Below, piece by piece: positions 1 to 59,116 of a stretch of DNA of 59,116 bases. The DNA is from Rubrobacter sp. (GTDB lineage Bacteria; Chloroflexota; Chloroflexia; Thermobaculales; Thermobaculaceae). The stretch spans positions 1-59,116 of the forward strand of contig JADDPT010000058.1 in the NCBI GenBank assembly GCA_016781735.1. The letters are read 5' to 3'. Both the position numbers and the translations under genes were made by a program. Position 1 is the stretch's first letter; each line of letters begins with the position of its first letter. The notes below the pieces were generated by a model. It was not told the origin of the DNA, made no database searches, and saw only the letters and a list, made by a program, of their open reading frames with translations.

Positions 1-48
1 TCTTCAGCAAACAAATCCTAACCCGCGGAGGCTGTTCCGCACCAGAAA

Positions 49-1281
49 CTAGCTCGGTGTCTTGCCTTCTCCCTCGGTGTACAGGCGGGGACTCTCGCGG
101 GGAGCGAACGCCGCGACGCCTGTGATCTCGCGTCCGACGATGAGCGACTGGATCGAGTCCGTGCCCTCATACGTATAGACCGCCTCCATGTCGGCAAAGT
201 GGCGGGCGATGTGGTAGTCGAGCAGGATGCCGTTGCCGCCCAGCATGTCGCGCGCTTCGGCGACTATTGCCCGCGCCTTACGCCCGTTGTGCATCTTCGC
301 CATAGACGCCATACCCGCCGTCATCTTGCCTTCCGAAGCTAGCCGGCTCAGGCGAAGACTCAGCAGCTGCATGCTAGTGATCTCCGCAAGCATGTCCGCG
401 AGTTTGCTCTGAATCAGTTGAAAGCTATCCAGCGGCCTGTCGAACTGCACGCGCTCGTGTACGTACTTGACGGCTATCTCATAAGCCGCTATCGCGTGAC
501 CAAGCGCCTCCCAGGCTACTCCAAAGCGCGTGGAGGCCAGTACTCGAACGGTGTCCTTGAAGGTGCGCGAGCCTGCCAACCGGTTTTCGGCCGGGACTCG
601 GACGCCGTCGAGCATGATCTCCGCCTGCCAGATGGCACGCTTGGACACCTTGCCTCTCATTACTTCCGCCTGGAAGCCAGGAGTCCCTTTTTCTACCAGG
701 AAGCCGCCGACGTTTCCGTCATCGTCACGAGCCCAGATGATGGTCACATCGGCGAAGGAGGCGTTGCCTATCCATCGCTTTGCTCCGTCAAGCACGTACG
801 AGTCGCCATCACGCCGTGCCCTTGTCTCGAGGAGAACGACGTCGGAGCCATGGCCAGGCTCTGTCAGGCCGAAAGCGCCGACCTTGTCGAGGCGTGCCAG
901 TGGGGGTAGCCAGCGCTTGCGCTGCTCCTCCGAGCCGAGCATCGCGATAGACGTCATAACGAGACCCGAATGGACGCCGAAGAAGGTTGCGATGCTGCCG
1001 TCGCCCCGTGATAGCTCCATCCCGACAAGCCCGACCGCAGTCTGGCTCATGCCGGGACAGCCGTAACCTTGTATGCCTCCACCCAGGATCTGTAACTCCA
1101 CCATCTTGGGCAGTAGTTCGAAGGGGAACTCGGCCGTCTCCCAGTACCGGTTGATGACCGGAATGACCTCCTCGTCGCAGTACGCACGCACCCGGTTGCG
1201 AATGTCGCGCTCCTCGGCAGTCAGCAACTCTTCCATCAGGTAGTAGTCGACGTTGGTCGGTTTAACCGCAAGGTCCATCAA
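49..1281 (-). CDS. acyl-CoA dehydrogenase
   Basis: 410-aa ORF with acyl-CoA dehydrogenase motifs (FGLTEPGHGSD, RVQFDRPLDSFQLIQSKLADM, DMLGGNGILLDYHIARHFADMEAVYTYEGTDSIQ). Confidence 0.95.
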   Translation of the reverse strand: MMDLAVKPTNVDYYLMEELLTAEERDIRNRVRAYCDEEVIPVINRYWETAEFPFELLPKMVELQILGGGIQGYGCPGMSQTAVGLVGMELSRGDGSIATFFGVHSGLVMTSIAMLGSEEQRKRWLPPLARLDKVGAFGLTEPGHGSDVVLLETRARRDGDSYVLDGAKRWIGNASFADVTIIWARDDDGNVGGFLVEKGTPGFQAEVMRGKVSKRAIWQAEIMLDGVRVPAENRLAGSRTFKDTVRVLASTRFGVAWEALGHAIAAYEIAVKYVHERVQFDRPLDSFQLIQSKLADMLAEITSMQLLSLRLSRLASEGKMTAGMASMAKMHNGRKARAIVAEARDMLGGNGILLDYHIARHFADMEAVYTYEGTDSIQSLIVGREITGVAAFAPRESPRLYTEGEGKTPS

Positions 1282-1302
1282 GCAGGATCCTTTCCGAAAA
1301 TG

Positions 1303-1344
1303 CGCACGCCCAAGGAACGGGCGCCGTCTCAGGCCGGGCGTGCG
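1303..1344. other. 9-bp perfect inverted repeat (CGCACGCCC...GGGCGTGCG) between YeiH-family gene and acyl-CoA dehydrogenase gene
   Basis: Arms 1303-1311 and 1336-1344. A minus-strand TATAAT hexamer lies at 1350-1355. Could be a terminator of the sulfur operon or a promoter-proximal structure. Confidence 0.4.
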
Positions 1345-1430
1345 AGGATATTATACCGCCGCTCAGGAGTTCGACATACGCTGAGAGACTCGGCCGAGCC
1401 TCGGGACTGCCGTTCCTTGCGAACGACCTA

Positions 1431-2504
1431 CTAGAACATGACCGGGGCAACGAGTAGGGAAGCAAGTAGCGTGATGGCTGAAAGGAATACGCTGGCTACC
1501 GCTACGGCGATGACAGGGCGTGGCCCGACGGTGCGGATATCAGCCCAGCGCAGCTTGAAACCTATCCCCGCGAAGGCGAGCAGAAAGAGCCACTGAGAAG
1601 TGTTCGCGAGCGAGACCAGGTCTCCGTCGGAGAGTACTCCCGTACTGGCAACCAACGAGAAAGCGAGGAAGACGAGCACGAACTTCGGGAGCCGGCGCCA
1701 TGCCTGACGGACTCCAGGTAGCCGTCGCGCACCGGGCTCCGAGCGCGCTCGCGAGCCGAGGAAAGCGACCGCGGGACCGAGCATGAGCACGCGGCATACT
1801 TTGGTGGCTATTGCGATGCTGCCCGCGGCGATGGTGAAACTGTAGCCGGTAGCGACCGCCTCGGCCGTGTTGTTCACCGATAGTCCCGTCCACAGACCGT
1901 ACACCTGCTCCGACAGGCCCGTTACCGAACCGACAAGTGGATAGAGCACGATGGCTGCCGCTCCCAGAACAAGTATCGCGCCGACGGCGTACTCAATCTC
2001 CTCGTCGTCTGCGCCGATCTCCGGGGCCGTGTGAATGATTGCCGACACACCGCACACTCCCGTGCCCGCCGCCAGGAGCATGCACAGGCGGTCCGGAAGT
2101 GCCAGCAGCCGCCCAACGGCAAGCACTGTGTAGATGCTCAAGGCAACCACGAGGGCGGCAACCGGGAGCGCCTTGAGCAGGTATGGGCCAAGCGCGGAGA
2201 AAGCTATCTGAGCGCCCAGCAGCACTATTCCTGCCTTCAGCCACAACTCGTACGTACTGATGCCCTTATGGAGAGCCGGGTGCACCCCGAAGGTGTTACT
2301 GATAAAGGCACCGAGCAGTACCGCCGTGGGGACATATTGGAGGCCGGTCAGGAAGTAGGAGGCGAGCAGGGCCAGATATCCGACAGCAGCGAGAGCGAGT
2401 AAGCCGGGCGCATAGCGCTTGACCCGCCTCCATACCCACACGTGATAGGGAGTGGGTTGATTGATGGTGTGTAGCGGAGCGCTGTCGGCGACAGTCTCTC
2501 TCAT
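1431..2504 (-). CDS. YeiH/UPF0324 family putative sulfate exporter
   Basis: Polytopic membrane protein with family-typical AGTGVCGVSAI and SVNNTAEAVATGYSF motifs; overlaps the TauE gene by 4 nt. Confidence 0.88.
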   Translation of the reverse strand: MRETVADSAPLHTINQPTPYHVWVWRRVKRYAPGLLALAAVGYLALLASYFLTGLQYVPTAVLLGAFISNTFGVHPALHKGISTYELWLKAGIVLLGAQIAFSALGPYLLKALPVAALVVALSIYTVLAVGRLLALPDRLCMLLAAGTGVCGVSAIIHTAPEIGADDEEIEYAVGAILVLGAAAIVLYPLVGSVTGLSEQVYGLWTGLSVNNTAEAVATGYSFTIAAGSIAIATKVCRVLMLGPAVAFLGSRARSEPGARRLPGVRQAWRRLPKFVLVFLAFSLVASTGVLSDGDLVSLANTSQWLFLLAFAGIGFKLRWADIRTVGPRPVIAVAVASVFLSAITLLASLLVAPVMF

Positions 2505-3433
2505 CCCAGCGCCATTTTCACGCCCGTCGCTAACAGGACAAGGGAGAGCAGGGTTCTAAGCATGCGCTCCGGTGCTAGGTTCACCAGCCGGCTGCCGAGT
2601 ACGATGCCTGGAACTGAGCCCAGAAGCAGGTTCGAGACGAGTACGAGGTCCACATTACCGGCGGCGAAGTGTGACGCTCCCGCTGCGGCGGTCAGCATGA
2701 CGGCGTGGAAGATGTCCGTTCCCACGAGGCGCGACGTGGATAGTGGGTAGAAGAGGATCAGGGCCGTCATCAGCAGGCTTCCCGAGCCGACGCTGGTCAC
2801 GCCGACGAGCAGCCCGACAGCCACGCCGAGCAACACAGTAGCCGACTTCCGTCGGACAGACATTTTCAGCGGGCCGTCCTCAGCCTGACGCCTCGTTGGT
2901 AGTAGCGCCTTGAGCAGGAGCGACCCGCTAACGAGGATGAAGGCAACGCCAAGAGCGCGTAGTATGAGTGCTTCGACCGACTCTCCGTAGGCCGCGCGTA
3001 GCCAGCCGAGTGACTGAGCGCCGAGCAGCGCCCCAGGAATGCTCCCCGCGGCCAGCCAGCGCGTCAGAGTCAGATCGACGGTCCCATGTTTGTAGTGCTG
3101 AAAGGCGCCGAAGACCTTGGTTACTGAGGCGTAGACCAGGTCCGAGCCCACGGCGAGCGACGGCTTCACGTGCAGCACGAATATGAGCACCGGCGCCATG
3201 AGAGCGCCGCTACCCATTCCCGTTAGCCCTACAAGGAATCCAACGAGCAGACCCGCAAGGGCTATGTTAGGCTCGAAGTGGTGGGTTCCAGGTTGCAGGC
3301 TGGCGGGTAGTGCTTGTTCCCACGGCACGGAAAGCCCCAGCTTTACCAGGAGGACGAGCACGAACGCAACCAGCGCGACGGTCCAGTCGCGGTTGAGATG
3401 CCACTCTTCGGACCGTCGCGCTATGTTGCTCAC
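2501..3433 (-). CDS. TauE/SafE family sulfite/anion exporter
   Basis: Two repeats of GLLVGFLVGLTGMGSGALMAPVL / GVAVGLLVGVTSVGSGSLLMTALI typical of TauE/SafE. Confidence 0.9.
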   Translation of the reverse strand: MSNIARRSEEWHLNRDWTVALVAFVLVLLVKLGLSVPWEQALPASLQPGTHHFEPNIALAGLLVGFLVGLTGMGSGALMAPVLIFVLHVKPSLAVGSDLVYASVTKVFGAFQHYKHGTVDLTLTRWLAAGSIPGALLGAQSLGWLRAAYGESVEALILRALGVAFILVSGSLLLKALLPTRRQAEDGPLKMSVRRKSATVLLGVAVGLLVGVTSVGSGSLLMTALILFYPLSTSRLVGTDIFHAVMLTAAAGASHFAAGNVDLVLVSNLLLGSVPGIVLGSRLVNLAPERMLRTLLSLVLLATGVKMALG

Positions 3434-3445
3434 CGAGTTGCCTCT

Positions 3446-4624
3446 TTAGCCGTTCCTGGCGGGTGACGCGACGCCCGCGTACGCCTGGATGAGCACCTGC
3501 GCCACCTCGGGCCTGGTGAACTCGATTGGGGGCATTTCGCCGTCCGTGAGCATCTGCCTGACGCGGGTGCCGCTGAGTGCTACGTGGCTCGTCTTCGAAT
3601 GGGGACAGGTCTTCGTGGACGCCATGCCCTCGCAGTCGTTGCACCAGAAGGTGTGCTCGAACTTCATGGGGGTGATCCCCAGCTCCTCCGGCTCGAAGCG
3701 GTCGAACATCAGCTGAGCGTCGTACGTGCCGTAGTACGACCCGACGCCCGCGTGGTCGCGCCCAACAATGAAGTGCGTGCAGCCGTAATTCTTGCGCACG
3801 AGTGCGTGAAAGATCGCCTCACGGGGCCCCGCGTACCTCATCGCGGCGGGTAGCACGCTGAGCAGCACGCGATCCTGCGGGTAGTACTTCTCCAGTAGTA
3901 TCTCGTAGCAGCTCATTCGTACGTCCGCCGGGATGTCGTCGCTCTTAGTGTCGCCGACAAGCGGATGCAGCAGCAGGCCATCGACGAGCTCAAGCGCGCA
4001 CTTCTGGATGTACTCGTGCGCGCGGTGCACGGGGTTGCGAGTTTGGAAGCCTACCACTGTACGCCAACCCTTCTCTGAGATGAGCTGGCGTGTCTCGGCC
4101 GGGGTGAGGTTGTGCGACGCGAAGAACTGAGAACGGTTCGACCGCAACAGTGTTACGTCGCCTGCGATCAGCAGGTCGCCCTGGGCGTACAACGCCTTCA
4201 CTCCGGGATGCGCCTCGTCGGTCGTTCCGTACACCGCTTCGGCCTCGCGCTCCTTGTCGTAGGCGTACACGTCCTCGACCTCAAGGATCGCCACCGGAGC
4301 ACCGTCCCGCCGGAGGGCTACCCGCGATCCCTGCGAGAGAGCGGCAGCCTGCAGCTCGCCAGCGGAGAGAGTAATCGGCAGACTCCAGGGGAGGCCGTTC
4401 GCCAGGCGCATCTGGTCGACGACGCTCCTGTAATCCGCCTCATTCATGAAGCCCGGGAGTGGGCTGAAGGCGCCTACCGCCAGTAGCTCCAGGTCCGACT
4501 GCTCGCGGCTATTGATCTCGAGGCTTGGCAGGGTGGCCGCCTCCTGGAGCAGCCGATCGATATCACGCTCCGAGGCAACGCGATTGACGAGTTTACCCCC
4601 GTGGGGTGCAATGAGTTCTGCCAT
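3446..4624 (-). CDS. sat: sulfate adenylyltransferase
   Basis: [56 protein letters not shown] motifs. Confidence 0.97.
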
Positions 4625-4674
4625 TAGTGCTCCATTCTCCTCTTGGTTACAAGCAAATAAGGTGCGGCTGGTTC

Positions 4675-5226
4675 CTAGCGCGAGGCCAGCGCGCTGACAG
4701 GCAGGTAGCCCAGTTCTTCGAGCCTGGTGACCACCTTCTGGAGGCTCTCCTCAACATCCTCGGTCTCAGAGTCTACGACTACCTCAGGGTTGAGAGGCTC
4801 CTCATAAGGGTCCGAAACTCCGGTGAAGTTCTGTATCTCGCCGGAGAGCGCCTTCGCGTAGAGGCCCTTCACGTCGCGACGTGCCAACTCCGGAATGGAG
4901 CAGCGCACGTATACCTCGACGAAGTTACCGATTGTCTGCCGTGCCTCATCGCGCACGTCCCTGTAAGGCGAGATGGCGCTCGTGATAACGGCCACGCCGT
5001 TGCGCGTCAGCAAATCGCATACGAACGCTATGCGACGGATGTTCGCGTCGCGGTCCTCCTTCGAGAAACCAAGACCCTTCGAAAGGTTTGTTCTAATAAC
5101 GTCGCCGTCCAGCTTCTCTACCTTAAGTCTGCGCTCCCGTAAGATCGGCTCAAGCCTATCGGCGAGCGTTGTCTTGCCGGCACCGGATAGCCCCGTGAAC
5201 CAAACCGTGAATCCTTGCTGTTCCAA
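4675..5226 (-). CDS. cysC: adenylyl-sulfate kinase
   Basis: [16 protein letters not shown]-loop, [28 protein letters not shown]. Confidence 0.97.
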
Positions 5227-5310
5227 GCTGTGATCTTCCTCCGTAATTATTCCCCGACCGACCTGCCCGATTCGAGAGGACGGTCGGCTCCTTCTGGACC
5301 CACTATGCGT

Positions 5311-6021
5311 CTACTTGTGAAGTCCGCATTCCACCTTGTTCTGACCATTCCACCTGCCCGCCCGCATGTCCTCGCCCTGTCCAGCAGCGCGGGTGCAGTA
5401 CATACACCCGATACTCGGATATCCCTCGTCGTGCAGCGGGTTGTACGGGACGTCGTTGGCGAAGATGTACTTCCACACCTGCTTCTCGTCCCAGTACGCC
5501 AGTGGGCTGACTTTGTACAGCCCGAACTTTGCGTCCCAAGCCACGGGCTCCACGTTGCGACGCGTGCTCGCCTGGTCACGCCTCAGGCCGGCGATCCACG
5601 CGGTACGACCTTCCAGGGCACGCTTGTTCGGTTCCACCTTGCGGACCGCACAGCAAGCGTCCGGGTCGCGCTCCCACAGCTTGTCGCCGTATTGGGTGGC
5701 TTGCTGCTCGGGGGTGAGTCTCGACCTGAAGGCGAGAGGCTGGACGTTGTAGCGAGTCGCAGCCTGATCCCTCAGGTTGTACGTTTCCGGGAACAAAAAG
5801 TCGGTATCGAGATAGAAGATGGCGATGTCTGGCTTTATCTTCACCGCCATGTCCAGCAATGCCATTCCCGAGATGCCGCCGAAGGAGCACGCCAGTATCA
5901 GTTGCTCGCCGTGGACATCCACCACCCACTGAAGTATCTCCTGCGGAGTGGCGGCCGCGAGTCGCTCGTTCAGCGCTTCCAGTTCTTCTTTTGAGGGGGC
6001 CTGTACCTGCTCCAGGGTCAA
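5311..6021 (-). CDS. cysH: phosphoadenylyl-/adenylyl-sulfate reductase, [4Fe-4S] type
   Basis: CC...CxxC cluster motifs (DACCAVRKVEPNKRAL; YPSIGCMYCTR) and C-terminal ECGLHK. Confidence 0.95.
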   Translation of the reverse strand: MTLEQVQAPSKEELEALNERLAAATPQEILQWVVDVHGEQLILACSFGGISGMALLDMAVKIKPDIAIFYLDTDFLFPETYNLRDQAATRYNVQPLAFRSRLTPEQQATQYGDKLWERDPDACCAVRKVEPNKRALEGRTAWIAGLRRDQASTRRNVEPVAWDAKFGLYKVSPLAYWDEKQVWKYIFANDVPYNPLHDEGYPSIGCMYCTRAAGQGEDMRAGRWNGQNKVECGLHK

Positions 6022-6193
6022 ATCCTAGCTCCTCCATTGATCGTTTGCCTCAAACCTACTCTATGGGGCGAGCGGAACCGATGTCCACGCCAGGTGAGGC
6101 ACCGTTGCTGATTGACATTATGACTTGCATTAGGGTTCGTTATAGTGGCGCTTCCACCTCTGAGTGCCCGTATACTTCTGGAGGAGGTGTGGC

Positions 6194-6805
6194 GTGAGCG
6201 TTGTCATCGGTGTGGCAGGGGGAAGTGGCTCGGGAAAGACGACACTCGTAAACTCGATCCTGCGCGAGTTGAAGGGCGCGTCGATCGTGCGCCTGGAGCA
6301 GGACTCATACTACAGGTCGCGTCCAGAGTTGTCGCTAGAAAAGCGAGCGCAAATCAATTACGATCACCCCGACTCTCTTGACAACCTCCTGCTGCGGCAG
6401 CACATCGAGCTTCTGCTCGACAGCCAACCAATCGAGAAGCCGGTGTACGACTTCGCTCTCCACGAGCGCACGGCGAGGACGGAGCAGGTCTCTCCGGCCA
6501 GCATCGTGCTCGTGGACGGAATACTCGTGCTCGAGAACGCCGAGCTGCGCGCGCTGATGGATCTGAAACTATTCGTGGACACCGATGCGGATGTTCGCTT
6601 CGTGCGCCGTCTGCTCCGCGACCTGCACGAGCGCGGTCGCACGCTCGAATCGGTAGTGACTCAATATATGGCGACTGTGCGTCCAATGCACTTGCAGTTC
6701 GTCGAGCCGAGCAAGCGCTATGCGGACGTGATAATCCCGGAGGGAGGGTTGAACGAGGCTGCCATCGGGATGATCGTCGCCCGGCTACAGACCCTGCTTC
6801 GCTGA
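6194..6805 (+). CDS. udk: uridine kinase
   Basis: GTG start (VSVVIGVAGGSGSGKTTL) preceded by GGAGGAGGTG; DSYYRSRPELS, PVYDFALHERT motifs. Confidence 0.9.
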   Translation: MSVVIGVAGGSGSGKTTLVNSILRELKGASIVRLEQDSYYRSRPELSLEKRAQINYDHPDSLDNLLLRQHIELLLDSQPIEKPVYDFALHERTARTEQVSPASIVLVDGILVLENAELRALMDLKLFVDTDADVRFVRRLLRDLHERGRTLESVVTQYMATVRPMHLQFVEPSKRYADVIIPEGGLNEAAIGMIVARLQTLLR

Positions 6806-6989
6806 GGGTTGTTTCTGCCGAACGGACGCTCCCGGGCCTGATTCTAGCGCGTCCTTGCCCCCGGACCGGACCCCGGAAAGGTTACCGGCCACGAACGCTG
6901 CTTTCATCGCTGGATGCTTGCGGAGCGGCTCCATCCCGACTCATTGCGCACGACCAATGTGCTATCTGATGCGATCGTGGAAGCGGGCT

Positions 6990-8249
6990 CTACCGCGCCT
7001 CAACTGTGGCGAACGTCCTTGCTTCCGCCTCTTCACTCAGGCGGCGGGAGGACTTCTGCGTCTCCGGAGAGAGGCGGCGGGTCACTAAAACAGTCAGGCA
7101 CGCGAAAGCGCAGGCAACTAGGAACGGCAACTGGTAGCCGACGTAGCTCAACACATAGCCGGTCGCGATGGGAACCGCTACGGCCGCTGCGTGCTGCATT
7201 GTGAGTCCCATAGCGAGCGATGGCGCGATCTCGTCGGCGGGTGCAACCTTCCGCAGGTAAGTTGCCGCGCCGATGTGTGAGAACGGGAAGATGAACGAGT
7301 AGAGGACATAGCATGCCATCACGGCGATGGCATTGTCGAAGAATGCGTACCCACCAAGCGCCACAATATACGCGACGTTCACTGCGGCGAGCACCTCCCG
7401 CTCACCATGCTCGTCGATTGTGCGACCTACCCACGGACTCGCGATGACGCCTAAAACGGTGACGGAGATGAGTAGAGCCGAGATCGCAGGCACATCTAAT
7501 CCAAAACGATCAACCAGCACCCACAGCCCGAACGAAAAGAAGATCTGCTGCCGACCACCGTCAAGGAGGCTCAGCAGGTAGTAGTATCGATATTCTCTGC
7601 GAAGTACGAGGGGTGTCCGCCTGATCGCCTGCGCCCTGACCTCTCCATTGTGCAGGTGGGGAAACCGCGCGATCGCAACTGCAGCTATTAGTGCAAGCAG
7701 GCCGCACAGCAAGAAAGTGGAGTCGAATGAAAGCCATTCGTACCGGAAGCTCACCAGTACGGTGACCATTGCGACCAGTACCCCGGCATTGTTTATAGCC
7801 GCCAACCTTCCGAGTATGCGCCCCGAGCCGGCCTCTGCCGTCAGGCTCATGCCGAGTGCGTACTGGGTTTGCAACCACGTGTGATAGCCGATGGAGCTAA
7901 TGACAACCCATGGAGCGACGGTCCAGAAAGAGTCCGACAGACCGAACAGGCCGTAGCCTACCGCAAGGAGGAGGAGAGCACCCGCAGTGAGATGAGGCAG
8001 GGAGAGTCGGTAGAAGACCGCCGTGAGAAAGATGAGGAGAAAGCCGGGTACCTCCCGGATCGCTGTGATATACCCGAACTGCGGTCCGCTGAGCGCAAGC
8101 TCCTGCTCGAAATAGTTCGCCACTATGTTCTGCTGGGCGGACATAGCGAAACCGGTGGATGCGGTGGCGATGGCGGCGAGTAGAAAGCCGCGGCCGACAG
8201 GTGTGCGCAGCCATTCTAAGTCGCGATTTCTCACCGCGCGGCCTTCCAC
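6990..8249 (-). CDS. MFS transporter
   Basis: 419 aa, about 12 hydrophobic segments, MFS-like organisation. Confidence 0.85.
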   Translation of the reverse strand: MEGRAVRNRDLEWLRTPVGRGFLLAAIATASTGFAMSAQQNIVANYFEQELALSGPQFGYITAIREVPGFLLIFLTAVFYRLSLPHLTAGALLLLAVGYGLFGLSDSFWTVAPWVVISSIGYHTWLQTQYALGMSLTAEAGSGRILGRLAAINNAGVLVAMVTVLVSFRYEWLSFDSTFLLCGLLALIAAVAIARFPHLHNGEVRAQAIRRTPLVLRREYRYYYLLSLLDGGRQQIFFSFGLWVLVDRFGLDVPAISALLISVTVLGVIASPWVGRTIDEHGEREVLAAVNVAYIVALGGYAFFDNAIAVMACYVLYSFIFPFSHIGAATYLRKVAPADEIAPSLAMGLTMQHAAAVAVPIATGYVLSYVGYQLPFLVACAFACLTVLVTRRLSPETQKSSRRLSEEAEARTFATVEAR

Positions 8250-8415
8250 TCAAGGCGTAGACGCCGTGGCACGGTTGCCTGTTGGTAAGGTGAGTTCACC
8301 CGACGAGTATACCAGCCGTGACTGCGCCCGGAGCCGAGTCCGCTTCCGGTGGACCTGCGCCCACGGCGTTAGACATAACCTACTACCGTGCCGAACCCCG
8401 CGGTGGCGCCGCGGC

Positions 8416-8445
8416 TTGTGGCAATCGCCGGTGCCACGGTAGAAT
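8416..8445 (+). promoter_or_regulatory. putative sigma70-type promoter for pdxST
   Basis: TTGTGG-18 nt-TAGAAT upstream of pdxS. Confidence 0.4.
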
Positions 8446-8500
8446 GAAGATGCGTATCGTCATACAGCGGGACCTGCTGTCGTCATCTAGGAGGCTGGGA

Positions 8501-9385
8501 ATGGTTACGATGTCAACAGAACTCACGAAGAAGGGCCTCGCGCAGCAGCTCAAGGGTGGCGTGATAATGGACGTCATCAACGCCGAGCAGGCGCGAATCG
8601 CCGAGGACGCGGGTGCCGTCGCGGTCATGGCGCTCGAACGAGTTCCCGCCGACATACGAGCACAGGGCGGCGTGGCCAGGATGAGTGATCCGGCCCTGAT
8701 CGAGGAAATCATCAGGTCGGTGACGATACCGGTTATGGCGAAGGCACGCATCGGTCATTTCGTCGAGGCACAGATCCTCGAGGCCCTCGGCGTGGACTAC
8801 ATTGACGAGAGCGAAGTGCTCACGCCCGCCGACGAGCGTTACCACATTAACAAGCACGAGTTCAAGGTGCCGTTCGTGTGTGGCTGCAAGGACCTGGGTG
8901 AGGCGTTGCGCCGGGTTGGTGAGGGGGCTTCGATGCTCCGCACGAAGGGCGAGGCCGGTACGGGCAACGTCGTCGAGGCGGTTCGCCATGCGCGTTCGGT
9001 GTATGGTGAGGTTCGACGGCTGCAGAACCTGCCGCAGGAGGAGTGGATGTCGTACGCGAAGGACATTCAAGCTCCGTACGAGCTCGTCGCCGAGGTGGCT
9101 CGGACCGGCAGCCTGCCCGTGGTCAACTTCGCCGCCGGGGGCGTTGCTACTCCTGCCGATGCCGCGCTGATGATGCAGCTTGGCGTGGATGGCGTCTTCG
9201 TAGGGAGTGGGATATTCAAGTCGGGCAACCCCTCGACGCGAGCGAAGGCGATAGTCGAAGCCACGACCCATTACCAGGATGCACACATCCTTGCCAGAGT
9301 CAGCAGCGGGATTGGAGAGCCGATGGTCGGTATCGAGATCAACACCATCCCGCGCGAGCAGGTAATGGCCGTTCGGGGCTGGTAG
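8501..9385 (+). CDS. pdxS: pyridoxal 5'-phosphate synthase, PdxS subunit
   Basis: [46 protein letters not shown] at 8501 with AGGAGG upstream. Confidence 0.97.
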
Positions 9386-9395
9386 CATCAAGCCA

Positions 9396-10049
9396 ATGCA
9401 GACGCCACGGCGAATAGGTGTGCTTGCCCTCCAGGGTGACTTCAAGGAGCACGCCCGCATGCTGCGAGAGGTAGGGGCGGAGCCCGTCGAGGTGCGCACT
9501 GCCCGGCAACTTGCCGAAGTGGACGGGCTGATAATGCCTGGCGGGGAGAGCACGGCAATCGGCAAGCTTCTCGTGAGCTATGAGCTGCTTGAGCCACTCA
9601 AGGCGCTGATAGAGCAGGGCCGCCCAGTCTGGGGCACCTGCGCCGGCATGATCCTGCTTGCCAAGGACATAGGGCCGCACCGTCAGCCGCTGGTCGGCGC
9701 GATGGACGTACGAGTGCGGCGCAATGCGTTCGGTCGCCAGCTAGACTCGTTTGAGACCGACATTCCGGTGCCCCAGATGGGCGAAGAACCGGTGCATGCC
9801 GTTTTCATCCGCGCGCCGCTCGTCGAGGATGTCGGTCCGGACGTCGAGGTGTTGGGCAAGCTTGAGGATGGAACGATCGTGGCTGTACGGCAGGGTAACC
9901 TCCTCGGCACGAGCTTCCACCCCGAGCTGACTGGCGACCCCCGTTTTCACTTGTACTTTCTGGAAATGGTGAGAAACGCCGACATGCAGCGCGATAATGC
10001 TCCGCCTGCCGAGCGACTCCCGGCTACCACTTCGGCCTCGTTGTCATAA
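9396..10049 (+). CDS. pdxT: pyridoxal 5'-phosphate synthase glutaminase, PdxT subunit
   Basis: [46 protein letters not shown]. Confidence 0.97.
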
Positions 10050-10352
10050 CGCTGGGAATCCCGCTGTCTACCATAGGGGCACACTGAGCCTGGCTCCGAC
10101 CCCGCAAGCAGCAACGCCTCTGATGCAACTGGCGCTGGGCTTGTATTCATCGTGTGGACGCCATGGCGCACCCCGGCCCGCACACCAATTCGTGCACGCA
10201 GGCTGGCCCCGAACTGCTCCGTGAACGGTGGGCCACACTTGCGTGATCTTCAGTCCCGCGAGCATTCACAACGGGAAACCTCTACGGACAGGGTCGTGCG
10301 GTTGATACAATGGTTCGAAATCCGATCACAGCACGACCGAGAGGTACCCCCA

Positions 10353-11612
10353 ATGACTATAAGCACGGAAGCGACCGCCTCTTCATCCTCCTTGTCCGGC
10401 TTCGATCCCGAGGTTTCAGGTGCGATAGAGCAGGAGCGGATGCGCCAGATGAGCACCCTGGAGATGATTGCGAGTGAGAACTTCGTATCACGCGCCGTGA
10501 TGGAGGCCCAGGGCTCCGTAATGACGAACAAGTACGCCGAGGGTTTGGCGGGCAAGCGGTGGTACGGTGGTTGTGAGTACGTGGATGTGGTGGAGCGGCT
10601 CGCGATAGAGCGTGCAAGCCGGCTCTTCGGTGCGGACCACGTGAATGTGCAGCCTCATAGCGGTGCTCAGGCCAACATGGCAGTGTACCTGACACTCCTC
10701 CAGCCGGGCGACACCGTGCTGGGGATGGATCTCAGCCACGGTGGCCACCTCACGCATGGGCACCCAATCAACATCTCCGGTCTCTACTACAACTTTGTCC
10801 GGTACGGCGTCTCGCGGGAGACCGGTAGGATTGACTACGATCAGGTTCGGGAGGTCGCCCGCGAGCACCGGCCCAAGGTCATTGTCGCGGGCGCAAGTGC
10901 ATACCCGAGGGAGATCGACTTCGCCAGGTTTCGGGAGATCGCGGACGAGGTTGGTGCGAAGCTATTCGTGGACATGGCGCACATTGCCGGGCTCGTCGCT
11001 GCTGGTGTGCATCCGAGCCCCATACCGTATGCCGACTTCGTTGCTACCACCACCCACAAGACGCTGCGCGGTCCTCGCGGCGGGCTAGTGATGTGCAAGG
11101 AAGAGTATGCGAAAGACCTGGACCGCGCGGTGTTCCCCGGCATTCAGGGGGGACCTCTCATGCACGTGATCGCAGCGAAGGCGGTCGCGCTCAAAGAGGC
11201 TCTGCAGCCCGAGTTCAACGAGTATCAGCGACAGGTCGTCCGGAACGCTGCCGTGCTGGCGGAAGTTCTGATGGCGCGAGGCTTCGACTTGGTGAGCGGC
11301 GGCACGCATAACCACCTGATCCTTGTTGATCTACGGAACAAGGGGATCACCGGCAAGGCGGCCTCGACCCTTCTGGAGACTGTCGGCGTGACGGTCAACA
11401 AGAACACAGTACCGTTTGACACTGAATCCGCCTTTGTTACGAGCGGCATCAGGATCGGGACACCGGCGATCACGACTCGCGGGATGCGCGAGGCGGAGAT
11501 CGAGGAGATCGGGGACATCATAGCGAGCGTTATTGAGCGGCGCGACGAGTCGGACATGGCCGATCTGCAGCATCGCGTGCAGGAGCTTACCGACAGATTC
11601 CCGTTCTACTAG
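10353..11612 (+). CDS. glyA: serine hydroxymethyltransferase
   Basis: [45 protein letters not shown] 10353 chosen over the longer track ORF start. Confidence 0.97.
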
Positions 11613-11642
11613 GCGTAGCGACCTAAGTCGATTCGCTAAGCG

Positions 11643-11674
11643 AGGGGGCGGGCAGTTGCTGTTCGCCCCCTTTC
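11643..11674 (+). terminator. rho-independent terminator after glyA
   Basis: GGGGGCG (11644-11650) ... CGCCCCC (11664-11670) followed by TTTCT. Confidence 0.65.
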
Positions 11675-11678
11675 TGCA

Positions 11679-13718
11679 TTATCGTCCCGACGGTATCCGC
11701 TGGCCCTCGCCACGGAGGTGGTAAGGGACGTTCACGACGACGGTGCCCGGCCGGAAGAGGAGCGCCGCCTTCAGGCGAAACGCAGTCTGGTTGTGCAGCA
11801 ACCGCTCCCACCAGTGCTTGGGCACGAACTCCGGTATCACCACCGTCAGTGTGTCGTCCGGGTGGGTCCTGTCCACCGCGTCTATATACGCGAGGATTGG
11901 CGTGACCAGGGACCTGTATGGGGACTCGATAACAACCAGCTTAGCAAGGTGCTCCCACCTCTTCCACTTTCGCTGGAACTCCTCGGCGGCCTCCGGGCTA
12001 TCCGCGACATGGACCGCGGTCACGTTCGGGCTGATCGAGCGGGCGTACGCAAGGCTCTGGATCGCCACTCGGTTGAGGCTAGCCACCGGCACCAGCACCG
12101 TGTGCTTAATCTCCGACGGCTCCAGCGGCGTCTCGGTGGCGAGCTCGCCGGTCGAGCTCGTGTAGTGTCGGTTTATGGCTATGAAGATAAGTATCAGCAC
12201 CGGTAGCACGAAGACGACTATCCACGCGCCTTCCCGGAACCTCACGATGGCCACCACGAGCGTGACGAGCGCAGTTGTGACGCCCCCTATGGCGTTGATG
12301 GTCAGGCTCCGCCTCCACCCATGTTCTCGCCTGCGCCACCAGCGCATCACCATTCCGCTTTGAGAGAGCGTGAAGGCCAGGAAGACGCCGACGGCGTAGA
12401 GGGGGATGAGCGAGTTCGTGTCACCGGCAAAGGCAACCAGCAAGCCGGCGGATACGACACCGAGGGTCACGATGCCGTTGGAGTAGGCAAGGCGATCCCC
12501 TCTGTACTCGAACTGGTGTGGCAGAAAGCGATCTCGCGCCATGAAGTAGCTCAAGCGTGGAAAATCCGAGAAACTCGTGTTGGCCGCCAGGATGAGGATC
12601 ATCACGGTGCTGGCCTGAATCAGGTAGTAGAACAGGCCTTGCCCGACGAGCAGTGCCGCGATCTGCGAGATCAATGTCTCCGATCCTTCCTCGTCAGGGA
12701 CGACGCCGTATCGCCATGCGAGGAAGGAGAGGCTGGCGAAGGTTGTGCCGAGGATCGCAACCATCCATACAAGGGTGGTACGGGCGTTCTTCCACTCTGG
12801 TTCCTTGAAGGCAGGGACGCCGTCGGAGATTGCCTCGACGCCGGTCATCGCCGCGCAGCCCGAAGCGAACGCGCGCATCAGCAGGAACAGGCTGACGGCA
12901 GGCACGGCAGCACTTCCGGCGTGCTGGGCTGACTCGACCGGCACCGGGCTTACGGTGCCTGTGTACAACCCGTACAGACCGTATCCTATGAGCGCGAACA
13001 TGCTGAGGATGAAGCCGTAGGTTGGGATGGCGAATATGGTTCCAGCTTCACGCACGCCCCGCAGGTTCGCCAGCGTAACGAGCACAATGAACCCGACTCC
13101 GAGCGAGACCCTGTGGGCCTCGAGCCACGGCAAGGCTGCGATAAGCGCGTCCACACCGGCCGAGATGCTCACCGCCACGGTGAGGACGTAACCTATCATC
13201 AGCGCAGCACCCGCGGTGAGGCCTGCCAGGGTGCCGAGGTTGTCCGACGCGACGACGTAGGAGCCCCCGCCCTTGGGGTATGCCTTGATGGTCTGACTGT
13301 ATGAGAAGGCGACGATCACCATCAGTACTACGATGGCTCCCGCGATCGGTACCGAGTACGCTAGGGCGGCGGTTCCTGCCAGGAGTAGGGCGAGCAGGAT
13401 CTCCTCTGGAGCGTATGCCACGGAAGAGAGTGCGTCGGAGGAGAGCACCGCAAGTGCTTTCGTCTTTGTGAGCCGTTCGTGAGCCGCCTGAGCAGTTGAC
13501 AGTGGCGGACCGAGGAGGATTTTCTTTGCTCTATTGACCCACCCGGTGAAGCCTCCCGCCGGCTGTTCCGCCGCCGCTGTGACCGTCAGAAAGCCGGGTC
13601 CCGCGGCTTGAAACTTTGGGTCGTGCTTGACCCGTACGTACCGGTCGCCAGGGTGCCTACCGCGCTGTACCTCACGGGAGTCTATATCCGGGTTGGTCGT
13701 TCGGTCGTTCTTCATCAA
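11679..13718 (-). CDS. APC superfamily permease, KimA/YdaO-like (possible K+ importer) with USP-like C-terminal domain
   Basis: LTKTKALAVLSSDALSSVAYAPEEIL, YPKGGGSYVVASDNLG, C-terminal HTVLVPVASLNRVAIQSLAYARSI. Confidence 0.85.
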   Translation of the reverse strand: MMKNDRTTNPDIDSREVQRGRHPGDRYVRVKHDPKFQAAGPGFLTVTAAAEQPAGGFTGWVNRAKKILLGPPLSTAQAAHERLTKTKALAVLSSDALSSVAYAPEEILLALLLAGTAALAYSVPIAGAIVVLMVIVAFSYSQTIKAYPKGGGSYVVASDNLGTLAGLTAGAALMIGYVLTVAVSISAGVDALIAALPWLEAHRVSLGVGFIVLVTLANLRGVREAGTIFAIPTYGFILSMFALIGYGLYGLYTGTVSPVPVESAQHAGSAAVPAVSLFLLMRAFASGCAAMTGVEAISDGVPAFKEPEWKNARTTLVWMVAILGTTFASLSFLAWRYGVVPDEEGSETLISQIAALLVGQGLFYYLIQASTVMILILAANTSFSDFPRLSYFMARDRFLPHQFEYRGDRLAYSNGIVTLGVVSAGLLVAFAGDTNSLIPLYAVGVFLAFTLSQSGMVMRWWRRREHGWRRSLTINAIGGVTTALVTLVVAIVRFREGAWIVVFVLPVLILIFIAINRHYTSSTGELATETPLEPSEIKHTVLVPVASLNRVAIQSLAYARSISPNVTAVHVADSPEAAEEFQRKWKRWEHLAKLVVIESPYRSLVTPILAYIDAVDRTHPDDTLTVVIPEFVPKHWWERLLHNQTAFRLKAALLFRPGTVVVNVPYHLRGEGQRIPSGR

Positions 13719-13891
13719 GCCTCCGGCTTGCTCTTCGACACTCTAACCGCGAGTCGGGCGTGAGTTGCGTCGGCCCGTTCGCCGTGCACTATCCGTGCCT
13801 CTAATACTATCACTCCAATAATACAAATACGTCGCGAACGACCGTGCGTGTGGCGGAGCCTCTGCCGCCTCGGGCAGCGCGTGTGGAACTT

Positions 13892-14452
13892 CTACTCGGA
13901 GTACAGGTGCGGCTTCAGCACGCCTATGTACGGCAGGTTGCGATAGAGGTCTCGAAAGTCGAGGCCGTACCCGACGACAAAGAGATCCGGTATCTCGAAC
14001 CCAATCCAGTCAAGCTCTACGTCCACTGTGCGCCGCTCCCGTTTGTCGAGTAGAGCGCATACTTTGATGCTTGAAGGTTGTCGTGCGCGTAGATTGTCGA
14101 GCAGGTAGGAGAGCGTAAGTCCCGTGTCGACGATATCCTCGACCACGATAACGTCCCTACCCTCGATGTTGCGATCCAGGTCCTTGAGGATGCGGACGGC
14201 TCCGCTGGACCGGGTGCTCGCGCCGTACGAGCTGACCGCCATTACGTCGAGCGTCAGAGGTATCTGACAGGCGCGGATGAGGTCGGCGAGAAACATCATC
14301 GCACCGTTCAGCACGCCGAGGAATATCGGCGTAGAGGATGCGTACTCACTCCGAAGCTGTGCACCCAGCTCATCTACCCGTGCCAGCAACTCAGTCCGCG
14401 GGATCAGCACGCGGTCTATGTCCGTCTCCAAAGGCGCCTCCTCTCCATCCAC
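13892..14452 (-). CDS. hpt: hypoxanthine phosphoribosyltransferase
   Basis: GVLNGAMMFLADLIR, VMAVSSYGASTRSSG, DVIVVEDIVDTGLTLSYLL. Confidence 0.95.
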   Translation of the reverse strand: MDGEEAPLETDIDRVLIPRTELLARVDELGAQLRSEYASSTPIFLGVLNGAMMFLADLIRACQIPLTLDVMAVSSYGASTRSSGAVRILKDLDRNIEGRDVIVVEDIVDTGLTLSYLLDNLRARQPSSIKVCALLDKRERRTVDVELDWIGFEIPDLFVVGYGLDFRDLYRNLPYIGVLKPHLYSE

Positions 14453-14516
14453 CTCATTATATCGGCAGCAAGGCAGGCAAGACGGGAAGGAGTGCTTCCG
14501 AGCGGGGCGCGAGCGG

Positions 14517-14545
14517 TTGACTTTAGAACATACGTTCTATATAAT
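14517..14545 (+). promoter_or_regulatory. sigma70-type promoter: TTGACT -35, 17-nt spacer, TATAAT -10
   Basis: -35 at 14517-14522, -10 at 14540-14545, spacer exactly 17 nt. Confidence 0.8.
14524..14539. promoter_or_regulatory. putative LexA (SOS) box TA-GAACATACGTTC-TA inside the promoter spacer
   Basis: GAACATACGTTC (14526-14537) matches the core of the Bacillus-type LexA consensus CGAACRNRYGTTYG, with palindromic TA flanks. Confidence 0.65.
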
Positions 14546-14583
14546 GGAGGTCGGCATGCAGTTGACGCGAGGAGGTCTACGCC

Positions 14584-14832
14584 GTGAGTCTCTACCCCTG
14601 TCTGGACGAATACAGGAGATACCGTTCCTTCCCTTGCACCCGGTGTACCGCCCCTTCATGCTGGATGGGCAAGAAGCCAACCCCCTTGCGCAAGGTCGTG
14701 CTGCACGAGGGGCAGCGCCTCTGCGATCACTGCAGCACTCCCTACCACGCCAGCGGCCGGAACCGCTACTGTACTGAAACGTGCAGGTACCAGGCGATGA
14801 TGAAGCGCAGGAGGGCACGCAGGGCGGCGTAA
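14584..14832 (+). CDS. small zinc-ribbon-like hypothetical protein (82 aa)
   Basis: GTG start 7 nt after AGGAGGT (14570-14576); CTRC...CDHC...YCTETC cysteine pairs and a basic C-terminus MMKRRRARRAA. Confidence 0.75.
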   Translation: MSLYPCLDEYRRYRSFPCTRCTAPSCWMGKKPTPLRKVVLHEGQRLCDHCSTPYHASGRNRYCTETCRYQAMMKRRRARRAA

Positions 14833-14892
14833 CGGAGAAGTCCGTCGCTCCGCCACCCTTCCACAGTAACTACTATTCGGAACCTTCGGCGT

Positions 14893-15184
14893 TCAATAGA
14901 TCGTCAGGTTGGCGACGCCGTTCGCACTAGCCGGTGTAGGTAGGCAGAGGAAGACGAAGCTCACCTCCGCAACGCCTTCATGGTACTGTGACGTGAAACT
15001 AAGCTTTCCAGCAGACACGTTCCGCTACCAACTCCTCGAGTCCCGGCTCGTAGAACGGCACTCGGTCGTCCTGCAATGACCGTACCCTATCTATGTTCGT
15101 GTCCACACAGGTCACGCTGTTGCCGAGCTCGGCCAGGCACGCTGCGGATACGAACCCAACGTAGCCTGAGCAGAGTATGCAACT
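14893..15184 (-). pseudogene. UDP-glucose/GDP-mannose 6-dehydrogenase N-terminal remnant (frameshifted, truncated)
   Basis: Minus strand reads SCILCSGYVGFVSAACLAELGNSVTCVDTNIDRVRSLQDDRVPFYEPGLEELVAE, then shifts frame to NVSAGKLSFTSQYHEGVAEVSFVFLCLPTPASANGVANLTIY*. No start codon, degraded GxGxxG, C-terminal ~3/4 missing. Confidence 0.8.
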
Positions 15185-15347
15185 TTGCTGCACGCACGTA
15201 CCTTCTTCCTGGTCAATGTCTGCCCTCAAGTGGCTGCTACCCTGTGGGACTTCTTGCAGCCATAATAGGGTCCGCTCCAGCGCCGACGCCACAGATGCGT
15301 TAGAGACGGTGTACCGCCGCGTATCGGGGAAGCCTGGCGGACGTTGC

Positions 15348-18131
15348 TCAACCCCGCCTTGCACGGTTCTTCGCGAGTCGTAGCCGGTCCATAGGATCCG
15401 TCTCCATCGGCTCGGTCGCGTCAGTCTGTTCCGACTCGCCGGTTGGTTCAGCCGCTTCCATTGGCGGTGGCGCCACTGCCTCTGGGACAGGAGGCTCAGT
15501 GTGTGGCTGCGGAGCGGCCGTCTCCAGGTTAGCCGCGGGGGGCACGGTTCGGCGCGTCGTCCTGAGTGCGCGCAGATACCCGGACTTTAGTCTCCGCACG
15601 GCGACCTCCAGCGGCAGCAGCAGGAGGGCGAGCAGAGTGAGGGGCCACCAGAGGGGGCGAGTAGAGACCACGGCGGACAGATCGTGCCTGTAGGCATGCG
15701 CCGGCACGCTCAGCTCGCGCCCCCCGGTCAGCGACGCCATCTTCGTCAGCGTCAACTGGTTTGTGCCAAGAAACCTGTACTCCGGCGAGTAGCCGACCGC
15801 GAAGCCTGTCGTGGGGGCGTGCGAGACCTGCCCAGCTGCAGCCAGCGAGACCGAGGTGATGTAGGAGCCCTGCTCAGTTGCCGGTATTGTAGCCTCGTAC
15901 CGGCCCGGAGCGGTTTGAATTAGTCTAGCCTCGGCGAGCTCGTTGCTGGGAGACATGACGTCGATCTTCCCCTGCGCGCCGTTGAGGAATGCACCACCCG
16001 GCTTCAGAGCGTCCACGATCACCTTGGCTTTCCCCCCGGACTGGGCGATCTCTACCTGCAGGTTCTCCGACGGACGGGCAAGCACCCAGCCAACTGACTG
16101 GGACCACAGGCGGGCGTACTCCGTGGTGCCGATCCAGTTCGCGGACCAACGGCTCTTGGCGTCGGAGGTCCAAGCCACCGCCCGGCCGAGCCCGTACTGC
16201 CACTGCGCGAGGACTGGGTCCTTCTCCGGTGAGGAAAGAGCCACAGAGGCTGTCGGCTTCGCGGTCGTTCCAACGTATCCGAGCAGGGATGGAATGCTGT
16301 CGAGCCCCTTGAGAACCGGCGAAGGAGCTGTGATGGAAGGTGTGAACTCCTTTTCCTGGATGTAGTTACGCATCTTCAGACGGGTCTCTTTTACGAAGAT
16401 CTTCGGTATCTGAGAGTTGTCCCGTGCGACGTAGTAGGCGCCGTTCCCCTTCTCAGCGATACTTCTGAGCAAGTTTGGAGAGCCACCACCCGCCGAGACG
16501 GTGCTGACGGTGATCCCTGCTGATCGAGCCTCTGCCAGGAGGTCGTCGTAGTTCCCGGTCTCGCTCCAGCCGTCGGTGAGTAGGATGACGTGCTTGATGC
16601 TCGCCTTGCTGGTCTTGAGGCTGCGGACTGCGTCGGCGAGCCCGCCGTAGATATTTGTGCCGCCACCGCCCTGGATTCCTGCCAACGCGTCTCCCACGTC
16701 TCCCGCATCACCAACTGGCTGAGTGTCGATGACCCACCTGGCTGCTGTGTCGAACGCGACCACGCCGAACTCGTCCTCAGGGCTTAGGAGTTGGGCCGCC
16801 TGGAGCGCGGCCTCCTTAGCGACGTCCACCTTCGGCGCCTCGCCCGCAGCCACTCCCCCCTCGCCCGTGTGGGACTCAGCCATACTGCCCGACTTGTCTA
16901 TCGCCATGACCATTGCCACGGCCGGGTCCTTCTGCTTATTCTTCAGCCGCGACTCCACGGGCAGTGTCGCCTCCAGCGGCGAGTTGAAGTAGTTGCCGAG
17001 CGCGTAGCTCTGCTCGCCGCCGACGGCGACAAGTCCCCGGCCGAGGTCGCGCACGTATGTCTGTAGCAGTCTGCCCTCGTCCGGCAGCGCCTCCAGCGGC
17101 ACGTCGACGAGAGCTGCCGCCGCGTACTCGCTGAGACCAGCGAGCGAGCGTGTCAGGCGAGAGACGTTCGTACGCGTAACGTCGAGACCGGTGGCTTTCA
17201 GTGCTGCCTCGAGGTTGCCGCCCTCGCCATCCTCCTCTTCCGCCACGAGCACTCGTGGAGGGCTCTCTATGTATGTGAACGCGGCCCCGGCGTTATTCTG
17301 GTGCACGGAGTCGCCTTCTCCCACGACCCGCGCCTGCCACCGCCTGAACCCCTTCTGTTGAGGACCCACATTGACGATGTAGGTATTACTGCCCGCCTGG
17401 ATGTCCACCGGTCGCTGGGCTATTACGGTGCCATCACCCAACAACTCGAGCGTGCCCTTACGCGGATCGGTGCTGGAGACCTCGACCTCTATCTCGAAAC
17501 TCTCGCCTCTCCGCACGCGCGGGGGCGCCTTCACTGCCTCGATCGAGACATCGTTGCGGCGGGTCTCACCGAGCGCATGGGTCTGTATCTGCGCCCCCGC
17601 AACCGCGGCCAACCTGGCTGCCTCCTCGATGTCGCCCACGTTGTTGTTGCCATCGCTGAGGAGCACGATGCGCTTCTGCGTACCTTCCGGAAAGAGTGCC
17701 AGCGCGAGTCGGATGGCGGAGGGAATATCCGTTGCTGTGGCGTCGGGATAGGAGAGGACCTCTCCCAACTCCCTCCTCTCGTCTACGTCGTGCTCGACAA
17801 GCGGGTCCTTGCCGAAGAGGATCAGTCCGGTCCGGTCGCTCGGTCCAGCGTTCTTGTACGCCTCGCGTACCCATTCGAGCCCGCTGGTGCGGCCTTCCGG
17901 TCCCAGGCTGTCGGAGGCGTCGACCACGAATACCACGGAGAGCTTGTCCTGCGGCACGACGAGCGAGGCGCCCGCGATGGCGAGGATGAGGAACAGGACA
18001 GAGGCCGTGCGCAGACCAACGATGACCCACGTTCGGCGAGTACGCCGTGCTCCTCGGAGCCCCAGCCACACGAGCCCGGGCAGCAGCGCGAGCAGGAGCA
18101 GCAGGAGTGGCTGGGAGAAGGTGATGCTCAC
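15348..18131 (-). CDS. vWA-domain membrane protein (BatA/glutamine amidotransferase-like family)
   Basis: VVFVVDASDSLG and MVMAIDKSGSMAES MIDAS-like motifs. GTG start at 18131 forms a GTGA overlap with the upstream gene; the track ORF extends 31 codons further. Confidence 0.85.
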   Translation of the reverse strand: MSITFSQPLLLLLLALLPGLVWLGLRGARRTRRTWVIVGLRTASVLFLILAIAGASLVVPQDKLSVVFVVDASDSLGPEGRTSGLEWVREAYKNAGPSDRTGLILFGKDPLVEHDVDERRELGEVLSYPDATATDIPSAIRLALALFPEGTQKRIVLLSDGNNNVGDIEEAARLAAVAGAQIQTHALGETRRNDVSIEAVKAPPRVRRGESFEIEVEVSSTDPRKGTLELLGDGTVIAQRPVDIQAGSNTYIVNVGPQQKGFRRWQARVVGEGDSVHQNNAGAAFTYIESPPRVLVAEEEDGEGGNLEAALKATGLDVTRTNVSRLTRSLAGLSEYAAAALVDVPLEALPDEGRLLQTYVRDLGRGLVAVGGEQSYALGNYFNSPLEATLPVESRLKNKQKDPAVAMVMAIDKSGSMAESHTGEGGVAAGEAPKVDVAKEAALQAAQLLSPEDEFGVVAFDTAARWVIDTQPVGDAGDVGDALAGIQGGGGTNIYGGLADAVRSLKTSKASIKHVILLTDGWSETGNYDDLLAEARSAGITVSTVSAGGGSPNLLRSIAEKGNGAYYVARDNSQIPKIFVKETRLKMRNYIQEKEFTPSITAPSPVLKGLDSIPSLLGYVGTTAKPTASVALSSPEKDPVLAQWQYGLGRAVAWTSDAKSRWSANWIGTTEYARLWSQSVGWVLARPSENLQVEIAQSGGKAKVIVDALKPGGAFLNGAQGKIDVMSPSNELAEARLIQTAPGRYEATIPATEQGSYITSVSLAAAGQVSHAPTTGFAVGYSPEYRFLGTNQLTLTKMASLTGGRELSVPAHAYRHDLSAVVSTRPLWWPLTLLALLLLPLEVAVRRLKSGYLRALRTTRRTVPPAANLETAAPQPHTEPPVPEAVAPPPMEAAEPTGESEQTDATEPMETDPMDRLRLAKNRARRG

Positions 18132-19984
18132 GCCGCCCGCCTCCGGCCGGCGCGCCGCAAGCTTCGGCTGTACAGCCACCACTCGAGTAGGAGCACGCCG
18201 AGAGCGAGAGCGACGAGCGGCCACCAGCGCTCGCGACCCGCGGAGCGGGGGGCTTCGCCTCGTACCTCACCACCCTGCTTGAGAGGGATCGGGGAAAACG
18301 CTGTGACGTTCGATTCCCGCTCACTGCCCGCGTTAACGAAGAAGCGAGACACGAGCCGGTCTCCGCTTAGAACCTCGTACACTCCCGATTGCGCCGTGTC
18401 CGCGTAGGTGGTGGAGGCGCCAGCTGCTTGTGTGCTCTGCCCGTCGGGTGCCCTCACAATGGTGGGCACTCCCTGCGCCGATGGAGGCACCGGCACCACA
18501 GCGCCCGGGCTGACCGCCCCCGACACGGTCGTGACGCCTCGGGGCTTGAGGTAGCGCATCAAGTTGTCAACGAGGATGGGGAATGCTACCTGCAGCGGAA
18601 GGTCGGAGTCCTCGGGCGCGAAGGCGAGCGCGGCCACCCTTCTGCCTTTCTCTTCGCCCGCCACGAGCAGCGGGATGTCTCCTGAGGAGGCAAGCACCTC
18701 CATCCACGGAGGCGGACTCAACCTCTTCGCGCGGCCCGCGCTGACCTGTGTGAGGTCCGCAAAGCGGAGCAACAGGCTATCCTGACTCTGCTTCGTGACG
18801 GCAAGTCCCTCCTCCTCTCCCGTCACGGGCAGCAGGGGGCTGTTGGGTGGCGCGAGCAGCAGGAGGTTGCCCTGTGGCAGCGTGGAGGGTAGCTCACTGT
18901 TGAGGATGTAGACATCGTACCCAGGCTTGATCGCGGCGCCAGGCGGGGCTTTCTCGACCTCGAGTCCGTCAACAAGGGAGAGCGCACGCTCCAGGAAGCG
19001 GCTCTCCCCGCCCGCGAGCAGCACTCGGGCTGGCGGTCCCTCGGAGTCAACAAACCACCCGGCGTCATCGGCCAGGAGCGCGTTGTCGACCTCGGGGCGG
19101 AGCGCGCCGTCTGTGGTCAAATGGACCTCGATGACTCCACCACTCGGGATGTCCCTGAGAGAGACGCCGCTGGTGCCGTTTGCAGGCAGGTCCACCTCCA
19201 CGGCGTCAACAAGCTTGTCATCCACGCTCAGCGAGAGCCGGCCCTTACGTGCCGATCCGTAGTTACCCAAAGACACCCATAACTCCCGACCGGCCACGCC
19301 GGATCGCGCGGATACGGAGAGGACTGCCGAGTTCGCGCTCTCACCTCTAACGCTCTCGAACCTGACCGGGTATGGCAGCGGTGCGGGCTCTTCTTGCACA
19401 GGCCCACCGTCGCCGACGAGCACAACTGTGGGCTCCCGTAGCCTGCCCGCGATCGAGCGAGCGAGGATAGCTGCGTTGTGCAGGTTGCCCTCGCCGTATG
19501 GCTGCGACAGGTCCGCGAGAGCACGGTCAACGACGCCTGCGTCGGTGGTGGGGCCGGCGAGTAGTCGCGGCGTAGGTCCGGCGGAGATAAGGGCGACGCG
19601 CCTGCCCGCGCCCTTGTTCGCCACCAGCTCGCGTACCCGCTCCTTCGCTTGCTCGAAACGGGAGGGAGCGATGTCCCGCGCTGCCATGGACCCGGAGGTG
19701 TCGAGCATCAGGACGAGGTCGCCGCCCGGCACGTCCGCGGAGCGGATGAGCGGCCGCGCGAGCGCGAGCACGAGCGCCGCCAGGATGAGCAGTTGAAGCA
19801 GCAATAGCAGGTTGCGGCGCAGCTTCTGCCAGGGCGCGTTTGCCTGTACCTCCTCAAGCGCCTGTTGCCAGAGAGAGGTGCTCGGCACCGGCATCTCTTC
19901 TCGCTTGGGTTTGAGGAGGTACAGGAGCACGAGCGGTACGCTCAGGAAGCCCAGCGCTAGTGCGAGTGGCGCCACGAAGCTCAT
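18128..19984 (-). CDS. vWA/BatA N-terminal (aerotolerance regulator-like) membrane protein
   Basis: FLSVPLVLLYLLKPKREEMPVPSTSLWQQAL N-terminus; DLVLMLDTSGSMAARD vWA motif. Confidence 0.85.
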   Translation of the reverse strand: MSFVAPLALALGFLSVPLVLLYLLKPKREEMPVPSTSLWQQALEEVQANAPWQKLRRNLLLLLQLLILAALVLALARPLIRSADVPGGDLVLMLDTSGSMAARDIAPSRFEQAKERVRELVANKGAGRRVALISAGPTPRLLAGPTTDAGVVDRALADLSQPYGEGNLHNAAILARSIAGRLREPTVVLVGDGGPVQEEPAPLPYPVRFESVRGESANSAVLSVSARSGVAGRELWVSLGNYGSARKGRLSLSVDDKLVDAVEVDLPANGTSGVSLRDIPSGGVIEVHLTTDGALRPEVDNALLADDAGWFVDSEGPPARVLLAGGESRFLERALSLVDGLEVEKAPPGAAIKPGYDVYILNSELPSTLPQGNLLLLAPPNSPLLPVTGEEEGLAVTKQSQDSLLLRFADLTQVSAGRAKRLSPPPWMEVLASSGDIPLLVAGEEKGRRVAALAFAPEDSDLPLQVAFPILVDNLMRYLKPRGVTTVSGAVSPGAVVPVPPSAQGVPTIVRAPDGQSTQAAGASTTYADTAQSGVYEVLSGDRLVSRFFVNAGSERESNVTAFSPIPLKQGGEVRGEAPRSAGRERWWPLVALALGVLLLEWWLYSRSLRRAGRRRAA

Positions 19985-20901
19985 CAGGAGACCAGCACCT
20001 TCGAGGCTCGCAGCGCTCCGAAGAGCTCGTTCTCCACCGTGGCATCGCTACGGACGAGGTTGTACGAGGCACCCACGCCCGCGCATGTCTGCCTTATTTC
20101 AGCGAGCCACTCATCCAGCCTTCGCTGGTACGCGTCAAGGGTTGGACCGTCGAGCGTCACGCTCTGTCGCTGTCCACTCTCTGAGTCCAGCAGCTCGAGA
20201 TCGCCGGACAGCTCGGGCTGCAGCTCTTCTGGCGAGAGCACCTGGATAACCGAGATTTCGTGCCCCCGTGCGCCAAGCGCTCTCAGGCCCTCACCGACCC
20301 CGGCGGGGTCAAGCAGGTCGCTGATCAGTATCAGGAGCCCCACCTGCTTAGTACTTCCAGCATACTCCTTCAGCGTGCGGCTGAGCGCATTCTCCCCTCC
20401 GGGTGCGAGCCCGGAGAGGTAGCCCAGCATCGCGGGGACGGCGCCGGTGCCTCGCCACGGACGTGGTCTGTTCTTGCTGCCGATCTCAATGAGCTGCAGC
20501 CGGTCGAGTCCGTTGAGTGCCACGTAGCCTAGCGTCGCCGCGAGTCTGACCGCGGTCGTCAGCTTCGTGGGACTGCCAAAGCCCATTGACGCGCTGGTGT
20601 CCACCAGCAGGTGCACCGCGCGATCCTCCTCCTCCTCGTAGACCTTGAGGAACAGCCGGTCAGTCCGCGCGTAAAGGTTCCAATCTACGCGTCGGAGGTC
20701 GTCGCCCGGCGCATACGTCCGGTAATCGGCAAACTCGACGCTCGATCCCCGCTTCGTCGAGCGCCGGTCGCCGCGAAGCTGTCCCGGACGGCGGAGCCGG
20801 CTGCCGAGCTCCAACGTCTCCAGTTTGCGCGCGAGGGGGGGAGGTAGCAGCACGTCCGCCTTCCCGGTGCGTTCTTCCGGCGTCGTCCCAGCGAATGTCA
20901 T
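19984..20901 (-). CDS. DUF58 family protein
   Basis: SVEFADYRTYAPGDDLRRVDWNLYARTDRLFLKVYEEEEDRAVHLLVDTSASM. Likely ATG at 20901 rather than the overlapping 21009. Confidence 0.9.
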   Translation of the reverse strand: MTFAGTTPEERTGKADVLLPPPLARKLETLELGSRLRRPGQLRGDRRSTKRGSSVEFADYRTYAPGDDLRRVDWNLYARTDRLFLKVYEEEEDRAVHLLVDTSASMGFGSPTKLTTAVRLAATLGYVALNGLDRLQLIEIGSKNRPRPWRGTGAVPAMLGYLSGLAPGGENALSRTLKEYAGSTKQVGLLILISDLLDPAGVGEGLRALGARGHEISVIQVLSPEELQPELSGDLELLDSESGQRQSVTLDGPTLDAYQRRLDEWLAEIRQTCAGVGASYNLVRSDATVENELFGALRASKVLVS

Positions 20902-20929
20902 CCGGTCCTCGGTCCTGCCGGTCTCCAAG

Positions 20930-21934
20930 CTACACTCTCGCTGCAGCGGAGGTGAGAGCCTGAGTAACCTCGTGCACGATCTGATCGGGCGCGATGCCTT
21001 CCGACTCACCCTCGTAGTTACGAATGATGCGGTGTCTGAGCGCGGGTAGAGCCACCTCGTTGATGTCCTCGATCGAGGCGTTGTAGCGACCGTCGTGCAG
21101 CGCGTTCACTTTCGCGCCGAGGACGAGCGCCTGAGCGCCGCGTGGGCTGGCTCCAAAGCGAACGTACCGGCGAACGACCTGCGGAGAGCGCGGGTTCTCC
21201 GGGTGGGTGTGGAGTACCACCTGGGCCGCGTACTCCATGACGTGCGGGGCGACAGGCACGAGCCGGGATAGCTCCGCCATTGCGTTCACCGTTGCGGCGT
21301 CCGTGACCTTGCTTACATTCCCGCTCGTACCGCCCGTGGTGCGCTCGAGGATCTGCACGAGGTCACGGGCGTCGGGGAATGGGACGAGCAGCTTGTATAG
21401 GAAGCGGTCGAGCTGCGCTTCAGGCAGGGGGTAGGTGCCCTCCATGTCCACCGGGTTCTGTGTGGCGAGCACGAAGAATGGCTCCGGCAGCAGGTGTCGC
21501 ACCCCGGCCACGGTTACCGCCTTCTCCTGCATTGCCTCGAGCAGCGCGGACTGAGTCTTCGGCGTCGCTCGGTTTACCTCGTCCGCGAGCACGAGGTTGG
21601 CGAAGACGGGACCCGGCTGGAAGCGAAAGTCACGAGCGCCCCGCTCGTCTTCGTGGATGATGTTAGTGCCTGTGATGTCCGACGGCATCAGGTCGGGTGT
21701 GAACTGGACACGGGAGAATGCCAGGTCCAGCGCCTCCCCCAATGCCCGGACAGTCGCTGTCTTGCCGAGGCCGGGCACACCCTCCAGCAACGCGTGACCG
21801 CCCGTGATCACGCACGTAATCACGCCGCGAAGCAGCTCTTTCTGTCCCACAATCGTCTTCCCGACCTCAGCCTCGATCGCCTGAGCGATGCTAATAAAGT
21901 CTTCGGGCGCCATAGGCGCTGTCTCTACAGCCAT
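20930..21934 (-). CDS. MoxR family AAA+ ATPase
   Basis: HALLEGVPGLGKTATVRAL Walker A, DEVNRATPKTQSALLEAMQE, LATQNPVDMEGTYPLPEAQLDRF. Confidence 0.95.
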   Translation of the reverse strand: MAVETAPMAPEDFISIAQAIEAEVGKTIVGQKELLRGVITCVITGGHALLEGVPGLGKTATVRALGEALDLAFSRVQFTPDLMPSDITGTNIIHEDERGARDFRFQPGPVFANLVLADEVNRATPKTQSALLEAMQEKAVTVAGVRHLLPEPFFVLATQNPVDMEGTYPLPEAQLDRFLYKLLVPFPDARDLVQILERTTGGTSGNVSKVTDAATVNAMAELSRLVPVAPHVMEYAAQVVLHTHPENPRSPQVVRRYVRFGASPRGAQALVLGAKVNALHDGRYNASIEDINEVALPALRHRIIRNYEGESEGIAPDQIVHEVTQALTSAAARV

Positions 21935-22151
21935 GGGTCCTTCTCTATCTTCTCCGCCCAGCGGCGGTTGTCATGGTCGTCAACGGATGGGGGCTCGCCC
22001 GTCTCTCAGATCACAGAGCCTGCGGATACCCAGACCGTTCGTACGACACCTACCATGCCCGAGTTCCCGATCTTCCACCTCACGGCCAGGCTAGCCACTG
22101 GCCTAATCGTCGGGGCGGGCCAGTCGCTGCAATGCGTTAAGAAGTCTGTCA

Positions 22152-22271
22152 TCATCCCCCCGACCAGTTCAGAATGGTCCACGCTAGCCAGCCCATAAAC
22201 AGACACCCAAGCATGGCAGGCGCCAATGCCACCGCCAATACCCCATAGGATAGCCGGCTTCGCCTTCTCAT
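22152..22271 (-). CDS. putative small membrane protein (39 aa), not in the supplied ORF track
   Basis: Reads MRRRSRLSYGVLAVALAPAMLGCLFMGWLAWTILNWSGG*: ATG start, basic N-terminus and hydrophobic segment, in the gap between the coiled-coil gene and moxR. Confidence 0.5.
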   Translation of the reverse strand: MRRRSRLSYGVLAVALAPAMLGCLFMGWLAWTILNWSGG

Positions 22272-22388
22272 CGCCCGCAGACCGTCTGAACTGCTTCCAC
22301 AATGCCGACGTTGCGATTACTCTCCAGCGATTGGCGAGCACTACCGTGGTGGCTCGCAACCAGTGACCTGACCGCCACGCTCAACGCA

Positions 22389-24122
22389 TCACCTACCGTC
22401 CTCAGCGCCTTCCGGCGCTATATCGGCGAAGTAGTCGCGTACGTAGTCCTTGAGGGTGATGGGGATGTAGTGCTCATCGAGATAGTTGCTCGCTGCCCCA
22501 CTGTAGTCGGAGTAAGCCTCAGCGTACGGCCGTACCGCCTGGTTATTCTGTCCCTGCCCCGGACCGGTATCGGTCTGGCTCGTGCGGCCGTTGAGGTCGC
22601 GGCCCTGGACGCGCACAAGGTTGCCCTCTTTGTCTATGCGAGAGGGTGCGTACTGGGGTTCAAACTCGCCGCTCGCGGTCTGTCCGTTTCGGCCACCTCG
22701 CGCCTCACCCTCACCGTTGCCGTTGCCCTTTCCAACCCCGCCCTGCGCGTTGCCATTCATGCCGGCACCACCGCTGGTGCTACCCGTGTTCCCCTGTCCC
22801 TGTCCCTGGCCTTGCCCCGATCCTTGGCCCTGACCTTGTCCCTGTCCGGAACCCTGCCCTTGTCCGGAACCTTGACCCTGTCCCTGGCCCAGGACTGGTG
22901 TGCCGTTTGCCAGGGGCGTGCCACCCGCCACCGGGCCGGGTGTGCCCTGCATGCCTGCGTTTGCTGCGTCGGTGGGTGTGCCCGCGGCCGCTATCTGGCT
23001 CTTACTGTCCTGTAGCTGTGAGAGGGCACTCTCGAGTGCCTGCGCGGTCCGAGCATCGTTGGCTGCTGCTTCCAACTGTGATCCGACATCGTCCGCACTT
23101 TCGGCCGTGCCAGACGCGGCGTTGGCGAGTGCCTCGGCGAGTTGAGGGGAGAGGTCGCCGATGGCCGCCGACGCGGCGCGCAGCGAAGCCTCGGTCCTGG
23201 AGCGCTCGGAGGGGCTCATCTTCCTCATCTCCTCAGCCAGCTTGCGCGCCGCGGCCTTCGCCTCACCGCTCTTGCCCGACGATGCGGCCTCCTCCAGAGC
23301 TGATGTAGACGGGTTTGCCGCGAGCTGGGAGACCGCCTTCTGAAGCGCGGCACGGCTCTTTGCGGGGCCGGTCCGACTTGCCTCCTGTATCTGCGACTCG
23401 GCCCGGCTCAATCGAGCTGCCGCCTCAGGACGTGTCAGCTCGCCCTTCTCGAGGTCCTTTCGCAGCTCGTCTAGCTCCGCCAGTGCTTTGCGGGTTGCAG
23501 CGTCCTGCTTGGGCACCTTCCTCTCGAGCTTCTCAGCCGCCTTGCGTACCTCCTCAGCCTCTTTCTTCTGGCTGGCAGCCACAATCTGTTTCTCCGCGAG
23601 CGCACCCGCCTGTAGGTCGGGCGATATAAGGACACCAAGGAAGGAGATGGCGAGTGCCGGCACCAGGAATAGCGCGGGCTGTGGAAGCCGGTAGGGCACA
23701 ACACGACGCCAGTCGGCACCGCCGGCGTAGCGAGCTGCGTCCTGAACCTGCTCCCTCGACAACGGCGTCCAACCGTCACCGCTGCGAGCATGCAGGTCTA
23801 GCGCCGTACTAAGGCGCCCGCGCAGCCCGAGCGCAAGCTCGGCGGCGATGAGGAGCCTTCGAGTGTCCACCCTCCACAAGGCGGCGGCGAGCGCCACGAG
23901 CAGCGTGATGCAGCCAAGCAGCAGTCACGACAGGATCCGCAGCCGTTCCATCGCCATGATGGGCGCCATTCGGGTGGCGAGCGCGAGCAGAAGCGCCGCC
24001 GCCAAACCAAGCACGATTCCCCATGCGCCCCACCAGACGGAGCGCACCGCGCGCTTGCGGAGGACCAGCCGCCGTAGCGACAGCCTGATCTCGCGAGCTG
24101 CAGGCGACATATCTGGTCTCAC
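22389..24122 (-). pseudogene. large membrane/coiled-coil protein (DUF4175-like architecture) interrupted by in-frame TGA at 23925-23927
   Basis: ORFs 23925..24122 (65 aa) and 22389..23897 (502 aa) are in the same frame, separated only by one TGA; read-through gives ...MERLRILS*LLLGCITLLVALAAALWRVDTRRLL.... Contains GQGQGQGS low-complexity tract. Confidence 0.65.
22760..22915 (-). repeat. tandem Gly-Gln(-Ser) codon repeat (GQGQGQGSGQGQGSGQGQGQGQGS...)
   Basis: Tandem ccctgtccctggccttgtcc-type units on + strand encode poly-GQ on minus strand. Confidence 0.85.
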
Positions 24123-25090
24123 GACGCGTCCGCCGGGTCGATGATTGCTGCCGGAGGACGTGTCGGTCTGGCAGGGTTCCGCGCAGTCGTCGGTCTCACG
24201 CTACGAACGCTGAGCCATACCAAGAGTGCTGAGAGTCCGAGGTAGATTAACGAGTATGTTACCCACGGACTGACGAGCAATACCTCGCCCTGCTGTATCG
24301 GCCCGTTCGGTCCGAAACGCTCAATCGGCAGACGGAGTATGAAGGCGCCTTCGTTCGCGATCAGCGCCGCCGCGGAGAAACCGCCGGCCGTGACAGGACT
24401 GAGAGAGACAAAGAGTAGCCCCACGTAATAGAGCGTGGCGGTTGGGCCGCCTTCCGGCCCGCCGAAGAAGAAAGGGATACCCAAAAAGCCGGAGCCGAAT
24501 ATGCCCACGAAGAATACGAACACTGCGCCGATCAGGCTCAACGCCACCGTGAGATAGCTGAAGATGGAGGCGGTCGTCGTGGACTTCATGACGGCCGAGA
24601 AGAACAGGCTGGAGCTCGCATAGAAGATGCACGCGACGATCAGCGTCCAGAAGCCGAGCAGCACCTCCGTGAGCGAGAGCCCTCCGAACAGCAGCGCGAG
24701 CACCTGCACCGGCAGCGCGACGAAGACGAGCAGCAGCGTGTACGAGAGGCCGGATACGAGCTTGCCAAGCACGAAGCTCCGGGCGCGCAGTGGGGTTGTC
24801 ATCACGAGATCGAACGTCTGCCGCTCCCTCTCGCCGGCGATGGAGTTCGCGGTGAAGGCCGGAGCGAGCGGCGCGATGAGCATCAGCTCGACGAGCGTTA
24901 CCGCGTAGAACAGGATACGACCCAGGGGCGGGGGAGGGCCGCCGAACTCCTGGTTGCCGATCACGTTCTTTGTGAAGGCGTATACGGCGACCACCAGGCA
25001 AGTTAGCAGCAGCAGGTAAACGCTAAGCACGGCGAATGCACGCCCACCCCTCATTCGGCTGCGCAGCTCTTTTCTGGCTACTACCTGCAT
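24119..25090 (-). CDS. ABC-2 type transporter permease
   Basis: RELRSRMRGGRAF N-terminus, IAGERERQTFDLVMTTPLRARSFVLGKL. Confidence 0.92.
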   Translation of the reverse strand: MQVVARKELRSRMRGGRAFAVLSVYLLLLTCLVVAVYAFTKNVIGNQEFGGPPPPLGRILFYAVTLVELMLIAPLAPAFTANSIAGERERQTFDLVMTTPLRARSFVLGKLVSGLSYTLLLVFVALPVQVLALLFGGLSLTEVLLGFWTLIVACIFYASSSLFFSAVMKSTTTASIFSYLTVALSLIGAVFVFFVGIFGSGFLGIPFFFGGPEGGPTATLYYVGLLFVSLSPVTAGGFSAAALIANEGAFILRLPIERFGPNGPIQQGEVLLVSPWVTYSLIYLGLSALLVWLSVRSVRPTTARNPARPTRPPAAIIDPADAS

Positions 25091-26052
25091 TACTGCACCT
25101 CGCCCTTCGTTACCTGAAGGAACACGTCCTCGAGATCACCCGCCTCCTCCGTGAAGGAGCGGACCGGCACCCCCACGGACACGAGCCGGTCAATGACCTG
25201 TGACTGGTCCTCCGCATCGTCCGTGAGGCCGAACGAGAGCGCCGCCGGCTCCTCGTCGGTTTGCGGCACCTCACCGTCGAATTTAGGTTCTATGACTCCA
25301 GGCGTGTCGGCGAGCATCTGCCTCGCGGTAAGCGCCCTGGCACCCACGCGGAGCCGGATGAGCTTACGCACGGCCAACCGCGAGATCATGTCCTCGACCC
25401 GCCCTGTGTCGAGCAGCCGGCCCCGCTCAATTATGCCGATGTGCGTGCACACGTCCGCGAGCTCGGAGAGGATATGCGACGATAGTACGATCGTCTTGCC
25501 CATCGAGCGCAGCTCCTTCAGCAGCTCGCGCATCTCCACCCGCGCCCGAGGATCCATCCCAGATGCGGGCTCGTCCAGGATGAGCAGGGAGGGGTCATGA
25601 ACGAGTGTGCGAGCGAGGCAGAGCCGCTGTTTCATTCCGCGGGAGAGTGACTCAACGTACGCCAACTTCTTCTCGCCCAGATCCACAAGACCGAGGAGGT
25701 CGTCCGTCATCTTTCCCCGCCGGTTCGCCGGGACCTCGTAGCAGGCTGCAAAGAAGTCGAGGTACTCCCACACCTTCATGTCCTCGTACACGCCGAAGAA
25801 GTCGGGCATGTAGCCTATCCTGCGGCGTACCGCGTCCGGCTCGTCGAGCACGGAGTAGCCTTCGATCCATGCCTCCCCGGATGTAGGCTCGAGTAGAGTG
25901 CACAGGATGCGGATAGTGGTCGTCTTCCCTGCGCCGTTGGGTCCGATGAACCCAAAGATGGAGCCCTGCTCGACCTCCAGGTTGAGGGAGTCGAGCGCGG
26001 TGAGGTCGTCGTACCGCCTAGTCAACCCCTGTGTTTGCACGAGTGCGGCCAA
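25090..26052 (-). CDS. ABC transporter ATP-binding protein
   Basis: GPNGAGKTTTIR, LSRGMKQRLCLARTLVHDPSLLILDEPASGMD. Confidence 0.96.
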   Translation of the reverse strand: MAALVQTQGLTRRYDDLTALDSLNLEVEQGSIFGFIGPNGAGKTTTIRILCTLLEPTSGEAWIEGYSVLDEPDAVRRRIGYMPDFFGVYEDMKVWEYLDFFAACYEVPANRRGKMTDDLLGLVDLGEKKLAYVESLSRGMKQRLCLARTLVHDPSLLILDEPASGMDPRARVEMRELLKELRSMGKTIVLSSHILSELADVCTHIGIIERGRLLDTGRVEDMISRLAVRKLIRLRVGARALTARQMLADTPGVIEPKFDGEVPQTDEEPAALSFGLTDDAEDQSQVIDRLVSVGVPVRSFTEEAGDLEDVFLQVTKGEVQ

Positions 26053-28560
26053 CTAGTCTTTCCTCCCGTCCACTTCGACCCGGAACCATGTTGACTCGGC
26101 CGTTCCGTCCTTGTTCGTGACTCGCAGTTTTACCGTACCGTCCTTCGCCACGTACCGTGCAGCGTCGCCGATGGTACCCGTCGGGGGATATGCATCCTGC
26201 TCCATCCGCACCGCCTCATACTCGCTTTTGTCTGGGTTCCAGATATCGATCCTCTCCACTGTGGAGCCGGTCTCGGGGATGTGTATGACTGAGCTGGGAG
26301 GACCGTCCGGAGGCTGGGCTCCCCCGTCGGAGACCGGCGTTGCCGGTCCAGCCTCCACTGGGGGCATCATCCCCGGCTCGGCGACCCCGCCGACAAACGG
26401 CTGGATGGTCACGGACAGGCTTTCGGGTACAAGGCCCTGCGGCACGGTGTACTCAATCTCCATCACCCCGTCGCTGTCGCGCAGCGGCGAACCCCTCGGC
26501 TCTAGGTTTGTCCGTATCTGCCCGCTCTTGAGCTCGTACGGGCTGTGCAGGATGATGAGACGCTCACCGGAACTCTGGGCGCGAGCGTTGAGGACGCGAA
26601 TCTCCTCAGCTGCACGCTTCTGCCAGCCCATCACTAGCGCCTCGTTCGGGGCGACTACGTTCAGCGGCGCGCCCGTGGTGGGGTCGTGTCCGCTCGTTAC
26701 TGACTGCAGCAGCTGCATTCGGGCCTGCGAGCCCTCCGGACCACCGTCCATGGGGCCTGCCATAACTTCAGCGAAGATATCTGCGCTCGTGCCGCTCAAC
26801 TTCCGAGTCTCACCAGGGCCGAGTGTGCCCACATCGGACCACATGCCCGACATATAGACATACACGTCCTCCACTGGAGCATCAGAACGGTTCGTCACCT
26901 CACCATCAACCGAGCGTCCGTCCCCGGTCAGACGCGCTTCCAGCACAGGTCGTTGTCCCTCGGATACGTGCGTTCCCGTCCATGTGCGGAACGAGTATAT
27001 GTCTACACTGAGGTCCCGGATAACCGTCTGATTGCCGCTCGCCTCTACCCTGTACTCGACGTCCGTCTGAGCAGGGGCGGTCGGGTCGCCGAAGTCCGCG
27101 TTGGGTCCTCCCGAAATGGTGTATTCGGCCGGCATACCGACGTCATAGCTGCGTCTGTTGGGGCTGAAGATGCCTGCGTAAGTCGTAACTCGCTCCGTCT
27201 CCGTGTCCGCGTATGTATCGACCACCTCGAGCGTGCGGAGCACCGTTCCGGTACTGCGAATCAGAAAGCTCGAGCTGTAGGCCAGCACGGAGAAGAAGAT
27301 TGTGAGGGCGGGGAGCAGTATCCACGCAAGCTCCTTCCGGTCGCGCCGGCGGAGGAAGAAGTAGAGCCCTGGCCCCAGTATGAGCGAGTACAGCAATAGG
27401 AACCCGGCTACGAGCGCCGTGGGAGGCAGCTGCAGGCCTGCCACTGACTGTAGCAAGGTGTTGACGGACCATCCCTCCAGCCTGCCGCCAAGCGCTGGCG
27501 GCGGAGCGGTCGCGGTTAGCTTGCGGATCAGCGGGGCAGTCCCTTCCCAGTCTCTGAAGGGAGGAGTTGAAGGGCTCCATGCCAGCCATGCCACTGATCC
27601 TACACCGAGCCGCCGCGTTACAACGAGTGGCTCGTCGGCCGTGCCCGCCAGCACGTCCGCGCCGCTCACTGGTCTTCCGTTCGCCAGTCCGCCGCCCGAG
27701 GCGGGCGCCGCATTGACCTTGGCGAGGTCCGCGAGCTCCGAGAGCTCACGCGCGTTCCGGCTACCTCCTACAGAGACGGGGACCAGGTCGCCGAGCCCCG
27801 CTGCCGCCTGTGCTCCGTTGGCGCCGCCCGCGATGATCAGCGTGCCTCCGAGCCGCACCCAGTCACGGAGAGCTTCGCGCTGTGCTTCGGAAAGGGTCCC
27901 GGTGTCGAAGTTGTCCACGATGAGCGCGGAGAGCGCCCTCAGCGCGTCGGCCCTGTCAGGCAGCTCGGCGGCAGTGAGGTTCGCGACCGCGTCGTTCTCG
28001 CCTGCTAACGGCGGCAACGAAGGCTCAGTGGAGAGGACACCGTACAGCTTCGCTTCCAGATCAACTACGTCAACAGGCTTAAGCGTAATCTGGCGCTCAG
28101 CGACGATCCTGTCGCCACTGCGCACGGTAACCTTCGCGGCACCCGTGAAGCCCTGGTAGACCGGATACATAGTTACAATCTTGGAGCTGTTCTGGGGCAG
28201 CTCGACGTCCACGAAGTGAATGACCTGCTGGCCGCGGTTGAGCTGCCCTACGACCTCGACACGGGCTGTAAAGCCCGCCGAGCGGTTGGTCAACGTCACG
28301 CGGACAGGCGTGGGAATTGACGCTCCCGGACTGTATCGGGCGTGGTAGCCGTCGAACCCAGCCGAGACCTCCAGCGCGACGCCGCCTTGAGCCCTCGCGG
28401 CGACCGGCAGCGAGAGCATCACGAGGAGAGTGGCGAGAACGGGAAGGAGCTTCAAAGGCACGTCCTTTCCTTGGGAAAACAGAGCCCCGACTTTATAACG
28501 CGCGGGGCGGTGGGAAGGTTCCGCTGTTCGTTCGTCCTGTACCAGAACCTGCATGCTCAC
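26053..28560 (-). CDS. large membrane-anchored hypothetical protein
   Basis: 835 aa; N-terminal hydrophobic segment, GATase-like LIVDNFDTGTLSEAQREALRDWVRLGGTLIIAGG, internal TM pair, extracytoplasmic beta-rich tail. Overlap-coupled to ABC genes. Confidence 0.75.
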   Translation of the reverse strand: MSMQVLVQDERTAEPSHRPARYKVGALFSQGKDVPLKLLPVLATLLVMLSLPVAARAQGGVALEVSAGFDGYHARYSPGASIPTPVRVTLTNRSAGFTARVEVVGQLNRGQQVIHFVDVELPQNSSKIVTMYPVYQGFTGAAKVTVRSGDRIVAERQITLKPVDVVDLEAKLYGVLSTEPSLPPLAGENDAVANLTAAELPDRADALRALSALIVDNFDTGTLSEAQREALRDWVRLGGTLIIAGGANGAQAAAGLGDLVPVSVGGSRNARELSELADLAKVNAAPASGGGLANGRPVSGADVLAGTADEPLVVTRRLGVGSVAWLAWSPSTPPFRDWEGTAPLIRKLTATAPPPALGGRLEGWSVNTLLQSVAGLQLPPTALVAGFLLLYSLILGPGLYFFLRRRDRKELAWILLPALTIFFSVLAYSSSFLIRSTGTVLRTLEVVDTYADTETERVTTYAGIFSPNRRSYDVGMPAEYTISGGPNADFGDPTAPAQTDVEYRVEASGNQTVIRDLSVDIYSFRTWTGTHVSEGQRPVLEARLTGDGRSVDGEVTNRSDAPVEDVYVYMSGMWSDVGTLGPGETRKLSGTSADIFAEVMAGPMDGGPEGSQARMQLLQSVTSGHDPTTGAPLNVVAPNEALVMGWQKRAAEEIRVLNARAQSSGERLIILHSPYELKSGQIRTNLEPRGSPLRDSDGVMEIEYTVPQGLVPESLSVTIQPFVGGVAEPGMMPPVEAGPATPVSDGGAQPPDGPPSSVIHIPETGSTVERIDIWNPDKSEYEAVRMEQDAYPPTGTIGDAARYVAKDGTVKLRVTNKDGTAESTWFRVEVDGRKD

Positions 28561-28739
28561 AGATTAGCGGCGGCGGCCTGCGGTAAGACTGCGGTGAGAG
28601 GAGAAAGCTGCCCCGACCTGTTTGCGCGCTCAGTATATCACCACCAAGGAAGACTATCTGGACTGTCTCGCCCCATCGCACCGCTCAGAGCCGAGAAGCG
28701 GACTACAGGGGGCTCTGAGATACCCTCACGGCTTGCGTA

Positions 28740-29042
28740 TCAGAACGGGTAAATCAGGTCGGTGTCTACCTGGACGAGCTCCACGGGAAAGTGGTACCCC
28801 TCGGCAAAGTCGATCACCTTGGAGAGCACCTCCTGCGCGTGGCGCGCATCGCTCGCTGCATACGCGATCAGCAGCTCGGCGCTTTGCCACTTGTCCTGGG
28901 AGCCCGTCTCAGCCACCGTGACGCTGAACCGCTCCCGGAGCCGCGACTGCAGCGAGCGAAGCACCTGCCGCTTGTCCTTGAGCGACTGGCTCTCGGGCAG
29001 TCGGAGCGCGAGCAGGCAGGTGGCGAGTATGGGACTGCTCAT
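28740..29042 (-). CDS. DUF503 (YlxP-like) family protein
   Basis: LLALRLPESQSLKDKRQVLRSLQSRLRERFSVTVAETGSQDKWQSAELLIAYA. Confidence 0.9.
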   Translation of the reverse strand: MSSPILATCLLALRLPESQSLKDKRQVLRSLQSRLRERFSVTVAETGSQDKWQSAELLIAYAASDARHAQEVLSKVIDFAEGYHFPVELVQVDTDLIYPF

Positions 29043-29049
29043 GCTCTCC

Positions 29050-30021
29050 TCACCACTCTTTGCGCCGCCTCACCTCTTCGATGAGCTGCGGGAGTATCTT
29101 ATTGACGTCGCCTATGATCCCAAGGTCCGCGCTGCGGAAGATGGGCGCGTCTGGGTCGCGGTTTATGGCCACAATCACCTTGGCGTTCTTCATCCCGGTC
29201 ATGTGCTGCACCGCCCCGGAGATGCCGCAAGCGATGTACACGCTGGGCTTAACCGTTGTGCCACTCTGTCCAACAAGATCGGCCGCGGGTCTCCAGCCGG
29301 CGTCCACCGCCCCGCGCGACGCTCCGACCGCCCCCCCGAGCAGTTGGGCCAGCTCCTCCACCTTGCGGAAGCTCTCCGCGTCCCCAAGTCCGCGACCGCC
29401 GGAGACCACCACTCCGGCGTCCGACAGCGATGGTCCGCCGCTCTCCTCCTCTGCGGTCTCAACAATTCGGACTGCCTTCGCTTCAGCGCTCAGCGGTGCC
29501 TGAAACTCCTCGACCTCACACCTCGACGGCTTCTCCTCGGCCGAGAATGCCTTGCTGCGAAACAGCACTAGACGGACCCCTGGAAAGGTCAGCTCGCAGG
29601 TAGCTATAGTTCGCTCTCCCCAGGGAGCAGTAACACGATAGTCTTCGCCCGACCGCTCGATCTCCGTCGCGTTGGCAATGATGCCGCAGTCGAGCCGGGC
29701 AGCCAGTCGCGACGCGACATCACGTCCGTGATAGCTCGCGCCGAACATCAATACGTGGGGCCTCCGCTCCCGTATTAGGTAGCAAAGGGCTTCTACGGCC
29801 GGAGTCGTGAGATGCTGGTCGTAGGCAGGGTTGGGGTCGACGAGCGCAGCTGTGGTGCCATGTCTGCCCGCATTTTCCGCTGCCTCTTCCGCCCTCACTC
29901 CAAGCAGGACGACCGTTGCTGAGCCGAGCGTCGCCGCACGAGAGATCAGCTCGCGTGTGCTGGGAGTGAGACGTCCGTCACGCGCTTCTCCGTAGACCCA
30001 CACCGCGTGCTCAGCCACCAT
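29050..30021 (-). CDS. etfA: electron transfer flavoprotein subunit alpha
   Basis: VVVSGGRGLGDAESFRKVEELAQLLGGAVGASRGAVDAGW, VGQSGTTVKPSVYIACGISGAVQH, AINRDPDAPIF. Confidence 0.97.
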   Translation of the reverse strand: MVAEHAVWVYGEARDGRLTPSTRELISRAATLGSATVVLLGVRAEEAAENAGRHGTTAALVDPNPAYDQHLTTPAVEALCYLIRERRPHVLMFGASYHGRDVASRLAARLDCGIIANATEIERSGEDYRVTAPWGERTIATCELTFPGVRLVLFRSKAFSAEEKPSRCEVEEFQAPLSAEAKAVRIVETAEEESGGPSLSDAGVVVSGGRGLGDAESFRKVEELAQLLGGAVGASRGAVDAGWRPAADLVGQSGTTVKPSVYIACGISGAVQHMTGMKNAKVIVAINRDPDAPIFRSADLGIIGDVNKILPQLIEEVRRRKEW

Positions 30022-30069
30022 TCACGCTCCCACCGGCCCAACATCCGCAAGGTGGTGTAGACAACTTCA

Positions 30070-30855
30070 CTACACAGCCCCGGTCTTCTGGAGCAGGTCG
30101 GCAATCCTTGCCGCGCCTGTGCCGTCGTCCGGTACGATGATTCCCGCGGCTCGTTGCTCCACATCGGTCAGCTCCAGCACGCGTTCTCGTGCGCCGCTCT
30201 CACCCACTGTGGCGGGGTCGAGTCCAAGCTCTTCAAGGTTGAGAACTTCCAGCGGCTTGCGCTTCGCCGACATCACACCCTTCAACCCCGGCAGGCGCGC
30301 GCGATCGGAGCCGGTCCATATGCTTACGACTGCGGGAAGGGACGACTCGATCACCTGGTACCCTCGCTCGATCACCCGGTTGGCGGTGATCCTGCCGTCC
30401 TGTACCTCGACGTGGCGCACGAACGAGAGCAGGGGAAGACCAAGCAACTCGGCGAGCATCCCGGGCACCATACCCGTGTACCCGTCCGAGCTCTCGGAGG
30501 CACAGTACACGATGTCGTACGGCCCCCGACTTATTGCCGCGGCCAGCACCTTGGCCGTGGACAGCGCATCCGAGCCGGCGATCTGGGAATCGGAAACAAG
30601 CACCCCTTCGTGCGCTCCCATCGCGAGCGCTCGCCTGATGGCCTCCGTCGCTTTCTCGGGTCCCATCGACACAACCGTGATCGTGCTATCCGGGGTCGCC
30701 TCCGAGAGGCGGAGTGCCTGCTCGAGCGACACCTCGTCTCCGGGATCGAGGGCGAGCGGGACGCCCTCGCGAACGAGTCGCTTTGTATCCTTGTCTATGT
30801 CGTAGATAACGGCGCTCGGGTCAGGCACCTGCTTGACGCAAACAACTATTCGCAC
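30070..30855 (-). CDS. etfB: electron transfer flavoprotein subunit beta
   Basis: VVCVKQVPDPSAV, LDPGDEVSLEQALRL, GVMSAKRKPLEVL. Confidence 0.97.
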   Translation of the reverse strand: MRIVVCVKQVPDPSAVIYDIDKDTKRLVREGVPLALDPGDEVSLEQALRLSEATPDSTITVVSMGPEKATEAIRRALAMGAHEGVLVSDSQIAGSDALSTAKVLAAAISRGPYDIVYCASESSDGYTGMVPGMLAELLGLPLLSFVRHVEVQDGRITANRVIERGYQVIESSLPAVVSIWTGSDRARLPGLKGVMSAKRKPLEVLNLEELGLDPATVGESGARERVLELTDVEQRAAGIIVPDDGTGAARIADLLQKTGAV

Positions 30856-30937
30856 TGGGCGCTCAGACCTTCACTGGACCGAGATCTGATATCGGACCCT
30901 GCCGTCTGCGGGAAGTATGGCATCCAATTCATCGCTT

Positions 30938-31750
30938 TCAGAGATAACTCGCCCATCCGACGCAGTGATCACGGCTGACCTCGTGGATCGAGATGCCATG
31001 CTCGGCACGGTAAGCGCTTAGGTAGACGCCGTCGCCCATGTAGACACCAACATGGTCTATTTCGAGGTGGTCCAGGCGCTGGAAGAAGACGAGGTCACCT
31101 TTCTCAGCATCGTCTACACTGCCCCTCAACTTGCGAGGCGCCATATCGAACTGGTCGTGAGCGTCGCGTGGCAAGACGCGCCCGATGCGGCCGTACAGCC
31201 GGTGGGTAAGTCCCGAGCAGTCGGTGCCGGTACGCGAGCTCGTTCCTCCCCACACGTACGGCTGCTGACTCCAGATGTCGAGACCGGACAGCAGTGCGTC
31301 GCGGCCAGCAGGAGCCAGCGGCCAGACGGCTACGTGGTGGGCGGAGACGTAGCCTCTCTCACCGCGCGGCAAAGCGACCGGGACCGGACCCGAGTCATAG
31401 GAGTCATAGGTGGACCCGAGCAGCGAGCCGAGGGCTAGCCGAGCACAGACGTTTCCATGCTCGTCGACCACCGACGCCGAACCAGCTATGACCCGCCAGC
31501 GGGGCAAGGCGCGTGACTCAACGAGTGCATGGAGCTTGATCCATCCCGGGTATCCGGTCTCGTGTTGCGAGGTTGGCTGTAGTGGCAGGAGGACATTCGC
31601 CCATTCGCGCTGTACTGAAAGGACCTGCACCGGCTCGCCCATCAGCGCCTCTGTGCCCCAGACGGCGTCCTCGGCAGGTGCTTCAAACACCGGTGCGGAC
31701 TCTACGGCGACTCTGTGAGAAGACTCCTCGAACAGCGCGGTCAGCATCAC
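30938..31750 (-). CDS. NlpC/P60 (C40) peptidase with SH3-like domains
   Basis: YVWGGTSSRTGTDCSGLTHRLYGRIGRVLPRDAHDQF, GDLVFFQRLDHLEIDHVGVYMGDG. Confidence 0.93.
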   Translation of the reverse strand: MMLTALFEESSHRVAVESAPVFEAPAEDAVWGTEALMGEPVQVLSVQREWANVLLPLQPTSQHETGYPGWIKLHALVESRALPRWRVIAGSASVVDEHGNVCARLALGSLLGSTYDSYDSGPVPVALPRGERGYVSAHHVAVWPLAPAGRDALLSGLDIWSQQPYVWGGTSSRTGTDCSGLTHRLYGRIGRVLPRDAHDQFDMAPRKLRGSVDDAEKGDLVFFQRLDHLEIDHVGVYMGDGVYLSAYRAEHGISIHEVSRDHCVGWASYL

Positions 31751-31797
31751 GAGCCGGATTATAGCAGGAGCGCCGGTCGGTGGTGCAAGACAGCAGA

Positions 31798-31821
31798 AAG
31801 GGCGGGTGTGAACCCGCCCTT
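31798..31821 (-). terminator. hairpin AAGGGCGGGT-GTGA-ACCCGCCCTT (likely terminator of the 92-aa ORF)
   Basis: 10-bp perfect stem with 4-nt loop, between the 92-aa minus ORF and NlpC/P60 gene. Confidence 0.6.
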
Positions 31822-31845
31822 CTCGACCAGTTTTCCCTTTACGGC

Positions 31846-32124
31846 TCAGGGTCTCCGGTACTCTTCCGCGAATATCTTGCGTGCTTCATCGCCGACACCT
31901 GCGGAGTCGCAGTCAAGTAGCGTGGAGAAGATCGCGCGCCTGAGCCCCTTCAGGTGCTCCTCGTCCACGTCTACAGCCCCTGCCACCTGGCGGTCCAGGG
32001 TAGACAGCCTGTGGAGCCGGTCAAGGAAGAAGAGCTGCCACCGGTCGTACGTCCTTACCGGACCCTTTGCTTGTCGCTCACTCTTTGGCGCCTGACGTCG
32101 CTGCTCAATCTCGCTGTGATTCAT
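31846..32124 (-). CDS. hypothetical protein (92 aa)
   Basis: Isolated ORF followed by hairpin; charged alpha-helical composition. Confidence 0.6.
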   Translation of the reverse strand: MNHSEIEQRRQAPKSERQAKGPVRTYDRWQLFFLDRLHRLSTLDRQVAGAVDVDEEHLKGLRRAIFSTLLDCDSAGVGDEARKIFAEEYRRP

Positions 32125-32337
32125 AGCTGTTCCCTACTCTCTGTAACGTCAGAGGAAGTGCCGACTGGCACTCAGCCTCACACCTAAAGTATAGCGCCTC
32201 CATCCTATATCGCAAACTTCGCGCCAGACTCTGATGGACAGGCGGACAAGCTAGACATCGGCGTCTCCGCCCCACTACAATGCTTAGGAAACGAGCCGAT
32301 TCCGCGGCGTTCAGCCGCTTTCCCAGAGAGGTGATCC

Positions 32338-33645
32338 TTGGCGGAGATAAGGCCGCTATTACCCCTGCTATACAGCACCGAGAAGGTAGGAGACCTCTCC
32401 ACCGTAATCACCCCACCGTACGACGTCATCTCCCCTGCGGAGCAGCAGGTGTACCGGGAGCGAAGCCCGTACAGCGCGGTACATATCGAGTTGCCTGTGG
32501 CCGAAGATGGCACCGATCCCTATGAGAGGGCGAGCGGGCTTCTAGCTGAGTGGGAGAGGTCAGGCGCGCTGCGTCCGACCGAGGCGCCTGCCTTATTCAT
32601 ACATCGTCAGACATATGAGCTGGAGGGCCGGCGGCTGGCGAGGACCGCGCTCCTGGCTGGTGTGCGACTGGAGCCCTGGGATGCTCGTGTCGTGCTGCCA
32701 CACGAGCGCACCTTTCGTGGTCCGAAGGAAGACAGGCTGCGACTGCTTCGCGCAACTGCCGTTGCCCCGAGCTCGATCTTCTCCCTCTACGAACAGCCCG
32801 AGCAGGTTCGTTCCCTCGTCACAGAGCTGACGGGGGCGCAGCCCATGGCGACCGCGGATGCCGCGGGCGTCCTCCACGAGCTGTGGGCCGTTTCCGACCT
32901 GCGGCACGTGCAGGCCATCACTGGGGCGATGAGCGATCGTCGGCTGTATATTGCCGACGGCCATCATCGGTACGAGACCGCTCTCGCATACAGGGACGAG
33001 CGGCGTGTCCATGATGGGATGAATCCCGACGCCGCATACAACTATGTGGCAATGAGTTTGGTAGCCTTCGATGATCCAGGGCTGGTGGTCCACCCCACGC
33101 ACCGGCTCGTGGTGGGTGTAGACCCCGCACGGGTCGAGCGCCTGCGCGACACCCTGCGCCATACGTTCTCCTTTGTGGTCCTCGAGAACTACGAGCGGAC
33201 CGAGCAATTCATTAGGGATCTCCTTCAGGTGCAGAGCCCGTATGCCTTTGTGCTGTACGATGGCAGGTCGCTCCTCAGCGTAACAGGTGGGGAGTCGGTG
33301 GAGGGGCAGCTACCGCAGGATCGATCGACGGCATGGCGCAAATTGGACCTTGCGGCCCTGCATGAGCTGATCATTGGTGAGGCGCTGGGCGTGGGAGCGG
33401 AGGCGACGGAGTCGCACGTGCGCTTTACTCGCGACGTCCCGGGCGCTTTCGAGAAGGTCGACGCGGGCCAGGCGCAGCTAGCGTGCTTCGTGCCTCCGAC
33501 GCCTCTGGAGCAGCTACGCGCCGTCGCGGATGCTTCGGACAAGATGCCTCAGAAGAGCACATACTTCTACCCCAAGTTCCCTGCCGGCCTGGTCATCAAC
33601 CGACTTGACGTCGAGCTGCCACAGGTGGGGGGAGTGACCGGGTGA
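32338..33645 (+). CDS. DUF1015 family protein
   Basis: TTG start; TVITPPYDVIS, LFIHRQTYE, YIADGHHRYETALAYRDE, MPQKSTYFYPKFPAGLVIN. Confidence 0.92.
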   Translation: MAEIRPLLPLLYSTEKVGDLSTVITPPYDVISPAEQQVYRERSPYSAVHIELPVAEDGTDPYERASGLLAEWERSGALRPTEAPALFIHRQTYELEGRRLARTALLAGVRLEPWDARVVLPHERTFRGPKEDRLRLLRATAVAPSSIFSLYEQPEQVRSLVTELTGAQPMATADAAGVLHELWAVSDLRHVQAITGAMSDRRLYIADGHHRYETALAYRDERRVHDGMNPDAAYNYVAMSLVAFDDPGLVVHPTHRLVVGVDPARVERLRDTLRHTFSFVVLENYERTEQFIRDLLQVQSPYAFVLYDGRSLLSVTGGESVEGQLPQDRSTAWRKLDLAALHELIIGEALGVGAEATESHVRFTRDVPGAFEKVDAGQAQLACFVPPTPLEQLRAVADASDKMPQKSTYFYPKFPAGLVINRLDVELPQVGGVTG

Positions 33646-33770
33646 GCAGGCGCCGTTCCAATCCCAACCAGCGCCTCCTCTCCGCTGTGTTCGTGCTGAT
33701 GGCGGTGTTGCTCGTCTGCACGTTGTTGCTCGGCACGTGCCAGCCCGGCGGCACCCCAGCAGGCATCTGA
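33642..33770 (+). CDS. small membrane protein (42 aa), not in the supplied ORF track
   Basis: GTGA overlap with the DUF1015 stop; reads (V)SRRRSNPNQRLLSAVFVLMAVLLVCTLLLGTCQPGGTPAGI*; stop immediately precedes the hisG TTG. Confidence 0.6.
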   Translation: MSRRRSNPNQRLLSAVFVLMAVLLVCTLLLGTCQPGGTPAGI

Positions 33771-33771
33771 T

Positions 33772-34650
33772 TTGCAGGTTGGCGATGCGCGTCGAATCAA
33801 GCTCGCGGTACAGCGTCAGGGCAGGCTGACGCAGGGTACCTCGTCACTGCTCCGCGCTATTGGCCTCAAGTTCGAGGACTACCAGCAGCGCCTGCTGACT
33901 CCGTGTCGCAACTTCCCGCTCGATATCCTCTTCGGGCGCGACGACGATATTCCGGAGTACGTCGCGGACGGTACGGTGGACCTCGGCGTCGTGGGGCAAA
34001 ACATAATCGCCGAGAAGGACGCGCGGGTACAGGAGCTGGCGAGCCTGGGCTTCGGCTACTGCTCCCTTGTTGTGGCCGTACCGAAAGATTCGGGCGTACA
34101 GCACCCGTCCGAGCTCAACGGTAGGCGCGTCGCCACATCGTACCCGCACTCCTCGCGGACGTACTTCGAGAGCCTGGGAGTCGAGGTGGAGCTGGTGCAG
34201 CTTTCCGGCTCGGTCGAGGTGGCGCCTTCACTCGGCATCGCGAGTGCCATTGTCGACATCACGGCAACGGGCAGCACTCTGGTGCTCAACGATCTCCGCC
34301 AGATAGCGACGGTGCTCGAGTCCCAGGCTGTGCTGGTGGCAAATCCTCAAAGTATGGAGCAGCCGGGCGTGCGTCAGGACGTCGAGCGACTGCTGACACG
34401 CCTGAACAGTACGTTGGCGGCGAGTCGCTATAAGTACATCATGATGAATGCGCCCCGCGCTGCTCTGCCGAAGATCACGAGCATCACGCCGGGTCTCAAG
34501 GCCCCCACGGTGGTACCCCTGGCCGATCCGGAGTGGGTAGCCGTCCACACAGTCATACTCGACGAGGAGTTCTGGGAGATCATCGAGAAGCTGCGCGAGG
34601 CGGGCGCGTCGCAGATACTCGTGAATCCCATAGAAAAGCTAGTGTTATAA
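33772..34650 (+). CDS. hisG: ATP phosphoribosyltransferase, long (HisG-L) form
   Basis: TTG start; PCRNFPLDILFGRDDDIPEYVADGTVDLGVVGQNI; C-terminal regulatory domain present. Confidence 0.95.
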   Translation: MQVGDARRIKLAVQRQGRLTQGTSSLLRAIGLKFEDYQQRLLTPCRNFPLDILFGRDDDIPEYVADGTVDLGVVGQNIIAEKDARVQELASLGFGYCSLVVAVPKDSGVQHPSELNGRRVATSYPHSSRTYFESLGVEVELVQLSGSVEVAPSLGIASAIVDITATGSTLVLNDLRQIATVLESQAVLVANPQSMEQPGVRQDVERLLTRLNSTLAASRYKYIMMNAPRAALPKITSITPGLKAPTVVPLADPEWVAVHTVILDEEFWEIIEKLREAGASQILVNPIEKLVL

Positions 34651-34716
34651 TCGTCCCTATGCGCCGGCTGTCCCAATGAGGTACATCCGGCATGCAGGTG
34701 ATCGGGAGATATATTA

Positions 34717-36018
34717 GTGGCGAGCGTGTTGCCGGTAGCGATACATAGACTGAGCGGGATGGACTCGGAGGCGCGACGCCGGCTGCTGCTCCGTGCCCCT
34801 GTGCTACCGGAGCATGTTGTCCCGGCCGTGCGCGAGATCATCCGGGAGGTTCGCGACCGCGGTGATGCTGCCCTCTTCGAGTACACGGAGCGTTTCGACG
34901 GCGTACGCCTGAGCCGGCTGGAGGTTACACCGGAGGAATACGAGGACGCGCTGCGGGCGGTGAGCCCGGAGCTGCTCGGGGCCATACAGCAGGCGCTCGA
35001 CAACATTCGTGCCTTCCACGCGACCCAGCTCCAGCCGCAGCCCGTGGTAGAGACTGCGCCGGGGATCAGGCTGTGGCGTGAGTGGCGGCCGATTGAGAGG
35101 GTCGGCACGTACGTTCCGGGCGGCCGCGCGGTGTACCCTTCCGTCGCGATGATGAACATCGTACCAGCCTCCCTTGCCGGCTGCCGGGAGATTATCGCCT
35201 GCGCGCCGCCGGGTCGCGACGGCCTGCTGCCCCCCGCGACGCTGGTGGCCGCGCAGCTTGCAGGCGTGACCCGCTTTTTCAAAGTAGGCGGTGCACAGGC
35301 GGTGGCTGCTATGGCTTACGGCACGGAGTCGGTCCCGCGGACATACAAGCTTTTTGGCGCCGGTAGCGTATACGTCACGGCGGCAAAGGTGCTCGTATTC
35401 GGCGACGTGAACATAGACATGCCAGCAGGTCCCTCCGAGATACTCGTGATTGCTGACCACACGGCTGACCCGGCACACGTTGCATCGGACCTGCTCGCGC
35501 AGTCCGAGCACGGCACAGACTCGGCGAGCGTGCTGGTCACCCCGTCAGCCGAGCTTGCGGAGGCAGTCGTGCGCGAGATGGCGCGCCAGCTGCCCGAGCT
35601 ACCCCTGGAAGAGCGGGTTCGTGAGGCGCTGCATAACAACGGCCGCATCGTCGTGACACAGTCGCTTGGCGAGGCTGTGGAGTTCGCGAATGAGTACGCG
35701 TCCGAGCACGTGGAGGTGCTGACAGAGCGACCTGAGGAGCTGTTGCCGCTAATCACGAGCGCGGGCTCGGTGTTCCTCGGCCCGTATTCGCCGAACGCTG
35801 CCGGCGACTATGCGACCGGATGTAACCACGTGCATCCTACCGGCGGCAACGCGCGCACCTTCGGGCCGCTGTCAGTGGAAAGCTTCGGTCGCTGGGTGCA
35901 GGTGCAGCAACTCTCACGCGAGGGGCTGGCAACGATCTCGGACTCCGTCACGACGCTGGCGAGCGCCGAAGGTCTGCATGGGCACGCGCGCTCTGTGGAT
36001 ATGAGATTTCGGGAGTGA
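34717..36018 (+). CDS. hisD: histidinol dehydrogenase
   Basis: ERVGTYVPGGRAVYPSVAMMNIVPA, DMPAGPSEILVIAD, AGDYATGCNHVHPTGGNARTF. Confidence 0.97.
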   Translation: MASVLPVAIHRLSGMDSEARRRLLLRAPVLPEHVVPAVREIIREVRDRGDAALFEYTERFDGVRLSRLEVTPEEYEDALRAVSPELLGAIQQALDNIRAFHATQLQPQPVVETAPGIRLWREWRPIERVGTYVPGGRAVYPSVAMMNIVPASLAGCREIIACAPPGRDGLLPPATLVAAQLAGVTRFFKVGGAQAVAAMAYGTESVPRTYKLFGAGSVYVTAAKVLVFGDVNIDMPAGPSEILVIADHTADPAHVASDLLAQSEHGTDSASVLVTPSAELAEAVVREMARQLPELPLEERVREALHNNGRIVVTQSLGEAVEFANEYASEHVEVLTERPEELLPLITSAGSVFLGPYSPNAAGDYATGCNHVHPTGGNARTFGPLSVESFGRWVQVQQLSREGLATISDSVTTLASAEGLHGHARSVDMRFRE

Positions 36019-37136
36019 TGCGCGACGCCACGGGCTTAGCCCGCTTCCTCCGACCGCACCTCGATGGAATCTCCCCGTACATGGCTGTTGAAACCGTCGA
36101 GGCTCTCGCGCTGCGCTACGCATTGGACCCCGGTGAGGTATCCAAGCTCGACGCGAACGAGAACCCGTACGGCCCTTCGCCGAAGGTGTATGAGGCGCTG
36201 TCCGACCTTCGACACGTGAATCATTATCCTGACCCACTGGCGACGGATCTGCGGGAGGCCGTTGCGACGTATGCGGGTGCGCGCGTGGGTCAGGTGCTGG
36301 TGGGCTCGGGCGCCGACGAGCTTATCGAGTTGCTGGTGAGGCTCTTCGTTGAGCCGGGCGACTCGACGATAGACATGCCGCCAACGTTCAGCATGTACAG
36401 GGCGTTCACCCTGCAGAACGGCGGGCGAGTAACCGAAGTCGTTCGCGACGACTCGTGGGCAGTGGACGTTCCGGCTGTCCTGGACGCCATCACGCCGCGG
36501 ACCAAGCTGATCTGGGTGTGCTCGCCGAACAATCCAACAGGCAACCTCACACCACAGGAAGCGGTGATCCCTCTGCTGGAAACGGGTGTCCCCGTGGTGG
36601 TGGACGAGGCCTACCACGAGTTCGGTGGTCAGACTTGTCTGCCCTTGCTCTCGCGGTATCCCAACCTGGTGATCCTGCGCACCTTCAGCAAGCTCGCCGG
36701 CATTGCGGGGCTGCGTGTCGGGTACATGCTATGCGGCGAGGAGCTAGTGCGCGAGGCGCTCAAGCTGAAGCAGCCGTACAACGTGACTACCGCCGGTCAG
36801 GCAGCGGCGCTCGCGTCGCTTCAGGACCTGGACTGGCTGGGACGGAACGTGAGCGCCATATTGGAGGAACGTGAGCGGATGCGGCTACTGCTCGAGGCGC
36901 AGGGAACTCTCCTGCCTTATCCTTCGGATTCCAACTTCCTGCTCTGCGAGGCGAGGACACACGACGCGAAGACCGTTCACCTGGAACTCGCCCGACGCGG
37001 CGTATTTGTCCGCTACTTCTCCAAGCCCCGCATACACAACTGCCTACGCGTATCAGTCGGCAGGCCCGCTGATACCGATCGGCTCATCGCGGCGCTTGCC
37101 GCCCTGCATCCGGCCGGAGAGGTGGTGACTGCGTGA
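36015..37136 (+). CDS. hisC: histidinol-phosphate aminotransferase
   Basis: LDANENPYGPSPKVYEAL, CSPNNPTGNLTP, RTFSKLAGIAGLRVGYML. Confidence 0.97.
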   Translation: MMRDATGLARFLRPHLDGISPYMAVETVEALALRYALDPGEVSKLDANENPYGPSPKVYEALSDLRHVNHYPDPLATDLREAVATYAGARVGQVLVGSGADELIELLVRLFVEPGDSTIDMPPTFSMYRAFTLQNGGRVTEVVRDDSWAVDVPAVLDAITPRTKLIWVCSPNNPTGNLTPQEAVIPLLETGVPVVVDEAYHEFGGQTCLPLLSRYPNLVILRTFSKLAGIAGLRVGYMLCGEELVREALKLKQPYNVTTAGQAAALASLQDLDWLGRNVSAILEERERMRLLLEAQGTLLPYPSDSNFLLCEARTHDAKTVHLELARRGVFVRYFSKPRIHNCLRVSVGRPADTDRLIAALAALHPAGEVVTA

Positions 37137-37732
37137 CCCATATGGGAGCCGCCAGATTTGGCAATAGCGAGCGTGATACGCTCGAGACTCGGATAAATGT
37201 GCAGGTCAACTTGGACGGGGACGGCAGCGCACGTGTCGTGACCGGGGTACCCTTCCTCGACCACATGCTCACCTCCTTGTCGAAGCACTCAGGCATCGAC
37301 CTGAACATTGAAGCCCACGGTGATACCGAGATAGACGACCACCACACTGTAGAGGATGTGGGGATAACGCTCGGGCGGGCGCTTCGCGACGCGTTCGCTG
37401 ATAGGGCGGGCATAGGGCGGTTCGGCAGTGCGTATGCTCCAATGGACGAGTCGTTGGCACGAGCAGTCGTCGACATATCGGGCAGGGGATACTGCGTATA
37501 CCGCGTGGAAGGGTTGCTGCCGTATGCGGGTAACTTCCAGACCTACCTCGCCGGTCACTTCTTCAGGTCGCTTGCACACGAGGCGGGCATGGCCCTGCAC
37601 GTGGAACTTCTCTACGGCGCGGATCCGCATCACAGTCTAGAGGCGATATTCAAGGCCGTCGCGCTGGCCTTGAGGCAGGCTGTCGCTCGTGCTGGCTCCG
37701 ATGTACCGTCTACGAAGGGGGTACTAGATTGA
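37133..37732 (+). CDS. hisB: imidazoleglycerol-phosphate dehydratase
   Basis: GVPFLDHMLTSLSKHSGIDL, DDHHTVEDVGITLGRAL. Confidence 0.97.
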   Translation: MTHMGAARFGNSERDTLETRINVQVNLDGDGSARVVTGVPFLDHMLTSLSKHSGIDLNIEAHGDTEIDDHHTVEDVGITLGRALRDAFADRAGIGRFGSAYAPMDESLARAVVDISGRGYCVYRVEGLLPYAGNFQTYLAGHFFRSLAHEAGMALHVELLYGADPHHSLEAIFKAVALALRQAVARAGSDVPSTKGVLD

Positions 37733-38352
37733 CGCGGCAACCCCTAATAGCGGTAGTGGACTACGGTGCGGGCAACCTCCACAGCGTGCGCCGCGCGCTC
37801 GAGAAGGCGGGCGCGTCAGTCCTGCTCACCTCCGAACCTGCCGACCTGGACGCCGCCGACGGGCTGGTGCTGCCGGGTGTAGGGTCCGCGAGCGCCGCGA
37901 TGGAGCGCCTCAACTCTCGCGGATTTGCGGACGCCCTTCGGGACCAGGTTGGACGCGGCAAGCCGCTACTGGGTGTGTGCCTCGGCATGCAGCTCTTCTA
38001 CGGCGCGAATGAGGAGGGCCCTACCACTGGTCTGGGACTGCTGGACGGCGAGGTCAGGCGAATGCGCGGTGACCGGAAGGTGCCGCATATGGGCTGGAAC
38101 AGCCTGGATGCGAGAGGGGAGTCACCGCTGCTGGAGGGCATCAACGAAGGCAGTCACGCGTACTTCGTTCACTCGTACCAGGTCATGCCTGCAAGCCCCG
38201 AGGAGGTGCGCGCGACGTGCGACTACCAGGGGGAGGTGGTAGCGATAGTGCAGAAGGGCAGCCTCGTCGGCACCCAGTTCCATCCCGAGAAGAGCGGTGA
38301 CGTGGGCTTGAAGATGTACGAGAACTTTGTCGGGATGGTCCGCGCGTGGTAG
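37729..38352 (+). CDS. hisH: imidazole glycerol phosphate synthase subunit HisH
   Basis: DYGAGNLHSVRRALE, GVCLGMQLFY, TQFHPEKSGDVGLKMYENF. Confidence 0.97.
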   Translation: MTRQPLIAVVDYGAGNLHSVRRALEKAGASVLLTSEPADLDAADGLVLPGVGSASAAMERLNSRGFADALRDQVGRGKPLLGVCLGMQLFYGANEEGPTTGLGLLDGEVRRMRGDRKVPHMGWNSLDARGESPLLEGINEGSHAYFVHSYQVMPASPEEVRATCDYQGEVVAIVQKGSLVGTQFHPEKSGDVGLKMYENFVGMVRAW

Positions 38353-39071
38353 TGATCCCAGCCGTCGACATCCTGAACGGCAGGCCCGTTCAACTGCTGC
38401 GCGGTGAGTTCGACCGCGTTACCCACTATGGCGACAGCCCTCTGGAGGCCGCGCGCCGCTGGAAAGAGGCTGGCGCGACGTGGCTTCACGTGGTGGACCT
38501 GGACGGCGCGCGCAGCGGCAAGGGGTCGAACGGAGACGCCGTGCGAACGATTATCGAGGAGAGTGGGCTGTGCGTGCAGGTAGGGGGCGGCCTTCGCACG
38601 TTCAATGACGTAACCAGAGTGCTTGGCTGGGGCGCTGAGCGGGTGGTTGTAGGGACGGCCGCGGTAAGGGATCCGGACTTGCTCAAAGAACTCTGTGTCG
38701 CCTGTCCGGGGCAGATAGTCGTTGCCCTCGATGCACGGGGTGGCGAGGTGGCCGTGGAGGGCTGGACAGAAGGGTCCGGCAAGCGCGTGCTCGACGCCGC
38801 GCGAGATGTGCAGTCGGCGGGTGCCTCGCGGATCCTCTTCACCGCGATCGAGACGGACGGCGGCCTTGGCGGGCCCGATGTGCCGGCGATCGAAGCGCTG
38901 CTCCAGGTGGCCGAGGTGCCGATTATAGCGAGCGGCGGGGTTGGATCGGTGGACCACCTGGAGGCCCTATCCCGCACAGGGGTCGAGGCGGTCGTCGTAG
39001 GCACCGCGCTTTACGAAGGCAGGGTGCCCTCATCGGTTATAGCGCAATACGGAGGCGCGGTTGCTCACTAA
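38346..39071 (+). CDS. hisA: ProFAR isomerase
   Basis: VIPAVDILNGRPVQLLRGEFDRVT, VVALDARGGEVAVEGW. Confidence 0.96.
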   Translation: MVVIPAVDILNGRPVQLLRGEFDRVTHYGDSPLEAARRWKEAGATWLHVVDLDGARSGKGSNGDAVRTIIEESGLCVQVGGGLRTFNDVTRVLGWGAERVVVGTAAVRDPDLLKELCVACPGQIVVALDARGGEVAVEGWTEGSGKRVLDAARDVQSAGASRILFTAIETDGGLGGPDVPAIEALLQVAEVPIIASGGVGSVDHLEALSRTGVEAVVVGTALYEGRVPSSVIAQYGGAVAH

Positions 39072-39819
39072 GCGGGTCATACCCTGCATGGACGTGCGGG
39101 ACGGCAAGGTGGTGAAGAACCTGAGGTACTTCACCGCACTGCCGGACGCGGGTGATCCGGTCACGCTCGCTCGCGCGTACAACGAGCAGGGGGCGGACGA
39201 GCTGATCTACCTCGACATAACTGCGTCGGTGGAAGGGCGTGGGTTGATCCTCGAGCTTGTGTCGCGGACCGCTGACGAGGTCTTCATCCCGCTGACGGTG
39301 GCAGGGGGGATTAGAAACGTCGGGGACATGCAGTCCGTCCTGCACGCGGGGGCCGACAAGACCGGCATAAACACCTCCGCGGCTACGAACCCAGGTCTTA
39401 TCACGGAGGGAGCGGAGCGGTTCGGCAGCCAGTGCATCGTCGTCGCCATAGACGCGAAGCGCGAAGACGGTGACTGGTGGGTCTACACGCACGGCGGTCG
39501 AAAACCGGCGAGTAGGCGCGCGGTCGAGTGGGCGCGTGAGGCGCAGGAACGCGGCGCGGGCGAGCTGCTGGTAACGAGCATGGACCGAGACGGCACAGGC
39601 GAGGGTTACGACCTGGAGCTGCTCGACCGTATCTGCGCCACGGTCAGCGTGCCGGTCATCGCGAGTGGTGGCGCGGCCACGCCCGACCACCTTGCCGACG
39701 CGGTTGAGCAGGCAGGCGCTGACGCTGTCCTGGCTGCGTCCATGTTCCACTACGGACACTTCACCGTCGGCGAAGCAAAGCGTTCGATGCGAGAGCGTGG
39801 AGTTCCGGTGCGATTGTGA
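39061..39819 (+). CDS. hisF: imidazole glycerol phosphate synthase subunit HisF
   Basis: LTKRVIPCMDVRDGKVVKNLRY, LLVTSMDRDGTGEGYDLEL. Confidence 0.97.
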   Translation: MLTKRVIPCMDVRDGKVVKNLRYFTALPDAGDPVTLARAYNEQGADELIYLDITASVEGRGLILELVSRTADEVFIPLTVAGGIRNVGDMQSVLHAGADKTGINTSAATNPGLITEGAERFGSQCIVVAIDAKREDGDWWVYTHGGRKPASRRAVEWAREAQERGAGELLVTSMDRDGTGEGYDLELLDRICATVSVPVIASGGAATPDHLADAVEQAGADAVLAASMFHYGHFTVGEAKRSMRERGVPVRL

Positions 39820-40706
39820 GCCTACCCGACGAGCTGCACTACGATGACGCCGGGCTGGTCCCGGCAGTGTTGCAAGACCAAGACACTCGCGAGGTGCTGA
39901 CGCTCGCGTACATGGATCGTTCCGCAGTGCAGCGCACCCTGGAAAGTGGTCTCGTCCACTTCTGGAGCCGCAGCCGGCAGCAACCGTGGCTGAAAGGGGA
40001 GAGTTCGGGACGGGTGCAACACGTGGTTGCGGTACGACCCGACTGCGAGTCGAACTCGCTTCTCGTGCTGGTTCGCCAGGAGATGCCCGGTGCGTGCCAT
40101 ACTGGCCACGGCTCCTGCTTCTACCGACAACTCGAAGGTGGGCAGTTGGTGGAGCTGTCCTCGCCGCTGTTCGACCCCATCCAGGTGTACAGGCGCGCGG
40201 GCGCCCAGGATCTCCTGAAGGAGCTACTTGGCGCATACTCGTGGCTCGGCAGCCAGGAGCTGCTGCCCCAATCGGGTACCTCCCGTGCCCTGCATGGAGA
40301 GGGGCCGGACCTATTAAGCCGTGTTCGCGACGAATGGGGGGAGCTAGTTGGCGTGCTCGAGGGCACCCATGTACACGAGGGCTTTGAGCACGATGTCTTG
40401 CTCGAAGCGTATCAGGTGCTGTACTGGACCTGCCTCTACCACGTCACATTGCACAGCGTCAGCCCGGAGCAGGCAGCTGCTGCTCTGTCGCGAGGGTATG
40501 GCGGAGCGGACGAGCCGTGTGCGCTGCTGAGTGAAGCGCTGCACACTGACGAGCCGAACGAGCGTTTGAAGCTGTTGTGGGCAGCGCTCGGCGCTGGGTG
40601 CAGAGAGGGCGGAATCCGGCCTGAGAGGGTGGTGCGCAAAGACCTTGATGAGCTGCGGGGCCGCGAGTACATGGCGCCTTACTTCGCCGGGGCCGCGTCC
40701 CGATGA
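39816..40706 (+). CDS. hisI: phosphoribosyl-AMP cyclohydrolase fused to divergent HisE/MazG-like C-terminal domain
   Basis: HisI motifs VLTLAYMDRSAVQRTLESGLVHFWSRSR, KGESSGRVQHV, CHTGHGSCFYR. The C-terminal half aligns only weakly to HisE (DEWGEL ... LEAYQVLYW). Confidence 0.9.
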   Translation: MSLPDELHYDDAGLVPAVLQDQDTREVLTLAYMDRSAVQRTLESGLVHFWSRSRQQPWLKGESSGRVQHVVAVRPDCESNSLLVLVRQEMPGACHTGHGSCFYRQLEGGQLVELSSPLFDPIQVYRRAGAQDLLKELLGAYSWLGSQELLPQSGTSRALHGEGPDLLSRVRDEWGELVGVLEGTHVHEGFEHDVLLEAYQVLYWTCLYHVTLHSVSPEQAAAALSRGYGGADEPCALLSEALHTDEPNERLKLLWAALGAGCREGGIRPERVVRKDLDELRGREYMAPYFAGAASR

Positions 40707-40740
40707 GGTGGTATACTGCAGGCAGGAGAGGAGTTGCGCT

Positions 40741-41061
40741 TTGTTCAACATCAACCCTCTGGAAATAATCGTCATTCTGGCGCTCGCACTCATTATCCTC
40801 GGACCGCAGAAGTTTCCCGAGGCAGGACGCTGGCTGGGTAAGGCAATGCGCGAGGTGAGGTCATTCACCGACGACCTCACGCGCGATGTCCGTACAAGCT
40901 TCGACGAGGATCGCATTCCTGCTCGGCCCGCCGTGAAGGATGCGGTGGCGCGCTATGCCGAGCCGGAAGAGGACAGCCAGGCGGTGACCAAGCCGGAACT
41001 GGAGCCTACCGCCGTGGCCAAAGCGGACCCGCCCGAGGAGAACGAACCAGGTCCCGTATAG
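40741..41061 (+). CDS. tatA: Sec-independent translocase TatA/TatB-like protein
   Basis: TTG start; INPLEIIVILALALIILGPQKFPEAGRWLGKAMREVRSFTDDL. Confidence 0.9.
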   Translation: MFNINPLEIIVILALALIILGPQKFPEAGRWLGKAMREVRSFTDDLTRDVRTSFDEDRIPARPAVKDAVARYAEPEEDSQAVTKPELEPTAVAKADPPEENEPGPV

Positions 41062-41392
41062 GCCAGTGCACGCTTGCCGGGACTGGAGTCCGTGCCGTGT
41101 GTCGACTGAACTGGGCGTGTCTAGTTTCGCCTCTTCTTGTCCCACGTGGTCAGTCGATACCGTCAACGCACGCCGCGCTCGTTGCGACTAACGCCGTCCC
41201 ACACTTGCATCGCCAAGAGGCTGCGTCCAACACTTGAGCTATCTGCCAAGATTTCACGGCCCGATCTGAATCCGCGATTCCGAACGCTTCACCTCCAACC
41301 CGTTGTAGAGTCTGCTGGGACAGCACTGGTCTTTCAGGAATGATATGCTCGTGGTAGGGATGGTCTGTCGTAGCACACAGTGGGGGATTAGC

Positions 41393-42790
41393 TTGGAACG
41401 CAAATCGACGTGGTTAGGCTCGATACTGCTGGCACTGTTCATCGCTGGTTGTGGCGGAGACCGGTCGGCTACCTCACCTACCGAGAGAGCGGAGCCGACC
41501 ACCGTCTCGGTCCTTACTACAGCCGAGGAGGCAACCGCCGGCGCATCTCAAAGCGCTGAAACGGAGGAACCTGAACCCGCCTCTCCCGCTCCCACCGTGG
41601 CTGAGGTCGAGACCCCCGTGGCCACAGCTGGGCGGCAGGAGGCGACAGCCACCCCATCTCAGAACAGCACTCCGGCGGCACGAGCCACCCGCACCCCCGA
41701 AAGAGCGTCGGCGGCACGATTCAACCCTCAGGACGTGTCTCTGCGCCTGGAGGTGGTAGCCGAGGGCTTCGCAGAGCCGCTCTTCGTCACCCACGCTGGC
41801 GACGGGAGCGGACGGGTGTTCGTGGTTGAGAAGGGAGGGGTGATCCGTCTCCTGAAGGACAAGCAGCCATTTCTCGATATCACCGACCGCGTTGGTGCTC
41901 AGGGGAGCGAGCAGGGACTGCTCGGTTTGGCCTTTCATCCCCGATTCCGCCAGAACGGCTACTTCTATGTGAACTACACGAACCAAGATGGCGACAGCGT
42001 GATCTCGCGTTTCACCGCCCCCGGAGACCGCCAGAGGGCTGATGCCGGCAGCGAGCGGGTTGTTCTCACTGAGGACCAGCCCGCTGCGAACCACAACGGC
42101 GGGATGCTCGCCTTCGGTCGTGACGGGTACCTGTACGCCGGCTTCGGCGACGGTGGTGGCGCGAACGACCAGTTCGGCAACGGGCAGAACCGCAACACTC
42201 TCCTCGGCAAGATATTGCGCATAGATGTCAACCGCGGTTCGCCGTACGCGATACCTCAGGACAACCCGTTCAGGGGCGAGGAAGGGGTGCGGGCGGAGAT
42301 CTATGCCTACGGACTTCGCAATCCGTGGCGCTTCTCCTTCGACCGTGACACCGGCGATCTATATATCGGGGATGTCGGGCAGGGGCAATATGAGTGGGTT
42401 CTGTACCAGAGGGCCGGAACAAAGGGCGGTCAGAATTACGGGTGGCCGATCACGGAGGGTGACCATTGTTTCCTGGAGGAGGGTTGCAATCGCGAGGGCA
42501 TCACCCCTCCTGTCACAGAGTACACCCACGACCTGGGATGCTCCATCACTGGTGGGTACGTATACCGGGGCGAGAGATACCCGGCACTTCGAGGCGCATA
42601 CCTGTTCGGTGATTACTGCGATGGCCGGGTGTGGACCCTCCATCGGGACCGCGCCGGCAAGTGGATACAGACTGAGATGCTGCAGGAGGAGATCAGCATC
42701 AGCTCCTTCGGTGAGGACGAGGCTGGTGAGGTTTATATAACCGATCTCGCCTCGGGTAATGTATACCAAGTGGCAGCGAGCACGGACTAG
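41393..42790 (+). CDS. PQQ-dependent (glucose/sorbosone) sugar dehydrogenase lipoprotein
   Basis: Lipobox LFIAGC; GLLGLAFHPRFRQNGYFYVNYTN, NHNGGMLAFGRDGYLYAGFGDGG, AYGLRNPWRFSFDRDTGDLYIGDVGQGQYEW. Confidence 0.92.
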   Translation: MERKSTWLGSILLALFIAGCGGDRSATSPTERAEPTTVSVLTTAEEATAGASQSAETEEPEPASPAPTVAEVETPVATAGRQEATATPSQNSTPAARATRTPERASAARFNPQDVSLRLEVVAEGFAEPLFVTHAGDGSGRVFVVEKGGVIRLLKDKQPFLDITDRVGAQGSEQGLLGLAFHPRFRQNGYFYVNYTNQDGDSVISRFTAPGDRQRADAGSERVVLTEDQPAANHNGGMLAFGRDGYLYAGFGDGGGANDQFGNGQNRNTLLGKILRIDVNRGSPYAIPQDNPFRGEEGVRAEIYAYGLRNPWRFSFDRDTGDLYIGDVGQGQYEWVLYQRAGTKGGQNYGWPITEGDHCFLEEGCNREGITPPVTEYTHDLGCSITGGYVYRGERYPALRGAYLFGDYCDGRVWTLHRDRAGKWIQTEMLQEEISISSFGEDEAGEVYITDLASGNVYQVAASTD

Positions 42791-43479
42791 GGCGGCCCGT
42801 CGGGGTGATACTCCGGCTGCTTCGTTCCGACGAGCAGGTAGGTTGTGCCCCTCTCGGTCTCACTCACGGGGAACGTGAGCGCGAAGCCGGGAAAAGCGAG
42901 TCCCTCCGTAGGTGTCGGCCGGCCGGCACTGCCGTATAGAACTGCGTGGAACCGGTCAAGCAGCCTCGACCGGAAGTTCCACGGCCTCAGCCGGCCGCCG
43001 AGGACAACGACGTACCGACCGGCGGGCCGCAGCACCCTCCATGCCTCGCGCCACGTCGCCTCGTCAAGAATGTACGCGGAGGGGAAAGTGCTTACGATGC
43101 TGTCCACCGAGGCGTCAGACAGCGGTATCTGAGACGACGTTCCGGGAAGCAGGATAGGTTTGCAGCCTGAGCGTCGTAGCTTGCGCAGCGCAACGCTCCG
43201 CATTCGATGGGAAGGTTCTATTCCATACGGCCGGCAGCCACGGCGACACATCTCCAGCAGCAGTTCTCCAGTGCCATATCCGACCTCGAGCAGGTCCGTG
43301 CCTTTGATGTACTGCAGAGCGCTCCTCTGCCATACCGCCCATTCACCGGCGAAGAAGAAAGAGCTGATGAAGTCGTAGCTGGGCGCGAGCGGGCCGTATA
43401 GCTGCTGAAAGATCCGGCTAGCGACGGCGGCCCGAAGCATTCGAGAGCGGGGAATGGAGGGCTTACTGTTCGTTGTCAC
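42787..43479 (-). CDS. SAM-dependent class I methyltransferase
   Basis: LLEVGYGTGELLLEMCRRG motif I, SDASVDSIVSTFPSAYI. Confidence 0.88.
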   Translation of the reverse strand: MTTNSKPSIPRSRMLRAAVASRIFQQLYGPLAPSYDFISSFFFAGEWAVWQRSALQYIKGTDLLEVGYGTGELLLEMCRRGCRPYGIEPSHRMRSVALRKLRRSGCKPILLPGTSSQIPLSDASVDSIVSTFPSAYILDEATWREAWRVLRPAGRYVVVLGGRLRPWNFRSRLLDRFHAVLYGSAGRPTPTEGLAFPGFALTFPVSETERGTTYLLVGTKQPEYHPDGPP

Positions 43480-43897
43480 TCAACTCGGCTGCCGCCGCCT
43501 GTATCCGCTGCCACACGTCGGGAAAGCGATCCATCCTAAGCACTCGCCCGTCGTCGTCCACGAACGTCTGGACGGTCCGCGCGGTAGCCAACGGCCGGGA
43601 TTCTCCGGCCACTTGGAGGGTGTAGACGAAATGCACGCGCGTCCGGGTGACCTCCTCGATTCCGGTCCAAATCTCTATGAGCTGGTCGTACAGCGCCGCA
43701 CGGTGATACCGGACTTGTAACTCCACCACGGGTAGGTTGATCCCCATGTCCGTCAGTTCAGTGTATGGGATGCCATGCGCCCGCAAGGACTCGGTCCGTC
43801 CCGTCTCGAACCATGGGATGTAGTTGGCGTGATACACCACTCCTGCCTGGTCGGTATCAGCGTAGCGGACGCGTACTGTCGTGCAATGTCTAGGCAC
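43463..43897 (-). CDS. acyl-CoA thioesterase (4HBT/YbgC-like)
   Basis: VRVRYADTDQAGVVYHANYIPWFETGRTESLRAHG. Confidence 0.94.
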   Translation of the reverse strand: MPRHCTTVRVRYADTDQAGVVYHANYIPWFETGRTESLRAHGIPYTELTDMGINLPVVELQVRYHRAALYDQLIEIWTGIEEVTRTRVHFVYTLQVAGESRPLATARTVQTFVDDDGRVLRMDRFPDVWQRIQAAAAELSDNEQ

Positions 43898-43961
43898 GCT
43901 TCAGCCTGTCTCCCCCTGGACGCGGCACGAGACCCCAGTTCGCCGAGGACTCACTGACGCA

Positions 43962-45038
43962 CTAGTAGGAGTAACCGGTCAGCCGCCGTGCGTGGTGGGG
44001 CCGACGAAGCTTCTCCAGAGCCTGCTTCTCGAGTTGCCGGACGCGCTCCCGCGTGACTCCCAGTCGCTCGCCCACCTTTTCCAGCGGGTAAATGTGCCCG
44101 TCGCCGAGACCGAAGCGCATCTGGAGCACGAGCCGCTCTCGTTCCGTGAGAGCCTGACTGAGCAGTGTCTCCAGTTCCGACTTGAGCACTTCCGTGGATG
44201 CGAAGTCCTCAGGACTGCTGTCAGGAGAAGGAACGAACTCACCAAGGCTACTCTCGTTACCCTCGCCGGCGGGAGAGTCAAGCGAGACCGGACGAGGCAG
44301 ATAGGCTAGCAACTCACGAACGCGGTCAGGCGGCATATCAACCCTCTGCGCCACCTCTTCGGGCAGCGGATCCCGGTTGAACTCCTGAGAAAGCTGTTGC
44401 ACTGCCTTGGTGACCTTGCTCGTCTGCTCGACGATATGCGCCGGCAAGCGTATCTCACGGGCTTTGTCTCCGATGGCCCGCGTGATTGCTTGCCTGATCC
44501 ACCAGGTAGCGTACGTGCTGAACCTGTGGCCGCGCCTCCAGTTGAACTTCTGTACGGCACGCATCAGCCCTATGTTGCCTTCCTGTATCAGGTCGAGCAA
44601 GGGCATCCCGCGTCCGACGTATCGCTTGGCGATGCTGACTACGAGTCGCAGGTTGGCGAGCACAAAGGTGCGGATGGCCTCCGCGTCACCCTCTTCAACG
44701 CGCCGGGCAAGCTCGACCTCTTCCTGGGCGGTGAGCAGCGGCACCCGGCCTATGTCGCGGAGGTACACCTTCACCGCGTCCGCGGCGTGGGCCTCGTCGG
44801 GCGAGATATTTTCCAGTCCGAGCTCTGCTTTCCCGTCGATGGGAACTGGAGTATTGTCGTCTGGGCTGGCCAGTACCTCGATGCCCCTCGCGGAGAGTGC
44901 GTCGTGTACTTGGACGAGGCGCTCTATGTCCTCTTCCGCGTCCGGTATACGCTCGAGCACGTCGGCCTCTGTAACGTGGCCCTGCCTCTGGCCGAGGCTG
45001 ATTAGCTCTTCAATCACACGGTCACCCTGCTCTACCAC
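43962..45038 (-). CDS. sigA: primary-type RNA polymerase sigma factor (RpoD/SigA)
   Basis: [41 protein letters not shown]; region 4 [20 protein letters not shown]. Confidence 0.95.
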
Positions 45039-45108
45039 GGATATACCTCCTAGTAGTGAGTGCTCCTTGGTAAGTTGCCGTCACGAACGCAAGACCGATA
45101 CCATCCTG

Positions 45109-46197
45109 TCACAGCACCGCTAGCTCTCGGGGAGCATTGTTCAGTCGCTCGCAGCCGTCTTGCGTAACCACTACGATATCCTCGACTCGCACGCCGAAGT
45201 TGCCAGGTATGTACACGCCGGGCTCGACGCTGAATACCATCCCCTCCTGTAGCTCTACGGCGCTGCCACCGAGAATGTACGGCGGCTCGTGGACCTCTAG
45301 TCCGAGGCCGTGGCCCGTGCGATGGATGAAGTATTGTGCCAAACCCTCGGACTCTAGGAACGAGCGGGTAGCTAAGTCTATATCACCCGCCTTTGCCCCA
45401 GGACGCACTGCCTCGACGCCACGCTGCTGCGCCTCCCTGACGGCCTCATAAACTCGCTGCGTCTCCGCATCGGGAGGACCGACGTGGAGGGCGCGCGTGA
45501 TGTCGGAATGGTAGCCGTCTAGCGGCCCCCCGTAGTCCACCACTACGGTGTCACCGCGGCTGATCACCCGAGAGCCCGGCGCGTGATGTGGGGAGGCGCT
45601 GTTTGGACCCCCTGCGACGGTCGTGAACGCCGCCCCGTCCAGTCCCTGCTCCTCTAGCAGAGCAGCTATGCGAGCGGCCAGCGCGCGCTCGGTCATACCC
45701 TCAACGTCCAGTCGAAGTACTTGGTGCCACACGGCGTCGGCAGCCGCGCCTGCACGCCGTAGCAGCTCGATCTCCTCTGAAGTCTTTAGCACCCGCACCG
45801 GCGCCAGCGCCTCGGCTGCCAGTCTCCAGTTGACTCCGGGAAGTCTCTCCTGCAGCCCTATCAGAAAGCGGCTCCATAGATGGTCACCTACCACGATGGT
45901 GTCCGAGCGGGAAGCGCGTACGGCCTCCGCCACCAGGTCGAGAGGGTCCTGGTACTCAGTCCACACTCGTAGCTCCGCCCGTGCGCTTGCAGCGCGCGGC
46001 GCCTCGAGGGCGGGCACGTACAGATCGGGCGGACCTTCATGTGGCACGATGAGCGCCGTCAGTCGCTCGCTCTCGTGTGCATCGTAGCCTGACAGGTACC
46101 GTAGGTCCGCGCCCGGCCCTAGAATGAGAGTACCCACTCCGAGCGCGCTCATCTGCTCGCGGACGCTTTTCAGCCGTTGTTCATACATGGCAGACAT
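45109..46197 (-). CDS. Xaa-Pro aminopeptidase family M24 metallopeptidase
   Basis: DTVVVDYGGPLDGYHSDITRAL, HRTGHGLGLEVHEPPYI, GMVFSVEPGVYIPGNFGVRVEDIVVV. Confidence 0.95.
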   Translation of the reverse strand: MSAMYEQRLKSVREQMSALGVGTLILGPGADLRYLSGYDAHESERLTALIVPHEGPPDLYVPALEAPRAASARAELRVWTEYQDPLDLVAEAVRASRSDTIVVGDHLWSRFLIGLQERLPGVNWRLAAEALAPVRVLKTSEEIELLRRAGAAADAVWHQVLRLDVEGMTERALAARIAALLEEQGLDGAAFTTVAGGPNSASPHHAPGSRVISRGDTVVVDYGGPLDGYHSDITRALHVGPPDAETQRVYEAVREAQQRGVEAVRPGAKAGDIDLATRSFLESEGLAQYFIHRTGHGLGLEVHEPPYILGGSAVELQEGMVFSVEPGVYIPGNFGVRVEDIVVVTQDGCERLNNAPRELAVL

Positions 46198-46355
46198 CCC
46201 CCTGGACCGCCATTATCCGACGTACCTGCGTGCTCGGTCAACCGACGTGACTTCTGCAGGCGAGTGACCCGGCTGCCCATCCATGCGAGGGACAGGTTGG
46301 GGCGCTGTGTTATACTGCCCGGTCGGTAGGTTAGGCTGGGAGGTCGGCGCGAGCT

Positions 46356-47513
46356 ATGGTGCGGGAACTGCTGGGCGAGGCATCTGTTGTGCGCCGCGAG
46401 CTCGAGAGGGTGGGAGCGGAAGGCGATGCCGACGCGGTGCGCCCGGTGCTTCTGCAGATAACCGTGAGCGATGCGGACGCTCCCGCCATGGCGGCGACAG
46501 GCTCGCGCCTGGGACTTTCCCTCGTCCAGGGCTCAACGGGATTGCTCGTGTCCGGCAGTGCGGCTGCGTGCCTGCGACTCGCGGCCGAGCTCGACACTTG
46601 TTACCCGCAACCGGCGGTCAGCATTCGGCGGGCACTCTCCACCCGCCGTCCCTCCTACCTGACGGTCCGTGGAAAGCGCCTCTCGCTGGGATCGCGAACT
46701 TTGATAATGGGAATACTGAACCTCGATCCTGACTCGTTCTCCGGCGACGGGGTGCCCGAGACAGAGGATGCGGTAACCCGAGCCCAGGGGTTGCTGAAAG
46801 CAGGCGCTGACATACTGGATGTGGGCGGGATGAGTACGAGGCCGGGCTCCGAGCCGATCCCGGAGGAAGTGGAGACGGCGCGACTGAGCGCTGTCATTCG
46901 CACTCTTCGCCCGCTTACGGATGCGCCCATCTCGGCCGATACCTACAGGCCGACGCCGGTCAGGGCAGCACTTGAAGCAGGTGCAGACATTATCAACGAC
47001 GTCTCAGGCCTGCGCGATGAGGCCCTCGTCGCGGCAGTTCGAGAGTACGGAGCCGGCGTGGTCGTGATGCACATGCAGGGCACTCCGTTCACGATGCAGG
47101 AGAGCCCGTCCTACGAGGACGTGGTGGGTGAGATATACAGTTACCTCGCGGCGGCCGTAGACACTGCGAAGGAGAGCGGAGTCGCACCCGAGGGGATCAT
47201 CGTTGATCCCGGCATAGGCTTCGGGAAGACGCTCGACCACAACCTCGAGCTGCTCCACCGGCTTCGTGAGTTCACCGGCCTCGGTCAGCCCTTACTGGTC
47301 GGAACGTCCCGGAAAGGATTTATAGGCAGGGTTACGGGACGGGAGGTGAGCGATCGGCTTACAGGAACCGCCGCAACGGTGGCTCTATCCATCGCAGGCG
47401 GCGCGGATATCGTCAGGGTCCACGATGTCGGGGAGATGACGGCTGTGACAAGGATGAGCGACGCCATCGTGAGGGGTGCCTCAACGTCGCTGACATCGAG
47501 CGTAAGTCCTTGA
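46356..47513 (+). CDS. folP: dihydropteroate synthase with ~100-aa N-terminal extension
   Basis: IMGILNLDPDSFSGDG, LDVGGMSTRPGSEPIPEEVE, INDVSGLRDEALV, VDPGIGFGKTLDHN. Confidence 0.93.
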   Translation: MVRELLGEASVVRRELERVGAEGDADAVRPVLLQITVSDADAPAMAATGSRLGLSLVQGSTGLLVSGSAAACLRLAAELDTCYPQPAVSIRRALSTRRPSYLTVRGKRLSLGSRTLIMGILNLDPDSFSGDGVPETEDAVTRAQGLLKAGADILDVGGMSTRPGSEPIPEEVETARLSAVIRTLRPLTDAPISADTYRPTPVRAALEAGADIINDVSGLRDEALVAAVREYGAGVVVMHMQGTPFTMQESPSYEDVVGEIYSYLAAAVDTAKESGVAPEGIIVDPGIGFGKTLDHNLELLHRLREFTGLGQPLLVGTSRKGFIGRVTGREVSDRLTGTAATVALSIAGGADIVRVHDVGEMTAVTRMSDAIVRGASTSLTSSVSP

Positions 47514-48319
47514 GGTGGAGACTACTGCTCTGCGGACCCCAGTCCGGGGCGCGCAACATGGCCGTGGACGAGGCACTGCTACAGGGCGTGCAGGAGGGCA
47601 CGTCGACGTCGACCCTCCGTCTGTATAGCTGGGCGCCCGGCTGCTACTCTGTAGGTCGCTTTCAGAAAGCTTCCGACCTCAACGAACGAGCTCGTGCTGT
47701 CCCCGGCGAGTCCTGGGTACGAAGACCCACTGGCGGACGGGCGCTGTATCATGGTCCGGAGCTCACGTACTCGGTGACCGCAAGTCTATCGGATGACGGG
47801 GTGTCGGGGACTGTGCTGCAGAGCTACCGTAAAGTAGCCGAGGCGCTGCTCGCGGGATTGATGGAGTTGGGTGTTGCAGCGCGGCTCGCGCCGAGGGGAG
47901 ACGCCGCGAGAATCCGAACCAGCCCTTCCTGCTTCGCCAGCCCGTCCGACTCGGAGGTGCTATGGCAAGGCCGCAAGCTGATAGGAAGCGCCCAGCAGAG
48001 GGGTGCTGGGGCTCTCCTCCAGCATGGCTCACTTCTTCTTCAGAGCCCGACAGCGGAGTTGTTCGACGGCCTCGTCTTTGCGTCGATCGAGCAGAGGGAG
48101 CGAGCCCGCGCTGAGGGTGAGAGCAGGCTTGCCACGCTGACTCAGGCGCTGGGAAACTCTCCTGACCCTGACCGGGTGGCTTGCGCGGTCGCGCGCGGGT
48201 TCGAGCGCTGTTGGCGTTTAGAGTTCGAGCGGGGATGCTTGAGCGAACATGAAGAGGAGGCCGCGCAGGTGCTCGCGCGCGAGAAGTATCGGCAGGTGGA
48301 TTGGTGCTATCGCAGGTGA
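47510..48319 (+). CDS. lipoate--protein ligase family protein
   Basis: NMAVDEALLQGVQ, SVGRFQKASDLN, WVRRPTGGRALYHGPELTYSV. Confidence 0.92.
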   Translation: MRWRLLLCGPQSGARNMAVDEALLQGVQEGTSTSTLRLYSWAPGCYSVGRFQKASDLNERARAVPGESWVRRPTGGRALYHGPELTYSVTASLSDDGVSGTVLQSYRKVAEALLAGLMELGVAARLAPRGDAARIRTSPSCFASPSDSEVLWQGRKLIGSAQQRGAGALLQHGSLLLQSPTAELFDGLVFASIEQRERARAEGESRLATLTQALGNSPDPDRVACAVARGFERCWRLEFERGCLSEHEEEAAQVLAREKYRQVDWCYRR

Positions 48320-48390
48320 CAGAATGCGATATGAAGCGCTACCGGAGATTGTGAGGTTGACGCAGCTTGCTCGGTAATGAAGATAGTGCA

Positions 48391-48849
48391 ATGTTGAAGG
48401 AGGAAGGCTTGCTGGAGTCGGAACAGATACAGGCGATAATCCCGCACCGTTACCCTTTCCTGCTCATAGACCGCATCACCGAGATTGAGTACGGGGTGAG
48501 AGCTGTGGGACTGAAGAACCTGTCAGCGAACGAGTGGTACTTCCAGGGCCACTTTCCCGGTGCTCCAGTGATGCCGGGAGTAATGCAAATTGAGGCGCTC
48601 GCGCAACTAGGGGCTGTCGCGATCCTCGGGATGCCGGAGCACGCCGGCAAGATCGCGTACTTCGCGGGCATCGATGATGTACGCTTCAAACGAGTCGTTA
48701 GACCCGGCGACCAATTGAACCTGGAGGTGGTGCTGGACCGTGTGCGCCGGAACATAGGCACCGGGACGGGTACTGCTTCAGTCGGCGGAGATGTCGCCTG
48801 CCAGGGGCGGTTCACGTTCGCGGTCGGAAACGCCGCTGCCGGCCCTTAA
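48391..48849 (+). CDS. fabZ: 3-hydroxyacyl-ACP dehydratase
   Basis: [43 protein letters not shown] at 48391 or alternative TTG at 48367. Confidence 0.95.
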
Positions 48850-48915
48850 GGATTCGCTCCAAAGGCCGGGTGGCATTTTGAAGGGGCTAAGTCCCGAAAT
48901 AGGAAGGGATAACTG

Positions 48916-50118
48916 TTGGCAAGGGGTAACCTGCTTGTGGGGCAGTCCGGCGGCTGCACTGCTGCCATTAACGCAAGCCTCGCGGGCGTAGTTGAGGCGG
49001 CTTGGGAAAGTCGGGATGTGGCTGCTGTATATGGCATGCGTCACGGCATCGAGGGTGTGTTGCGCGGTGAGCTCGTCGATCTGGGCGCGGAGCCTTCGGA
49101 AATCTGGTCCCGAATCAGGAGAACGCCGTCCGCAGCTCTCGGCTCCGCTCGGTACAAGCTCGAAGAGGAAGACCTGCAGAGGGTTCTCGATACGCTCATA
49201 CGCCTCGACGTGCGTTACTTCATCTATATCGGAGGTAATGATTCCGCCGATACTGCGCACAGGGTCTCCGAGGCGGCCAAGCATCGGGGCTATGAGCTTC
49301 ACGCCATTGCTGTCCCCAAGACGATAGACAACGATCTACCCTTGACTGATCACTGCCCAGGATACGGCAGCATAGCCCGGTTTGTATCACAGGTGACGCA
49401 GGAGGTAGGGCTGGACACGGAAGCGATGTGCCGGGTTGACCCGGTGAAGATCGTGGAGGTAATGGGTAGGGATGCCGGCTGGGTGGCCGCTTCGTCATCC
49501 CTCGGTCGGAGGCGACCCTCAGATGCGCCGCACCTGATCTATATGCCGGAACGGCCGTTCAGCAGGGAGACGTTCCTGCAGGACATACAGCGCTGCCACC
49601 AGGTGCACGGCTACGCAGTTGCCGTCGTTACAGAGACCGTGCGTGACTCATCGGGCGAGAGCATCGCTCGGGCCGACCCTGTCTTCAGCCGAGACTCGTT
49701 TGGGCATCGCTACCTCACCGGCGCCGCCAGCTACCTGGCAGACCTGGTAGCCCGAGAGCTGGGTCTGCGAGCGCGCTTCGACAAGCCGGGCACTATCCAG
49801 AGGATGAGCATGGCCATGGCGAGCGATGTGGACCTGCAGGAAGCATATGAGGTCGGTGCACACGCCGTACGCGCTGCGGTCGCCGGGGAGGGGGATAAGA
49901 TGGTGAGCATCGAGCGCGTAGCCGACGAGCCGTACTCGTCCCAGCCCGGACTGGTGCCGCTAACCGCGGTGGCTAATCATCAGCGGTTGCTGCCCGACGA
50001 GTTCATAAACGACACGGGCAACCATGTAACGCCTGAGTTCTCCCGGTATGCCCTTCCGCTCATCGGAGGGACGGCCGTATCTTACCCACGGCTGCAAGGC
50101 GTCCCTGTGCCTCTCTGA
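48916..50118 (+). CDS. 6-phosphofructokinase, probably PPi-dependent
   Basis: GGCTAAINASLAGV, YIGGNDSADTA, PKTIDNDLPLTDHCPGYGS. GGND and PKTIDND are PPi-PFK-type. Confidence 0.9.
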   Translation: MARGNLLVGQSGGCTAAINASLAGVVEAAWESRDVAAVYGMRHGIEGVLRGELVDLGAEPSEIWSRIRRTPSAALGSARYKLEEEDLQRVLDTLIRLDVRYFIYIGGNDSADTAHRVSEAAKHRGYELHAIAVPKTIDNDLPLTDHCPGYGSIARFVSQVTQEVGLDTEAMCRVDPVKIVEVMGRDAGWVAASSSLGRRRPSDAPHLIYMPERPFSRETFLQDIQRCHQVHGYAVAVVTETVRDSSGESIARADPVFSRDSFGHRYLTGAASYLADLVARELGLRARFDKPGTIQRMSMAMASDVDLQEAYEVGAHAVRAAVAGEGDKMVSIERVADEPYSSQPGLVPLTAVANHQRLLPDEFINDTGNHVTPEFSRYALPLIGGTAVSYPRLQGVPVPL

Positions 50119-50223
50119 CGGGTGCCCCTGAAATGCTGGGAGTTGATGGATCGCGGAACTCAGACAAGAGACCACCGACAGAGCACCGGGCTGTCTCGCC
50201 GTCGCGGACCGGAGGAACTCCGG

Positions 50224-50679
50224 TTATGCCTCCTCCACGGGGGCGGCGCTGCGGGATCGTACGTGGCCACAGTACGGACACAAGTTCCAGGAGCTCCGAA
50301 CCGGCCGCTTGCAGACGTCGCACGGCTGCTTCACCTCCGTGCCGCAGTTCGGGCAGAGACGGAAGTCTGGCATTACTCGCGTGCTGCATGCGGGGCACAA
50401 CTCGCCACTTGTAGAGGCGAGCAGGGCCTCCCGGTGCTGTAGCTCCCCGCGATACGCCTCCATAAGCGTCTGCCGGGGACGAAGCATCATGTAGATCGCC
50501 CAGCCGACTACAAACGTGGAGCCGACCAGAGACGTGGCGAGCAGTGTTGGAAGGAACCCTTCTGACCGGCTCTGCGAGTCGCGGTAGACCCACAGCACGA
50601 GCGCCGCCCAAACCATGGCGATGAACGCGCCGGCGAGCGCGATACCAAGCCTCATCAGCTCATACAGTGGCTCGTTCAC
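50224..50679 (-). CDS. zinc-ribbon membrane protein
   Basis: Two N-terminal TM segments; CPACSTRVMPDFRLCPNCGTEVKQPCDVCKRPVRSSWNLCPYCG. Confidence 0.85.
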   Translation of the reverse strand: MNEPLYELMRLGIALAGAFIAMVWAALVLWVYRDSQSRSEGFLPTLLATSLVGSTFVVGWAIYMMLRPRQTLMEAYRGELQHREALLASTSGELCPACSTRVMPDFRLCPNCGTEVKQPCDVCKRPVRSSWNLCPYCGHVRSRSAAPVEEA

Positions 50680-51326
50680 GTCGGCATCACCAGCATGCCG
50701 GCATGCGCCAGCCGTCCCACTACCAACTCGCGTACCCGCGTGGCGACCTCCTCGATCGAGCCTCCGGCGTCTACGGCAACGATTCGGTTGGGGTAGCAGT
50801 CTGCGAGCCGCAGGTATTCGCGTCTGACGCGCTCATGGAACTCGAGCTCGCGCGCGTCGAACTCGTTCCAGCCGTCGCCGGACTTGTTACTTGCACCCCT
50901 GCGGCGAGCCAGACCCTCCGCAGCCGGAATGTCGAGATAGAGCGTGAGGTCCGGCTCTAACCCTCCGGTTGCGAGGAGGATCGCCTGTTCCACCTGTTCC
51001 TTGGGCAGCCCGAGACCACCTCCCTGGTACGCGCGTGTAGAATCGGCGTAGCGATCGCACACCACAATCATGCCCTTGGCCAGCGCCGGTTGTATTACAT
51101 GATGAACCAGCTGGGCTCTCGCGGCTGAGAAGAGTAGCAATTCTGTCACGGGGTGAGCAGGGTCGGTGCCCGACAGTAGCAATGCCTCCCGGAGACGCTC
51201 ACCAAGCTCGGTCCCGCCTGGCTCACGCGTCAGCAACACCGTACCAAACCGTCCCAGTGTAGAAACAAGCTCTCGCGCCTGAGTCGACTTGCCGCTTCCC
51301 TCCGGGCCTTCCAGGGAAATGAACAA
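50676..51326 (-). CDS. tmk: thymidylate kinase
   Basis: FISLEGPEGSGKSTQA, TREPGGTELGERLR, DRYADSTRAYQGGG. Confidence 0.97.
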   Translation of the reverse strand: MFISLEGPEGSGKSTQARELVSTLGRFGTVLLTREPGGTELGERLREALLLSGTDPAHPVTELLLFSAARAQLVHHVIQPALAKGMIVVCDRYADSTRAYQGGGLGLPKEQVEQAILLATGGLEPDLTLYLDIPAAEGLARRRGASNKSGDGWNEFDARELEFHERVRREYLRLADCYPNRIVAVDAGGSIEEVATRVRELVVGRLAHAGMLVMPT

Positions 51327-51331
51327 CGCCG

Positions 51332-52966
51332 CTATTCCGTGGCGTACAGGGTAACCCGGCGGTGCGGCTCCTTGCCGGAGCTGCGCGACAGCACGTTGTA
51401 GCGCTCCGCTATCTGGTGCTGCATGCGACGGAGGGAGTGCACCTGTGGGGCAAGCTGTACCGCAGGTATGTTCCCGTTCATTATCTTCTGTGCTGCCTCT
51501 TCCGCCTCGTACTGCGCCGACATGAACGGATCGGCCGGCATCGGCACGTGGAACACACTGGCGAGGAGTCGCTCGATGTGGCTGGTGCTGTTAGCCTTCA
51601 GCACATATACCGGTTTGCCGTTCTCGCTTGCGTCTCGAACGGCAGGCGGCGCCTTCCGGTAGTAGTTGTCCACCGTGATGACCATGTCTGCGGCGTTCAG
51701 GTCTTTGACGATGGTGAGCGGCACGCTCATGTGGATGGCCGCTTGCTCCAACTTGTTGCGGCTCACCCCGAAAGCGTACACCGCCTTTGCGTGCAGCGGT
51801 TCCTCCCTGTTGTCAGTGGCGGGTTCGGGCGTCGGTGCCCTTCGCTCCTGGGGCTGAGACTCCGCCACCTGCGGCAGCACGGTAGGACGCTTCTCACGCT
51901 CGCGCCGCGTGGGGCGCGTCTGGGTGAACGCGCTTGCTCCGCGCTGGGTCCGGACGTGACCCGAAGCATCGCGCCACCGGGTCTCGGGCTTGACCTCATA
52001 GCCACGCAGCAATGCGTCTACGGTCTCGGACACGTCAGCGTGGATCGTAACCTTGTGGCGGTCCTGTATCTCGACCATCATGTCGAAGGTGGGGGGCGCC
52101 TTCCGCTCCAGGATGCTCTTCTGCGTGCCCCGTCGCTTCGCCTCCTCGTCACCCAGTGTGACCGATTGGATTCCGCCGATAAGGTCCGCGAGCGTGGGGT
52201 TCATCATCAGGTTCTCGAGACTATTGCCGTGCGCCGTCCCGATCAGTTGTACGCCACGCTCAGCGATCGTGCGAGCCGCGGATGCTTCCAGCTCTGTGCC
52301 TATCTCGTCAATGACTATGACCTCGGGCATGTGGTTCTCCACCGCCTCGATCATCACAGCGTGCTGCAAGCTCGGGGTAGGGACCTGCATCCGGCGCGCG
52401 CGACCGATCGCAGGGTGGGGTATGTCACCGTCGCCGGCTATCTCATTGGAAGTGTCGACGATGATGACGCGCTTACGCAGTTCCTCCGACACAACCCGGC
52501 CGACCTCGCGCAGCATCGTCGTCTTACCCACACCAGGGCGCCCAAGGATAAGGACGCTCTTACCGCTCTCCACAAGGTCGCGGATAATGTTGATCGTGCC
52601 CATCACGGCGCGACCCACGCGACAGGTGATCCCTATGACCTCCATCTTGCGGTTTCGGATCGCGCTGATACGGTGGAGGGTTCGTTCTATCCCTGCTCGA
52701 TTGTCGTCGCCGAAAGAGCCTATGCGGGTGATGACGTACTGGATGTCCTCGGCCGTCACCTCCGTCTCACTAAGCGCAACTTCCCGGTCGGGGAATCGTG
52801 CCTCCGGCAGCCGACCGAGGTCTAGGACAATCTCCAGCAGCGAGGACAGGTCGTCAAGCTCACGCAGGGGTTGCGTGATGCGCGGGGGTATGGCCGCCAA
52901 CAGCGCGTCTAGATCGTCGGTTACGGTCTCTTCTCGGTATTCGTACTCGTCCAGTGGTTGTGCCAT
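51332..52966 (-). CDS. R3H / AAA ATPase (Ycf45/SpoIIIAA-like)
   Basis: [64 protein letters not shown]. Confidence 0.9.
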
Positions 52967-52978
52967 CCTTACACCTCT

Positions 52979-54073
52979 TTACAGATTATACCAGTCTGGA
53001 CTATGCCCTTCGGTTGCACGCATCGTGCCCGAAACACCCGTAAGCCCGCTCTCAACAGCGGGGACTGACTTCTCGATGGTCGCCGCCCGGAGCGCCTCCC
53101 TCGCATACGAGAGCACCGATGTATACAGGACGAGCCGAGACTGCGAGCGCACGGGGACGAACCCTCGGTCCAGCAGGAGGCTGAGCAGTGGGGCTTGGTG
53201 CTCTCGCACCGTGAAGTACACCGTGCCAGAGCCCCGGCGCGCGCAGAGCGCGAGCGCATGATCAACCGTGGCGGCCAACTTCTCTTTGTACGACGGGTCG
53301 AAGTGTACGGTGATGGCTGCTCCCGCGCTCCCATACAGCACGTCCAAGTGGGCAGCGGCGACGCCATCTGCTCGTAGCACCCATTCCTGTTCCAAGCCTC
53401 CGCGACCCTTTCGACCGCGTCTCCAGGAAGTGGATGTCAAGCCGTCGGCCCGCTGGACGGGTGCCGGCTCCGTACGGCTGTACAACGTCCATGCGTCCCA
53501 CGCGTCGGCGCCGCGTGCTGGCGCGAGGCCAGGCTGGAGCTGCGGCCGTGCAGATGTTGAGGTAGGACGCCACACCAGAACCTGTTCTCGGGTCACGAGG
53601 GTGAAGCCCAGCCGTGCGAGTATGTGAGCGTGCTCGCTGCCTTCCTCCGGCCGTGCGGACACGCGCAGCTTTCCGTCGCCCGCCGCTCGAAGGCACGTGC
53701 GCTCTATCAGGGTGCTCCAGGCTAAGGACAGGTCGGACTCGCCGCAGGGCGCCGCGCCGAGTGCGATCAGACGGGCTTCCTCTCCGTTGCGGCGGGCGGC
53801 GGAGTAGCAAGACGCGAAGCTGCGCCATCTGGAGGTGTACAGCAGAGTTTGCGTTCCGCCGGAGAGCGGCATCATGGCGGAGCGGATGCTGAAGGTCAAC
53901 GGGGAGAAGCCACGGACGAGCGTGTCCGGCACGTCGACGATTTCGAACTGCTGGCGCCTGAGTGCCGGAATATCGGTCAGCCGTACAGGCCGTATCAACA
54001 TGCACCTGCTTTGCCGCAGGCCGGTAGGAATCCGGCCCGCCCGCTCTTCGAGTGTATCCGAGTCGATGTCCAC
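52979..54073 (-). CDS. GNAT-like N-acetyltransferase family protein
   Basis: 364 aa; paired acetyltransferase-like segments; the call is from overall composition, weak motif support. Confidence 0.5.
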   Translation of the reverse strand: MDIDSDTLEERAGRIPTGLRQSRCMLIRPVRLTDIPALRRQQFEIVDVPDTLVRGFSPLTFSIRSAMMPLSGGTQTLLYTSRWRSFASCYSAARRNGEEARLIALGAAPCGESDLSLAWSTLIERTCLRAAGDGKLRVSARPEEGSEHAHILARLGFTLVTREQVLVWRPTSTSARPQLQPGLAPARGADAWDAWTLYSRTEPAPVQRADGLTSTSWRRGRKGRGGLEQEWVLRADGVAAAHLDVLYGSAGAAITVHFDPSYKEKLAATVDHALALCARRGSGTVYFTVREHQAPLLSLLLDRGFVPVRSQSRLVLYTSVLSYAREALRAATIEKSVPAVESGLTGVSGTMRATEGHSPDWYNL

Positions 54074-54236
54074 GACGCAACGCGGTCAACGGCAGGCCGA
54101 TCGTAGCTGCGGCGCAGTGTCGAACCGCCTACACTAAGGCCGGCGATCGTAACCGCGAGCGTTGCGTACTCCGACGACACACGCAGTTAGTGGGCCAACG
54201 TTCCGACCAGAGGGGACGTGCAATGAACCGCTACCC

Positions 54237-54767
54237 CTACCTCGCCGTGACCTTGTGCTGAGCCGCCGGTGTAGGGGCGCAGTCGTCGGGATCGCCGGCG
54301 AGCTTGTCGAGGGCGTGTACGAGCGCGGGGACCACGACCGTGAGCGACTCGCGAACTCCTTTCGGGCTCCCCGGCAGGTTGATGATCAGTGTGCCGGACC
54401 GCACACCGGCGACGGCGCGAGAAAGCATGGCCATGGGAGTATGGCCCAGTCCCTCCAGTCTCATTGCCTCCGCAATACCGGGCACCTGGTACTCGACCAC
54501 TGCCAGCGTGGCATCCGGGGTTACATCACGGGGAGACAGACCCGTGCCGCCCGTAGTGAGTATTAGGTGAATGTCAGGCCGCGAAGCCAGTTCCTCGAGC
54601 GCGCGCGTGATATCGGGGCGCTCGTCCGGTAGCACGAGATATTCTACAATCCGAATTGGCAGAGGATCGAGCAGCGTGCGGATAGCGGCAGCACTAAGGT
54701 CTTCCGTGCGCTCGCCCGAGGCCCCGCGGTCGCTAAGCGTGAGTATCGCTGCGCCGTAGGTAGTCAG
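54237..54767 (-). CDS. molybdenum cofactor biosynthesis protein (MogA/MoaB-like), probable CTG start
   Basis: Extended upstream of the track ORF: LTTYGAAILTLSDRGASGERTEDLSAAAIRTLLDPLPIRIVEYLVLPDERPDITRAL...LTTGGTGLSPRDVTPDAT. AGGAGGGG lies 5 nt before the CTG; CTGA overlap with plsC. Confidence 0.85.
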   Translation of the reverse strand: MTTYGAAILTLSDRGASGERTEDLSAAAIRTLLDPLPIRIVEYLVLPDERPDITRALEELASRPDIHLILTTGGTGLSPRDVTPDATLAVVEYQVPGIAEAMRLEGLGHTPMAMLSRAVAGVRSGTLIINLPGSPKGVRESLTVVVPALVHALDKLAGDPDDCAPTPAAQHKVTAR

Positions 54768-55435
54768 GATATCCCCTCCTGCGCTAACCGGGCTGCAGGC
54801 GGCTCTCCGTAGACACCGCGCATATCGGGAGGCAACATCTCCGCGATCCGCCGCATCATCAGGTCGGTTGCCGGCTGCAAGCCACCGGCCGCGGCGAGCT
54901 CCTCAGGACTGATCGGCTGGCCGATAGTCACGCTCACCTTGTGCCGCAGGTGGGGTCGTTTGTCCTCGAATACCTTGTCCGTGCCAACGAGGGCAATGGG
55001 CAGCACGGGAGCCTTCGAGCGCAGCGCTATAAGCCCGGCGCCTGGAGCGCCGGCACTCAGCTTTCCGCCTCGAACCCGTGTACCTTCAGGGAAGACGGCG
55101 AACGGCACTCCGCGCTCCAACGTCGCCTGTGCGTCGCGCAGAGCCGCTCGGTCCTGTACGCTACGGCGCACCGGAACCGCGCCGCCCCAGTGTAGAAAGG
55201 GCCGCAGGAAGCGGTTGCCGAAAATCTCTATCTTTGCCATCACGCGGGGAGTACGGGGCAGGACGACCATAACGAGCGGAGGATCCACCATGCTGAGATG
55301 ATTGGCTACCGCCAAGTATGCTCCCTGCCGGGGCACGTGCTCGCGGCCGGTCACCTCCAGCTTCATGAGGAGAGGGATCACAAAGTGAGCGATGATCCAG
55401 CGCGCGACCGTGTACGAAAGCTTCTCTCGCTTCAT
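54764..55435 (-). CDS. plsC: 1-acyl-sn-glycerol-3-phosphate acyltransferase
   Basis: VANHLSMVDPPLVMVVLP, FAVFPEGTRVRGGKLS. Confidence 0.95.
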   Translation of the reverse strand: MKREKLSYTVARWIIAHFVIPLLMKLEVTGREHVPRQGAYLAVANHLSMVDPPLVMVVLPRTPRVMAKIEIFGNRFLRPFLHWGGAVPVRRSVQDRAALRDAQATLERGVPFAVFPEGTRVRGGKLSAGAPGAGLIALRSKAPVLPIALVGTDKVFEDKRPHLRHKVSVTIGQPISPEELAAAGGLQPATDLMMRRIAEMLPPDMRGVYGEPPAARLAQEGIS

Positions 55436-56112
55436 CCCGCTCCCATACTCGCTTCGATCTCCGCAAGCACCATCTCCACGTCCTTCCCGTTCGTGTCTAT
55501 CACGCGAGCATCCGCGGGAACCCGCAACGGCGCAGTCGCCCGTCCACTATCCAGCTCGTCGCGCCTCCGTAGCTCGGCCACCACCTGCTCGTACACAACC
55601 GAGGCACCGCGCTGCTGCAACTCCTTCCACCGGCGACCGGCCCGCTCCTCCAGCGAGGCATCCAGGTAGACCTTCAGGTCCGCGTCTGGCAGCACCACTG
55701 TACCGATGTCGCGGCCAACGATGACGCTCCTACTCGCGCGCGCAATGTCGCGCTGGCGCTCAAGAAGCGCGGTCCGCACCTCGGAGTGTGCGGATACCTC
55801 CGAGACCAGGCTCTCCACGTCGCTCGAGCGCAGCTCATCCGTCACCACTCGGCCTTCGACTATGACTTCGTACATGTGCTTCGATCCCGGCTCCGCGCGC
55901 AGCAGCTCAATGTCCAGAGTGCACGCGATGGCAGCCAGCCCTTGTGGGTCGGAGGGTGAAACGCTGCGCCGGAGGGCGAGTAGGCTGACTGCCCGGTACA
56001 GGACACCGGTGTCGAGAAACAGGTAGCCGTGACGGTCGGCAAGGAGCTTGCCCACGGTGCTCTTGCCGACGCCCGCCGGTCCGTCTACGGCAACGTTGAA
56101 CGGCATGCTCAC
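55432..56112 (-). CDS. cmk: cytidylate kinase
   Basis: VAVDGPAGVGKSTVGKLLA, YLFLDTGVLYRAV, VIVGRDIGTVVLPDADLKVYLDAS. Confidence 0.97.
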   Translation of the reverse strand: MSMPFNVAVDGPAGVGKSTVGKLLADRHGYLFLDTGVLYRAVSLLALRRSVSPSDPQGLAAIACTLDIELLRAEPGSKHMYEVIVEGRVVTDELRSSDVESLVSEVSAHSEVRTALLERQRDIARASRSVIVGRDIGTVVLPDADLKVYLDASLEERAGRRWKELQQRGASVVYEQVVAELRRRDELDSGRATAPLRVPADARVIDTNGKDVEMVLAEIEASMGAG

Positions 56113-56852
56113 TGGTGAGACTTCTCGGCGGGCAGTCCTGCCGCAGCGCGCAGCGCCGATATCTCGGATGGAGTTAAGTTACGCGATGCGCCCGGCGCCA
56201 GCTCGCCAAGCTGTAGCGGCCCTAGCGCGACCCGCAGCAGTCGCTGCACCGTATAACCCAATGCCTCCATGGTCCTGCGCACCTGGCGTTTGCGTCCCTC
56301 GCCGAGGACGACCACGAGCCTGCTCCGTCGCCCGGCCCTCTCAACCAGGCGGGCACTTATCGGCCTGCTTGGTCCGTCCTCCAGCACCACGCCATTTCTC
56401 AGCCTTGCCATGTCAGCGTCCGTAACGAAACCGGCGACTTCCACGAGATACTCCTTGTGGACGCCGTATCGAGGATGCATTACCCGCTCGGCCAACTCCC
56501 CATCGTTCGTCAGCAGCATCAGACCCTCTGAGTCCTGATCGAGGCGGCCGACGGGATACAGCCGCTCCTCCGCCCGTACCAGCGATGTCACGGTCAGACG
56601 GTCCCTCTCGTCGTTCGCGGTACTCACGACCCCCACAGGTTTATGCAGCATGACATGTCGTTTGACGGAGTGCCTGCCGACGAGTACGCCGTCCACCATG
56701 ATTTCGTCGTCCTCGGAGGCCGACGCGCCCACCGCTTGTGCCGTCGCGCCGTTCACGGTCACCCTGCCCTCGGCTATAAGCCGCTCGCTCTCACGAAGCG
56801 AGGCAACGCCGGCGCGCGCAAGGAGTTTGTGAAGACGCATGGTGCCCGTCAT
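56109..56852 (-). CDS. pseudouridine synthase (RluB-like)
   Basis: S4 domain RLHKLLARAGVASLRESERLIAEGRVTVNG; PVGRLDQDSEGLMLLTNDGEL. Confidence 0.95.
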   Translation of the reverse strand: MTGTMRLHKLLARAGVASLRESERLIAEGRVTVNGATAQAVGASASEDDEIMVDGVLVGRHSVKRHVMLHKPVGVVSTANDERDRLTVTSLVRAEERLYPVGRLDQDSEGLMLLTNDGELAERVMHPRYGVHKEYLVEVAGFVTDADMARLRNGVVLEDGPSRPISARLVERAGRRSRLVVVLGEGRKRQVRRTMEALGYTVQRLLRVALGPLQLGELAPGASRNLTPSEISALRAAAGLPAEKSHQ

Positions 56853-57955
56853 CCGTCATCCCCTGCGGATACCACGTCGAGAGGCTCAGTGCCGACCCAA
56901 TAATTGGGGCTGTCCCCACCCTCCAGGAAGAGAAGCATGTCGGCGTTCCACGGCTCTACCGCTGCGAACGGCGGAGCGTTTTCCATTTCCCCCGGCTGAC
57001 CGGACAGCGGAAAGAGTTGTCCCGAAAGCCGAAGCCAGTCGTGTTCATTGAAGCCCCAGTCGAGCAGGGTGCGCGCGTCGCTGAAGCGATCGGTAGAGCC
57101 GAGGACGACGGCGATCAGTCGCGAGTTGCCGCGCGCCGCCGAGGCGACCAAGTTCTCGCCGGCTGCGGCGGTCGTGCCAGTCTTGATACCGTTCGCTCCT
57201 CGGTACGTGCCAAGCAGCTCGTTCGTCGTCTCCAGAGGGTGGTACACGGGCGCAAGATCGTTGCGCACGCCAACGAAACCGCGAGCCTTGTAACGCCTCG
57301 TCGCTACGATATCTGCGAGTAGGGGGTGCTTCAGCACCTCGCGACCGAGGATCGCCAGGTCCTCGGCGGTGGAGTACTGCCCTGGCATATCGAAGCCGTG
57401 GGGAGTTTTGAACCGAGTATTGGTAAGGCCGAGCTCCCCGGCACGATCGTTCATAGCCTGTATGAAGGCATTCACGCCGCCGTCGGGCGGCGCACCGAGG
57501 TGCTTGCGGCCAACATGGTCGGCGATCGTGACGGCTGCATCATTTCCGGACGGAAGCAACGCGGAGTAGAGCAGCTCCTGAATCGTCATTCGCTCACCCG
57601 GCCGCAGGTAGACGATTATTCCTCCCTCGAGGTCACGCAGGTCGCGGGGGTATACCGTCGCTTCCTCCTCGGGATCTGCCAGCTCGGCGGCCAGGAGAGC
57701 CGTCATCATCTTCACTGTGCTCGCCATTGGCAGCCTGCGCGCACCGTTGTAGCGGAGCAGTACGCGCCCGGTCTGCGAGTCCATTACGACGGCCGCTCGA
57801 GACGTCACAACGGGCGGCGTTGATGCTCGAATGGCTGCGACCTCGGACTGTGTCACCGAGTCCTCATCCGAGGTGGTCGGGTTGGCTCCCGGCGCTCCCA
57901 CTCCAAGGGTTGGAATGGCGAGCGCGCAAGTCAGGATGCAGAACAGCAGCCGCAT
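56849..57955 (-). CDS. D-alanyl-D-alanine carboxypeptidase (S11)
   Basis: MASTVKMMTALLA (SxxK), LLPSGNDAAV (SGN), NGIKTGTTAAAG (KTG). ATG 57955 (signal peptide MRLLFCILTCALAIP) preferred over track start 58120. Confidence 0.92.
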   Translation of the reverse strand: MRLLFCILTCALAIPTLGVGAPGANPTTSDEDSVTQSEVAAIRASTPPVVTSRAAVVMDSQTGRVLLRYNGARRLPMASTVKMMTALLAAELADPEEEATVYPRDLRDLEGGIIVYLRPGERMTIQELLYSALLPSGNDAAVTIADHVGRKHLGAPPDGGVNAFIQAMNDRAGELGLTNTRFKTPHGFDMPGQYSTAEDLAILGREVLKHPLLADIVATRRYKARGFVGVRNDLAPVYHPLETTNELLGTYRGANGIKTGTTAAAGENLVASAARGNSRLIAVVLGSTDRFSDARTLLDWGFNEHDWLRLSGQLFPLSGQPGEMENAPPFAAVEPWNADMLLFLEGGDSPNYWVGTEPLDVVSAGDDG

Positions 57956-58088
57956 TATCAAATTGGTGGAGGAGCGGTGTGCCAGGGAGTGGAGCATACG
58001 CGCGAAGTATAGCAGGAGCGCGCGGAGGCCGGCGTCAGGACGACGCATCTCTGGTATGATGGTGCGCTTCAGCAGAGGAGCCTGACGC

Positions 58089-58547
58089 ATGGAAAACAAG
58101 GCGATAACAACAAATCGCAAGGCCTTCCACGACTACTTCATCGAGGACACGTACGAGGCGGGCATAGCCCTCACGGGCACTGAGATAAAGTCGGTTCGGA
58201 GGGGTAAGATCAACCTGCGAGACGCATACGCCCGTGTCGAGAGGGGCGAGGTCTGGCTGCACAACGCGCATATCTCCCCTTACGAGGAAAGCGGCGCATA
58301 TTTCAACCACGATCCGCTCCGACCGCGCAAGCTGCTCCTACATCGCAGCGAGATAGACGGACTCATCGGCAAGGTGCAGGCGAAGGGTCTCACGCTGGTT
58401 CCGCTGCGCTTGTACTTGAGCCGTGGACGCGCTAAAATAGAGTTGGGCGTGGCGCGCGGCAAGCGCGACTACGACAAGCGAGAGGCCATCGCCGAGCGGG
58501 ACTCACGACGAGAGATTGAGCGGGCTCTGAAGCGAAACGCGCGGTAG
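58089..58547 (+). CDS. smpB: SsrA-binding protein
   Basis: [42 protein letters not shown]. Confidence 0.97.
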
Positions 58548-58559
58548 GCAGGCCGCCCT

Positions 58560-58907
58560 GGGGATGTTTGGATTCGACAGGGGTGTAGGGTACGGAACTG
58601 CAGGTCGGGGTGCCTGACCCCGGAAAAATGGGCAACGCCATAACTGGCAAGAATGAACTCGCTCTAGCCGCCTAATTTAGTGTGGCTACGTCCGTCCGGT
58701 CCCTTCTCCGGTGGGATCGGAACGGGCGTTGAAATACCGGAGTGCTGCGTGAGTGCCCGCCGGGGCGCGACCGCCTAAGACTGATCCGGCTGGTCTGGTA
58801 GTTCTCCGCCTGTCGAGGACCACCAGACGAGAACTAAAGGCAGGCTAAGCCTGTAGGATGTTTCGGCGCGAAACCTTTGGACGGGGGTTCGAATCCCCCC
58901 ATCTCCA
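58560..58907 (+). ncRNA. ssrA: transfer-messenger RNA (one-piece tmRNA)
   Basis: 5' GGGGATGTTTGGATTCGACAGGGG, 3' GACGGGGGTTCGAATCCCCCCATCTCCA; tag reading frame 58631-58675 ending ...KNELALAA-TAA; directly downstream of smpB. Confidence 0.96.
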
Positions 58908-58914
58908 CCCAATT

Positions 58915-58934
58915 GGGGAGCGGCGACGCTCCCC
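58915..58934 (+). terminator. terminator hairpin GGGGAGCG-GCGA-CGCTCCCC after ssrA
   Basis: 8-bp perfect stem followed by TTGTATCTTAT. Confidence 0.65.
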
Positions 58935-58945
58935 TTGTATCTTAT

Positions 58946-58969
58946 CCGTGTGGGTATACTCCCACACGG
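58946..58969. other. second perfect hairpin CCGTGTGGG-TATACT-CCCACACGG
   Basis: 9-bp stem, 6-nt loop, 11 nt after the first hairpin. Confidence 0.5.
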
Positions 58970-59110
58970 GTGCGACAGACCGCAGCCCCCCAGGTCCTCG
59001 AGGCCGTAAAAAAGCTCGGGTCATCGCGCCCCCGTTTCCATAGAGCCCGAACAGTTGCCTGGGCACAAGAGCCCGCATCGTGCAAGGATGGGCCGTGAGG
59101 AGGGAGGGCG

Positions 59111-59116
59111 ATGGCA
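59111..59116 (+). CDS. start of a CDS truncated by window end
   Basis: GAGGAGGGAGGGCG-ATGGCA: strong SD then ATG. Confidence 0.4.

Follow-up and report, generated by a model that had tools for sequence, protein, structure and literature searches.

Does the small gene at positions 14517-14832 of the DNA analyzed here, a stretch of 59,116 nucleotides (the window), belong to the DNA-damage response of its host, and what might its product do? The question arises from a near-consensus promoter whose spacer is occupied by a palindrome, and from the 82-aa protein encoded behind it. A sequence-only reading of this locus had taken the palindrome for a LexA box and the product for a zinc-ribbon orphan of no recognized family. 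Here we compare the promoter, the gene and its product with those of related genomes and with known zinc-finger proteins.

Results

A predicted LexA operator occupies the promoter spacer

The -35 hexamer TTGACT (14517-14522, forward strand) and the -10 hexamer TATAAT (14540-14545, forward strand), both read directly and recovered by a promoter scan, are separated by a 17-nt spacer (14523-14539). The predicted LexA operator TAGAACATACGTTCTA (14524-14539, forward strand) takes up 16 of these 17 bases and directly adjoins the -10 element; its palindromic core, GAACATACGTTC, lies at 14526-14537. A ribosome-binding site that can be read directly, AGGAGGT (14570-14576, forward strand), stands 7 nt before the GTG at 14584, which is the first possible in-frame start of the 82-codon ORF (14584-14832, forward strand), with none earlier. 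The promoter, the spacer palindrome, AGGAGGT and the GTG-initiated ORF had all been described by the sequence-only reading, and each is present where it was placed.

Within the 550 bases scanned, TTGACT-17-TATAAT was the sole promoter-like match (11 of 12 positions), and shuffling the window gives an expected count of 0.00 for the composite promoter-operator pattern. We scored the site with an SOS matrix built from the sites of recA, lexA, an imuA-like gene, dnaE2 and a 218-aa gene, leaving the window gene out. It reaches 25.8 bits. The next-best site in the 59-kb window has 9.9, and 30 shuffles went no higher than 14.5.

The operator is conserved along with the gene

The gene is carried by six of the seven genomes of the family, including that of the window, and the orthologs are 75-78% identical. 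The composite TTGACNNTAGAACNNNNGTTCTATANNAT lies upstream of the gene in all six carriers and occurs exactly once in each whole genome, while its reversed control gave zero occurrences in the genomes scanned. When the upstream regions are aligned, TTGAC (invariant in the six orthologous copies), TAGAACA and GTTCTATA are nearly invariant, in contrast to the flanks and the central bases (ATAC, AAAT, ATTT); the palindrome is kept inside the promoter spacer in every one of the six copies, that of the window included. The coding sequence is constrained as well: dN is 0.02 and dS 0.68-0.77 in near pairs, with a dN/dS of about 0.03 in the informative ones, and codon position 3 changes far faster than positions 1 and 2 (e.g., 0.31 versus 0.02). 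The ORF thus encodes a genuine protein, kept by purifying selection, and selection acts on the operator along with it.

The divergent neighbor, a phosphoribosyltransferase gene that is of the hypoxanthine type by sequence (13892-14452, reverse strand; PF00156, E = 2.4e-26), is kept next to the gene in five of six genomes (68-71% by tblastn beside the orthologs). On the other side, the gene at 15348-18224 (reverse strand) is convergent with the small gene and encodes a protein of 958 aa that has VWA and glutamine-amidotransferase-like domains. The seventh genome, G004 (Thermobaculum-like), has lexA and other copies of the protein family and has no copy behind the composite promoter; the SOS response of the bacterial family as a whole therefore does not depend on the gene.

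The same motif marks the SOS genes of these genomes

The genome that contains the window is a draft of 1.9 Mb in 136 contigs, 78% complete. It holds a single lexA gene (TIGR00498 at C136:10161-10793, 177 bits, over the cut-off), and lexA is single-copy in each of the seven family genomes. The lexA promoter, TTGACA-cGAACATGTGTTCgcaac-TATAAT, has a 17-nt spacer holding a GAAC-N4-GTTC box, GAACATGTGTTC, an arrangement identical to that at the window site. The recA operator, TAGAACATATTTTCTA, has one mismatch and lies 56 nt before the recA start, and TAGAACATTTGTTCTG precedes a RecA-domain gene that we label imuA type, a label which is our reading of its RecA domain, small size and LexA box. Whether the lexA and recA promoters share the operator of the window gene thus receives a positive answer: lexA, recA and the RecA-like gene all carry GAAC-N4-GTTC, or one-mismatch versions of it, immediately upstream.

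The longer motif TAGAACANNTGTTCTA is found with at most one mismatch at four sites in the 1.9 Mb, namely before recA, the RecA-like gene, a conserved 218-aa gene and the window gene. With up to two mismatches it is enriched genome-wide, with 8 sites versus 1 for the reversed control. No such enrichment is seen for the bare core GAAC-N4-GTTC (24 sites in the genome versus 37 for its reversed control), whose other sites fall mostly within coding frames. Since the bare core is no commoner than the control, it is not evidence when taken alone, and we count the longer motif as such.

Across the family, the motif precedes lexA, recA, imuA-like genes (four genomes) and dnaE2 (three genomes; identified by its PHP and DNA_pol3_alpha domains), and also, in one or two genomes each, a DUF5131 gene and a radical-SAM-like one. 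The regulon further takes in the 218-aa gene and three more small conserved genes with no Pfam match. GAAC-N4-GTTC is the known Gram-positive LexA motif (PMC3323433), and the Streptomyces motif is tCGAAC-N4-GNNCGa (PMC9380542). The Gram-positive-type regulons of Bacillus, Mycobacterium and Streptomyces share with the one described here an identical core operator overlapping promoters, as well as lexA, recA, error-prone polymerase genes and genes of the radical-SAM type. They differ in that the outer bases are TA..TA here and (T)CG..CG(A) there, in the several small genes without family assignment found here, and in the host, a member of the Chloroflexota. Judged by its sites and gene content, the predicted Chloroflexota regulon is an ordinary Gram-positive-style SOS regulon plus some undescribed members. 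We found no published LexA regulon for this lineage in the open-access literature.

The undescribed genes are small. One of 80-88 aa (MFLLWYDDTKKKPVEEKILEGIERY...) has, in four genomes, a TATAAT-like element immediately followed by a LexA box that lies about 34 nt before the start of the gene (L086, L093, L099, L106). A second, of 94-97 aa (LEDAGPYEEYYSPSEIRRLRR...), has a LexA box in three genomes (L083, L088, L095), and a third, of 78-90 aa (MHLEDAIDDQPEHSAVLYEPG...), has a one-mismatch box in four (L082, L089, L092, L103); none of the three has a match in Pfam or PHROG. The 218-aa gene (MKKEFIIERQGK...; L008:363-1016, reverse strand) and its counterparts in five other genomes carry the box in six of six cases. 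It matches PHROG_22961 at 2.9e-5 and no Pfam family and, by eye, is a candidate for resemblance to single-strand-annealing proteins. Two weaker LexA-like sites in the window's genome (L097:1871-1886 and L009:2248-2263) stand before unknown genes, one of 115 aa with a CDC...W motif and the other of about 218 aa beginning VVNGYREPEQ.

The interpretation of the palindrome as a LexA box has therefore survived each comparative check that we ran, be it on the lexA and recA promoters, on the palindromes of the orthologs or on the conservation of the ORF. We consider it close to certain, from these promoter comparisons, that the gene is under predicted LexA control, and LexA binding and induction by DNA damage are very likely.

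A small basic protein with two cysteine clusters

The 82-aa product has eight cysteines, at positions 6, 18, 21, 26, 47, 50, 63 and 67, a basic C-terminal helix, and 18 lysines and arginines versus 5 acidic residues. In an alignment of 18 family members, the first four cysteines (C6, C18, C21, C26) form an N-terminal Cys4 cluster with the pattern YPCLDExRRYRSFPCxxCxAxxC (14599-14661, forward strand), in which P5, C6, Y13, C21 and C26 are invariant. C18 is replaced only in two divergent copies, the other seven of the eight cysteines being invariant; the basic tail is kept across the family along with C6, C21, C26, C47, C50, C63 and C67.

The C-terminal half (14722-14832, forward strand) is predicted to be a treble-clef zinc finger ending in a long basic helix. 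The AlphaFold model has a hairpin at residues 44-55 followed by a helix at 65-81 (pLDDT 84-93) and places C47 and C50 in the knuckle of the hairpin and C63 and C67 at the start of the helix, as the fold class demands. No confident fold is predicted for the N-terminal half (pLDDT 51-56), which was still unfolded in a second AlphaFold run with a paralog placed first. A more fitting description than "zinc ribbon" is a treble-clef finger accompanied by a second Cys4 cluster. The protein very probably binds zinc.

That the product has no recognized family was confirmed, as it matches nothing in Pfam (E up to 10), NCBIfam or PADLOC. PHROGs gave only generic weak treble-clef matches, and a PDB sequence search returned a single match at chance level (RAG1). 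The term orphan has to be dropped, since orthologs and paralogs exist.

Paralogs in integrative elements and beside a response regulator

Full-length relatives are found only in this bacterial family, in 7 of the 158 genomes of the class; a search of 400 genomes of the phylum gave only matches to the C-terminal half outside the family, and a protein search of viral contigs, phage records and plasmid records gave no relative. One match in Arthrobacter (L053, from genome contigs) was dropped, as it covers 24 residues in a frame without the cysteine pattern. On this sequence distribution, the product is a member of a multi-copy family whose full-length forms are confined to Thermobaculaceae-like Chloroflexota.

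We assign the window gene to group A, which is predicted to be LexA-regulated. Paralogs of group B are about 50% identical to it, occur in all seven genomes and have no LexA box. Upstream of them (L056, L057, L058, L059, L060, L061, L067) invariant TTTAC/GTTAC repeats, about 11 bases apart, precede TATACTCC, and in several genomes the group B copy follows an OmpR-type response-regulator gene. These repeats look like a PhoP/PhoB-type operator. In the protein tree, the LexA-boxed copies are not resolved as one clade, and the only firm split sets group B and one element copy apart from the rest.

Some other copies are found in integrative elements. In L062 the order is a Replic_Relax gene, the paralog, an HTH_17 gene and a tyrosine integrase; in L063 it is a primase/AAA gene, the paralog and a tyrosine integrase, with no HTH_17-type gene between the last two. 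A further copy (L064) lies beside a replication gene, and another (L055:31-558, reverse strand) is encoded in frame behind a Trans_reg_C winged helix. This fused copy adjoins a 487-aa gene with weak HTH matches. Taken together, these contexts suggest exchange, in either direction, between the chromosome and mobile elements, and the elements, the winged-helix fusion and the response regulator favor a DNA-associated role. From fold class, charge and gene context, we lean slightly toward DNA binding as the main activity of the modeled protein, although the same three features also fit RNA or protein binding.

The position of the L062 and L063 paralogs between a replication gene and a tyrosine integrase, and the fusion of one copy to a winged helix, could also mean that the family consists of recombination directionality factors (excisionases) or regulators of integrative elements, the window copy having been domesticated for the damage response. 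However, L062 holds a separate HTH_17 gene of the excisionase type in the usual excisionase place, between paralog and integrase, so its paralog is unlikely to be the excisionase itself. Furthermore, there is no integrase among the ORFs around the window copy, which keeps its neighbor gene across genera. We regard this explanation as unlikely, while giving it more weight than the three alternatives of the next section.

Comparison with known zinc-finger proteins

Fold comparison with Foldseek gave no significant match, with E-values of 0.03 or worse; the ordered list holds the CGNR finger 3h0n, gyrase-bound YacG (4tma) and phage HNH-type fingers. The CGNR finger of Jann_2411 (3h0n) has been proposed to bind DNA in stress-related regulation (PMC2954205). 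Like the window protein as modeled, it is a C-terminal treble clef with two knuckle cysteines and two at the N-terminus of a basic helix. In contrast to CGNR proteins (PF11706), the window protein has no CGNR motif and no ABATE domain, carries a second Cys4 cluster instead and, matching no Pfam family at E up to 10, does not fall within PF11706. With the DUF2116 "probable treble clef" (PF09889) and phage HNH/NinG fingers it shares a CxxC...YCSxxCR pattern. The matches to DUF2116 and PHROG families are sub-threshold, span the C-terminal half only and include no nuclease domain. Those to PF09889 come from paralogs, the best at 20.0 bits versus a gathering cut-off of 26.8; the window protein has none.

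The resemblance to YacG raises a different scenario, in which the gene encodes a damage-induced gyrase inhibitor or protector of the YacG/GyrI kind, the treble clef docking on gyrase and not on DNA. In its favor, Foldseek places gyrase-bound YacG among its top matches (probability 0.60, TM 0.63 on the target). YacG inhibits gyrase and is likewise a small zinc-finger protein, and GyrI/SbmC is induced in the SOS response (PMC10886550). However, the Foldseek E-values are above 1, there is no match to the YacG Pfam family at E up to 10, and what the two proteins share is a treble clef of the generic kind. The window protein also has its extra N-terminal Cys4 cluster. To our knowledge, YacG has neither such a cluster nor a long basic helix. 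A role on gyrase thus appears improbable.

Similar palindromes are used by other regulators, and a repressor other than LexA might act at the site, but in these very genomes the motif marks lexA, recA, imuA-like genes and dnaE2, which makes another repressor very improbable. A chance ORF behind a promoter serving, e.g., a small RNA, which the short ORF, the GTG start and the lack of a known domain might suggest, can be given practically no credence: it is refuted by codon-level purifying selection, orthologs and paralogs share the cysteines, and the absence of a match in an Rfam scan gives it no support either way.

Discussion

Our analysis argues that the gene for the 82-aa protein belongs, as a single-gene unit, to the LexA (SOS) regulon. 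Because the LexA switch in the promoter core is conserved in all six carriers, it is almost certain that the gene takes part in the DNA-damage response. The fuller proposal, a LexA-repressed, damage-induced gene for a DNA-binding accessory or regulatory protein, is in our judgment probable on the basis of these genome comparisons.

In an undamaged cell, LexA would sit on TAGAAC-N4-GTTCTA, covering the spacer and touching the -10 element, and RNA polymerase would be excluded. Upon DNA damage, RecA filaments would lead to self-cleavage of LexA. Once LexA is gone, the near-consensus promoter would fire strongly, resulting in a burst of a small and very basic zinc protein. The product, related to small proteins of integrative elements and itself encoded on the chromosome, would then bind DNA and in this way play an accessory or regulatory part during damage.

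More tentatively, it may represent a kind of SOS effector that is new: a small DNA-binding protein with two zinc sites, taken over from integrative elements by the core LexA regulon of a single Chloroflexota lineage. There it would control replication, recombination or gene expression after damage, with a sister copy beside an OmpR-type response regulator that would answer another signal. We see this as a possibility of less than even weight.

These findings provide direct sequence evidence that this lineage, for which we found no such regulon published, has a LexA regulon with TAGAACANNTGTTCTA as its operator, and they extend the DNA-damage response by a family of small proteins that had not been described. 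Of the other conserved genes in the regulon, at least four are without a Pfam family and constitute a shortlist for new damage-response functions. Finally, the relatives found in integrative elements hint at exchange between mobile elements and the SOS response of their hosts.
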